Positions 1-39,876 of a stretch of 39,876 nt of DNA are shown here, in pieces. Source of the stretch: an uncultured Agathobaculum sp. (lineage in GTDB: Bacteria > Bacillota > Clostridia > Oscillospirales > Butyricicoccaceae); contig NZ_CALWUN010000018.1 in assembly GCF_944384735.1 (NCBI RefSeq), positions 1 through 39,876 of the forward strand, read 5' to 3'. How positions within the stretch are numbered: the stretch's first letter is position 1; each line of letters opens with the position of its first letter. The notes beneath the pieces were generated by a model. The model did no database searches and had not been told where the DNA came from. It saw nothing but the letters and a program-made list of their open reading frames with translations. The position numbers and the translations under genes are program-made.

Positions 1-992
1 TCCCCGACGCCGCCGACCGCCTCGGTGATCCACATCGGGTCGCCGCCGAACAGCTCGTTGTACTCGGGCGTGCGCAGGTGGCGCGCCATGCGCAGGTGCA
101 GCACGAAATCGTCCATGATCTCCTGCGCCTCGGACTCGGTCAGCACGCCCGCGGCGAGGTCGCGCTCGAAGTAGATGTCAAGGAAGGTCGAGGTACGGCC
201 CAGGCTCATCGCCGCGCCGTTCTGCTGCCGGATGCCCGCAAGGTAGCCGAAGTACAGCCACTGCACGGCTTCCTTGGCGTTCTCGGCCGGGCGGGAAATA
301 TCGAAGCCATAGTCGGCGGCCATTTTGAGCATGTCGCGCAGCGCGAGGATCTGGTCGCTCAGCTCCTCGGCCGTGCGGATCTCGGCTTCGGTCGTCGGCA
401 CGTCGCCCAGCGCGTCCTTGTCGCGCTGCTTCTCGGCGATCAGCCGGTCGACACCGTAGAGCGCGACGCGGCGGTAGTCGCCAATGATGCGGCCGCGGCC
501 GTAGGCATCGGGCAGGCCGGTCAACAGGCCGACGTGGCGCGCCTCGCGCACGTCCTTGGTATAGGCGGAAAAGACGCCGTCGTTATGCGTCTTATGGTAC
601 TTGAACTCCTGCTCGATCTTGGGGGAAACCTCATAGCCGTAGGCCTTGCAGGCCTCGCGCACCATGCGCATGCCGCCGAACGGGTTGCACGCGCGCTTGA
701 GGGGCTCGTCGGTCTGCAAACCGACGATCACCTCGTTTTCCTTGTCGAGATAACCCGCACCGAACGCCCGGATCGTAATCACGGTTTCGGTGTCGACGTT
801 GCGCACGCCGCCCTTTTCGCGCTCCTCGGCGAGCAGCGCGTCGAATTTCTCGCGCATCGCGGTCGTGCGGGCGGTCGCGGGCGCGAGGAACGCGCCGTCG
901 CCCTCATAGGGTGTGTAATTCTTCTGGATGAAGTCGCGGACGTTGATCTCATCCTGCCAGTCGCCAGTGACAAAGCCCTTCCAAGCGTTCAT
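1..992 (-). CDS. pflB: Formate C-acetyltransferase (pyruvate formate-lyase), N-terminal part, cut by window edge
   Basis: This is the glycyl-radical enzyme that splits pyruvate with CoA into acetyl-CoA and formate in anaerobic fermentation. About 330 residues are open from the ATG at 992 to the window edge without a stop. The protein opens [12 protein letters not shown] and carries the family blocks TITIRAF-like [50 protein letters not shown]-type (in pieces) and [16 protein letters not shown]. The catalytic Cys pair and the glycyl-radical loop lie beyond the window. A GGAGG sits just upstream of the ATG. The gene is preceded by a ZTP riboswitch and terminator, so its expression probably follows one-carbon/folate status. 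Family assignment is secure; pflB rather than another GRE is supported by the N-terminal blocks. Confidence 0.95.
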
Positions 993-1052
993 CGGAAATC
1001 CTCCATTTCTCACTTTTCGATGTCCCATGCCGGAGGAAAAGCCGCGCCCACG

Positions 1053-1090
1053 AAAAAAGGGCAGCATCGCGTATTCCTGCGACACTGCCC
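1053..1090 (-). terminator. Riboswitch-controlled intrinsic terminator in the pflB leader
   Basis: On the minus strand GGGCAG..GCGA-type arms (1090-1085 with 1064-1059, and 1082-1079 with 1070-1067) form a stem followed directly by six T. It begins inside the conserved 3' block of the aptamer, as expected for transcriptional attenuation. Confidence 0.88.
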
Positions 1091-1166
1091 AGACGGACGG
1101 CATAATAGATACACGCCCCTGTTCCCCGGTGGTTTTGCCCACCTTAGCCCGTCAGTCGCAGGGGGT
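1084..1166 (-). promoter_or_regulatory. ZTP (pfl-motif) riboswitch aptamer upstream of pflB
   Basis: Read on the minus strand, the leader shows the conserved blocks of the pfl/ZTP RNA in order: GACTGACGG, a hairpin GGTGG-gcaaaa-CCACC, CCGGGGAAC, and the hallmark 3' block CCGTCCGTCTGGGCA. CCCCTG (near 1160-1165) can pair with CAGGGG to enclose the first hairpin, and ACGG can pair with CCGT as the pseudoknot. The family senses the purine intermediate ZTP/AICAR-5'-phosphate, which builds up when 10-formyl-THF is short. The CTGGGC block overlaps the 5' strand of the following terminator stem, so ligand binding should prevent termination (an ON switch for formate production). Confidence 0.93.
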
Positions 1167-1188
1167 TGTTATTGCATTTTGTGGTTTA

Positions 1189-1217
1189 AGGATACCATAT
1201 CACAGCGCGGTGCGCAA
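1189..1217 (-). promoter_or_regulatory. Possible promoter for the riboswitch-pflB transcript
   Basis: On the minus strand TTGCGC (1217-1212), a 17-bp spacer and TATCCT (1194-1189) lie just upstream of the aptamer. The -10 is weak, so this is tentative. Confidence 0.4.
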
Positions 1218-1319
1218 GTGCTGAAACACACAAAGTTTTGACATTTCCCGCCTGCGCCCCTGCTGGGAACATACAAAGCAGGTATTTTTGCCCGCCGCGT
1301 AAAATCCGTGGAAAACCAC

Positions 1320-1348
1320 TTCACAAGGCAGGAAAAAAGAGGTATGAT
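1320..1348 (+). promoter_or_regulatory. Probable promoter of the phosphofructokinase gene
   Basis: TTCACA (1320-1325), 17-bp spacer and TATGAT (1343-1348) end 32 bp before the start codon; an AAGGAGG ribosome site follows at about 1366-1372. Confidence 0.65.
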
Positions 1349-1380
1349 AAGGGTAATCAAACATCAAGGAGGTCGAGACA

Positions 1381-2457
1381 ATGAAAATCGGTATGCTGAC
1401 GAGCGGCGGCGACTGCCAGGGCCTGAACTCCGCGCTGCGCGGCGTAGCCAAAACGCTGTATAACGAACTAGGCAGCAAGGTGACCATCTACGGCATCCGA
1501 GACGGCTACCGCGGCCTGATCGAGGGCGACTACCATGTGATGAGCCCCAAGGATTTTTCGGATATCCTGACACTGGGCGGCACCATCCTCGGCACCTCGC
1601 GCCAGCCGTTCAAAGAGATGAAAAAGGCCAGCGAGGACAGCGAGGAAACCAAGCTGGAAAAGATGCTCAAAACGGTCAACGAGGAAGGCTTTGACTGCCT
1701 TGTCATCCTCGGCGGCAACGGCACGCACAAAACCGCCAACCTCTTGAGCGAGAACGGCGTCAATGTCGTCACCCTGCCCAAGACGATCGACAACGACCTG
1801 TGGGGCACCGAAACGACCTTTGGCTTCCAGTCCGCGATCGACATTGCCGCGACCGTGATCGACTCCATCCACTCGACCGCGTTCTCCCATTCCCGCGTGT
1901 TCATCGTCGAGGTGATGGGGCATAAGGCCGGCTGGCTGACGCTGTACGCGGGCATCGCCTCGGGCGCGGACATCATCGTCATCCCCGAGATCCCCTACTC
2001 GGCCAAGGCCATCGCCAAGGCCATCCAAAAGCGCGAGCAGAACGGCAAGCGCTTTTCCATCCTTGCGGTCGCGGAAGGCGCGATCAGCCAGGAAGAGGCC
2101 AAGATGAGCAAAAAGGAATTCAAGGCCGCGCGCGAGAACATGCCCTACCCGTCCATTTCCTACCGCATTGCGGACGAGCTCAAGGAGCTGACCGGGCAGG
2201 AGATCCGCGTCACCATCCCCGGACACTACCAGCGCGGCGGCGCGCCCTGCCCGGCCGACCGCCTGCTGACCAGCCGCCTCGGCGTGGCGGCGGCGCAGCT
2301 CATCCGCGAGAAGAAGTACGGCTACATGGTTGCGGTGCAGAACGACTGCATCGTGCCGGTGCCGCTCTCCGAGGTCGCGGGCAAGCTCAAGACCGTGCCG
2401 CCCGACGGCGAAGTCGTGCGCGCGGCGCGCGCCCTCGGCCTGTCGCTGGGCGACTGA
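1381..2457 (+). CDS. 6-phosphofructokinase, group III-like
   Basis: It phosphorylates fructose-6-phosphate at C1, the committed step of glycolysis. The 358-residue protein begins MKIGMLTSGGDCQGLN (nucleotide loop), has LGGNGTHKTA in place of the usual GGDGS, PKTIDNDLWGTE (catalytic TIDND with base Asp), and VEVMGHKAGWLTL (sugar-phosphate binding). The Gly in GGNG favours ATP as phosphoryl donor, because PPi enzymes have Asp there. The Lys in PKTIDND is the residue typical of PPi enzymes and of the actinobacterial-type group III ATP enzymes, so the donor cannot be fixed by sequence alone. The usual acidic residue after GG is Asn here. Strong AAGGAGG precedes the ATG. It appears monocistronic, with repeat copy 1 between its stop and a terminator at 2761. 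Confidence 0.93.
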   Translation: MKIGMLTSGGDCQGLNSALRGVAKTLYNELGSKVTIYGIRDGYRGLIEGDYHVMSPKDFSDILTLGGTILGTSRQPFKEMKKASEDSEETKLEKMLKTVNEEGFDCLVILGGNGTHKTANLLSENGVNVVTLPKTIDNDLWGTETTFGFQSAIDIAATVIDSIHSTAFSHSRVFIVEVMGHKAGWLTLYAGIASGADIIVIPEIPYSAKAIAKAIQKREQNGKRFSILAVAEGAISQEEAKMSKKEFKAARENMPYPSISYRIADELKELTGQEIRVTIPGHYQRGGAPCPADRLLTSRLGVAAAQLIREKKYGYMVAVQNDCIVPVPLSEVAGKLKTVPPDGEVVRAARALGLSLGD

Positions 2458-2496
2458 CCGACGCCCCGCCCTTTTGTGATAACTTTGATGTCCGAA

Positions 2497-2706
2497 GCAG
2501 TCCAGCATACGCTGGACTGCTCAGTCTGGCGATAAAGTCCTCGCGCCGCAGCGCGCATTGTTCAGCCGCTCTGTGAGCGGCATCAAAAAAGCGAGCTTTG
2601 CCCGCTTTTTTGATACATTCGATTCGATCGGAAGCGTGGTTCCGATCGAGAGGCTGTCGAAAACCATGTTTTTCGACAGCCTCTCAGTCCAGCATACGCT
2701 GGACTG
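2497..2706 (+). repeat. Structured repeat, copy 1, with flanking duplicated hairpins
   Basis: The core (2526-2679, 154 bp) starts CTGGCGATAAAG and ends TTTTTCGACAG. It contains successive hairpins: GCGC-cgca-GCGC, GCCGCT-ctgt-GAGCGGC, an ATCAAAAAAGCG/CGCTTTTTTGAT stem, a CGATCGGAA/TTCCGATCG stem and GGCTGTCGAAAAC/GTTTTTCGACAGCC. The same core occurs at 18890-19043 and 26803-27008. It is bracketed by two copies of one palindrome, CAGTCCAGC-ATAC-GCTGGACTG (2497-2520 and 2685-2706), in direct orientation. It lies between the stop of the phosphofructokinase gene and a separate terminator. No coding function is seen. Confidence 0.9.
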
Positions 2707-2760
2707 TTTCCTTAATTCCGGCGCCGTCCCGTCCCCTGTCTGGCGGCGCGGCATATACCG

Positions 2761-2799
2761 CCCTGCGGTGCGCCATCTTGGCGTACCGCAGGGCTTTTT
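2761..2799 (+). terminator. Intrinsic terminator after phosphofructokinase
   Basis: CCCTGCGGT (2761-2769) pairs with ACCGCAGGG (2785-2793), extended inside by GCGCC/GGCGT, and is followed by CTTTTTG. Confidence 0.85.
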
Positions 2800-2864
2800 G
2801 ACGCATCCGCGGCGATTGCGCGGCACATTTCCCCCATGCAGCCGGTATGCTTTGCGTGAAACCC

Positions 2865-2893
2865 TTGCGCCGCCCGCCAAAAAAGCGTATACT
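2865..2893 (+). promoter_or_regulatory. Promoter of nadE
   Basis: TTGCGC (2865-2870), 17-bp spacer, TATACT (2888-2893); GGGAGG follows 9 bp before the ATG at 2926. Confidence 0.7.
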
Positions 2894-2925
2894 AACCATA
2901 TCTGAATACCGGGAGGACGACTGGA

Positions 2926-4848
2926 ATGCAGGACGGATTTGTCAAAATAGCCGCCGCCACGCCCGCGCTGCGCGTGGCCGACTGTTCCTATAACGCTTCG
3001 GAAATCATCACGCTGGCCAGGCAGGCGGCAGCGAAAGGCGCGCAGCTCATTGTGTTCCCCGAGCTGTGCCTGACCGGCTACACCTGCGGCGACCTGTTCT
3101 TGCAGCAGACGCTGCTGGACGGCGCGCTTGCCGCGCTCGAGACCGTGCGCAGCCAGACCGCGTCGCTGCATGCCGCCCTCGTCGTCGGCCTGCCGCTGCG
3201 CCTGCACGGCAAGCTGTACAACGTCGCGGCCGTGCTGTGCGGCGGCGTGGTCGAGGGCATCGTGCCCAAGCAGTGCATCCCGAACTATGCGGAGTTTTAT
3301 GAGCAGCGCCATTTCGTCTCGGGTGCGGACGTGCCGTTCCAGACGGTCGAGCTGCCGCTGGACGGCGGCTGCTCGACGCTGTTCGCGGGCGGCGAACCGC
3401 TGGTGTTCCGTTGTCAGGCCATGCCGGACTTCTCGTTCGGCGTGGAGATCTGCGAAGACCTGTGGGCGCCCGAGCCGCCGTCGGCCGGGCTTGCGCAGGC
3501 GGGCGCGCACATCATCGTCAACCTGTCCGCGTCGGACGAGCTGGTCGGCAAGGCGGACTACCGCCGCGACCTCGTGCGGCAGCAGTCCGCACGGCTGCTG
3601 TGCGCCTATGTGTATGCGGATGCGGGCTTTGGCGAATCGACGCAGGACTTGGTCTTCGCCGGGCACGACCTGATCGCGGAAAACGGCGCGCTGCTCACCG
3701 AAAGCCGTCTGTTTGAGGGCGGCGTGCTCTACGCGGACGTCGATGTGCAGCGCCTTGCGCACGAGCGCCGCCGCATGAACACCTTTACCGCCGCCGCAAT
3801 GCCGAACGAGGCCGTTTTCTCGCTCTCCCTGCGCGAAAACGACCTTGCTGACCGCGTTTTCCCGCGCGCGCCGTTCGTCCCGGGCGACAAGGCGCAGCGC
3901 GACGCTCGCTGCGAGGAGATCCTGACCATCCAGGCGGTCGGTCTGGCCACCCGCCTGCGCGCCGCGCACGCGACGACCGCGGTCGTCGGCCTGTCGGGCG
4001 GCTTGGACTCGACGCTCGCGCTCATCGTCACCGCGCACGCGTTTGACCGGCTGGGACTCGACCGCAAGGGCATCCTTGCGGTCACCATGCCGTGCTTCGG
4101 CACGACCGCCCGCACGCGCGGCAATGCGGAAAAGCTGGCCGAGGCCTACGGCACGACGCTGCAGACCGTCGATATCAAGGCCGCGGTCGACCAGCACTTT
4201 GCCGACATCGGCCACGACTGGAACGACCACAGCGTCACCTTCGAAAACGCGCAGGCGCGCATGCGCACGCTGGTGCTGATGGATTTGGCCAACAAGTGCG
4301 GCGGCATGGTCATCGGCACGGGCGACCTGTCCGAGCTGGCGCTCGGCTGGGCGACCTACAACGGCGACCACATGAGCATGTACGGCGTCAACGCCTCCAT
4401 CCCCAAAACGCTGGTGCGCTATCTCGTCGCCTACGAGGCCGACCGTGCGCTGGGCGAGCTGTCGGACGTATTGTACGACGTGCTGGACACGCCGGTCTCG
4501 CCCGAGCTGCTGCCGCCCAAGGACGGCGAGATCAGCCAGAAGACCGAGGACCTGGTCGGCCCATACGAGCTGCACGACTTCTTCCTCTATTACCTGCTGC
4601 GCTTCGGCTACCCGCCGCGCAAGATCTACCGCGCCGCGCGCAGGACCTTCGCGGGCGTATACGATGACGCGACGATCAAAAAGTGGCTGGTGACCTTTAT
4701 CCGCCGATTCTTCACCCAGCAGTTCAAGCGCTCCTGCCTGCCGGACGGCCCCAAGGTCGGCACGGTCGCGCTGTCGCCGCGCGGCGACTGGCGCATGCCG
4801 TCGGACGCGTCGAGCGCGCTCTGGCTGAAAGAGGCAGAGAGCCTGTAA
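2926..4848 (+). CDS. nadE: Glutamine-hydrolysing NAD+ synthase
   Basis: It amidates nicotinic acid adenine dinucleotide to NAD+ with ATP and glutamine, in the cytosol. The 640-residue, two-domain architecture is typical: an N-terminal nitrilase (CN-hydrolase) amidase with the triad Glu46 (in FPELCLTGY), Lys115 (VPKQ) and Cys176 (VEICEDLW), then a synthetase domain with the PP-loop SGGLDS (357-362). The length equals that of the long glutaminase-fused form, so no separate ammonia supply is needed. Its own promoter is at 2865-2893 and the ribosome site is GGGAGG. It is followed after 30 bp by the VanZ-like gene, with which it may be cotranscribed. Confidence 0.97.
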   Translation: MQDGFVKIAAATPALRVADCSYNASEIITLARQAAAKGAQLIVFPELCLTGYTCGDLFLQQTLLDGALAALETVRSQTASLHAALVVGLPLRLHGKLYNVAAVLCGGVVEGIVPKQCIPNYAEFYEQRHFVSGADVPFQTVELPLDGGCSTLFAGGEPLVFRCQAMPDFSFGVEICEDLWAPEPPSAGLAQAGAHIIVNLSASDELVGKADYRRDLVRQQSARLLCAYVYADAGFGESTQDLVFAGHDLIAENGALLTESRLFEGGVLYADVDVQRLAHERRRMNTFTAAAMPNEAVFSLSLRENDLADRVFPRAPFVPGDKAQRDARCEEILTIQAVGLATRLRAAHATTAVVGLSGGLDSTLALIVTAHAFDRLGLDRKGILAVTMPCFGTTARTRGNAEKLAEAYGTTLQTVDIKAAVDQHFADIGHDWNDHSVTFENAQARMRTLVLMDLANKCGGMVIGTGDLSELALGWATYNGDHMSMYGVNASIPKTLVRYLVAYEADRALGELSDVLYDVLDTPVSPELLPPKDGEISQKTEDLVGPYELHDFFLYYLLRFGYPPRKIYRAARRTFAGVYDDATIKKWLVTFIRRFFTQQFKRSCLPDGPKVGTVALSPRGDWRMPSDASSALWLKEAESL

Positions 4849-4878
4849 GCCTATCCCTCCGCAAAGGAGCACGAACTT

Positions 4879-5529
4879 TTGAAAACCTTGATCCGCAGGC
4901 TGGCGGCGGTGCTGACCGCCGCCCTGCTCTGTTTTAACCTCTATTACGAGCTGGCGCCCGGCTGCGTCGTCCGCCCGGAACAGAAATTCGCCTTTGCCGC
5001 GGCGTTTGTCGTGCTGTTGTGGTTTGCGCTGTTTTACGGCGTGCCGGGGGGCGCCCGCGAAAAACGGCGGCACGATTACGTGCTGCTGCTGTTCTGGTAC
5101 TACCTGTGGGTGCTGGCAAACGTGCTGTTTTTCGACAACGCCTTCGGCCGCGGCCTGTCGATGCACGCAACCTTCGAAAGGGTCAACCTCGAGCCGTTCC
5201 GCACCATCCGCAACTACCTGATCGCCTACGATTACGGCAACATTTCGCTGCGGCCGGTCATCCTGAACCTGCTGGGCAACCTGGTCGCGTTCGCGCCGAT
5301 GGGCGTATTCCTGCCCGCGCTGTTCCGCTGGCAGCGCAGCATTTTCTTCTTCACCGCAACGCTGACACTCGGCATCACGGCGGTCGAGGTCGCGCAGGTG
5401 TACACGGGCGCCGGCTCGTGCGACGTGGACGATCTGATTTTGAACCTCGCCGGGGCGCTCATCGTGTTCGTTTTCTGCCGCATTACGCCCATCTGGAAGC
5501 ATCTCTGCCGGGTCAACCCCCGGAAGTAA
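4879..5529 (+). CDS. VanZ-like family membrane protein
   Basis: A 216-residue integral membrane protein with about five hydrophobic segments. It has the VanZ signature elements: VNLEPFRTI, NLLGNLVAFAPMGVFLP and EVAQVYTGAGSCDVDDLILNLAGA (in its parts EVAQ, DVDDL, LNLAGA). VanZ of Tn1546 gives low-level teicoplanin resistance; most chromosomal relatives have no proven function and are thought to act on envelope metabolism. The start is TTG at 4879, chosen because AAAGGAG lies 9 bp upstream and no other start fits. It follows nadE by 30 bp and is followed after 14 bp by a small gene. Confidence 0.85.
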   Translation: MKTLIRRLAAVLTAALLCFNLYYELAPGCVVRPEQKFAFAAAFVVLLWFALFYGVPGGAREKRRHDYVLLLFWYYLWVLANVLFFDNAFGRGLSMHATFERVNLEPFRTIRNYLIAYDYGNISLRPVILNLLGNLVAFAPMGVFLPALFRWQRSIFFFTATLTLGITAVEVAQVYTGAGSCDVDDLILNLAGALIVFVFCRITPIWKHLCRVNPRK

Positions 5530-5543
5530 AGGAGTGGACTGCT

Positions 5544-5825
5544 TTGCAGAACGACATCTCCCCTATCCTGCTCGATCTGGGGCAGGGCGGGTACCGTCTC
5601 ATTTTCGCCCCCACGCGTGTGGCACAACGCGCAAGGGACTACCAGATGCGGTTTGACGCGTGGCTGCACGCACCGGAAACCGACCATGGCTACTGGCGCA
5701 CCAGCCCGGACGGCTCGCGAGCGTTGTGCTACGACGGGGCGGAAGCCTTTGTCAAGTGGCTGAACGAATATGTGCTGGACGAAACAGATTGCCGTGCATA
5801 TATCGTGCCGACACTGTATTTTTAA
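5544..5825 (+). CDS. Small conserved-looking protein of unknown function
   Basis: A 93-residue frame starts at TTG 5544 with AAAGGAG 9-15 bp upstream, directly after the VanZ-like gene, and stops 17 bp before tyrA. The sequence is soluble and rich in aromatic residues, with ILLDLGQGGYRLIF near the start, several Tyr/Trp residues and the C-terminus IVPTLYF. I recognise no domain. Tight spacing with good ribosome sites on both sides supports that it is real and cotranscribed with its neighbours. A TTG start here mirrors the TTG start of the gene before it. Confidence 0.7.
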   Translation: MQNDISPILLDLGQGGYRLIFAPTRVAQRARDYQMRFDAWLHAPETDHGYWRTSPDGSRALCYDGAEAFVKWLNEYVLDETDCRAYIVPTLYF

Positions 5826-5842
5826 GAAAGGGGTTATTCCCG

Positions 5843-6679
5843 ATGTTTGACACCGTACTCATCGCCGGCCTCGGCCTGATGGGCGGCTCGATGGGCAAGA
5901 CCATCAAGGCGCGCACGCTCAGCCGGGTGCTCGGCTGGAACCGCACCCGCCGCACCGCCGAGCAGGCGCTCGCGGACGGCGCGATCGACGCGATTGCGAC
6001 CGACGCGCTGTTCAAGGAAGCCGACCTCGTCATCATCGGCCTGTATCCGCAGGCGACGGTCGACTGGCTGCTGAAAAATATGAAAAAGTTCAAAAAGGGC
6101 TGCGTCGTGGTCGATATGGTCGGCGTCAAGCAGTTCATGGTCGACCGGCTCGAGCAGTCCGCGCTCGACGCGGGCGTGCACTTTGTCGGCGGGCACCCGA
6201 TGGCCGGGCGCGAGTTTTCCGGTCTGGACTTTTCGCTGCCGACGCTGTTCGACGGCGCGAGCATGATCTTCGTGCCGACGGAAAGCAGCAATGAGCGCGT
6301 GCTCGAGCAGCTGGAAGCCTACTTCCTGTCGCTCGGCTTCGGCCAGACCGTGCGCTGCACGGCCGCGCAGCACGACCGCATGATCGCCTTTACCTCCCAG
6401 CTGGCGCATGTCGTGTCCTCGGCGTACATCAAAAGCCCGGAGGCCGAGCGCCACAACGGCTACTCGGCGGGCAGCTACAAGGACCTGACCCGCGTGGCCA
6501 AGCTCAACGAAACCATGTGGAGCGAGCTGTTTTTGTGCAACGCCGAGCCGCTCGCACACGAGATCGACGAGATCATCACCCACCTTGACGAGTACCGCCG
6601 CGCCATCCGCGCGGGCGACCGAGAAACGCTGACCGCGCTGTTGCGCGACGGCCGCGAACGCAAGGAAGCGCTGGGATGA
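5843..6679 (+). CDS. tyrA: Prephenate dehydrogenase
   Basis: It oxidatively decarboxylates prephenate to 4-hydroxyphenylpyruvate for tyrosine synthesis, NAD(P)-dependent. The 278-residue protein begins with a Rossmann loop GLGLMGGS (9-16), then has GGHPMAGRE (substrate His) and TSQLAHVVSSAY in the helical C-terminal half. It lacks a fused chorismate mutase or ACT domain, so feedback control by tyrosine through ACT is not expected. The ATG at 5843 is preferred to upstream in-frame codons because AAGAAAGGGG precedes it. A strong bidirectional terminator follows 15 bp after the stop. Confidence 0.94.
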   Translation: MFDTVLIAGLGLMGGSMGKTIKARTLSRVLGWNRTRRTAEQALADGAIDAIATDALFKEADLVIIGLYPQATVDWLLKNMKKFKKGCVVVDMVGVKQFMVDRLEQSALDAGVHFVGGHPMAGREFSGLDFSLPTLFDGASMIFVPTESSNERVLEQLEAYFLSLGFGQTVRCTAAQHDRMIAFTSQLAHVVSSAYIKSPEAERHNGYSAGSYKDLTRVAKLNETMWSELFLCNAEPLAHEIDEIITHLDEYRRAIRAGDRETLTALLRDGRERKEALG

Positions 6680-6694
6680 GCATATCATACGCAG

Positions 6695-6720
6695 AAAAAC
6701 CGCCCCGATGGGCGGTTTTT
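6695..6720. terminator. Bidirectional intrinsic terminator after tyrA
   Basis: AAAAACCGCCC-cgat-GGGCGGTTTTT is symmetrical, so it can act on either strand. Confidence 0.92.
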
Positions 6721-6845
6721 CTGCTGGCAGCGCTATTTTCTGCAACGCCAGACGCATTTTCCGTATCGGGCGCCATCGCACCGTCCGGCGCAAAGCACCG
6801 TGCACCGTGTGCGCGGCGTTCCGACGTCTGCCGGATAGGCGCCGT

Positions 6846-6873
6846 TTGACAAGCCACACCCGTCGGGTATAAT
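6846..6873 (+). promoter_or_regulatory. Consensus promoter of brnQ
   Basis: A perfect TTGACA (6846-6851) and a perfect TATAAT (6868-6873) are separated by 16 bp, one less than optimal. The hexamers predict strong constitutive transcription unless a repressor acts. Confidence 0.85.
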
Positions 6874-6907
6874 AAAAGGGTATGCACATAAGGAAGGGGA
6901 CGCTTTC

Positions 6908-8209
6908 ATGCAAAAGCTGCACGGCAAAAACCTGCTGCTCGTTGGGTTTACGCTGTTTTCCATGTTCTTTGGCGCGGGCAACCTGATTTTCCCGCCCTAT
7001 CTCGGCGCGACGTCCGGAACGGCTGCGTGGCCTGCCTTTGTCGGCTTTGCGCTCAGCGCGATTGGCCTGCCCGTGCTGGGCGTGATCGCGGTGGCGCGGT
7101 CGGGCGGCCTGTCCACCCTCGCCGGACGGGTGCACCCGCGCTTTGCCGCGGTGTTCACACTGCTCATCTACCTGTCGATCGGCCCGTGCCTTGCCATCCC
7201 GCGCACGGCGAGCACTTCGTTTGAGATGTTCACACCGCTCATCGGCGGCGGCCCGGCCAGACAGGCGGCCTATTCAGCGGTCTTTTTCGCGGCTGCGTTT
7301 CTGATTGCGCTGCGCCCGGACAAGCTGACCGACCGGCTTGGCAAGCTGCTCTGCCCGACGCTCATTGCGCTGATCGTACTGCTGTTTGCGGGATGCCTGA
7401 TCCATCCGGTCGCGGACGGCTATGGCACAGTGCAGGCAAATTACGCATCGCTGCCCGTCGCGGCCGGCTTTTTGAGCGGCTATCAGACGATGGACACCAT
7501 CGCGGCGCTCAACTTTGGCGCGATCATCGCGCTCAACATCCGCGCCAAGGGCATAGAGGACGAACGGCAGGTCGTGCGCGGCACCATCCGTGCGGGCTGG
7601 ATTGCGGGCGCGGTGCTGCTCGTCATCTATGCGATGCTGACGCATGCGGGCGCGCTGGCGGGCGCTGCCTTCCCCCTCGGTGCGTCCGGTGCGGATACGC
7701 TGTCCGCGCTGGCCTATGCGCTGTTCGGCATGCCGGGGCGCGTGCTGCTGGCCGCGATTTTCCTGATCGCCTGCCTGAACACCTGCATCGGCTTGATCTC
7801 GTGCGTCAGCGACTATTTCCACGGCCTGTTCCCGCGCATATCCTACCGCGCGTTCGCGGCCTTCTTTTCATTGGCCAGCATGGTCGTGTCCAACATCGGC
7901 CTTGCAGGCATCATCCGGCTGTCCACGCCGGTGCTGAACGCCATTTACCCGGCGGCGATCGTGCTGATCGCGCTGTCGTTCGTGCCGCATCTCGCCCCGT
8001 TCCGGCTGGTCTACCCGCTGGCCGTCGGCCTGACCTGTGTACAAAGCGTGACCGAAGCGCTCGCGCACAGCGGCCTGTCCATCCCGGTCTGGACGGATGC
8101 GGTCGCCGCCCTGCCGCTGACTGGCGCGGGCTTCGGCTGGGTGCTGCCCGCGCTTGCGGGACTGCTGCTCGGCCTGCTCCTGTCCGACCGCACACCACAG
8201 GCCGCCTGA
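6908..8209 (+). CDS. brnQ: Branched-chain amino acid transport system II carrier protein
   Basis: A Na+- or H+-coupled importer of leucine, isoleucine and valine in the cytoplasmic membrane (LIVCS family). The 433-residue protein has about 12 hydrophobic helices and the family N-terminus with GFTLFSMFFGAGNLIFPP, then SIGPCLAIPRTAS and LNTCIGLISCVSDYF. Length matches the family. It has its own strong promoter and a terminator right after the stop, so it is a single-gene unit. No leucine- or T-box-type leader is seen in the short 5' region. Confidence 0.95.
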   Translation: MQKLHGKNLLLVGFTLFSMFFGAGNLIFPPYLGATSGTAAWPAFVGFALSAIGLPVLGVIAVARSGGLSTLAGRVHPRFAAVFTLLIYLSIGPCLAIPRTASTSFEMFTPLIGGGPARQAAYSAVFFAAAFLIALRPDKLTDRLGKLLCPTLIALIVLLFAGCLIHPVADGYGTVQANYASLPVAAGFLSGYQTMDTIAALNFGAIIALNIRAKGIEDERQVVRGTIRAGWIAGAVLLVIYAMLTHAGALAGAAFPLGASGADTLSALAYALFGMPGRVLLAAIFLIACLNTCIGLISCVSDYFHGLFPRISYRAFAAFFSLASMVVSNIGLAGIIRLSTPVLNAIYPAAIVLIALSFVPHLAPFRLVYPLAVGLTCVQSVTEALAHSGLSIPVWTDAVAALPLTGAGFGWVLPALAGLLLGLLLSDRTPQAA

Positions 8210-8224
8210 ATACCGCATATCGCG

Positions 8225-8252
8225 AAGGGGACGCCATGCAGCGTCCCCTTTT
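8225..8252 (+). terminator. Intrinsic terminator after brnQ
   Basis: AAGGGGACGC-catgca-GCGTCCCCTT is a perfect 10-bp stem followed by TT. Confidence 0.85.
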
Positions 8253-8349
8253 GCAGCACTCTTTTTCCCGACGAGCGACGTATGCCGTCACTTTCTACAA
8301 GAAGGCTCTGCAAAAATGTTAATAATCTGTAAGCATTGACAAAGAACAG

Positions 8350-8378
8350 TTGACCCACGCCCGCCTGCATCGTACAAT
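8350..8378 (+). promoter_or_regulatory. Promoter of the CBS-domain gene
   Basis: TTGACC (8350-8355), 17-bp spacer, TACAAT (8373-8378); CAAGGAGGG follows before the ATG at 8408. Confidence 0.8.
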
Positions 8379-8407
8379 AGAGGAAGAAGCCGCAAGGAGG
8401 GCATGCG

Positions 8408-8815
8408 ATGAACATTTCTTTTTTCCTCAAACCCAAGGGGGAAGTCTCTTACTTATTCGAGGACCGTCCGGTGCGGGCGGCGCTTGACGATATGATGGAA
8501 AGCGGGTTTACCGCCATCCCGGTGATCGACGCCAAGGGGCGTTACACCGGCACGATCACCGAGGGCGATTTCCTGCGCCTGCTGCTCAGCCGCACCTCCG
8601 GCCAGATCGACCGGCTGACGGTCGGGCAGGTCGAACGCCGCATCCGGCACCGCTCGGTCGGCATCGACGCACGCATGGACGACCTGATCGAATTGGTCAT
8701 GGCGCAGAACTTCGTGCCCGTGACCGACGGCCGCGGCATGTTCTGCGGCATCGTCACCCGGCGCGATGTGATCCAGTTCCTGCGCGACTCGCGCGACAAG
8801 GCAATGCAGCGCTGA
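8408..8815 (+). CDS. Stand-alone tandem CBS-domain protein, DarB/CbpB-like
   Basis: A 135-residue soluble protein made of two CBS motifs, the first ending FTAIPVIDAKGRYTGTITEGD and the second NFVPVTDGRGMFCGIVTRRD. Such single CBS pairs bind adenine nucleotides. The organisation and the second-motif sequence resemble Bacillus DarB (YkuL) and Listeria CbpB, which bind c-di-AMP and regulate Rel or pyruvate carboxylase. That ligand is inferred from resemblance, not shown here. The gene is monocistronic with its own promoter and terminator. Confidence 0.85.
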   Translation: MNISFFLKPKGEVSYLFEDRPVRAALDDMMESGFTAIPVIDAKGRYTGTITEGDFLRLLLSRTSGQIDRLTVGQVERRIRHRSVGIDARMDDLIELVMAQNFVPVTDGRGMFCGIVTRRDVIQFLRDSRDKAMQR

Positions 8816-8860
8816 ACGGGCAGGAAGGGCAAACGCCTGCCCAAGAAAGGCCGGGAAAAA

Positions 8861-8916
8861 GGGCGGCGGAACCACCCCCAGCGGGCGTCCTGCCGCCCTG
8901 TTTGTCCTTTTTTCAT
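8861..8916 (+). terminator. Intrinsic terminator after the CBS-domain gene
   Basis: GGGCGGC (8861-8867) pairs with GCCGCCC (8892-8898) with a structured loop; a T-rich stretch with TTTTTT follows. A-rich sequence on the 5' side allows activity on the minus strand as well. Confidence 0.75.
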
Positions 8917-8926
8917 TGCAGCATGA

Positions 8927-8962
8927 AAAACCCCGTTATTTCTTTCGAAATAACGGGGTTTT
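8927..8962 (-). terminator. Terminator of the tRNA-Thr transcript
   Basis: A 16-bp perfect stem AAAACCCCGTTATTTC with its complement around TTTC; on the minus strand it ends in TTTTT. It starts one base after the encoded CCA of the tRNA, so the tRNA trailer is essentially the terminator hairpin. Confidence 0.9.
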
Positions 8963-8963
8963 G

Positions 8964-9039
8964 TGGAGCTTGCGGCCGGACTCGAACCGGCGACCTGCGC
9001 ATTACGAATGCGCTGCTCTACCAACTGAGCCACGCAAGC
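8964..9039 (-). tRNA. tRNA-Thr, anticodon CGU
   Basis: A complete 76-nt cloverleaf. The acceptor GCTTGCG pairs with CGCAAGC, the D arm is GCTC/GAGC, the anticodon arm GCGCA/TGCGC holds the loop TTCGTAA with anticodon CGT, and the T arm is GCCGG-TTCGAGT-CCGGC. The CCA end is encoded. It decodes ACG. A consensus promoter lies directly upstream. Confidence 0.98.
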
Positions 9040-9053
9040 ATCACTGTTTTTTT

Positions 9054-9082
9054 ATTATATCATCCTGTGCTGAATATGTCAA
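9054..9082 (-). promoter_or_regulatory. Consensus promoter of tRNA-Thr
   Basis: On the minus strand a perfect TTGACA (9082-9077), 17-bp spacer and perfect TATAAT (9059-9054), ending 14 bp before the mature tRNA. Confidence 0.95.
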
Positions 9083-9209
9083 CAAGTTTTTTCAATCTGT
9101 CCAGACAGACGGCACGGCAGGCCGATAGGGCTTACGGCTGGCAGCCATGCTTGTGCACCGCTGCGGCCGCAGAGCCCGCATCGTCCTGCTGCAAGCCGGT
9201 TGCGCCGGC

Positions 9210-9953
9210 TCAGCCCTCGTAATCGGCTTCGTTTTCCCAGTTATGCCAGACAGCCTGCACGTCGTCGTTATCCTCGAGGTTGTCGAGCAGCTTGCGCATC
9301 TGCGCCATGTCCTCTTCCTTTTCCAGCGTGATATAGTTCTGCGGCACCAGTTCGACCTCGGCCTCGACGAACGAATAGCCCAGTGTCTCAAGCGCCTCGC
9401 GCACGGCGGAGAAGTCGTCCGGCGCGGTGTAGATTTCAAAGGTATCCTCGTCGGCCTGAAAGTCCTCTGCGCCCGCCTCGAGCGCCTGCATCATGACGGT
9501 ATCCTCGTCCAGTTCGCCGCGCTCCATGATGATAACGCCCTTTTTGTCAAACTGCCAGGATACGCAGCCCGTCGCGCCCAGACCCGCGCCGTACTTGTCG
9601 AACAGGTGGCGCACGTCCGCGACGGTGCGGTTCTTGTTGTCGGTCAGCGTCTCGACGACGACAGCCACGCCGCCCACGCCATAACCTTCGTAATTGTTGG
9701 CCTCGTAGTTGACCTGCCCGTTCGCACCCGAATACTTATCCAACGTGCGCTTGATGTTGTCGTTGGGCATGTTGTTCGCCTTGGCCTTGGCGATGCAGTC
9801 GCGCAGGCGGGAGTTGAAGTCCGGGTTTGCCGAGCCGCCCTCTTTGATCGCGATGGCCATTTCACGGCCGATTTTGGTGAAGATTTTTGCCTTTTTGGCA
9901 TCGTTGGCGCCTTTGCGCTTGGCAATATTATGCCACTTGGAATGTCCCGACAT
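9210..9953 (-). CDS. yebC: YebC/PmpR family protein (TACO1-like)
   Basis: A 247-residue member of the YebC family, annotated either as DNA-binding regulator (PmpR) or, from more recent work on relatives, as a factor easing translation through proline-rich stretches. It begins with the invariant MSGHSKWHNIAKRKGANDAKKAKIF-type block (seen as SGHSKWHNI and KIFTKIGREM), and continues with NMPNDNIKRTLDK and YEGYGVGGVAVVVE. Length is standard. AAAGAGGGA precedes the ATG. It stands alone between the tRNA gene and a divergent small gene. Confidence 0.95.
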   Translation of the reverse strand: MSGHSKWHNIAKRKGANDAKKAKIFTKIGREMAIAIKEGGSANPDFNSRLRDCIAKAKANNMPNDNIKRTLDKYSGANGQVNYEANNYEGYGVGGVAVVVETLTDNKNRTVADVRHLFDKYGAGLGATGCVSWQFDKKGVIIMERGELDEDTVMMQALEAGAEDFQADEDTFEIYTAPDDFSAVREALETLGYSFVEAEVELVPQNYITLEKEEDMAQMRKLLDNLEDNDDVQAVWHNWENEADYEG

Positions 9954-10128
9954 AGTGGAATGTCCCTCTTTCTATCTGAAAATAATTTTAATATAACCTC
10001 AAAAACGCCATACGGCGCATACAAATTTTATCAGATTTTCCCCGCTTTCGCAAGAGCTGCGCGCATATTTTTCGTGCAGGCCGCGCAAACTATGCTTGCA
10101 AACTCAAAACCAAAGAGGTGATTTTACC

Positions 10129-10239
10129 ATGGGTAAGCAGAACAAGCGTCAGAACCAGTCCACCACCAACCAGAACCCGTCGAGCACGCAGAACAAGAAC
10201 CAGAACCCGACGACGTCCAACCAGTGCCCGAACGGCTAA
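10129..10239 (+). CDS. Very small Asn/Gln/Thr-rich protein of unknown function
   Basis: A 36-residue frame starts MGKQNKRQNQSTTNQN and ends TSNQCPNG, and is made almost only of N, Q, S, T, K and P. AAAGAGGTGA lies 7 bp before the ATG, and a strong hairpin terminator follows at 10297. The composition resembles small gamma-type spore proteins and other low-complexity hydrophilic peptides of sporulating Firmicutes, but no family can be assigned. The single Cys near the end is notable. It runs divergently from yebC. Confidence 0.6.
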   Translation: MGKQNKRQNQSTTNQNPSSTQNKNQNPTTSNQCPNG

Positions 10240-10296
10240 ACGCCTTTCCCCTGCGCCGCAGGGCGCACAAAGCCGCCGCTTGGGCGGCGATATCGA

Positions 10297-10320
10297 AAAG
10301 CCGGGCTTCGCCCGGCTTTT
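10297..10320. terminator. Bidirectional terminator after the small Asn-rich gene
   Basis: AAAAGCCGGGC-ttc-GCCCGGCTTTT, symmetrical on both strands; a second GC hairpin, GCCGCCGCTTGGGCGGC, lies just before it. Confidence 0.88.
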
Positions 10321-10341
10321 CGGTTTGTTCCCGGCAGCGTG

Positions 10342-10366
10342 AGGACCGCCCGCAGGCGGTCCTTTT
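10342..10366 (+). terminator. Second terminator hairpin between convergent genes
   Basis: AGGACCGCC-cgca-GGCGGTCCT followed by TTT; it faces the end of the convergent aminopeptidase operon. Confidence 0.65.
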
Positions 10367-10419
10367 GCGTTCCGTTTTTGCCGGGCACCCGTCCCACGGC
10401 GCGGCAGGGCGCTGCCCGG

Positions 10420-11814
10420 TCAGTCCTGATAAAACGCGCCGAAGCCCTTGTAGGCCATATACAGGTCGAGCTTGGAGATGACCTCGAACGGCGCGTGCAT
10501 GGACAGCACAGGCACACCCGCGTCGACCGTGTCGATGTTGCGGTTGGCCAGATACATGGCGACCGTACCGCCGCCGCCCTGGTCGACCTTGCCCAGCTGG
10601 CCGGTCTGCCAGACGAGGCCCGCCTTGTCGAAAATGCAGCGGATGCGCGCCATCAGCTCGGCGGTCGCGTCCGACGTGCCCGACTTGCCGCGCGAGCCGG
10701 TGTACTTCATCAGCGAAAAGCCGCAGTTGAGCTTGGCGTCGTTGCGCTTTTCGGAAACGTCGGGGAAGTTGGGGTCGAAAGCGTTGCACACGTCGGCCGA
10801 CAGGCAGACCGAATGTTCATAGCACTCGTCCTGCAAGGCGCCCTGCGCACGGCACAGGTCGGCCATGAAGGTGTCGAACGCGCGCGACTGCATGCCGGTC
10901 ACGCCCTCCGAGCCGATCTCCTCCTTGTCGACCAGCAGGCAGACGCAGGTGTGCGCCGGGGTTTCGGCAAGGTCAAGCAGCGCGGTCGCCGCCGGGTAGG
11001 AGCAGACGCGGTCGTCGTGGCCGTACGCGCCGACCATCGAGCGGTCAAAGCCGATATCGCAGGCCTTGAACGCGGGCACGCAGCACAGCTCGGCCGACAG
11101 GAAATCGGCTTCGACCATGCCGTACTGGCGGTTCAGGTGCTCCATCACGGCCAGCTTGATCTTGTCGCTGCACTTTTCGTCGACCGTTTCGCTCGGCGCC
11201 GAGCCGATCAGGATGTTCAGCCCCTCGCCCTTGATAACCTCGGTCGCCTTTTTGGTCATCTGCTCGGTCGCAAGGTGGGGCAGCAGGTCGGTGATGACGA
11301 ACTTGGGGTCGCCCGGCTTGTCGCCGACGCGCACCTCGACCGTTTTCATCTGTCCGTCGTGGCACACGCAGACCACGCCGCGCAGCTCGAGCGGGATGGC
11401 CGTCCACTGGTACTTCTTGATGCCGCCGTAGTAGTGCGTCTTAAAGAAGGCCATGCCGCCGTCCTCGTAGAGCGGCACGGTGCGGATATCGACGCGCGGC
11501 GCGTCGAGGTGGGCGGCGGTCAGGCGCACGCCCTCCGCGATGTCCTTTTTGCCGATGACGGCCAGCATGACGCCCTTGTTCCGGTTGACCTGATAGATCT
11601 TGTCGCCGGTTTTGAGGATATCGTCGCGTTTCCACGCCCGGAAGCCCTTTGTCTCGGCCATGCGGACGATCTCCTTTACCGCGTCGCGCTCGGTCTTGGC
11701 TTCGTCAAGGAAGGCCTTGTAACCCTCGGCATATTTCTGCATCCCCTGCTTATCACCGTCGGTCAGACGGTCAAAACCGGGTTTCTTGTCATAAAACAGC
11801 TGTTCAGAAGTCAT
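10420..11814 (-). CDS. M18 family zinc aminopeptidase
   Basis: A cytosolic metallo-aminopeptidase that removes N-terminal, mostly acidic or neutral, residues from peptides. The 464-residue protein has the co-catalytic zinc ligands in TAAHLDAPRVD, VDKEEIGSEG (general-base Glu-Glu), an Asp in LSADVCNAFDP and the C-terminal His in SMHAPFE. Length and order match the family. The ATG at 11814 is preferred to an upstream ATG because AAAGGAG lies at the right distance. That start overlaps the coaE stop by four bases (ATGA), so translation is probably coupled. It is the last gene of the seven-gene operon. Confidence 0.94.
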   Translation of the reverse strand: MTSEQLFYDKKPGFDRLTDGDKQGMQKYAEGYKAFLDEAKTERDAVKEIVRMAETKGFRAWKRDDILKTGDKIYQVNRNKGVMLAVIGKKDIAEGVRLTAAHLDAPRVDIRTVPLYEDGGMAFFKTHYYGGIKKYQWTAIPLELRGVVCVCHDGQMKTVEVRVGDKPGDPKFVITDLLPHLATEQMTKKATEVIKGEGLNILIGSAPSETVDEKCSDKIKLAVMEHLNRQYGMVEADFLSAELCCVPAFKACDIGFDRSMVGAYGHDDRVCSYPAATALLDLAETPAHTCVCLLVDKEEIGSEGVTGMQSRAFDTFMADLCRAQGALQDECYEHSVCLSADVCNAFDPNFPDVSEKRNDAKLNCGFSLMKYTGSRGKSGTSDATAELMARIRCIFDKAGLVWQTGQLGKVDQGGGGTVAMYLANRNIDTVDAGVPVLSMHAPFEVISKLDLYMAYKGFGAFYQD

Positions 11815-12407
11815 GGTTGTTCTCCTTTGCATAATTCTCCGAAAATCGCGTCAGCCTGCAATTGGAGCAAGGCAAGGCTGCCGTTGTTTTCCACAATATA
11901 GCTGCACCGCGCGCGGTAGAAATCCGCGTCCGGCTGCGCCGCGACGCGGGCGCGGGCGGCAGGCTCGTCCAGCCCGTCGCGCGCCATGATGCGCTGGACG
12001 CGCACGTCGGTGTCGGCAATCACACCGACCACGCATTCGCACAGGTCGTCCGCCCCGACCTCATAGAGCGTCGGCGCGTCGTACAGCACAAACGGGCAGT
12101 CCCCCTGCGCGCGCAGTTCGTCCAGCGACGCCGCGCGGATATAGGGCAGCGTGATCCCGTTCAGCTTTTGCAGCTTGTCCGGGTCGGCAAATACGATCGC
12201 CGCAAGTTTTCGCCGGTCGAGCGCGCCGGTTTCGTCCAGTACGCCGCCGAACGCCGCGTCGAGCGCATCCAGCATGTCCCGGTTTTCGGCGCACAGGCGG
12301 CGGTAGACCGCGTCCGCGTCCACCCAGCCCGCGCCCTTGTCGCACAGCAGCGCGGCGAACGTGCCCTTGCCCGTGCCGCTGCCGCCGGTCAGTCCGATGA
12401 TTCTCAT
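11811..12407 (-). CDS. coaE: Dephospho-CoA kinase
   Basis: It phosphorylates the ribose 3' hydroxyl of dephospho-CoA, the last step of coenzyme A synthesis. The 198-residue protein opens MRIIGLTGGSGTGKG, a P-loop at about 8-15, followed by DADAVYR (substrate Asp) and the lid block QRIMARDGLDEPAARARVAAQ. The ATG follows GGATGGTGGAACA, a modest ribosome site. It lies 29 bp after tsaC and overlaps the aminopeptidase by four bases. Confidence 0.94.
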   Translation of the reverse strand: MRIIGLTGGSGTGKGTFAALLCDKGAGWVDADAVYRRLCAENRDMLDALDAAFGGVLDETGALDRRKLAAIVFADPDKLQKLNGITLPYIRAASLDELRAQGDCPFVLYDAPTLYEVGADDLCECVVGVIADTDVRVQRIMARDGLDEPAARARVAAQPDADFYRARCSYIVENNGSLALLQLQADAIFGELCKGEQP

Positions 12408-12436
12408 TGTTCCACCATCCTTTGCGGGTTATGCGG

Positions 12437-13465
12437 TCAGTCCAGCTCGATCACATGGAAGCCCGCGGCTTTTTTGATGCGGTTGGCGACCGCCAGACCC
12501 AGCCCCTCGTCGGGCGGGCACTGCGCCCAAATCTGCGCAACGTCGGTGTCGTCGAACGCGCGCAGGCGGTCGAACACCTCACGCGCCTGCGCGGCGAGGT
12601 CGTCCTGCGCGCCGAAGCACTCGACCACGCAGGTGGGGAAACAGTCCCGGTATTCGTCAAAGCACAGTACACCGGTGGGGCCGGAGATACGCGCCGCGAT
12701 GTAGTTTGCCGTCTGTTGTGGGTCGCCGCGCACGACCGTCACGGGCGCCTTGGGCGCGTAGTGGCGGTATTTCATGCCGGGCGCGGACACGCGCACGTCG
12801 TCGCCGATCTTTTCGTACAGCGCGCGGTCAACCTCGACCTCGCCCAGCACGGTTTCGAGCTGCTCAAGCGTGATGCCGCCCGGACGCAGCAGGCGCGGCG
12901 GGTCGAGCGCGAGCGTGACGACCGTCGACTCGACGCCGACGCCGCACGGCCCGCCGTCCAAAATGGCGGCAATTTTGCCGTCCATGTCGCGCAGCACATG
13001 CGCGGCCGTCGTCGTGGACGGGCGGCCGGACGTGTTGGCCGACGGCGCAGCCAGCGGCACGCCCGCCGCGCGGATCAGGTCGCGCGCCAGCGGGTGCGAC
13101 GGCAGGCGGATGCCGACCGTGTCCAGCCCGCACGAAACCTCGTCGGGGATGCGCCCACCCTTGGGCACGATCAGCGTCATCGGCCCCGGCCAGAACGCCT
13201 CGGCCAGCAGCCGCGCCTCGGGCGGCACAGCGGGGCACAGGTCATAAATCTGGTCGAAGTCCGCGATGTGCACGATCAGCGGGTTATCCTGCGGACGGCC
13301 CTTCGCGCGGAAGATTTTGGCCACCGCTTGCCCATTCAGGGCGTTGGCGGCAAGGCCGTACACCGTCTCGGTCGGCATGCCGACCACCTCGCCCTGTAAT
13401 ATCAGGCCGGCCGCGGTCGTGACGGCATTTTTATCCTCTTGTGGGGAAAGCATGACTGTTTTCAT
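12437..13465 (-). CDS. tsaC: L-threonylcarbamoyladenylate synthase (Sua5/YwlC type)
   Basis: It makes threonylcarbamoyl-AMP from threonine, bicarbonate and ATP for the t6A37 modification of ANN-decoding tRNAs. The 342-residue protein has the YrdC-like domain in the first ~210 residues (GMPTETVYGLA, FRAKGRPQDNPL with the K-R-S/N pocket, PSANTSGRPS) and a C-terminal Sua5 domain linked by the motif around APGMKYRHYAP. The two-domain length identifies the Sua5/YwlC form rather than the short E. coli TsaC. The start at ATG 13465 (MKTVMLSP) is chosen over an upstream TTG because AAGGAAGTG precedes it, though the spacing is long. Confidence 0.94.
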   Translation of the reverse strand: MKTVMLSPQEDKNAVTTAAGLILQGEVVGMPTETVYGLAANALNGQAVAKIFRAKGRPQDNPLIVHIADFDQIYDLCPAVPPEARLLAEAFWPGPMTLIVPKGGRIPDEVSCGLDTVGIRLPSHPLARDLIRAAGVPLAAPSANTSGRPSTTTAAHVLRDMDGKIAAILDGGPCGVGVESTVVTLALDPPRLLRPGGITLEQLETVLGEVEVDRALYEKIGDDVRVSAPGMKYRHYAPKAPVTVVRGDPQQTANYIAARISGPTGVLCFDEYRDCFPTCVVECFGAQDDLAAQAREVFDRLRAFDDTDVAQIWAQCPPDEGLGLAVANRIKKAAGFHVIELD

Positions 13466-13493
13466 GCTTGTTTTCACTTCCTTGTGGGTTTTG

Positions 13494-13706
13494 TTATCCA
13501 ACAATCGCCGTGACCGACGCCACCTGCACCATCGAGGGGTCGATCACGCCGGTGTAGATGCCGACCACGACCAGCGCAACGCCGATGGCGAGCACGATCA
13601 GCTTTTTGGTGATCTTGAGCGCCAGCAGCACCAGATTGACCGCGACGAGCGCGATGCCGATCCAGAGCCACGGCACGTTTTGCAGCAATGCGGTAAGTTC
13701 GTTCAT
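13494..13706 (-). CDS. Small two-helix membrane protein of unknown function
   Basis: A 70-residue protein with two hydrophobic helices, about 12-29 (WLWIGIALVAVNLVLLAL) and 35-52 (KKLIVLAIGVALVVVGIY), separated by a short KITKK turn. CGAAAGGAGAA precedes the ATG at good spacing, and the gene fits with gaps of 19 and 28 bp between prfA and tsaC. I recognise no family. Its place in the operon is where many Firmicutes carry the release-factor methylase gene prmC, but it bears no resemblance to PrmC. Confidence 0.75.
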   Translation of the reverse strand: MNELTALLQNVPWLWIGIALVAVNLVLLALKITKKLIVLAIGVALVVVGIYTGVIDPSMVQVASVTAIVG

Positions 13707-13725
13707 AAGGGTTCTCCTTTCGGGG

Positions 13726-14790
13726 TCAGGTCTCGCCCTGCGCCTTCAGCTTTTCGGCGGTGTCCGCCGCGATGAGCGCGTCGAGCACCTCGTCCATGTC
13801 GCCGTTTAAAAACTGGTCAAGCTTGTAGAGCGTCAGCTTGATGCGGTGGTCGGACACGCGGTTTTCCGGAAAGTTGTAGGTGCGGATGCGCTCCGAGCGG
13901 TCGCCCGTGCCGACCTGACTTTTGCGGTCGGCCGCGATAGCGGCCTGCTGCTTTTCGACCTCGGCCTCATAGAGGCGGCTGCGCAGCACGCGCAGCGCCT
14001 TGTCCTTGTTCTTGTGCTGGCTGCGCTCGTCCTGACATTCGACGACCGTGCCGGTCGGGATGTGGGTGACGCGGATGGCCGAGGACGTTTTATTGATATG
14101 CTGGCCGCCCGCGCCCGATGACCGGAAGGTGTCGATGCGCAAGTCGCTCGGGTCGAGATAGAAGTCCACTTCTTCCGCTTCGGGCAGCACGGCGACCGTC
14201 GTCGTCGAGGTGTGGACGCGCCCCTGGCTCTCGGTCGCGGGCACGCGCTGCACGCGGTGCACGCCCGACTCGAATTTGAGCCGGGAATAGACCATGTCGC
14301 CCGCCACGCGGAACACGATCTCCTTGTAGCCGCCCAGTTCGGTCTCGGACGCGCCCATCACTTCGGTCTGCCAGCCGCGTTTGTCGGCGTACATCGTATA
14401 CATGCGGTACAGGTCGGCCGCAAACAGCGCGCTTTCCTCGCCGCCCGCGCCGCCGCGTATTTCCACGAAAATATTTTTGCCGTCGTTCGGGTCTTTGGGC
14501 AGCAGCAGGATTTTCAGTTCTTCTTCCAGCCGCGCGACGTCCGCCTTGGCCTCGTGCAGCTCCTGCTGGGCAAGCTCCTTCATGTCCGGGTCGGAGAGCA
14601 GCTCGGTCGCGTCGGCGACCGTCTGCTGCGCCTGCTGATAGGCGCGGTACGCCGCGACGATCGGTTCCAGCTCGTTTCGCTCTTTTAACAGCTTGGCCGC
14701 GCGGTCGGGGTCGTCGTACAGCCCCGGCTCGGACAAACGGGCTTCCAGCTCATCCATGCGCTGGCACAGCCCTTTCACTTTTTCAAACAT
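13726..14790 (-). CDS. prfA: Peptide chain release factor 1
   Basis: It recognises UAA and UAG and triggers peptidyl-tRNA hydrolysis. The 354-residue protein has the GGQ motif at 228-230 (SSGAGGQHINK), whose Gln is normally methylated by PrmC, and the anticodon-like PAT tripeptide in QRVPATESQG, which marks RF1 and not RF2. The C-terminal TGDRSERIRTYNFPENRVSDHR block is also present. AAGGAGAAACGC precedes the ATG. No prmC is found next to it in this operon. Confidence 0.97.
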   Translation of the reverse strand: MFEKVKGLCQRMDELEARLSEPGLYDDPDRAAKLLKERNELEPIVAAYRAYQQAQQTVADATELLSDPDMKELAQQELHEAKADVARLEEELKILLLPKDPNDGKNIFVEIRGGAGGEESALFAADLYRMYTMYADKRGWQTEVMGASETELGGYKEIVFRVAGDMVYSRLKFESGVHRVQRVPATESQGRVHTSTTTVAVLPEAEEVDFYLDPSDLRIDTFRSSGAGGQHINKTSSAIRVTHIPTGTVVECQDERSQHKNKDKALRVLRSRLYEAEVEKQQAAIAADRKSQVGTGDRSERIRTYNFPENRVSDHRIKLTLYKLDQFLNGDMDEVLDALIAADTAEKLKAQGET

Positions 14791-14806
14791 GCGTTTCTCC
14801 TTCCCC

Positions 14807-15585
14807 TCAGGCCGTCCATCGGCCGGTCAGCATCAGCCCGAGGATCGAGCAGTATTCACGACAGCGCACCGCCACCCACTGTGCGGGGTGCGGCGTGGGC
14901 GCGGGCACGCCCAGCCCTTCCTCATAGCCCGCGCGGCGCAGCAGCATCTTGGCGCGCGCAAGGTGGTAGTCGCTCGTCACGACCGCCGCAGTGTAATCGC
15001 CGTGGGCGTGCCCCTCGGCGGTTTCGATCAGCGCGCGTGCGTTGGTCAGGTTTTCGATCGTGTTGGTCGACTCGTCCTCGCGCAGCAGGCGCGCGGGGTC
15101 GACGCCCTTCTGTTCGGTCAGGTAGGCGAACATGGCGTCCGCTTCCGAGCACGGCTCGTTGCCGCCCTGCCCGCCGCACAGCACGGCCTTGCTGTCCGGG
15201 TTGGCGGCCAGCAGGTCGGCCGCGGTGTCACACCGCGCGGCCAGCGCAGCGGACGGCTGTCCATCCGGGTTGACCAGCGCGCCCAGCACGAGGTAATAGT
15301 CCGCGTGCGTGTCGGCGTCGTCCGTCCGCATGCCCGCCTGAATGACAAAAATCTGTATCGCCGCGAACGACACGACCAGCAGCGCGAACAGCACGCGCCC
15401 GGCGGCTGCCAGCACGCGGCAGACGCGGTATTTCTCGCGCAGGCGCAGCACCAGCCACAGCCCCGCGCAGCCGACGGCAATCGCGAGGAAGAACGCCGCG
15501 CCGAAGCGCGACGGCGGCCACGGCAGCTGCACCACGCCGCCCACGGCGAACAGCGCCGCGAGCGCCAGCCAGAATTTGCGTTCGG

Positions 15586-15589
<4 letters not shown>
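14807..15589 (-). CDS. YdcF/SanA-like DUF218 membrane protein
   Basis: A 260-residue protein with two or three N-terminal hydrophobic helices (about 4-30, 34-50 and 60-85) and a C-terminal DUF218 domain outside or at the membrane. The domain shows YYLVLGALVN, VLCGGQGGNEPCSEADAM, LREDESTNTIENLTNA and VTSDYHLARA, the conserved positions of the family. Relatives such as ElyC and SanA affect envelope integrity, probably through lipid-carrier or peptidoglycan metabolism; the reaction is not settled. The ATG at 15589 overlaps the ABC-F stop (ATGA), which argues for this start. Confidence 0.85.
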
Positions 15590-17514
<1,925 letters not shown>

Positions 17515-17551
17515 GTTCGCGGCTCCTTTCGATATTTCGATAATTAGAAAT

Positions 17552-17579
17552 ATTATAGCACGTTTTCGCGCTGCCGCAA
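17552..17579 (-). promoter_or_regulatory. Promoter of the ABC-F to aminopeptidase operon
   Basis: On the minus strand TTGCGG (17579-17574), 16-bp spacer and TATAAT (17557-17552), 38 bp before the GTG start. Confidence 0.75.
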
Positions 17580-17584
17580 AGTAC

Positions 17585-17623
17585 AAAAAGCACAAGCCAG
17601 ACCGCAAAACGGTCTGGCTTGTG
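17585..17623 (-). terminator. Intrinsic terminator after the iron alcohol dehydrogenase
   Basis: CACAAGCCAGACCG-caaaa-CGGTCTGGCTTGTG is a perfect 14-bp stem; on the minus strand it is followed by CTTTTTG. Confidence 0.93.
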
Positions 17624-17684
17624 GGGGCTGGCATAATCAAGCCCGCGGCAGCGGCGTCCGCATTACGGGCGCACCGCGCATTGC

Positions 17685-18842
17685 TCACTTATAGCTTTCC
17701 GCAAGGATGCCGATGATATCCTCACGCGACAGCGGATGCGGGTCGACGCGGAACAGCGCGCCCATCGTCTCGATCGCGTTGTCGGCGTACTTGCCGAAAT
17801 CGCCCTGCTGCACGCCGTAGCCCGACAGGCGTAGGTCGTGCACATTGCAGCGCTTTTGCAGCTCGGCCAGCGCCGCGATGAAGTCCTCGGGGCGGTTTGC
17901 GTCCTTTTTGCCGAGCGCGCGGGCAATGGCGACCAGCTTGTCGCCTGCGGACGCGAAAAAGCGGCTCCAATAGGCCTTGGAAATCATAATCAGCCCTGCG
18001 CCGTGCGGCAGCGACGGGTGGAACGCGCTCAGCGCGTGCTCGATAGCGTGCTCGCCCGTGCAGCTGGACAGCGTTTCGACAAAGCCGGCCAGCGTATTGG
18101 CCAGTGCGACATCGGCGCGCGCCTGCCTGTTGCCGCCGTCATGCACGGCGGTGGCGAGCGAGCGGCCGATCAGCTCGACCGCTTTGAGCGAGAACATCTC
18201 GCTGATCGGCGTGGCGCAGGTCGCCAGATAGCCCTCCGCCGCATGGAGGAAGGCGTCGAAGCCCTGATAGGCGGTCAGGTGGGGCGGAACGGTCATCATA
18301 AAGTCCGGGTCGACGACCGAGATCGTCGGGAAGCACTTTTCGCCGCCGCCGCCGATCTTTTCCTCGCCGTTGGTGATGACCGTGAACGGGTCGGCCTCAG
18401 TGCCCGTGCCCGCGGTGGTCGGGCTGGCGACGATGGGCAGGCCGTTGTTGGCGATGCGCTTGCCGCCGCCCGTGCCGCCGTGGACGTAATCCCACCAATC
18501 GCCGTCATTGGTCGCCATGATGGCGACCGCCTTGGCCGTGTCGATCGATGAGCCGCCGCCCAGGCCGACGACGAACGCGATGCCCTCCGCGCGGCACAGC
18601 GCGGCGCATTCGCGCACGCCCTCGATGGTCGGGTTGGGCTGCACTTTATTGTAAACGATGGTGTCGTGCCCGGCCTCGGCCAGCGCGTCCTGCACGCGGG
18701 CGACATAGCCCAAACGGGTGGTCGAGGTGCCGCCTGTGACGATCAGGCCGCGCCCCTCGGGCAGACGGGCGCGCGCCAGCTTCTGTACCGAGCCGGGGCC
18801 GAAGAACAGCCGGGTGGGTAGATAGAAGCCAAAGTTATCCAT
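17685..18842 (-). CDS. Iron-containing alcohol dehydrogenase
   Basis: A 385-residue group III NAD(P)H-dependent dehydrogenase that reduces aldehydes to alcohols, likely in fermentation. The nucleotide-binding block is VGLGGGSSIDTAKA; metal ligands are the Asp and His in YQGFDAFLHAAEGY and the two His in TGEHAIEHALSAFHPSLPHG. It resembles butanol/1,3-propanediol-type enzymes; the substrate is not determined. The ATG at 18842 follows AAAGGAGG. Directly upstream is a hairpin with a T-run and then repeat copy 2, so the leader of about 280 nt may attenuate expression. A strong terminator follows. Confidence 0.93.
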   Translation of the reverse strand: MDNFGFYLPTRLFFGPGSVQKLARARLPEGRGLIVTGGTSTTRLGYVARVQDALAEAGHDTIVYNKVQPNPTIEGVRECAALCRAEGIAFVVGLGGGSSIDTAKAVAIMATNDGDWWDYVHGGTGGGKRIANNGLPIVASPTTAGTGTEADPFTVITNGEEKIGGGGEKCFPTISVVDPDFMMTVPPHLTAYQGFDAFLHAAEGYLATCATPISEMFSLKAVELIGRSLATAVHDGGNRQARADVALANTLAGFVETLSSCTGEHAIEHALSAFHPSLPHGAGLIMISKAYWSRFFASAGDKLVAIARALGKKDANRPEDFIAALAELQKRCNVHDLRLSGYGVQQGDFGKYADNAIETMGALFRVDPHPLSREDIIGILAESYK

Positions 18843-18862
18843 TTTGTGTCCTCCTTTGAAAA

Positions 18863-19074
18863 AAGGGGGCCGAACCAACCCCCTTCGGCCTGTCGATAAA
18901 GTCCTCGCGCCGCAGCGCGCATTGTTCAGCCGCTCTGTGAGCGGCATCAAAAAAACGAGCTTTGCCCGTTTTTTTGATACATTTGATTCGATCGGAAGCG
19001 TGGTTCCGATCGAGAGACTGTCGAAAACTATGTTTTTCGACAGTCGCAAGGGGGTCGGTTCGACCCCCTTGCGA
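18863..19074 (+). repeat. Structured repeat, copy 2, with flanking related hairpins
   Basis: The core (18890-19043, 154 bp) begins CTGTCGATAAAG and ends TTTTTCGACAG and matches copy 1 at nearly every base. Where it differs in stems the change is compensated: the AT-rich stem has ACG/CGT instead of GCG/CGC, and the last stem GA/TC instead of GG/CC. The left flank (18863-18885) and right flank (19044-19074) are related hairpins with an AAGGGGG/CCCCCTT stem and GTT/AAC loops, here in inverted orientation. The left hairpin read on the minus strand ends in TTTTTT just before the ribosome site of the alcohol dehydrogenase. Confidence 0.9.
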
Positions 19075-19126
19075 CAGCGTTTTCCTGCTTCCTTCCGTGG
19101 GGGCGTACAACGCACCCAACAATATC

Positions 19127-19155
19127 ATTGTATCAAATTATGAGCAGCTTGAAAA
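19127..19155 (-). promoter_or_regulatory. Possible promoter of the alcohol dehydrogenase
   Basis: On the minus strand TTTTCA (19155-19150), 17-bp spacer and TACAAT (19132-19127). If used, repeat copy 2 lies inside the 5' leader. Confidence 0.5.
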
Positions 19156-19224
19156 GATGGGAAAACGCCGAAAGGCGCTCGCTTCTTTCGTGCAATTTAC
19201 CCATCAAAAATCGAAAAATAACAC

Positions 19225-19253
19225 TTGACCTTGTGCATTATTGATGATATTAT
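19225..19253 (+). promoter_or_regulatory. Promoter of the candidate large non-coding RNA
   Basis: TTGACC (19225-19230), 17-bp spacer, TATTAT (19248-19253), facing a 1.3-kb stretch without a credible gene. Confidence 0.75.
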
Positions 19254-19257
19254 AGGT

Positions 19258-20545
19258 TCACAGAAAAGATAAGGGCAAACACCAAAGAAAGCAAGGCGGT
19301 GGCCTTGCAAACGGCGAAACCTATTCTGATCTGTCAGGAGATGGCGTATAGCCAAATCAAACCGCTGAAAGGGGTGAGTCCAATGGTAATAGAAGAAGCA
19401 TCCTACCTGTTCGCGGGACTCGCCGCGACGCTGTGACCGAAACGATCAAGGTGATAGCTATAAAAAAGAGCGAGTTCCACATCCAAATAACGAACCGCCT
19501 GAAAAGCGCGATCGGCTTCTAAGAGAAGTAAGGAACGGCACCTTTGAGGAAGCTATCCTCGCGAATAACCATCCGTAAATCATACTGACGATGCAAGCGG
19601 ATCGAGGCAGCAGGAAAGCAAGGTTCGTCGCATGAAAGAACCATGAACCGATGCGTCGGCGAATGAAACAGCATCCGTAACGATACCTGCCGATAAGGCC
19701 AAAAATAGTGCGCATCCAAAGGCCGATGGGCATACTGATGAGTATGATGCCGCAAAAGCGGACCAGAGCACAAGAGAGAGATCATATCAAAACTTGCTGA
19801 AAGTGGTCCGGGCCGTGCAGGATAGAATCGAACGATCACCCGCCGAGCAAGAGACGCATCAAAAATTCATATAGAGTTCCCGAATGTAAGAAAGGTAACC
19901 ATCGAAATATGGAAAGTACCAGAAGAACCGCAGTCGGGCGACTCCCGTGAACGTAGGATCAGGAAAAACGCAAAACCCACCAGCAAAGCGCCGGTTTCGA
20001 TACCGGCAGCAACATCCGGATGGTTTGGTTTCCCCGGAATGCGAAAAATCAAAGGAAAGGTGGAATTTCAGATTTTGCAAAACGAAGAAAGCAATCCTTG
20101 CCGGGATTTTTTCCTCCAAACTCCCCGATTCTTCCAAGGAAAGCCCATTCGTACCTGTGAAGAATGAAGTTTTACAAAACCGATGGTTGCAGCAGATGGG
20201 ATCGGCTGATCAAAGCAGGTTTGGCAAGCCCATCACTTTGGAATCCAATAACCTTGGGCAGCAGGGAATCACTTTGAGGCCGAAAACATTTGGATCGATA
20301 AGGGAAAACCGGAAAACATAATCGGATAGCTTCGCAACACTGCATGGTTGGAGCAGCGCGGAATCCCAAAATAGCAAGCGGTACAAATGGCAAAAGCCAT
20401 GACGTAACCAATGCGATATGGAGTTTGGGAACGCATCTGAATCAAACAGGCAGAATACCAAATACGGCAGTATAAACTGTCGGGAAAAGAGCTTATATGG
20501 AATTTTGGAAGTAAAAGGCCTCGTCGGGTGACGGGGCCTTTGTTG
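19258..20545 (+). ncRNA. Candidate very large structured non-coding RNA (~1.3 kb)
   Basis: No reading frame on either strand looks like a protein, and none has a proper start, ribosome site and length. The plus strand is strongly A-rich and T-poor (hand counts per 60 nt: 26 A/4 T at 19261, 22/5 at 19921, 25/10 at 20281), as in large RNAs with adenosine-rich loops. Perfect hairpins are frequent: GCAAGGC/GCCTTGC (19291-19308), CTTCT/AGAAG (19516-19528), CATACT/AGTATG (19731-19746), GCCGGT/ACCGGC (19990-20007), ATGGC-aaaa-GCCAT (20387-20400), and the longer-range GGACCA/TGGTCC (19760/19809) and GAGTCC/GGACTC (19376/19421). A promoter precedes and a terminator ends the region. It is not tmRNA, RNase P or 6S RNA. 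Relationship to GOLLD, ROOL or OLE cannot be judged by eye. Confidence 0.6.
20515..20545. terminator. Bidirectional terminator between the large RNA candidate and tepA
   Basis: AAGGCCTCGTC (20515-20525), loop GGGT, GACGGGGCCTT (20530-20540): 11 pairs with one G-T. T-rich sequence follows on the plus strand and TTTTAC on the minus strand. Confidence 0.85.
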
Positions 20546-20576
20546 TTGCCTGGGCTGCCCGGGCAGCCCGGCCTGC

Positions 20577-21275
20577 TTACGGCTGCCCGCCCCTGCCCTG
20601 CCGTCGGTCGGCAATCATGCCGTATAGCGCGTCGAGCGCGTCGGACAGCGTGCCGACCGCGCCGATCAGGCCAATGTCGACCGCCTGCCGCCCCGAGATC
20701 ACCGTGCCGACATCAGCGGTCAGCTGGCCGGTTTCGCGCATCAGCTGTTGCAGCCGCCCCGCCGTGATGTGTGAATGGCCGGTGATAAAATCCACAATGC
20801 GCTCCTGGATGCGCGCGAGGTACTCAAAAGCCTGCGGCACGGCAATAATCGTGCCGTTCATGCGCACCGGATGGATGGTCATGGCGGCAGAGGCGGCGAT
20901 AAAGCTCTTTTTCGCCGCCACGGCCAGCGGCACGCCAATCGAATGCCCGCCGCCCAGCACGAGCGACACGGTCGGCTTGGTCATGCCCGCAATCAGTTCG
21001 GCGATGGCAAGGCCGGCTTCCACATCGCCGCCCACTGTGTTGAGCAGCACCAGCATGCCGTCGATCTCCTCGGCCTGTTCGACGGCGGCGATCTGCGGGA
21101 TCAGGTGCTCGTATTTGGTGGTTTTGTTCTGCTCCGGCAGTTCCATATGCCCTTCGATCTGGCCGACAATCGTGATGCAGTGCACGGTGCCGCGCGTGCT
21201 TTTGGCCGTGACCGAGCCGGTTTCTGCGATGCTGCTTTCCTCCGGCGCGGGGATCATTGGCATTTCCTCGGACAT
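20577..21275 (-). CDS. tepA: TepA/YmfB-like ClpP-class serine protease
   Basis: A 232-residue cytosolic protein of the ClpP/crotonase fold. TepA of Bacillus is linked to protein export and to degrading spore proteins at germination. The nucleophile is Ser112 in GGGHSIG and the His is 135 in TIHPVRMNG; NTVGGDVEAGLAIAE matches the substrate-holding strand. No signal peptide is seen. GGGAGGGA lies before the ATG. It stands alone, convergent to the large RNA candidate, and shares a bidirectional terminator with it. Confidence 0.9.
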   Translation of the reverse strand: MSEEMPMIPAPEESSIAETGSVTAKSTRGTVHCITIVGQIEGHMELPEQNKTTKYEHLIPQIAAVEQAEEIDGMLVLLNTVGGDVEAGLAIAELIAGMTKPTVSLVLGGGHSIGVPLAVAAKKSFIAASAAMTIHPVRMNGTIIAVPQAFEYLARIQERIVDFITGHSHITAGRLQQLMRETGQLTADVGTVISGRQAVDIGLIGAVGTLSDALDALYGMIADRRQGRGGQP

Positions 21276-21318
21276 GGCAGTCCCTCCCTGTGCAAAAGTG
21301 TCCGTTTTCAGTGTGCCG

Positions 21319-21493
21319 CATCCACAGCCGGATTATCCATCCACCCTGCTTTCCACAGGGGATATTACAAAGCGTAAACCGGTTTCCCGCAGTACGCGGG
21401 CGCTTTGCAGGGTCAATTACTGAAAGTTATCCACTTTGTGCACAGGGTTATCCACATACAGCTTGTGGAAATACCTGTGTACAAAGTGGATTA
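21319..21493. promoter_or_regulatory. DnaA-box-like cluster within a long inverted repeat
   Basis: Several TTATCCACA-like 9-mers occur: a perfect one at 21448-21456, an 8/9 match at 21427-21435 and weaker ones at 21333, 21349, 21464 (reverse) and 21485 (reverse). The 18-base arm ATCCACTTTGTGCACAGG (21429-21446) is matched by its reverse complement at 21474-21491 with one mismatch, and TCCACA/TGTGGA forms an inner pair. No dnaA or dnaN gene is near, so this is not the usual oriC context; it could titrate DnaA or act as a DnaA-controlled regulatory site between tepA and ppiB. Confidence 0.6.
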
Positions 21494-21546
21494 TTTGACC
21501 CCAGCCCTGCCGGCGCATAGATTTGGGTATTGTGCAAAAACAGTGC

Positions 21547-21575
21547 TTGCCGTATCAGGGGATATTTGTTACAAT
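21547..21575 (+). promoter_or_regulatory. Promoter of the cyclophilin gene
   Basis: TTGCCG (21547-21552), 17-bp spacer, TACAAT (21570-21575), 43 bp before the ATG. Confidence 0.7.
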
Positions 21576-21618
21576 ATTTATATACGTTTGCAAAATGCAA
21601 TGATGGAGTGAAACGAAT

Positions 21619-22137
21619 ATGAGCAATCCGATCGTCACGATTGAAATGGAGCAGGGCGGCGTCATCCGCGCCGAGCTGTACCCGGACGTTGCGCCCAATA
21701 CGGTGCGCAACTTCATCTCCCTGATCCAGAAGGGTTTTTATAACGGCACGATTTTCCACCGCGTCATCCCGGGCTTTATGATCCAGGGCGGCGACCCGGA
21801 AGGCACCGGCATGGGCGGCCCGGGCTATGAGATCCGCGGCGAGTTTACGTCCAATGGGTTCCAGAACGACTTAAACCACACCCGCGGCGTGCTTTCGATG
21901 GCGCGCACGATGGCGCCCGATTCCGCGGGCAGCCAGTTCTTCATCATGACCGAGGACTCGCCCCACCTCGACGGCGACTACGCCTCGTTCGGCATGGTGA
22001 TCGAGGGCATGGATGTGGTCGACGGCATTGTGAACACGCCGCGCGACTGGCACGACCGCCCCCGTCAGGAGCAGAAAATGAAAACCGTCACCGTCGACAC
22101 GATGGGCGTGGAGTACGAGCAGCCGGAAACCCTGTAA
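21619..22137 (+). CDS. ppiB: Cyclophilin-type peptidyl-prolyl cis-trans isomerase
   Basis: It catalyses prolyl bond isomerisation and helps protein folding in the cytosol; no signal peptide is present. The 172-residue protein has the cyclophilin blocks FHRVIPGFMIQGGDPEGTG, RGVLSMAR, GSQFFI and LDGDYASFG, including the catalytic Arg of FHRV. ATGGAGTGAAACGAAT precedes the ATG. The next gene begins 22 bp downstream, so the two are probably cotranscribed. Confidence 0.96.
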   Translation: MSNPIVTIEMEQGGVIRAELYPDVAPNTVRNFISLIQKGFYNGTIFHRVIPGFMIQGGDPEGTGMGGPGYEIRGEFTSNGFQNDLNHTRGVLSMARTMAPDSAGSQFFIMTEDSPHLDGDYASFGMVIEGMDVVDGIVNTPRDWHDRPRQEQKMKTVTVDTMGVEYEQPETL

Positions 22138-22158
22138 GCAGAAAGTGGGGGAGCAGGA

Positions 22159-22896
22159 TTGTATTATACCAACAAGGAGATTTTCGTCCTGTCCTCGGTC
22201 GGCTGCATGGACACCGAACGGGATGGGCTGGAATCCATCCTCGCGGGCAATGAGGAGGGCGCCAAGGGCTGCTGCCTGTCGGTGGATATGACCGCGGACG
22301 GCATTGCCGTGCTCTCGTCGGACGGCTACTGCGTGGCGGCGGACGGCACGCAGATGAACATTGCCGATTTCAGCTATAACGAATTGCATCAGGCCGCGCC
22401 GCAGCTCATCCCGGCCGGGCAGGCCATCGAGCTGGCGCGCACCTGTCAGGCCAAGATCGCCATCACGGTACATAACCAGACCCTGCTGCCGCAGCTGCGC
22501 ATGACCCTGCGCCACGCCAACTATCTGGATGAAACGCTTTTTGTCGGTCTGGGCTTGGTGGAGGCCGCGCGCATCGCGGTCGCCAACCCCGACCTGCATA
22601 TCATGGGCGAGCTGCCCGCACTGCCCGACAATATCGACGCGCTGGTGCGCGCAGCGCAGGCCACCGGGCTGTTCGGCCTGCGTGCCGCCCCCGGCGACCT
22701 GACGCCGCAGCTGATTCTGGCCTGCAAGCGCACCGGCCTGTTCACCATGAGCCTGCCGACCAGCAACGAACGCACGCTGGCCGGACTGATCCACCGCGGG
22801 GTCAACTTCATCGAGACCGCGCGGCCCGACATCACGGCCATGCTGCTGCCCGCAGGCGAGTCCGAGCCGCACCATATCCCGCTGATGCGGTATTGA
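22159..22896 (+). CDS. Degenerate glycerophosphodiesterase-like protein
   Basis: A 245-residue soluble protein starting at TTG 22159 with GGGGGAGCAGG upstream. The N-terminal half follows the layout of the GDPD TIM barrel: a strand, an alpha segment RDGLESILAGNEEGAKGC, then LSVDMTADGIAVLSSDG. In active enzymes these positions read HRG, ExD and HD; here they are SVG, SVD and SSD, so the catalytic His and Glu residues are absent. The C-terminal half keeps alternating strands and helices with FGLRA and GVNFIETARPD. It may be a non-catalytic relative that binds a ligand, or a divergent family. It follows ppiB by 22 bp. Confidence 0.6.
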   Translation: MYYTNKEIFVLSSVGCMDTERDGLESILAGNEEGAKGCCLSVDMTADGIAVLSSDGYCVAADGTQMNIADFSYNELHQAAPQLIPAGQAIELARTCQAKIAITVHNQTLLPQLRMTLRHANYLDETLFVGLGLVEAARIAVANPDLHIMGELPALPDNIDALVRAAQATGLFGLRAAPGDLTPQLILACKRTGLFTMSLPTSNERTLAGLIHRGVNFIETARPDITAMLLPAGESEPHHIPLMRY

Positions 22897-22982
22897 GCGC
22901 GCCGCGCAGGTATAAACTGCGCCGGGCAGCGCCACACTATACATGCCAGAAACAGGGCGTCCCATCCGTTTGATCGCCCGGA

Positions 22983-23006
22983 AAGCCTGCGTATGCAGGC
23001 TTTTTT
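22983..23006 (+). terminator. Intrinsic terminator, 44 bp upstream of ansA
   Basis: AAGCCTGC-gtat-GCAGGCTT with four more T. It ends the ppiB unit; no clear promoter is visible between it and the asparaginase start, so it may work as an attenuator. Confidence 0.85.
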
Positions 23007-23049
23007 CATCCAAACTGCGCGACTCCGCGCGAAAGGGGAAACACGCATC

Positions 23050-23955
23050 ATGAAACATCTGCTTCTGCTTGCGACCGGCGGCACGATCGCCTGCCGGGAA
23101 ACGGCACACGGCCTGTCCCCCGCGCTGGACGGCACGGCACTGCTGGATTTTGTGCCGGAATTGCGGGATTTTTGCACAGTCGACGTGCGCGACCTGCTGC
23201 AGCTGGACTCGACCGACCTGACCGCCGCCGACCGGATGGCGATGGCGCGCGCCGTCCGGGACGCGCGGGACGCATACGACGGGTTTGTCATCACGCATGG
23301 CACGGATACCCTGTCCTACACGGCGGCGCTGCTGTTTTATCTGCTGGCGGACATGCCGCTGCCGGTCGTGCTGACCGGCTCGATGCTGCCCATGGGCGCG
23401 CAAGGGTCGGACGCGCCGCGCAACCTGCGCGACGCATGCCGCGTAGCGGCGGACGGGCGCGCAGGCGTGTCCGCCGTGATGCATGGCAAAATCCTTGCCG
23501 GCGACCATGTGTGCAAATTCGATGCCCACGCGGTGGACGCCTTTGTTTCCGCAGGCGCGCCGCCGCTCGGGTCGGTCGGTGCGGACGGCAGGGTGCGCTG
23601 GGACGTACCCGCCGCGCCGCCCGCCGTGACAGCGCCGCAGGCGGTCGACCCGCATGTGCTGCTTGTCAAGCTGACGCCCGACCTTGACCCGTCCTTTTTC
23701 GCCGCGCTGCACGGCTACCCCAAGGTCGTTCTGGAAGCCTTCGGCGCGGGTGGCCTCCCGGCACGGCTGGAGCAGGCGGTGCGCGCCCTGCTGGAAAGCG
23801 GCACGCGCGTGTATCTGACCAGCCAATGCCCGGCGGGTGGTGTCGACCTGCGCCGCTATGCGGTTGGCCGACGCGCCGCGGCGCTGGGGCTGGTGCCGCT
23901 GGACAGCCGCACGACCGAAGCCGCGCTGGCTGCGGTCATGTGCGGGCTGGCATAA
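23050..23955 (+). CDS. ansA: L-asparaginase, type I
   Basis: It hydrolyses asparagine to aspartate and ammonia. The 301-residue cytosolic protein has both active-site signatures: ATGGTIAC (nucleophile Thr12) and ITHGTDTLSY (83-87 with Thr/Asp), plus LTGSMLPMGAQGSDAPRNL in its parts. No signal peptide is present, in line with the low-affinity cytosolic type I. The ATG at 23050 follows GAAAGGGGAA; a longer in-frame start at 22993 lies inside the terminator hairpin and is rejected. The 3' boundary is a perfect 20-bp bidirectional terminator. Confidence 0.95.
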   Translation: MKHLLLLATGGTIACRETAHGLSPALDGTALLDFVPELRDFCTVDVRDLLQLDSTDLTAADRMAMARAVRDARDAYDGFVITHGTDTLSYTAALLFYLLADMPLPVVLTGSMLPMGAQGSDAPRNLRDACRVAADGRAGVSAVMHGKILAGDHVCKFDAHAVDAFVSAGAPPLGSVGADGRVRWDVPAAPPAVTAPQAVDPHVLLVKLTPDLDPSFFAALHGYPKVVLEAFGAGGLPARLEQAVRALLESGTRVYLTSQCPAGGVDLRRYAVGRRAAALGLVPLDSRTTEAALAAVMCGLA

Positions 23956-23977
23956 CGCCGCCAAAGCCACCGACAGG

Positions 23978-24020
23978 AAAAAGCGCGCCGTCCGGCATTC
24001 TGCCGGACGGCGCGCTTTTT
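23978..24020. terminator. Bidirectional terminator between ansA and the convergent membrane gene
   Basis: A perfect 20-bp stem (23978-23997 with 24001-24020) around TTC, with AAAAA and TTTTT at the two ends. Confidence 0.97.
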
Positions 24021-24050
24021 CGCATGGTCAGGGCCGTGCACCGCACCATT

Positions 24051-24704
24051 TCACGGGCGGTTGGCGATGTTTTCGCGGTACACTGCCTCAAACAGACGCA
24101 TCATCAGGCCGACGCGCCCCTTGCCGCCGCGCCGCAGGTACTTCCAGCAGGCGCATGCGGTCAGCAGCCCGCCGACTGTGCAGACGATGATGTCACCCAT
24201 CGTGTCGCCCACGCCGGTCGCCGCGACCTGCTGCGGGTCGGCGCCCGAAAAGGACACCAGGTATTCCCAGATCTCCCACAGCACCGCGCTCATCATGGCG
24301 AACATCCAAGTATACAGCGCGGCGTTGAAGGCGTCCGCCGGGTCGAGCGCATGGCCGGGCTTTTTGGCGAAATACACGGTCGTGCCGAGCGCGGCGAACA
24401 AAAACCCGGACAGGAAGTGCAGTATCTTGTCCCAGTACGGGATCAGGTCGTACGCGCCGAACAGGCTGGCAAAGGGCACGGCCGCGAACACAAACCAGTC
24501 GAACACCAGCTCGGCCAGCAGCACCGGCCGCAGCCGGCACACACGCCAGACCATTGCCGGCACGGCGGGCAGCGCGAGCGCTGCAACAACGAGCAGCGCG
24601 TTATACGCGCCCGGCTCGCGCAGCAGCCGGTAAGCCGCCGCGCCCATCGTAAACAGATAATAGAAAACCAGCGTGCCGGTGCGCACGCGGCGCAGCTGTC
24701 CCAT
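24051..24704 (-). CDS. Polytopic membrane protein, DUF2238/YjdF-like
   Basis: A 217-residue protein with about six hydrophobic helices. Conserved-looking polar positions sit in YWDKILHFLSGFLF, LWEIWEYLVSF and TGVGDTMGDIIVCTVGG, the His/Glu/Asp pattern of DUF2238 membrane proteins, which also resemble VanZ-like proteins. Function is unknown. The ATG at 24704 is chosen because AAGGGGGCG precedes it; the open frame extends far upstream antisense to other features and is not coding. It begins 11 bp after rnhA, likely the same transcript. Confidence 0.75.
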   Translation of the reverse strand: MGQLRRVRTGTLVFYYLFTMGAAAYRLLREPGAYNALLVVAALALPAVPAMVWRVCRLRPVLLAELVFDWFVFAAVPFASLFGAYDLIPYWDKILHFLSGFLFAALGTTVYFAKKPGHALDPADAFNAALYTWMFAMMSAVLWEIWEYLVSFSGADPQQVAATGVGDTMGDIIVCTVGGLLTACACWKYLRRGGKGRVGLMMRLFEAVYRENIANRP

Positions 24705-24715
24705 TGCGCGCCCCC

Positions 24716-25153
24716 TTATTTGTACTGCTGATAGGCCGCGACCGCAAGCGCGTCGCAGCGGTTGTTGTACGGGTTGTCCGCATGCCCTTTGACCCAGTGG
24801 AACCGCACCTGATGCCGGTCGAGCAGGTCGAGCAGCCGCCCCCACAGCTCGGGGTTTTTGGCGGGCTTTTTGTCGCTTTTGACCCAGCCCTTGGCGCGCC
24901 AGCTTTTCGCCCAGCCCTTGGTGATGCCGTCGACGACGTATTTGCTGTCCGAATAGAGGTCGACCATGCACGGCTCGGTCAGCTTTTCCAGCGCGGTGAT
25001 CACGCCCAGCAGCTCCATGCGGTTGTTGGTGGTCGTCGGCTCGCCGCCGGACAGCTCCTTTTCGTGTGCGCCATATTGCAAAATCGCGCCCCAGCCGCCC
25101 GGTCCGGGGTTGCCCGAGCACGCGCCGTCGGTATAGATGGTTACCTTTTTCAT
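24716..25153 (-). CDS. rnhA: Ribonuclease HI
   Basis: It cleaves the RNA strand of RNA-DNA hybrids, removing primers and R-loops. The 145-residue protein carries the full carboxylate set Asp9 ([11 protein letters not shown]), Glu47 (NNRMELLG), Asp69 (YSDSKYV) and Asp134 (NRCDALA), with His124 in VKGHADN. The basic segment [18 protein letters not shown] is the handle region of E. coli-type enzymes. GGAGGGCAAATG gives the start at 25153. An extended -10, TGGTATAAT, lies at about 25206-25214 on the minus strand. Confidence 0.97.
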
Positions 25154-25251
25154 TTGCCCTCCTGCCTGCGCCGCCGGACGGGCGGCGCGGTTGTGCTGAT
25201 ACCCTATTATACCACGTTTTCCCGCGGGAAAAGCCCTGCCGCGCGGCAATA

Positions 25252-25280
25252 TTGACTTTGTCCCGCGCATATGGTATCAT
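25252..25280 (+). promoter_or_regulatory. Promoter of the riboswitch-mntP transcript
   Basis: TTGACT (25252-25257), 17-bp spacer, TATCAT (25275-25280), with TGG before the -10. Confidence 0.8.
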
Positions 25281-25287
25281 GGGCGGT

Positions 25288-25388
25288 AATAAGGGAGTAG
25301 TCGGCGCGGGCCTGTTCCAGCTCGCGCGGCAGGGCCAACATACTGGGGAGTGGGTTCCCCTGGTTCTGCATGAAACGACGAGACTTAT
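25288..25388 (+). promoter_or_regulatory. yybP-ykoY manganese riboswitch
   Basis: The leader shows the conserved blocks of the yybP-ykoY RNA: AAGGGAGTAG, then GGGCCAACATACTGGGGAG (the CAACATACT loop), CCCCTGG, and the second loop block ACGACGAGAC. The two conserved loops dock to bind Mn2+. It lies before mntP, a Mn2+ exporter, the classic target. The last block overlaps the 5' strand of the terminator that follows. Confidence 0.92.
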
Positions 25389-25418
25389 CTGTTTTACGGC
25401 GGATAGGTCTCTTTTTTT
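25380..25418 (+). terminator. Mn2+-controlled terminator before mntP
   Basis: GAGACTTATC (25380-25389) pairs with GATAGGTCTC (25402-25411), one G-T pair included, followed by seven T. Mn2+ binding should stop it forming, turning mntP on. Confidence 0.88.
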
Positions 25419-25459
25419 GTGCCTGTCCGGCAAAAGGCAAAGGCAAGGAGGACAAGAAA

Positions 25460-26023
25460 ATGGGTATTGTGGAGCTGTTTCTCATCGGCGTCGGGCTGTC
25501 GATGGACGCATTTGCCGTGTCGATCTGCAAGGGGCTGTCGGTGCGTGCGCTGCGGCCGCGCCACGCGCTGATCACCGGCGCGTATTTCGGCGGCTTTCAG
25601 GCGCTGATGCCGCTCTTGGGCTATGCGCTGGGCGTGCGCTTCCAGTCGCTGATCACCAGCGTCGACCACTGGATCGCGTTCGTGCTGCTCGCGCTGATCG
25701 GCGGCAATATGGTGCGCGAGTCGCGCGGGGGGGACGACGAACCGGTCAGCGATTCGTTTTCGTTCGCCGCGATGCTGCCGCTGGCCGTGGCGACCAGCAT
25801 TGACGCGCTCGCTATCGGCGTGACGTTTGCGTTTTTGCAGGTGGACATCGTGCCCGCCGTCTGCCTGATCGGCGTGACGACCTTCGCGCTGTCCTGTGTG
25901 GGCGTCAAGGTGGGACATGTGTTCGGCGCGAGGTACAAGGCGCGCGCCGAGCTGTCCGGCGGCGTGGTGCTCATCCTGATGGGACTGAAGATCCTGCTTG
26001 AGCACCTCGGCGTGCTGGGGTGA
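25460..26023 (+). CDS. mntP: Manganese efflux pump MntP
   Basis: A 187-residue membrane protein with six helices arranged as two similar halves that exports Mn2+. The first half starts [20 protein letters not shown] and the second [18 protein letters not shown]; each has the Asp needed for ion passage ([15 protein letters not shown]). Length is typical. AAGGAGGACAAGAAAA precedes the ATG. It is controlled by the manganese riboswitch directly upstream, which supports the function independently. Confidence 0.96.
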
Positions 26024-26157
26024 CCCCGTATTACGGTTATGTTACATTTTCGGGCACAAGCATACCAGATATGGTATGATAAGCGGGATTTCGCAGCGGC
26101 GCGCCATGCCCCCGCGGGCAGCGGCGGCGCCCCATCTCTCACAGGAGGACCCGAAAA

Positions 26158-26739
26158 ATGACATTCAAGCAAGTGCTTTCGTATTTTCTGACCGGCGCGG
26201 CCGTGCTGTCCGTAACGGCCACGGCGCTGGCCGCAGACGTCCCCGCAGACGTGCAGGCGTCGGTCTGGTACCACCCGGCGGTGGAATATGTGCTGGAACA
26301 TGGTTTGATGGACGCAGCCGAGCAGGACGCTTTCGCACCCGACGACCCAGTCACCCGACAGGAGACGGCTGAGGCCATTTGCCGTGACGCAAAGCGGCGC
26401 GAGCCGGCGCAGCAAATCCAGCCGGCCGCCATGACCACCGCGCTGTCCGGCGATGCGGACGGCGCTATCACGCGCGAGGAGCTGGCCGTACTGCTGGCTG
26501 AATATGACCAGCTGCTGCGCGGCGGCCAGACCGCGCCTGCCGGCCGGTGGGACACGGCAGTCATGGAACTGCAATCGTTCACCGACTATGACGCGGTCAG
26601 TCCATGGGCGCGGGACAGCATCACACTTTGCCTTGCCGGCGACCTGCTGCACGGCAATGTGGACGGCTCGTTCGGCCCGCAGGAACCGGTCACCCGTGCC
26701 GAACTGGCACAGATTTTGTACCATATCGCGCACCGGTAA
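26158..26739 (+). CDS. Secreted SLH-domain protein (small)
   Basis: A 193-residue exported protein. Residues 1-26 form a signal peptide ending TATALAAD. Two SLH-like repeats follow, about 33-76 (WYHPAVEYVLEHGLMD, PDDPVTRQETAEAICR) and 140-190 (WARDSITLCLAGDLLHGNVDGSFGPQEPVTRAELAQILY in pieces), with a poorer middle segment that may be a third. SLH repeats bind pyruvylated secondary wall polymer. No other domain is present, so it may be only an anchoring or stabilising protein. CACAGGAGGACC precedes the ATG. The downstream region holds repeat copy 3. Confidence 0.85.
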   Translation: MTFKQVLSYFLTGAAVLSVTATALAADVPADVQASVWYHPAVEYVLEHGLMDAAEQDAFAPDDPVTRQETAEAICRDAKRREPAQQIQPAAMTTALSGDADGAITREELAVLLAEYDQLLRGGQTAPAGRWDTAVMELQSFTDYDAVSPWARDSITLCLAGDLLHGNVDGSFGPQEPVTRAELAQILYHIAHR

Positions 26740-26774
26740 ACAGAGCATCGCAAAACTATATGACCACAGCAAAA

Positions 26775-27036
26775 AGGGCTTTCCAACCGGAAAGCCCTCA
26801 ATCTGTCGATAATTTCCTCGCGCCGCAGGCCGTAGCCCGCGAAACCACATTCCGCCGCTGTGCGGCGATGAAATGCGTGTCGCGCATTGTTCAGCCGCTC
26901 TGTGAGCGGCATCACACAAGCGCGCTTTGCCCGCTTTTGTGATGCATTTGATTCGATCGGAAGCGTGGTTCCGATCGAGAGGCTGTCGAAAACCATGTTT
27001 TTCGACAGCCTCAGGGCTTTCCAACTGGAAAGCCCT
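26775..27036 (+). repeat. Structured repeat, copy 3, longer form, inside a terminator
   Basis: The core (26803-27008, 206 bp) matches copies 1 and 2 but carries 52 extra bases after CGCCGCAG; these contain a perfect CGCCGC-tgt-GCGGCG hairpin, so the addition is itself a structural arm. The AT-rich stem reads ATCACA/TGTGAT instead of ATCAAA/TTTGAT, a compensated change. Flanks are two copies of AGGGCTTTCC-aac(c/t)-GGAAAGCCCT (26775-26798 and 27013-27036) in direct orientation. The left one is preceded by AAAA and the right one followed by TTTTT, as if one bidirectional terminator had been duplicated around the core. It separates two convergent genes. Confidence 0.9.
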
Positions 27037-27051
27037 TTTTTGATACCGCAA

Positions 27052-28452
27052 TCAAATTGTAAACAGGCCGAACACCTTGGTGGCCAGCTCGGTGCCGAGG
27101 ATGACCAGTAGCAGGATCGGCGCGATCCAGCGCACCATGACGCGGTGCAGCTTTTCGCGGTGGAACGCGCCCACGCCCTCCTTGACCTCGTCCGCGATGA
27201 CCTTGGCGCCGACCACATGGCCGATCAGGATGCAGGTCAGGAACGCGACGATCGGCATGAGCACCGAGTTGGAGATAAAGTCAAAGAAGTCGAGGAACTG
27301 CATGCCGATGACCGTGATGCCCGCCCACGGGCCGTAGCCCAGACAGGACGGCACGCCGAACAACAGCACGACCACGGTGACCAGCGCCGTCGCCCCTTTG
27401 CGCTTCAGCGGCGTCTTGTCCATCAGCACGGAGACCAGCGTCTCCATCAGCGAGATCGACGAGGTCAGCGCCGCAAACAGCACCAGCAGGAAGAACACCG
27501 CGCCGACGATCGTGCCGAAGTGCATCGACTCGAACACCATCGGCAGCGTGACGAACATCAGGCCGGGGCCAGCGTTGATCGCGGTCGGGTCGCCGCCGTT
27601 GAACGCGACGACCGCCGGAATGATCATCAGGCCGGCGACAAAGGCAAACAGCGTGTCGAACACCTCGATCTGGGTGACCGAGTGCTCCAAGAGGTTTTCC
27701 TTCTGCATATAGGAACCATAGGTGATCATAATGCCCATCGCCAGCGACATCGAGTAGAACAGCTGGCCGAGCGCGCCGAGCACGGTCGAGGCCGAGAACT
27801 GCGAGAAATCGGGCAGCAGGTAGTATTTCAGGCCGGCCATCGCGCCGTCGATCGTCAGCGAGTAGACGGCAACGACGATCGAGAGCACGGCCAGCACCGG
27901 CATCATGAACCGACTGGCCTTTTCAATGCCCTTCTCGACGCCGAAGATGACGACCACCGTCGTCAGCAGCACAAAGAGCAGGAACCACGGGGTCGGGCCG
28001 GAGAAATCCAGCATGGTCGCCGGGATCGAGCCGACGTCAAAGCCGATGAAGGCGTTGAAATAGTTGCCGCCGTCGGCCGAGGCCTGCGCGCTGCCCGACA
28101 GGAACGTGACCAGATATTTCATCACCCAGCCGCCGATGACGCAGTAATACGGCGTGATGATGACGGGTACAAACGCCGCGATCCAGCCGAGGAAGCCAAA
28201 GCGCCGGTCGATCGCCTTATAAGCCCCGATGCAGGACAGCCGCGTCTTGCGGCCGATCGCAATCTCGGTGATCATCAGCGCAAATCCAAAGGTGACCGCC
28301 AGTACAATGTATACCAGCAGGAAAATACCGCCGCCGTACTGCGCGGCCAGATAAGGAAACCGCCACAGGTTGCCCAAACCGACCGCCGAACCGGCCGCGG
28401 CCAATACAAAGCCGATGCGGCTGGAAAAGCTGCTTCTTGATTTCTGTTCCAT
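27052..28452 (-). CDS. Sodium-dependent neurotransmitter:sodium symporter (NSS) family transporter
   Basis: A 466-residue membrane protein with about 11-12 helices that couples Na+ influx to uptake of an amino acid or related amine (LeuT fold). TM1 contains AAAGSAVGLGNLWRFPYL with the unwound GNLWRF segment that binds Na+ and substrate. EIAIGRKTR follows TM2, and the TM6 region shows FYSMSLAMGIMITYGSY. Substrate cannot be read with confidence. AGAGCACAACATG gives a weak ribosome site. It follows the FUSC-like gene by 18 bp in the same direction. Confidence 0.92.
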   Translation of the reverse strand: MEQKSRSSFSSRIGFVLAAAGSAVGLGNLWRFPYLAAQYGGGIFLLVYIVLAVTFGFALMITEIAIGRKTRLSCIGAYKAIDRRFGFLGWIAAFVPVIITPYYCVIGGWVMKYLVTFLSGSAQASADGGNYFNAFIGFDVGSIPATMLDFSGPTPWFLLFVLLTTVVVIFGVEKGIEKASRFMMPVLAVLSIVVAVYSLTIDGAMAGLKYYLLPDFSQFSASTVLGALGQLFYSMSLAMGIMITYGSYMQKENLLEHSVTQIEVFDTLFAFVAGLMIIPAVVAFNGGDPTAINAGPGLMFVTLPMVFESMHFGTIVGAVFFLLVLFAALTSSISLMETLVSVLMDKTPLKRKGATALVTVVVLLFGVPSCLGYGPWAGITVIGMQFLDFFDFISNSVLMPIVAFLTCILIGHVVGAKVIADEVKEGVGAFHREKLHRVMVRWIAPILLLVILGTELATKVFGLFTI

Positions 28453-28470
28453 GTTGTGCTCTTTACTCCC

Positions 28471-29394
28471 TTACATTGTTTCTTTCTCGCCGGACGGAGG
28501 GCAGGCTGTGCGGTTGAACGAACCGAGGAACCGCCACGCGCGCAGCAGGTTGTCCAGATGGTAGTTACCGACCACGTCGGCCGTGTCCTGCGGCATGGCA
28601 CAGATGCCGTTTGGCACCTGCAAGCCCAGTTCGGCCAGCTGCACCGCGTTCTCCACCGACAGATGTCCCCTTTCATCCATCGCGCACAGCGCGTTCAGCT
28701 CCTGCCAGACACGCTGCGCCAGCTTTTCGCAGCCGCGCAGCAATACCGCCTGCTCGCTGTGGTCGCGCACGCGGAACAGCCGCTGCTTTTCAAACGTCGC
28801 CAGCTCCTCCGCGATGCGGTCAAGCTGCCCGCGGAGCGGGGACAGGTCGGGGTAGCGCCCGTACAGCACACGCTCGCCGACATAGGCGGGCACCGACTGC
28901 TCAAACTGCCGCAGCAGGCCGACGATACGGCGGCGGTTGTTGTAGGGCTTGACCGTCACGTTGATCACCAGCGCGGTAGCAAGGCCGATGGCAGTGTCCA
29001 GCAGGCGGTTAATGCCGTAGCCCAGCGCCTCGTGCGCGGGCGACAGACAGATCGACGAGAACACGATGCAGGCCAGCGGCACGGCAAAATGCAGCCGCAG
29101 CCGCACACACAGCAGGATCAACGCGATCAGCCCCAGCCCGATGCCGATGTACCGGTAGCCCGCAAACAGGCTGACGAACACCACGCCGCAGCCTGCGCCC
29201 AGCATGATGCCGGCAAACTGCGTGCGGCAGGTCTCGAATGCGTCGCCCACCGTGCGGCTCATCGCCACGATCGCGCCGATGGCGGCAAAAATGGGCACAG
29301 GTGAGCCGCGCAGGTCGGCAAAAAACAGCGCCAGCGCGACCGCAAGTCCGGTTTTGACCGTCCGCAGGCCGATATGGGGGATAAGCCGTGCCAA
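28471..29394 (-). CDS. FUSC/ArAE-type (aromatic acid exporter family) membrane protein
   Basis: A 307-residue protein whose first ~165 residues hold five to six hydrophobic helices, with the ArAE_1 start LRTVKTGLAVALALFFADL and VGDAFETCRTQFAGIMLGAGCG. A C-terminal cytosolic helical domain follows (KPYNNRRRIVGLL to the end). The family is thought to export aromatic or other organic acids, but few members are tested. Start ATG at 29394 follows a CGGAGGAGAG site. It heads a two-gene unit with the NSS transporter. Confidence 0.85.
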   Translation of the reverse strand: MARLIPHIGLRTVKTGLAVALALFFADLRGSPVPIFAAIGAIVAMSRTVGDAFETCRTQFAGIMLGAGCGVVFVSLFAGYRYIGIGLGLIALILLCVRLRLHFAVPLACIVFSSICLSPAHEALGYGINRLLDTAIGLATALVINVTVKPYNNRRRIVGLLRQFEQSVPAYVGERVLYGRYPDLSPLRGQLDRIAEELATFEKQRLFRVRDHSEQAVLLRGCEKLAQRVWQELNALCAMDERGHLSVENAVQLAELGLQVPNGICAMPQDTADVVGNYHLDNLLRAWRFLGSFNRTACPPSGEKETM

Positions 29395-29428
29395 GGTTTC
29401 CTCTCCTCCGGAATGGAATAATGAGAAT

Positions 29429-29457
29429 ATTGTATCACGGATGCGGCGGTTTCACAA
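29429..29457 (-). promoter_or_regulatory. Promoter of the FUSC-NSS transporter unit
   Basis: On the minus strand TTGTGA (29457-29452), 17-bp spacer, TACAAT (29434-29429). Confidence 0.7.
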
Positions 29458-29484
29458 GCGATACGGGCGAAAAAGCGCGATGAT

Positions 29485-29513
29485 TTGCAGCGGAAAGCGG
29501 AATATGGTATAAT
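29485..29513 (+). promoter_or_regulatory. Promoter of proC
   Basis: TTGCAG (29485-29490), 17-bp spacer with TGG before a perfect TATAAT (29508-29513). It leaves a leader of about 125 nt before the ATG. Confidence 0.78.
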
Positions 29514-29646
29514 AGCCGCAAAGCAGCCTTGATACAGCCATTTGATCACGGTACCACCAGCGGCGCGTGCCCGCTGCTTGGGCTGGGACACGCCTGCCGC
29601 GGTTGGTATCCGGTCTGCATCCACCAATCGAAAGGGGAACAAAACC

Positions 29647-30456
29647 ATGAAGGAATACCGTTTGGGCATCATTGGCGCGGGCAATATGGGCCACGCCATC
29701 GCGGAGGGCGCGGTGCGCGCCGGCCTGCTGGCGCGGGCGCAGGCGCTGCTGTGCGACCGCAGCGCGGAAAAGCGCGAAGCGGACCGCGCACAGGGCTACG
29801 CGGTCACCGAAGACGCCGCCGCGTGCTTTGCCGCGTGCGACACCGTGCTGCTTGCGGTCAAGCCGCAGAATTTTGACGAGATGCTGGCCGTGCTTGGCGC
29901 CTATGACGGCGAAAAGCCGCTCGTGGTGACGATCGCGGCGGGCGTGACCTGCGCCCGGATCGAGCGGGCGCTGGGGACGGACACGGCCATCATCCGCGTC
30001 ATGCCCAATACGCCGCTCATGCTGGGGCGCGGCGCGACCTCGCTGGTCAAGAACGCAGCTGCGACCGACGCACAGCTCGCGCAGGTGCGCGCACTGTTCG
30101 ACACGATGGGCGTGACCGTCGTCTTTGACCGCGAGGACATGCTCAACGAGGTCATCCCCTATGCCGGCTCGGCCCCGGCCTATCTGTACGCCTTTGCCGA
30201 CGCCATGGTGCAGAGCGCCGTGCAGCACGGCATCGACGCGCAGGACGCGCTCCAGCTGTTCTGCCAGACCATGATCGGCTCGGCCGAAATGCTGCTGCAA
30301 GGCGACAAGACGCCCGCCGAGCTCATCCGCGCGGTGTGCTCGCCCGGCGGCACGACGCTCGCTGCCATGGAGGTGCTGGAAGCGCGCGGCCTGTACGGCC
30401 TGCTGGCCGAGGCCAACGACCGGTGCATCGCCCGCGCGTACGAGCTGGGAAAATGA
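29647..30456 (+). CDS. proC: Pyrroline-5-carboxylate reductase
   Basis: It reduces 1-pyrroline-5-carboxylate to proline with NAD(P)H. The 269-residue protein begins with GIIGAGNMGHAIAEG (Rossmann loop 8-15), and has LLAVKPQNFDE, VMPNTPLMLGRGAT, YAGSAPAYLYAFADAM and the C-terminal VCSPGGTTLAAMEVLE. GAAAGGGGAACAAAACC precedes the ATG. Other proline genes are not adjacent; the flanks are the FUSC-like gene (divergent) and a large surface protein. Confidence 0.96.
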   Translation: MKEYRLGIIGAGNMGHAIAEGAVRAGLLARAQALLCDRSAEKREADRAQGYAVTEDAAACFAACDTVLLAVKPQNFDEMLAVLGAYDGEKPLVVTIAAGVTCARIERALGTDTAIIRVMPNTPLMLGRGATSLVKNAAATDAQLAQVRALFDTMGVTVVFDREDMLNEVIPYAGSAPAYLYAFADAMVQSAVQHGIDAQDALQLFCQTMIGSAEMLLQGDKTPAELIRAVCSPGGTTLAAMEVLEARGLYGLLAEANDRCIARAYELGK

Positions 30457-30539
30457 GACGGCCTGCCCGAAAATAACAGTACACAAACGGTCGAATCAAT
30501 GGTAAAATAGGGGTAACCATTCCAATAGAGGTGATCCGT

Positions 30540-33119
30540 GTGAAAAAATTCCTGTCCGCCGTGCTGGCCGCCGCGATGCTGACAAGCACGCTGCCCGCGG
30601 CGCTGGCCGTTTCGGATATCGAAAACCACTGGGCCAAGCCCTACCTGCTTGAAATGGAGGAACTGGGCGTCATCAAGCCGTCGGGCACTACCGGCGCATA
30701 CACGCCCGACCAAGCCATCCAGCGCTGGGAGTTCATGCGCTATGTCAACCGTGCGTTCGGCTTCAGCGGGACGACCGACATCAGCTTTACCGATGTGCCC
30801 GCCAATTCGCTGTATTACGAAACGGTGCAGACCGCGGTCAAGTACGGCTACATCAACGGCGTGGGCAACAACAAGATGGACCCGGAGGGCACGCTGACGC
30901 GCGAGCAGGCCGCGACCATCCTCGGCCGCCTGCATAAGTACACGCCCTCCGCCGGGCTGTCCGCGCTCAATGCCTTCAGCGACCGCGCCGACATCAGCGA
31001 CTACGCTGAGGATTATGTCGCCGAGGCGGTCACGCTGGGCTACCTCAACGGCTATACGGACGGCACCTTCCTGCCCAAGGGCAGCCTCAAGCGCGGCGAG
31101 ATCGCCAAGATCCTGTATTATTTCCTCGGCACCTCGCTCAACACTGCGGGCAAGTCCTACATGAACGCCGACATGAACGGGGATACCGATAATGTGACGG
31201 TTTCGGCGGCCTGCACACTGTCCGACGTGACGGTGGACGGCCACCTGTTCATCACCGAGGGCGTGGGCGCGGGCAGCGTCACGCTGCGCAATGTCGACGT
31301 CAAGGGCGATATCATCGTGTCGGGCGGCAGCGTCACGCTGGACAGCGTGACCGCGCTGCACCTGTATGTTTCCAACCCGATCAGCATGACCCCGCAGGTC
31401 ATCTGCATGGGCAGCACCAACATCGGCACGACCACGGTGCAGACCTCGGCGGCGCTGACCGAACGCGGCCTTTCGGTTTCGGCAGGCGGCTTTGCCGATG
31501 TGGAACTGACCGGCGACGAGATGTCGCTGACGCTGGACGCCTCGGTCTGGGATCTGTCGACGGCGGGCGAAAGCTACATCCTGACCACGGGCAGCACCTC
31601 GATCAGCGAACTGACCGCCAACGGCGCAACCACGGTCGCGGGCGGCGGCTCGGTGCAGTCCGCGCTGATCAATGTCAATGACTGCGAGCTGGTCATGCAG
31701 CCCGCGTCCTATAAGCTGGCCAGCGGCGTGACCGCGGTCATCGCGGGGCGCAATGTTTCGCCCACGACGACCATTTCGGTCTCCCCGTCCGCCCTTTCGG
31801 TCGATATCAACGACAAGGACGCGGTCGCCTCCTTCTATGACTTCACCTTCAACGCCGACCCGAACGATCTGGTGCGCCTGAGCGTGAACGGCAATGTACT
31901 GGGCAAGGGCACGGATTACGACGTGCTTTCGACCAAGTACGGCATCCGCATCTATAAGGATTATCTGACTGGTCTCAAGGCCGGCTCCTACACCGCCGAG
32001 CTGCTGTTCCGCGACGGCTCCAAGGCGACGTTCCATCTGCTGGTCGGCAATTCGGCGGTCGGCACGGTCAGCCCGTCGCAGGCCTATTTCGATAAGTACA
32101 GCGGCTCGCCCAACTACGGCGACGTATCGTTCGCCGTCACCATGCCCGAGGGCGCGTGGCTCGACTCGGTCAAGCTGGGCAGCACGGTGCTTGAAAGCGG
32201 CACGGATTACGAGTACAATGCCCGCACCGGGGCGTTCACCCTGATGCGCCGGACGATCAACCAGCGCAGCGCGGGCACCTACACGCTGACCTTTGTGCCC
32301 TCCAAGGGCTCGTCGTTCAGCTGTAAGATCACCGTATCGGACAGCACGCCGGTCAATGAGGTCACGCCGGCCGAGGTCGATTTTGACTCCAACACCAGCT
32401 CGGGCGGCCATGCGGACATCGTGGTCACGCTGAGTGCGGTCGACGGCGCGGAGCTGGAATATATCCGCGCGAACGGCGAGCGTCTGGAAGAGAACTGGCA
32501 GTACAAGGTCAGCGGCAGCACGGTCACGATCAGCAAGGACGCGGTCACCGATGTCAACGACGATAACGACTCCTACATCAACTTTTCCTTTGTCATGTCC
32601 AGCGGCGAGGACCCGGTGCTGCGTGTCAATTATGTGACGACCTACGCGCTGTCCGCCAATGTCATTGACGACCTCGATATGCCCATCCAAGGCGCAACGG
32701 TCACCTTTGCCCCGACCAACAGCTCGACCGGCAGCGCGGTGCAGACCGCGACGACCGACGCTGACGGCAAGGCAACCGTATATGTCAAACGCGGCAGCTA
32801 CTCGGTCACCGCCACGCACGACCGGTTCGTCACCCCGATTTCGGCCACCACCAACGTAACATCGTCGCAGACAGTGACGCTGACCGGCGAAATCCTGGAA
32901 ACCGTGCAGATCGTCGTCACCGACAGCTACGGCGGCCTGCTTTCGGGCGCAGTCGTCACGGTAGGCGGCAAGAGCGTTACCACCGGCGCGGACGGCACCG
33001 CCTCGTTCAGCCTGCGCCGCGGCATCTATACCGTGGAGGTGTCCTGCTCCGGCTATTCGCGCCAGTCGATGACGCTGTCCGTCTCCGATTCGGTGTACAA
33101 GCGCATCCAGCTGAGCTGA
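30540..33119 (+). CDS. Large SLH-domain surface protein with CBM_X2-like and Ig-like modules
   Basis: An 859-residue exported protein. A signal peptide (1-22, KKFLSAVLAAAMLTSTLPAALA) leads into three SLH repeats, roughly 24-70, 78-130 and 140-195, which attach to wall polymer. Residues about 205-400 are beta-rich with short repeats such as LSDVTVDGHLFI and LRNVDVKGDIIV, like a beta-helix. About 405-695 holds three modules resembling CBM_X2 (each with a GTDY or NWQY turn and a ...PS/PA.. .FD start). Two carboxypeptidase-regulatory-type Ig domains (GATVTFAP.. DADGKATVYVKRGSYSV and GAVVTVGG.. GADGTASFSLRRGIYTV) end the protein. GTG at 30540 is preferred because AGAGGTGAT precedes it. No catalytic domain is seen. 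Confidence 0.88.
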   Translation: MKKFLSAVLAAAMLTSTLPAALAVSDIENHWAKPYLLEMEELGVIKPSGTTGAYTPDQAIQRWEFMRYVNRAFGFSGTTDISFTDVPANSLYYETVQTAVKYGYINGVGNNKMDPEGTLTREQAATILGRLHKYTPSAGLSALNAFSDRADISDYAEDYVAEAVTLGYLNGYTDGTFLPKGSLKRGEIAKILYYFLGTSLNTAGKSYMNADMNGDTDNVTVSAACTLSDVTVDGHLFITEGVGAGSVTLRNVDVKGDIIVSGGSVTLDSVTALHLYVSNPISMTPQVICMGSTNIGTTTVQTSAALTERGLSVSAGGFADVELTGDEMSLTLDASVWDLSTAGESYILTTGSTSISELTANGATTVAGGGSVQSALINVNDCELVMQPASYKLASGVTAVIAGRNVSPTTTISVSPSALSVDINDKDAVASFYDFTFNADPNDLVRLSVNGNVLGKGTDYDVLSTKYGIRIYKDYLTGLKAGSYTAELLFRDGSKATFHLLVGNSAVGTVSPSQAYFDKYSGSPNYGDVSFAVTMPEGAWLDSVKLGSTVLESGTDYEYNARTGAFTLMRRTINQRSAGTYTLTFVPSKGSSFSCKITVSDSTPVNEVTPAEVDFDSNTSSGGHADIVVTLSAVDGAELEYIRANGERLEENWQYKVSGSTVTISKDAVTDVNDDNDSYINFSFVMSSGEDPVLRVNYVTTYALSANVIDDLDMPIQGATVTFAPTNSSTGSAVQTATTDADGKATVYVKRGSYSVTATHDRFVTPISATTNVTSSQTVTLTGEILETVQIVVTDSYGGLLSGAVVTVGGKSVTTGADGTASFSLRRGIYTVEVSCSGYSRQSMTLSVSDSVYKRIQLS

Positions 33120-33182
33120 CAGCAGCCAGCCGGACATACGAAAACCGCCCGGCTGCGCCGGACGGCAAACCAGAAACGTCAC

Positions 33183-33215
33183 CCCCGGCTTATGGAACCA
33201 TAAGCCGGGGTTTTT
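33183..33215 (+). terminator. Intrinsic terminator after the large SLH protein
   Basis: CCCCGGCTTATGG-aa-CCATAAGCCGGGG is a perfect 13-bp stem, followed by TTTTT. Confidence 0.95.
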
Positions 33216-33277
33216 CATGTCCGCCCCATCCGCTGCCGGCTGCGCTTTGCCAAGCTGCCGTGACGGGTACAACAGGG

Positions 33278-33499
33278 TCACACACCACAGAGCCGCAGCA
33301 GCAACGCCGCCACGCCGCCTGCCGCCAGCACTGCTGCACCCGCCACACTCCACGCCCACGGATTGCCGAGGTTCATCGTCCACGCGCCGGGCGTCCTGCG
33401 GCGCACAAAGAGGTTTTTGTTGTCCGGGTTGCAGTAGATCCGCCCGCGCATGTGCTGCCAGACCTGCTGCTGCGTATACTTCCGCCTGATGCCGGCCAC
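33278..33499 (-). CDS. Small DUF5808-like membrane-anchored protein
   Basis: A 73-residue protein with a segment GRIYCNPDNKNLFVRRRTPG..TMNLGNPWAW that matches the DUF5808 pattern of a Y-NP-D start and a W-T-N-hydrophobic end, followed by one hydrophobic helix at the C-terminus. Function of this domain is unknown; in other Firmicutes it is often a tail on larger membrane proteins. GTG at 33499 follows GAAGGAAGGGAG. An ATG further in (MRGRIY) is the alternative start. A TATACT -10 lies just upstream on the minus strand. Confidence 0.65.
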   Translation of the reverse strand: MAGIRRKYTQQQVWQHMRGRIYCNPDNKNLFVRRRTPGAWTMNLGNPWAWSVAGAAVLAAGGVAALLLRLCGV

Positions 33500-33535
33500 C
33501 TCCCTTCCTTCTGCTGCCAGTATAACACAAGGCGG

Positions 33536-33572
33536 ATAAAAAAGCACCCGTTCCAGCGGAACGGGTGCTTTT
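33536..33572 (-). terminator. Terminator of gap
   Basis: AAAAGCACCCGTTCC-agc-GGAACGGGTGCTTTT, a 15-bp stem; on the minus strand it runs on into TTTTTT. Confidence 0.95.
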
Positions 33573-33593
33573 GTTTTCAATTCGGGGGACAGC

Positions 33594-34622
<1,029 letters not shown>

Positions 34623-34672
34623 TTACAGTGTCCTCCTAAAAAGTTTTTTCATGAGTCTCTGTCGATGGTTCT

Positions 34673-34702
34673 ATTATACACTATACATGTCGCCTACCGC
34701 AA
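34673..34702 (-). promoter_or_regulatory. Promoter of gap
   Basis: On the minus strand TTGCGG (34702-34697), 18-bp spacer and a perfect TATAAT (34678-34673). Confidence 0.7.
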
Positions 34703-34758
34703 GGTGTAAATTTTGTGAATTTTTTGTCATAGCACTTTGGTTTTTTGTACATATTTCT

Positions 34759-34788
34759 TTGCAATGCCCGGCAGGGTGGTGGTATAAT
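34759..34788 (+). promoter_or_regulatory. Promoter of the histidine-kinase-like gene
   Basis: TTGCAA (34759-34764), 18-bp spacer ending TGG, perfect TATAAT (34783-34788). It is divergent from the gap promoter. Confidence 0.72.
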
Positions 34789-34878
34789 AAGCATATCCCA
34801 CAAAATATAGTATTTCAGCCGGCTTCACGGCTCGTTTTCCACGGAAAGAGAAACCACAGTCCAATCTGGAGGATAAAG

Positions 34879-35955
34879 ATGTCGGACCTCTTTTTTTCCC
34901 AGCTCGACGGGGACGCCCTGCGCGAGCTGCTTGCCCGCACCGGCCTGCGCGACGCGGCGGTCGTGCAGGTCTCTTCCACGCTGCACATTGAAAACGGCAA
35001 CGCCGCCGCCGCACGGCTGACCGGCCTGCGGCCGCTCGAGCGCATCGACCAGCTGCTCAGCGCGCAGGCGGCGGCGGCGCTGCGCGCCTGCATCGACGGG
35101 CATACACCGCGCACGGTATATGAGGAGCTTGACGGCGTGTGTTACCGGCTTGAGCTCATCCCCCACCGGGACGGCGCGCTGCTGGCCTTTGTGCGCGACG
35201 ACCGCGCCGCCTATGACGGCACGCTGCGCGTGCTGCACGCGCGCAGCACACAGTATCTGGGCGCGCTGCTGGCCGAAGCCACGCAGGTCGACGACCCCGC
35301 GCTTGCCGCGCAGCTGCGCCGGGATTGCCTGCGCCTGCACCGGCTGCTGACCCACTCGGATTTCCTGCACGACCCGCCGCTGACCGAGCAGCTGCGGCTG
35401 GGCTACTTTGACCTTGCCGCACTGTGCCGCAGCGCGGCGGAGCAAGCGGCAAGCCGCCTGCCCGAAGGGGACGGCGCGATATCCGTGCAGGCGCCGGAAG
35501 CCTGCGAGGCGCTGATCGAACCGCGTCTGGTCCGTACCGCGCTGTACAACCTGCTGACCAACGCGCTGCGCGCCACACACGCGCCCGACAGCGTATCGGT
35601 CACGCTGACGGACGACGGCGCGTTTTACACCATCACGGTGGCCGACCGCGGGTCGGGGCTTGACCCTTCCCTGTTCGACGCGCTGCTGCACAGCTGGCAG
35701 CGTCTGAGCCCGTATGAGGACTATCTGGCGCTCGTCCGGCAGGGCGTGACACCGGGCTTCGGTCTGCCGCTCGTGCAGCACATCGCCCGTTTGCATGGCG
35801 GCAGCCTGCTGCTCTCGCCGCGCGCGGGCGGCGGCAGCGAGCTGCACCTGAGCCTCGCCCACCTGCCCGACACGCTCGCCGGCAACAACCTGCGCGCCCC
35901 GATGGTGTTGGACGACGGCTTTTCGCTGGAGGAAGTCGAGTTCTCGATTTTATAA
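34879..35955 (+). CDS. Histidine-kinase-like ATPase protein, soluble
   Basis: A 358-residue protein without membrane segments. Residues ~1-110 form a PAS-like sensor region, and ~220-330 form a HATPase_c domain with the N box YNLLTNALRA, the G1 box VADRGSGLDPS and the G2 box TPGFGLPLVQHIARLHGGSL. The dimerisation region (~115-160) has HARSTQYL where an H box would be; the His is in place but the usual E/D and P are missing. No response regulator lies nearby. It may be a non-canonical kinase or an ATPase-type regulator. GGAGGATAAAG precedes the ATG. Confidence 0.78.
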   Translation: MSDLFFSQLDGDALRELLARTGLRDAAVVQVSSTLHIENGNAAAARLTGLRPLERIDQLLSAQAAAALRACIDGHTPRTVYEELDGVCYRLELIPHRDGALLAFVRDDRAAYDGTLRVLHARSTQYLGALLAEATQVDDPALAAQLRRDCLRLHRLLTHSDFLHDPPLTEQLRLGYFDLAALCRSAAEQAASRLPEGDGAISVQAPEACEALIEPRLVRTALYNLLTNALRATHAPDSVSVTLTDDGAFYTITVADRGSGLDPSLFDALLHSWQRLSPYEDYLALVRQGVTPGFGLPLVQHIARLHGGSLLLSPRAGGGSELHLSLAHLPDTLAGNNLRAPMVLDDGFSLEEVEFSIL

Positions 35956-35977
35956 CAGGCTGCATACCCAAAAAATT

Positions 35978-36005
35978 ACGGGGCTTTCCATCTGGAAAGC
36001 CCCGT
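35978..36005. terminator. Bidirectional terminator between convergent genes
   Basis: ACGGGGCTTTCCA-tc-TGGAAAGCCCCGT, a 13-bp stem. It is nearly the same hairpin as those flanking repeat copy 3, but it carries no insertion. Confidence 0.85.
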
Positions 36006-36015
36006 TCGCAATTCT

Positions 36016-37035
36016 TCAGCGGATCGGCAGCATCATGCCGGTCTCAAACGACTCCTTGCAGCGGTAAGCCGCCTCGGACACCGCCGTGCCGTCGTACACG
36101 GTCAGGTCGGCGGGCTTGGTGCCCGCGCGCACATGGCCGGTGAAGGCGACCATCTCGGCGACGAACGCCTCGTGCCAGCGGCTCATGAAGTCCGGATAGT
36201 ACTCCTCGCGCGAGCCGTGCTCGTCGACGATGTTGAGCATGTTTTTCGCGCCGACGTTGGCGATGCGCAGCGTGCCGTGCGTGCCAATGATCTCGGTCTC
36301 GACGTTGGAGCCGGCCGCGTGCGTGCGGTTGGTGAACATAAAGCCCATCGCGCCGTTCTCCATCTGGATGGTCGCGGCCGCGTTGTCCGCGTCGTTCAGC
36401 TCCCTGTACAGGTCGAACTCGAACACGCCGCCGATCGCCCAGACATTCTTGACATCCGAGCCGGTGAACCAGCGGATCAGGTCGATGTCATGTACGCACA
36501 TATCGAGGAACTGGCCGCCCGAGTGCGGCGCGAACTTGAGGGTCGACTCGATGGTCGAGCGCGGGTCCTGCGTGTACGAGCGCACGAGCACGACCTTGCC
36601 GATGTCGCCATTATCGATCTTGCGCTTGGCCTCGGCGTAGGACTTGTCAAAGCGGCGCATGAAGCCCAGCTGGAAGATCAGGTCGGGGTGCGTCTCGACG
36701 ACCTTTTCCGCGTCCTTGCACTGGGCGACGTCGGTGCCGAGCGGCTTTTCGCAGAACACATGCTTGCCGTACTTCATCGCGGTCTCGATCTGCTGGCAGT
36801 GCAGAAACGAGGGAGACACGATGACGATGGCGTCCAGCTCGGGGTTTTTGCACATCTCCTCAAAATCTGTGTAAGTATAGGGGACGCCCAGCTCGTCCGC
36901 GACCTGCTTGACGCGCGCCTCGTCGACATCGCAGATGGCCGTCAGCTCGCAGCCCGGCACCTGCGTGGCGAGGTTGCAGGCATGCTCATAACCCAGACGG
37001 CCCAGACCGACCGAACCCACTTTGACCGTTTTCAT
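36016..37035 (-). CDS. Gfo/Idh/MocA family oxidoreductase, inositol 2-dehydrogenase-like
   Basis: A 339-residue NAD(P)-dependent sugar or polyol dehydrogenase. It has the Rossmann loop GSVGLGRLGYEHA, the EKP motif in VFCEKPLGTD, the block DMCVHDIDLIRWF with the catalytic Asp/His pair, and a C-terminal RWHEAFVAEM. The layout resembles IolG-type myo-inositol dehydrogenases, but no other inositol genes are in view, so the substrate is open. AAAAGGAGCAAACGAAT precedes the ATG. It lies downstream of an AraC regulator on the same strand and has a good -10 (TACAAT, near 37099) without a recognisable -35, as expected for an activated promoter. Confidence 0.88.
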   Translation of the reverse strand: MKTVKVGSVGLGRLGYEHACNLATQVPGCELTAICDVDEARVKQVADELGVPYTYTDFEEMCKNPELDAIVIVSPSFLHCQQIETAMKYGKHVFCEKPLGTDVAQCKDAEKVVETHPDLIFQLGFMRRFDKSYAEAKRKIDNGDIGKVVLVRSYTQDPRSTIESTLKFAPHSGGQFLDMCVHDIDLIRWFTGSDVKNVWAIGGVFEFDLYRELNDADNAAATIQMENGAMGFMFTNRTHAAGSNVETEIIGTHGTLRIANVGAKNMLNIVDEHGSREEYYPDFMSRWHEAFVAEMVAFTGHVRAGTKPADLTVYDGTAVSEAAYRCKESFETGMMLPIR

Positions 37036-37153
37036 ATTCGTTTGCTCCTTTTCTCCGTTACTGCGGGCGCGCGACGCGCCCCTGTCCTTCTGTGCTTTTA
37101 TTGTAGCGCGGCGGCAAAAGAATTACCACCGCAATCTTGCATTTTGTGCAGGC

Positions 37154-37180
37154 AAAAACCGCCGTGCAGGCACGGCGGTT
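37154..37180 (-). terminator. Terminator of the AraC-type regulator
   Basis: AACCGCCGTG-cagg-CACGGCGGTT; on the minus strand the stem is followed by TTTTTGCC. Confidence 0.93.
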
Positions 37181-37211
37181 CGGGTCAGACTTTCAAATTC
37201 TTGCGCAGGGT

Positions 37212-38060
37212 TCAGGTGTGGTAGACGTACGTCCGCCGGAAGGTGCGCGGCGCCATGCCGACGGCCTTGGCGAACTGCGCATTGAAGTGGCTGGGGTTGT
37301 CATACCCGACCTGCGCGGCAATGCGCGTGACAGGCAGGTCGGTGGTGATCAGCAGCGTCTGCGCCTCGCCAATGCGGCGGCGCAGCACATATTGCAGCGG
37401 CGAATAGCCGGTCGCCTCCTTGCAGGCGTGCGACAGGTAGGACGGGCTGACGTGCAGCGCCGCGGCCATCTGCTGGAGCGAGAACTCCTCGGCAAAATGC
37501 GCGTCGATGTAGTCCTTGACGCGCTGGGCAAAGGCGTTTTCATCTGCCGCGCGGCCGTCCGCGCCCGCGCGGTACTGCTCGACCAGCGACAGGATGGCCA
37601 TGAGCAGGTGGTGCGCGCCGTCGTCGTTCCCGGCGGTCAGCTCGTCGTACAGCACGTCGTACAGCCGCGCCAGCCGCGCGGCCTGCGCCTCGGACAGATG
37701 GCAGACCGGCGAAGCGTCCTCGGGGATGAGCGCGTTTTCGCGCAGGCCGGGCACGGCCAGACCGCCCAGCGCCAGGCTGGACGTCGCGACCGGCCGATCG
37801 GGGCCGGAGGGCTCGTCGTGCACGACGCGGCTGTTGAAGATGAACAGGTCGCCGCGGCGCGCGTCATACGGCGTGCCGCCGACAAAATAGCGGCTCTCGC
37901 CGCCGCGCACCAGCACGACCTCGACGAGGTCGTCGTGCGCGTGCATGACGCGCGGGTGCGCGGACGCCTTTTCGTCCGTCCGGCTGACCGAGAACAGGCG
38001 CGGCATGCACAATAGGCCAAACGGCGCGGCATATTCCTTTTTGACAAAGCACTGCACCAT
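37212..38060 (-). CDS. AraC family transcriptional regulator
   Basis: A 282-residue regulator with an N-terminal cupin-like sensor (about 1-120, with VMHAHDDLVEVVLVRGGES and RRGDLFIFNSRVVHDE, the pattern of AraC_binding), a middle helical linker, and a C-terminal AraC HTH pair (about 185-282: SLQQMAAALHVSPSYLSHACKEATGYSPLQYV and PVTRIAAQVGYDNPSHFNAQFAKAVGMAPRTFRR, in parts). The effector is likely a sugar or polyol. Its target is probably the dehydrogenase just downstream. The start at ATG 38060 follows GGGGAGGGAAC; a longer frame upstream is not needed. Confidence 0.92.
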   Translation of the reverse strand: MVQCFVKKEYAAPFGLLCMPRLFSVSRTDEKASAHPRVMHAHDDLVEVVLVRGGESRYFVGGTPYDARRGDLFIFNSRVVHDEPSGPDRPVATSSLALGGLAVPGLRENALIPEDASPVCHLSEAQAARLARLYDVLYDELTAGNDDGAHHLLMAILSLVEQYRAGADGRAADENAFAQRVKDYIDAHFAEEFSLQQMAAALHVSPSYLSHACKEATGYSPLQYVLRRRIGEAQTLLITTDLPVTRIAAQVGYDNPSHFNAQFAKAVGMAPRTFRRTYVYHT

Positions 38061-38159
38061 CCGGCCGTTCCCTCCCCTGCTGTGCTGTGGTTCCATCGTA
38101 GCACAAACGCCCGCAGGGGTCAAGGCGCACCGGGCGCAAAGGAAAAGGGCTTCGGCATT

Positions 38160-38518
38160 TGATGAACGCCAATAAGGAAGTATCAAAAACACACTAACTT
38201 AACGGCTGACAAACAGGGTTGCCAAAATGAACCGGCGTGTTATTTCACAATGAAATGGCACGCTGGTTTTCTACGCATTTCAAACCGCATTTTCAAGGGT
38301 AAGAATGGCAAGATACCTCCGGCTATCCAATCACGCCAGAAAGGCCCGGTAACATCGGGTTTTCTACTCTCTAAGTGCGTAAGCACAAACACCATAATAG
38401 CAATGAGCGCAAGCGGATTTCTGCTTGCGCCCGCTTGGTTACCACGCAGCAAAGACGGAGGAAGCCGTCAAGGGCGCGGAGCGTTTATCTCGACCCTTGA
38501 CGGCTTCCTTTGGCTTTG
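38160..38518. other. Gene-free stretch at the edge of mobile-element material
   Basis: Base composition drops from the GC-rich host level after about 38160, so the boundary between the host AraC gene and transferred DNA is probably here. It holds hairpins GCGCAAGC/GCTTGCGC (38407-38430) and the long one at 38459-38509. No integrase, excisionase or clear attachment repeat could be seen. Short open frames on both strands look like nothing known. Confidence 0.5.
38459..38509. terminator. Long hairpin at the end of the sigma/HTH unit
   Basis: AGGAAGCCGTCAAGGG (38459-38474) pairs perfectly with 38494-38509 over 16 bp. It lies 10 bp downstream of the HTH gene stop and is a likely terminator, although T-runs on both sides are weak. 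Confidence 0.7.
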
Positions 38519-38755
38519 CTATTTCCTGACTACGATAGCTTCCACTAATTTTGCCTGTAAGCGGTGCTTCATGTACTCATCAATGTCGATGTGCGGCAGA
38601 CCATCTTTGCCATAAAGCGTTCGCGTACAAATCTTGTTGATGTAGCCCTCGTAGTACCGCAAGACGCGTTCTACGGCCAGACAATCACTGGCGCGGGCCG
38701 CCTCGATCACAGACAGAGGCAATAGCTCCCGCCCACAGAAAGTCGGCTGCTTCAT
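38519..38755 (-). CDS. Helix-turn-helix protein of Tn916/Tn1549-type conjugative elements
   Basis: A 78-residue protein. It begins MKQPTFCGRELLPLSVIEAA, with SDCLAVERVLRYYEGYINKIC and LPHIDIDEYMKHRLQAKLVEAI following. This is the small HTH partner usually found behind the element-encoded sigma factor in Tn916/Tn1549-family ICEs. AAAGGAGGAAACCGAA precedes the ATG, which overlaps the sigma-factor stop by four bases. In intact elements excisionase and integrase genes normally follow; here neither is seen before host DNA. Confidence 0.85.
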   Translation of the reverse strand: MKQPTFCGRELLPLSVIEAARASDCLAVERVLRYYEGYINKICTRTLYGKDGLPHIDIDEYMKHRLQAKLVEAIVVRK

Positions 38756-39183
38756 TTCGGTTTCCTCCTTTCATCCTCCAATCGTTTCCGCAATTCGTTC
38801 AGGGCCTTGGTGCGGTGCCGTTGGACGGCGCTGCGGGACATTCCCACAAGGCTGCCGATCTCACCGTCTGCCAGCTCCAACACACAATACAGGATCAAAA
38901 TGCTTTGCTCCCGTTCCGGCAGGCTGGCAAAGGCGTCGGCCACCAGCTCGTCCTGGATATGCAGGTTGCAGCCAAAGGTCGTAAACACAACGCTGTCGCT
39001 TGGGTATTCGTCCACTGTGCAGAGCTTATCTATTTCATGCTGCGACAAGGCACTGAACTGGGTTTCCCGTTTTCGCTGGCGACACAAATCCCGCAGATAG
39101 GTTTTGGCCTCGTTGCGGAGAACGGCTTTGCAGAAAGCGTCAAACCGGCAGCGTTCTCCATAATCGTCCGGGATGTATTTCAT
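38752..39183 (-). CDS. Sigma-70-like factor of a conjugative element
   Basis: A 143-residue protein with a sigma region 4 in its second half: LPEREQSILILYCVLELADGEIGSLVG MSRSAVQRHRTKAL (in two parts), a typical HTH that reads as the DNA-binding helix. The N-terminal half (CRFDAFCKAVLRNEAKTYLRDLCRQRKRE) resembles the shortened sigma-like Orf7-type proteins of Tn916-family elements, which control excision and transfer genes. GGGGGTGAGAAA precedes the ATG. It is followed by the HTH gene with an ATGA overlap. Confidence 0.88.
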   Translation of the reverse strand: MKYIPDDYGERCRFDAFCKAVLRNEAKTYLRDLCRQRKRETQFSALSQHEIDKLCTVDEYPSDSVVFTTFGCNLHIQDELVADAFASLPEREQSILILYCVLELADGEIGSLVGMSRSAVQRHRTKALNELRKRLEDERRKPK

Positions 39184-39819
39184 TTTCTCACCCCCAATCT
39201 GCGGGAGAGTGAGAAGTTGAGGTTGGACTACCTCCCCTTGCGCCTATGTTATTACGGCAGTTCCGGCCCGCACCGATAGGCCGCAATAACAACCAAGCAA
39301 AAGCGAATCTGATATGCTGATTACTTACATCGTATAGTACATCTTTTAGCCCAAACCGCTCCCATGCCGAAAATAGGCTTTTTTTGAGAAGTTATATATT
39401 TGGTGCATTCGCATAGCGGTTTCCTCCATAACCGCCGTTCCTGTGCAGGGTAAACGAAAACGGCGGCCTTGATTGCTCAAAGCCGCCGCTGATTTTATAG
39501 GCGCGTGAATAGAGCTGCTGTACGACGGCTTTTTTCTTTTTGCCGTCGTCCGGCAGATAATCAGTTTTTTTATGTTTTACTTATGGCATGGATGCTGTAA
39601 ACATATAAATCGCCAAAGTGAAAAGAGCTATCAGCAAGAACAAACAACACACCCATGCTCTCCAATTTTTGTGAATAGGGTGTTCTAAGGAGCCACTGAT
39701 TAAATAAGATATAGCAGTTTGCAAGACGAAAACATTGTAAAATCACACAAGATATGCTTCAATCCGGGGATATTCATCTGATTTCTGCGCCTGTTTTCCG
39801 CAAAAAGGGCGCAGAAATC
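39184..39819. other. Non-coding stretch of the mobile element with several hairpins
   Basis: About 640 bp without a credible gene. A terminator-like stem CGGCGGC/GCCGCCG (39461-39488) is followed on the minus strand by TTTTCGTTT. ACGACGGC/GCCGTCGT (39522-39549) has a T-rich loop, and ATTTCTGCGCC/GGCGCAGAAAT (39781-39818) closes the region. GC content is clearly lower than in the host genes. It probably holds the promoter of the sigma/HTH unit, but no certain -35/-10 pair could be chosen. Confidence 0.5.
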
Positions 39820-39876
39820 CTAGGCTGGCGACAACGTGCCGCCGGCCCTGGCCAGCATATACAGGTTCGCACTGGC

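What the first reader, a model, noticed from the sequence alone, without database searches (positions are those of the whole stretch)
19225..20545. A 1.3-kb hairpin-rich transcript unit with no gene: candidate giant non-coding RNA
Between repeat copy 2 and tepA lies a unit with TTGACC-17-TATTAT at its start and an 11-bp terminator at its end, but no reading frame that looks like protein. The plus strand is A-rich and T-poor throughout, and at least five perfect short hairpins and two longer-range helices can be written down by eye. Bacterial RNAs of this size without coding role are very few (GOLLD, ROOL, OLE-like), so a new one would be notable. The extent is inferred from the promoter and terminator; transcription itself is not shown.
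Basis: partly seen in the sequence, partly recalled or inferred. Interest (0 to 1): 0.92.

Follow-up and report, generated by a model that had tools for sequence, protein, structure and literature searches.

The report
Large gut-bacterial RNA holding a mini-gene
Gut bacteria of one order carry a long, intricately folded RNA that matches no catalogued family, and inside its fold sits a tiny ribosome-binding reading frame, so it may be a new way for an RNA to hold or sense ribosomes.

Summary
19225-20545 is a + strand unit with a sigma-A-type promoter and an intrinsic terminator and no protein gene. It is conserved: 24 of 25 genomes of the genus match, and 23 delimited copies are 766-1302 nt long. 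The 5' domain folds far better than column-shuffled alignments (-311.8 vs -205.1 +- 8.8 kcal/mol; 56 vs 18.4 covarying pairs; 0 of 100 reach either). No Rfam family matches; RNase P, tmRNA and 6S lie elsewhere.

It is not simply non-coding. Copies from seven genera of two families, and less surely from two more families, have a Shine-Dalgarno block complementing nearly the whole 16S rRNA tail, a start codon and a 16-20 codon ORF in 15 of 16 representatives. The peptide is not conserved. The ORF can pair with the Shine-Dalgarno block or, exclusively, with a strand ~500 nt downstream; the second helix covaries at nine pairs, the first at one. Best reading: a new structured RNA class that docks initiating ribosomes and refolds with them. 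Transcription and function are untested, and the strictest covariation test was negative.

The parts
19225..19253 (+). sigma-A-type promoter, TTGACC-17-TATTAT
   Evidence: 10 of 12 positions; similar site upstream of the relatives
19260..20545 (+). the inferred RNA, about 1.29 kb
   Evidence: promoter-to-terminator extent; 23 genus copies of 766-1302 nt; start site inferred, not mapped
19273..19283 (+). near-invariant 5' strand GGGCAAACACC, can pair with the Shine-Dalgarno block
   Evidence: helices 2 and 3 (97.8 and 98.9% paired; 6 of 8 pairs never vary, so no covariation evidence)
19291..19308 (+). short hairpin GCAAGGC-GGTG-GCCTTGC
   Evidence: helix 4: 5 of 7 pairs change on both sides
19367..19381 (+). 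extended Shine-Dalgarno block GAAAGGGGTGAGTCC, complement of nearly the whole 16S 3' tail (one extra and one missing base here)
   Evidence: the highest-scoring + strand site in the window
19383..19436 (+). 17-codon ORF MVIEEASYLFAGLAATL, stop TGA
   Evidence: same length in 22 of 23 aligned genus copies, 20 codons in L021; 16-20 codons in 15 of 16 lineage representatives
19400..19429 (+). 5' strand of the 26-bp long-range helix, inside the ORF, starting at +18 from the A of AUG
   Evidence: helix 8: 98.7% paired, 9 pairs with change on both sides
19545..19561 (+). conserved hairpin TGAGGA-AGCTA-TCCTCG
   Evidence: helix 17: 97.1% paired, mostly invariant
19721..19746 (+). second most conserved block GGCCGATGGGCATACTGATGAGTATG
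   Evidence: 19722-19745 invariant in the 23 genus copies; also in other genera; stem bases change in concert in L026, L030 and the g4 copies (by eye)
19933..19959 (+). 3' strand of the long-range helix
   Evidence: helix 8; duplex test
19960..20464 (+). variable 3' domain, about 500 nt here and in L002, shorter in the other aligned copies
20465..20482 (+). hairpin before the terminator
   Evidence: helix 33: 5 of 7 pairs change on both sides
20514..20548 (+). intrinsic terminator
   Evidence: helix 34: 99.6% paired, 4 of 12 pairs change on both sides
17685..18842 (-). flanking Fe-dependent alcohol dehydrogenase (not part of the RNA; synteny marker)
   Evidence: PF00465 7.1e-47
20577..21275 (-). 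flanking Clp-protease-like gene ('tepA'), convergent
   Evidence: PF00574 5.4e-21

Best explanation
A stand-alone, transcribed RNA (inferred) of a class not in Rfam. SHOWN by comparison: a conserved multi-helix fold; a strong Shine-Dalgarno/start/mini-ORF module in the delimited members, and several modules in some copies of one genus (g3); and two mutually exclusive partners for the 3' half of the ORF, a local Shine-Dalgarno hairpin and, in most but not all lineages, a far downstream strand. INFERRED: as the RNA is made, the local hairpin forms first and hides the ribosome-binding site. When the far strand appears about 500 nt later it captures the ORF and frees the site. A ribosome can then bind and start, but in the window's genus it meets a 26-bp helix that begins at +18, about the front edge of an initiating ribosome (footprint size recalled). 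The RNA thus docks an initiating ribosome, and passage through the short ORF would reset the fold. The act of binding or translating, not the peptide, is the conserved thing. The output (ribosome storage, sensing of translation capacity, or exposure of a trans-acting region) is unknown.
For: Structured RNA: alignment fold energy z -12.1 against column shuffles refolded each time, 0 of 100 as low; covarying pairs 56 against 18.4 +- 3.8. On the 198-pair structure, 67 pairs change on both sides against 21.9 +- 3.4 in shuffles (0 of 500), and slid structures fall to 33-41% paired. Not a protein: 18 of 113 gap runs divisible by three. Ribosome site: the complement of the 16S tail GGATCACCTCCTTTCT (end read in 4 of 14 genomes, one of them of the same genus) fits the block along nearly its whole length, with one extra G and, in g1, one missing base. 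ORF of 16-20 codons in 15 of 16 lineage representatives, about 11% expected for each by shuffling, although the helix strand is read in different frames in different genera (by eye). The two departures from AUG that I saw are UUG (L114) and GUG (L130), both start codons. g3 RNAs: six modules with AUG in L110/L087; six tail-complement sites at threshold in L087 and L114 against shuffle means of 0.5 and 0.35. Two exclusive pairings: Shine-Dalgarno hairpin 97.2% paired, G-C replaced by A-U in 5 of 22 sequences; long-range helix 98.7% paired with 9 double-changed pairs. The ORF:downstream duplex is matched by at most 1 of 50 shuffles in 7 of 7 g1, 4 of 4 g4, 1 of 2 g7, 1 of 1 f14 and 2 of 2 f26 representatives.
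Against: No transcript, ribosome footprint or phenotype was seen. An all-column-pairs covariation test on a tree-based null found 0 pairs at E <= 0.05, and only 2 of 198 proposed pairs when limited to those; 23 closely related sequences give little power. The reverse complement folds almost as well (-300.3 against -311.8). In the Shine-Dalgarno hairpin only one of eight pairs changes on both sides, and the number of such pairs is no higher than in shuffles (420 of 500 reach it), although cells with such a change and the score are (0 of 500). Inside the 17-codon ORF, changes fall evenly on codon positions (21/17/23), so amino acids are not selected. The long-range duplex is not significant in g5 (1 of 1), g3 (1 of 1) and 3 of 4 f23 representatives, borderline in the fourth (3 of 50), and weak in g2 (4 loci, 3-7 of 50) and L026 (5 of 50). 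The representatives were picked by a pattern that contains ATGG, so AUG itself is partly selected for. Some members have longer ORFs (25 codons in L135 and in L117). Other strong Shine-Dalgarno-like sites exist in the window (three further + strand sites score 9.5-10), and the same start module precedes an ordinary protein gene in the own genome and in G001 (L061, L124). The pairing of the 5' strand with the Shine-Dalgarno block is nearly invariant, hence untested.
Confidence: 0.4

Rival explanations
1. A purely structural, non-coding RNA (ribozyme, scaffold or cage-like). The Shine-Dalgarno-like block and ORF are RNA motifs that resemble a translation start by coincidence.
For: Peptide not conserved and no codon-position bias in the genus; most of the ORF's 3' half lies in a covarying helix; large ornate RNAs are a known phenomenon (opening of the abstract of PMC12286853 seen).
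Against: ORF of 16-20 codons in 15 of 16 representatives; departures from AUG seen are UUG and GUG; match to nearly the full 16S tail; tandem modules followed by start codons in g3.
Confidence: 0.25
2. A dual-function RNA whose main product is the short peptide, for example a signal or a regulator of a partner protein.
For: Within genera the peptides are similar (mostly MVxEExSYxFAGLAAxL in g1 and MGxEESCFQ in g4; several g3 copies share WNSRTRSRL); a faint shared start, M-[VGA]-x-E.
Against: No amino-acid level selection measurable in g1 (21/17/23 changes by codon position); peptides differ between genera; mini-ORFs of 2-3 codons in g3.
Confidence: 0.15
3. A cis-acting leader or attenuator for the neighbouring gene.
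For: Leader peptides with alternative hairpins are classic attenuators; in some g2 and g4 genomes the next gene is on the same strand (by eye).
Against: In the window the next gene is convergent (20577-21275, minus); the 23 aligned genus copies end in an intrinsic terminator (copies were cut by it); downstream genes differ between genera.
Confidence: 0.08
4. A type I toxin-antitoxin-like mRNA, kept silent by 5'-3' pairing until processed.
For: Long-range pairing that sequesters a small ORF recalls hok-type and similar mRNAs (recalled; opening of the abstract of PMC11228461 seen).
Against: The peptides are short and show no membrane segment by eye; one model match per genome in the g1 genomes, bar a gene start in G001; chromosomal-looking, syntenic places. 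An antisense RNA was not sought.
Confidence: 0.05

Closest known systems
OLE, GOLLD and ROOL RNAs
   Same: Stand-alone bacterial RNAs of hundreds of nt with ornate conserved folds (abstract openings of PMC12286853 and of OLE papers seen)
   Different: No match to any Rfam model at relaxed thresholds beyond chance level; embedded Shine-Dalgarno/ORF module; length from about 390 nt (g2) to 1302 nt; no match in the phage and plasmid collections
raiA motif / ModT RNA
   Same: Structured RNA found in clostridia (abstract opening of PMC11706538 seen)
   Different: No Rfam match for the window or the g2/g7 relatives
Dual-function RNAs such as S. aureus RNAIII or VcdRP
   Same: Regulatory RNA that also holds a short ORF (VcdRP: abstract opening seen; RNAIII recalled)
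   Different: Those encode functional small proteins (recalled); here ORF length and start are kept but not the peptide
uORF leader motifs and attenuators
   Same: Short ORF with its ribosome site inside a structured RNA (uORF motifs, passages of PMC8632094 seen)
   Different: No regulated gene downstream in the window; own terminator; convergent neighbour
hok-type type I toxin mRNAs
   Same: Long-range pairing hides a small ORF (recalled)
   Different: No hydrophobic toxin-like peptide (by eye)

Membership tests
Known large RNAs in Rfam 15 (OLE, GOLLD, ROOL, raiA, group II introns, HEARO; list recalled) | Covariance-model match | tested here: not met
   gathering scan of the window: only a tRNA and a ZMP-ZTP riboswitch elsewhere; relaxed scan of 18850-20650: FinP E 0.16 (upstream of the unit) and RT-3 E 1.3
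RNase P RNA, tmRNA, 6S RNA | Being the genome's own copy of that housekeeping RNA in diverged form | tested here: not met
   found elsewhere: RNase P in 23 of 25 genus genomes, tmRNA over the cut-off in 9 of 13, 6S in 12 of 13; the own genome has all three on other contigs
Protein-coding gene or decayed gene | Reading frame conserved among homologs | tested here: not met
   18 of 113 gap runs divisible by three; no Pfam hit for six of eight ORFs of 60 aa or more
Dual-function RNA | Short ORF with start, stop and ribosome site conserved | tested here: met
Dual-function RNA | Peptide sequence under selection | tested here: not met
   changes by codon position 21/17/23 in the genus
Dual-function RNA | Translation in the cell | not testable with these tools
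   needs ribosome profiling
Cis leader / attenuator | Regulated gene downstream on the same strand | tested here: not met
   next gene is convergent in the window; same-strand genes occur in some g2 and g4 genomes (by eye)
Self-assembling RNA cages (GOLLD/ROOL/OLE-like) | Homo-oligomer formation | not testable with these tools
   needs native gel or cryo-EM

The most novel reading that the evidence does not exclude
An order-wide class of RNA that parks ribosomes. A start site complementary to nearly the whole 16S tail opens when the far downstream strand captures the mini-ORF, and the captured ORF then forms a barrier at the front of the initiating ribosome. One genus has multiplied the docking module, up to six times in one RNA, which would make it an RNA counterpart of protein hibernation factors or a sensor of translation capacity.
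Probability: 0.22. Interest if true: 0.95.

Novelty: categorically new. Interest (0 to 1): 0.8.

Why it matters
Very few bacterial RNAs of this size and structural complexity are known, and most still lack a mechanism. This one comes with a built-in clue: the part that is kept while much else changes is a ribosome-binding start site and a mini-ORF with two competing pairing partners. The genus includes a named Butyricicoccus strain record, so the ribosome-docking idea could be tested by toeprinting, ribosome profiling and deletion.

Tried and rejected
RNase P, tmRNA and 6S RNA in disguise: rejected, each is found elsewhere in the genus. Phage or plasmid element: no match (the viral contig scan used a pattern that fits only part of the family). 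Strict covariation test on all column pairs: nothing significant, reported as such. Of nine weaker R1 hits inspected, two (L124, L129) proved to be starts of protein genes. In the phylum scan, 4 of 299 genomes besides the own one matched weakly, one of them inside the order; L120 and L122 look like ordinary coding sequence by eye and L119 and L121 were not resolved. Loci L145-L149, from five of the weakest order hits, were fetched but not analysed. A second conserved ORF at the 19721-19746 block was considered and dropped, because its base changes follow the hairpin stem. In one search the stretch scanned for L115 did not include its module, so its zero says nothing. Helix starts from unconstrained duplexes ran into the start codon in most cases, so the +18 distance rests for g1 alone.

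Full report
What is there. The unit at 19225-20545 lies between an Fe-dependent alcohol dehydrogenase gene (17685-18842, minus) and a Clp-protease-like gene (20577-21275, minus). It has a promoter (TTGACC-17-TATTAT), a terminator (20514-20548) and no protein gene: six of its eight ORFs of 60 aa or more were tested and have no Pfam match. Its + strand is A-over-T skewed in 10 of 12 windows. Rfam has no family for it at normal thresholds, and at relaxed ones only chance-level matches.

It is conserved. A nucleotide search of the family found a match in 24 of 25 genomes of the genus, own genome included; the remaining one, G004, has a weak model hit (E 6.1e-4). Only one relative (G006) matches over the whole length, at 83%. 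Most others share the first ~640-750 nt and the terminator, with a different, mostly shorter middle. Twenty-three copies from 22 genomes (two contigs of G011 each hold one) could be delimited from promoter to terminator, 766-1302 nt long. G004, G007 (split over contigs) and G008 (cut by a contig end) were left out. One related genome is Butyricicoccus sp. Marseille-Q5471 (contig length 384,827).

It is a structured RNA. The alignment of the 23 copies gives a consensus fold of 198 pairs. On it 94.0% of cells are standard pairs, 67 pairs in 20 of 34 helices change on both sides (shuffles 21.9 +- 3.4, 0 of 500 reach it), and sliding the partner strand by 1-3 columns drops pairing to 33-41%. Because that fold was derived from the same alignment, I also refolded 100 column-shuffled versions of the 706-column 5' domain, shuffled within classes of conservation and gaps: -311.8 kcal/mol observed against -205.1 +- 8.8, and 56 covarying pairs against 18.4 +- 3.8, with none of the 100 reaching either. 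Against this, a stricter test over all column pairs, with substitutions redistributed on the tree, found no pair at E <= 0.05 and only 2 proposed pairs when limited to the structure, and the reverse complement folds nearly as well (-300.3). Indels are not protein-like (18 of 113 gap runs divisible by three, counted per sequence).

It is not simply non-coding. The best-conserved block (19367-19386) is a Shine-Dalgarno sequence and start codon, followed by a 17-codon ORF. The same ORF length is found in 22 of 23 aligned genus copies (20 codons in L021). In g2 the RNA is about 390 nt long, with promoter and terminator visible by eye, and in g4 about 500-600 nt; both have the module. The g4 copies were found through the other conserved block, not through the module. 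A covariance model of the module (22 of 29 delimited sequences, the rest near-duplicates or the longer L021) matched 43 of 394 genomes of the order (15 of 168 genera) and nothing convincing outside it (5 of 299 in the phylum scan, one of them the own genome and one in the order). In the window's family, 6 of 15 genera have it; no match was seen in the other nine among the genomes searched. I inspected nine of the weaker order matches: two were ordinary gene starts, one is a GUG-start variant in f14, and six look like relatives in two further families, f23 and f26. Another six weak matches were not analysed.

The six f23/f26 copies are homologous less surely. Their scores are low (25-31 bits). 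In their favour: all six have a promoter-like site upstream, five of six a terminator-like site downstream (two of them more than 1.2 kb away), and all six lie near a small acidic protein gene that I recognise from memory as DUF1292. A 6S RNA lies between in all six, over Rfam's cut-off in four and below it in L136 and L138. No terminator was found by the simple scan for L134, the g5 copy L144, L139 or L150.

Across 16 lineage representatives the ORF has 16-20 codons in 15 (25 in L135), while about 11% would be expected for each by shuffling; outside this set L117 of g3 also has 25. The representatives were picked by a pattern that contains ATGG. The helix strand inside the ORF is read in different frames in different genera (by eye). 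Yet the peptide is not conserved between genera, and in the genus changes fall 21/17/23 on the three codon positions. The start and length are kept, the amino acids are not.

The ribosome site is unusually long. The 16S 3' end reads GGATCACCTCCTTTCT in the four genomes where it could be found (4 of 14, one of the same genus). Its complement, AGAAAGGAGGTGATCC, fits the block along nearly its full length with one extra G and, depending on the lineage, one missing or changed base or more. In the 40-kb window this is the best + strand match; one minus-strand site (726) scores the same, and three other + strand sites score 9.5-10, so strong sites are not unique to the RNA. In genus g3 some RNAs hold several modules: six with AUG in L110/L087. 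At the threshold, L087 and L114 have six sites each (shuffle means 0.5 and 0.35; not all are followed by a start codon, and one in L114 belongs to the next gene), L113 and L117 three (L113 no more than its highest shuffle), L118 two, L116 one. Several open mini-ORFs of two or three codons (MGR, MGK, MG).

Two exclusive pairings. The 3' half of the ORF can pair with the Shine-Dalgarno block: 97.2% of cells paired in 22 sequences from six genera of the family and one outside it. G-C is replaced by A-U in five of them, four of g4 and L020 of g1, but only at one of the eight pairs. Or it can pair with a strand ~500 nt downstream: 26 pairs, 98.7% paired, nine pairs changed on both sides (helix 8). 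That helix begins at +18 from the A of AUG. An ORF:downstream duplex is matched by at most 1 of 50 shuffles in 7 of 7 g1, 4 of 4 g4, 1 of 2 g7, 1 of 1 f14 and 2 of 2 f26 representatives. It is weak in g2 (4 loci, 3-7 of 50) and in L026 (5 of 50), borderline in one f23 copy (3 of 50), and absent in g5, g3 and three f23 copies.

How it may work. The local hairpin must form first during transcription and would hide the site; the downstream strand then captures the ORF and frees it. An initiating ribosome would sit with a long helix directly ahead. I read this as a ribosome-docking or ribosome-sensing RNA whose translation, not product, matters. The order of folding, the docking and any output are inference. 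A purely structural RNA, a peptide messenger, a cis leader and a toxin-type mRNA are less supported, for the reasons given under the rivals.

Novelty. No Rfam family matches, and six literature searches listed no paper that describes it. I saw only listings and abstract openings, and passages of PMC8632094; a term search of PMC8040213 found nothing. Supplementary motif lists were not available, so an unnamed entry in such a list cannot be excluded. I rate it categorically new because it failed every membership test of a named RNA class; as a phenomenon it stands nearest to large ornate RNAs and to dual-function RNAs.

Noticed in passing
window 1080-1169, minus: ZMP/ZTP riboswitch (57.9 bits, gathering 39).
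   Followed up: no
window 8964-9039, minus: tRNA-Thr (CGT).
   Followed up: no
   Followed up: no
L066 and L078: Two Clostridia contigs carry a start module of the same kind in the 5' leader of what reads by eye as an Hsp20 gene, with a second, similar GAGTCCAATGGGC stretch in the uORF.
   Followed up: partly
L067, L076, L077, L080: Four contigs have a uORF starting MGST[ED] with a start module of the same kind just before a gene for a probable secreted protein (by eye).
   Followed up: partly
L133-L138: In families f23 and f26 the related element lies next to a 6S RNA (over cut-off in 4 of 6) and a small acidic protein gene, DUF1292-like by eye.
   Followed up: partly
L061 (own genome C25) and L124: A protein gene, HD-domain-like by eye, begins with nearly the same start module as the RNA.
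   Followed up: partly
L048/L132 (f14): The f14 element has a second small ORF (MKLMVAKRMNPMKDEDGPTIR) with a strong Shine-Dalgarno (by eye); the same genome holds another copy of the module with a GUG start (L130).
   Followed up: no
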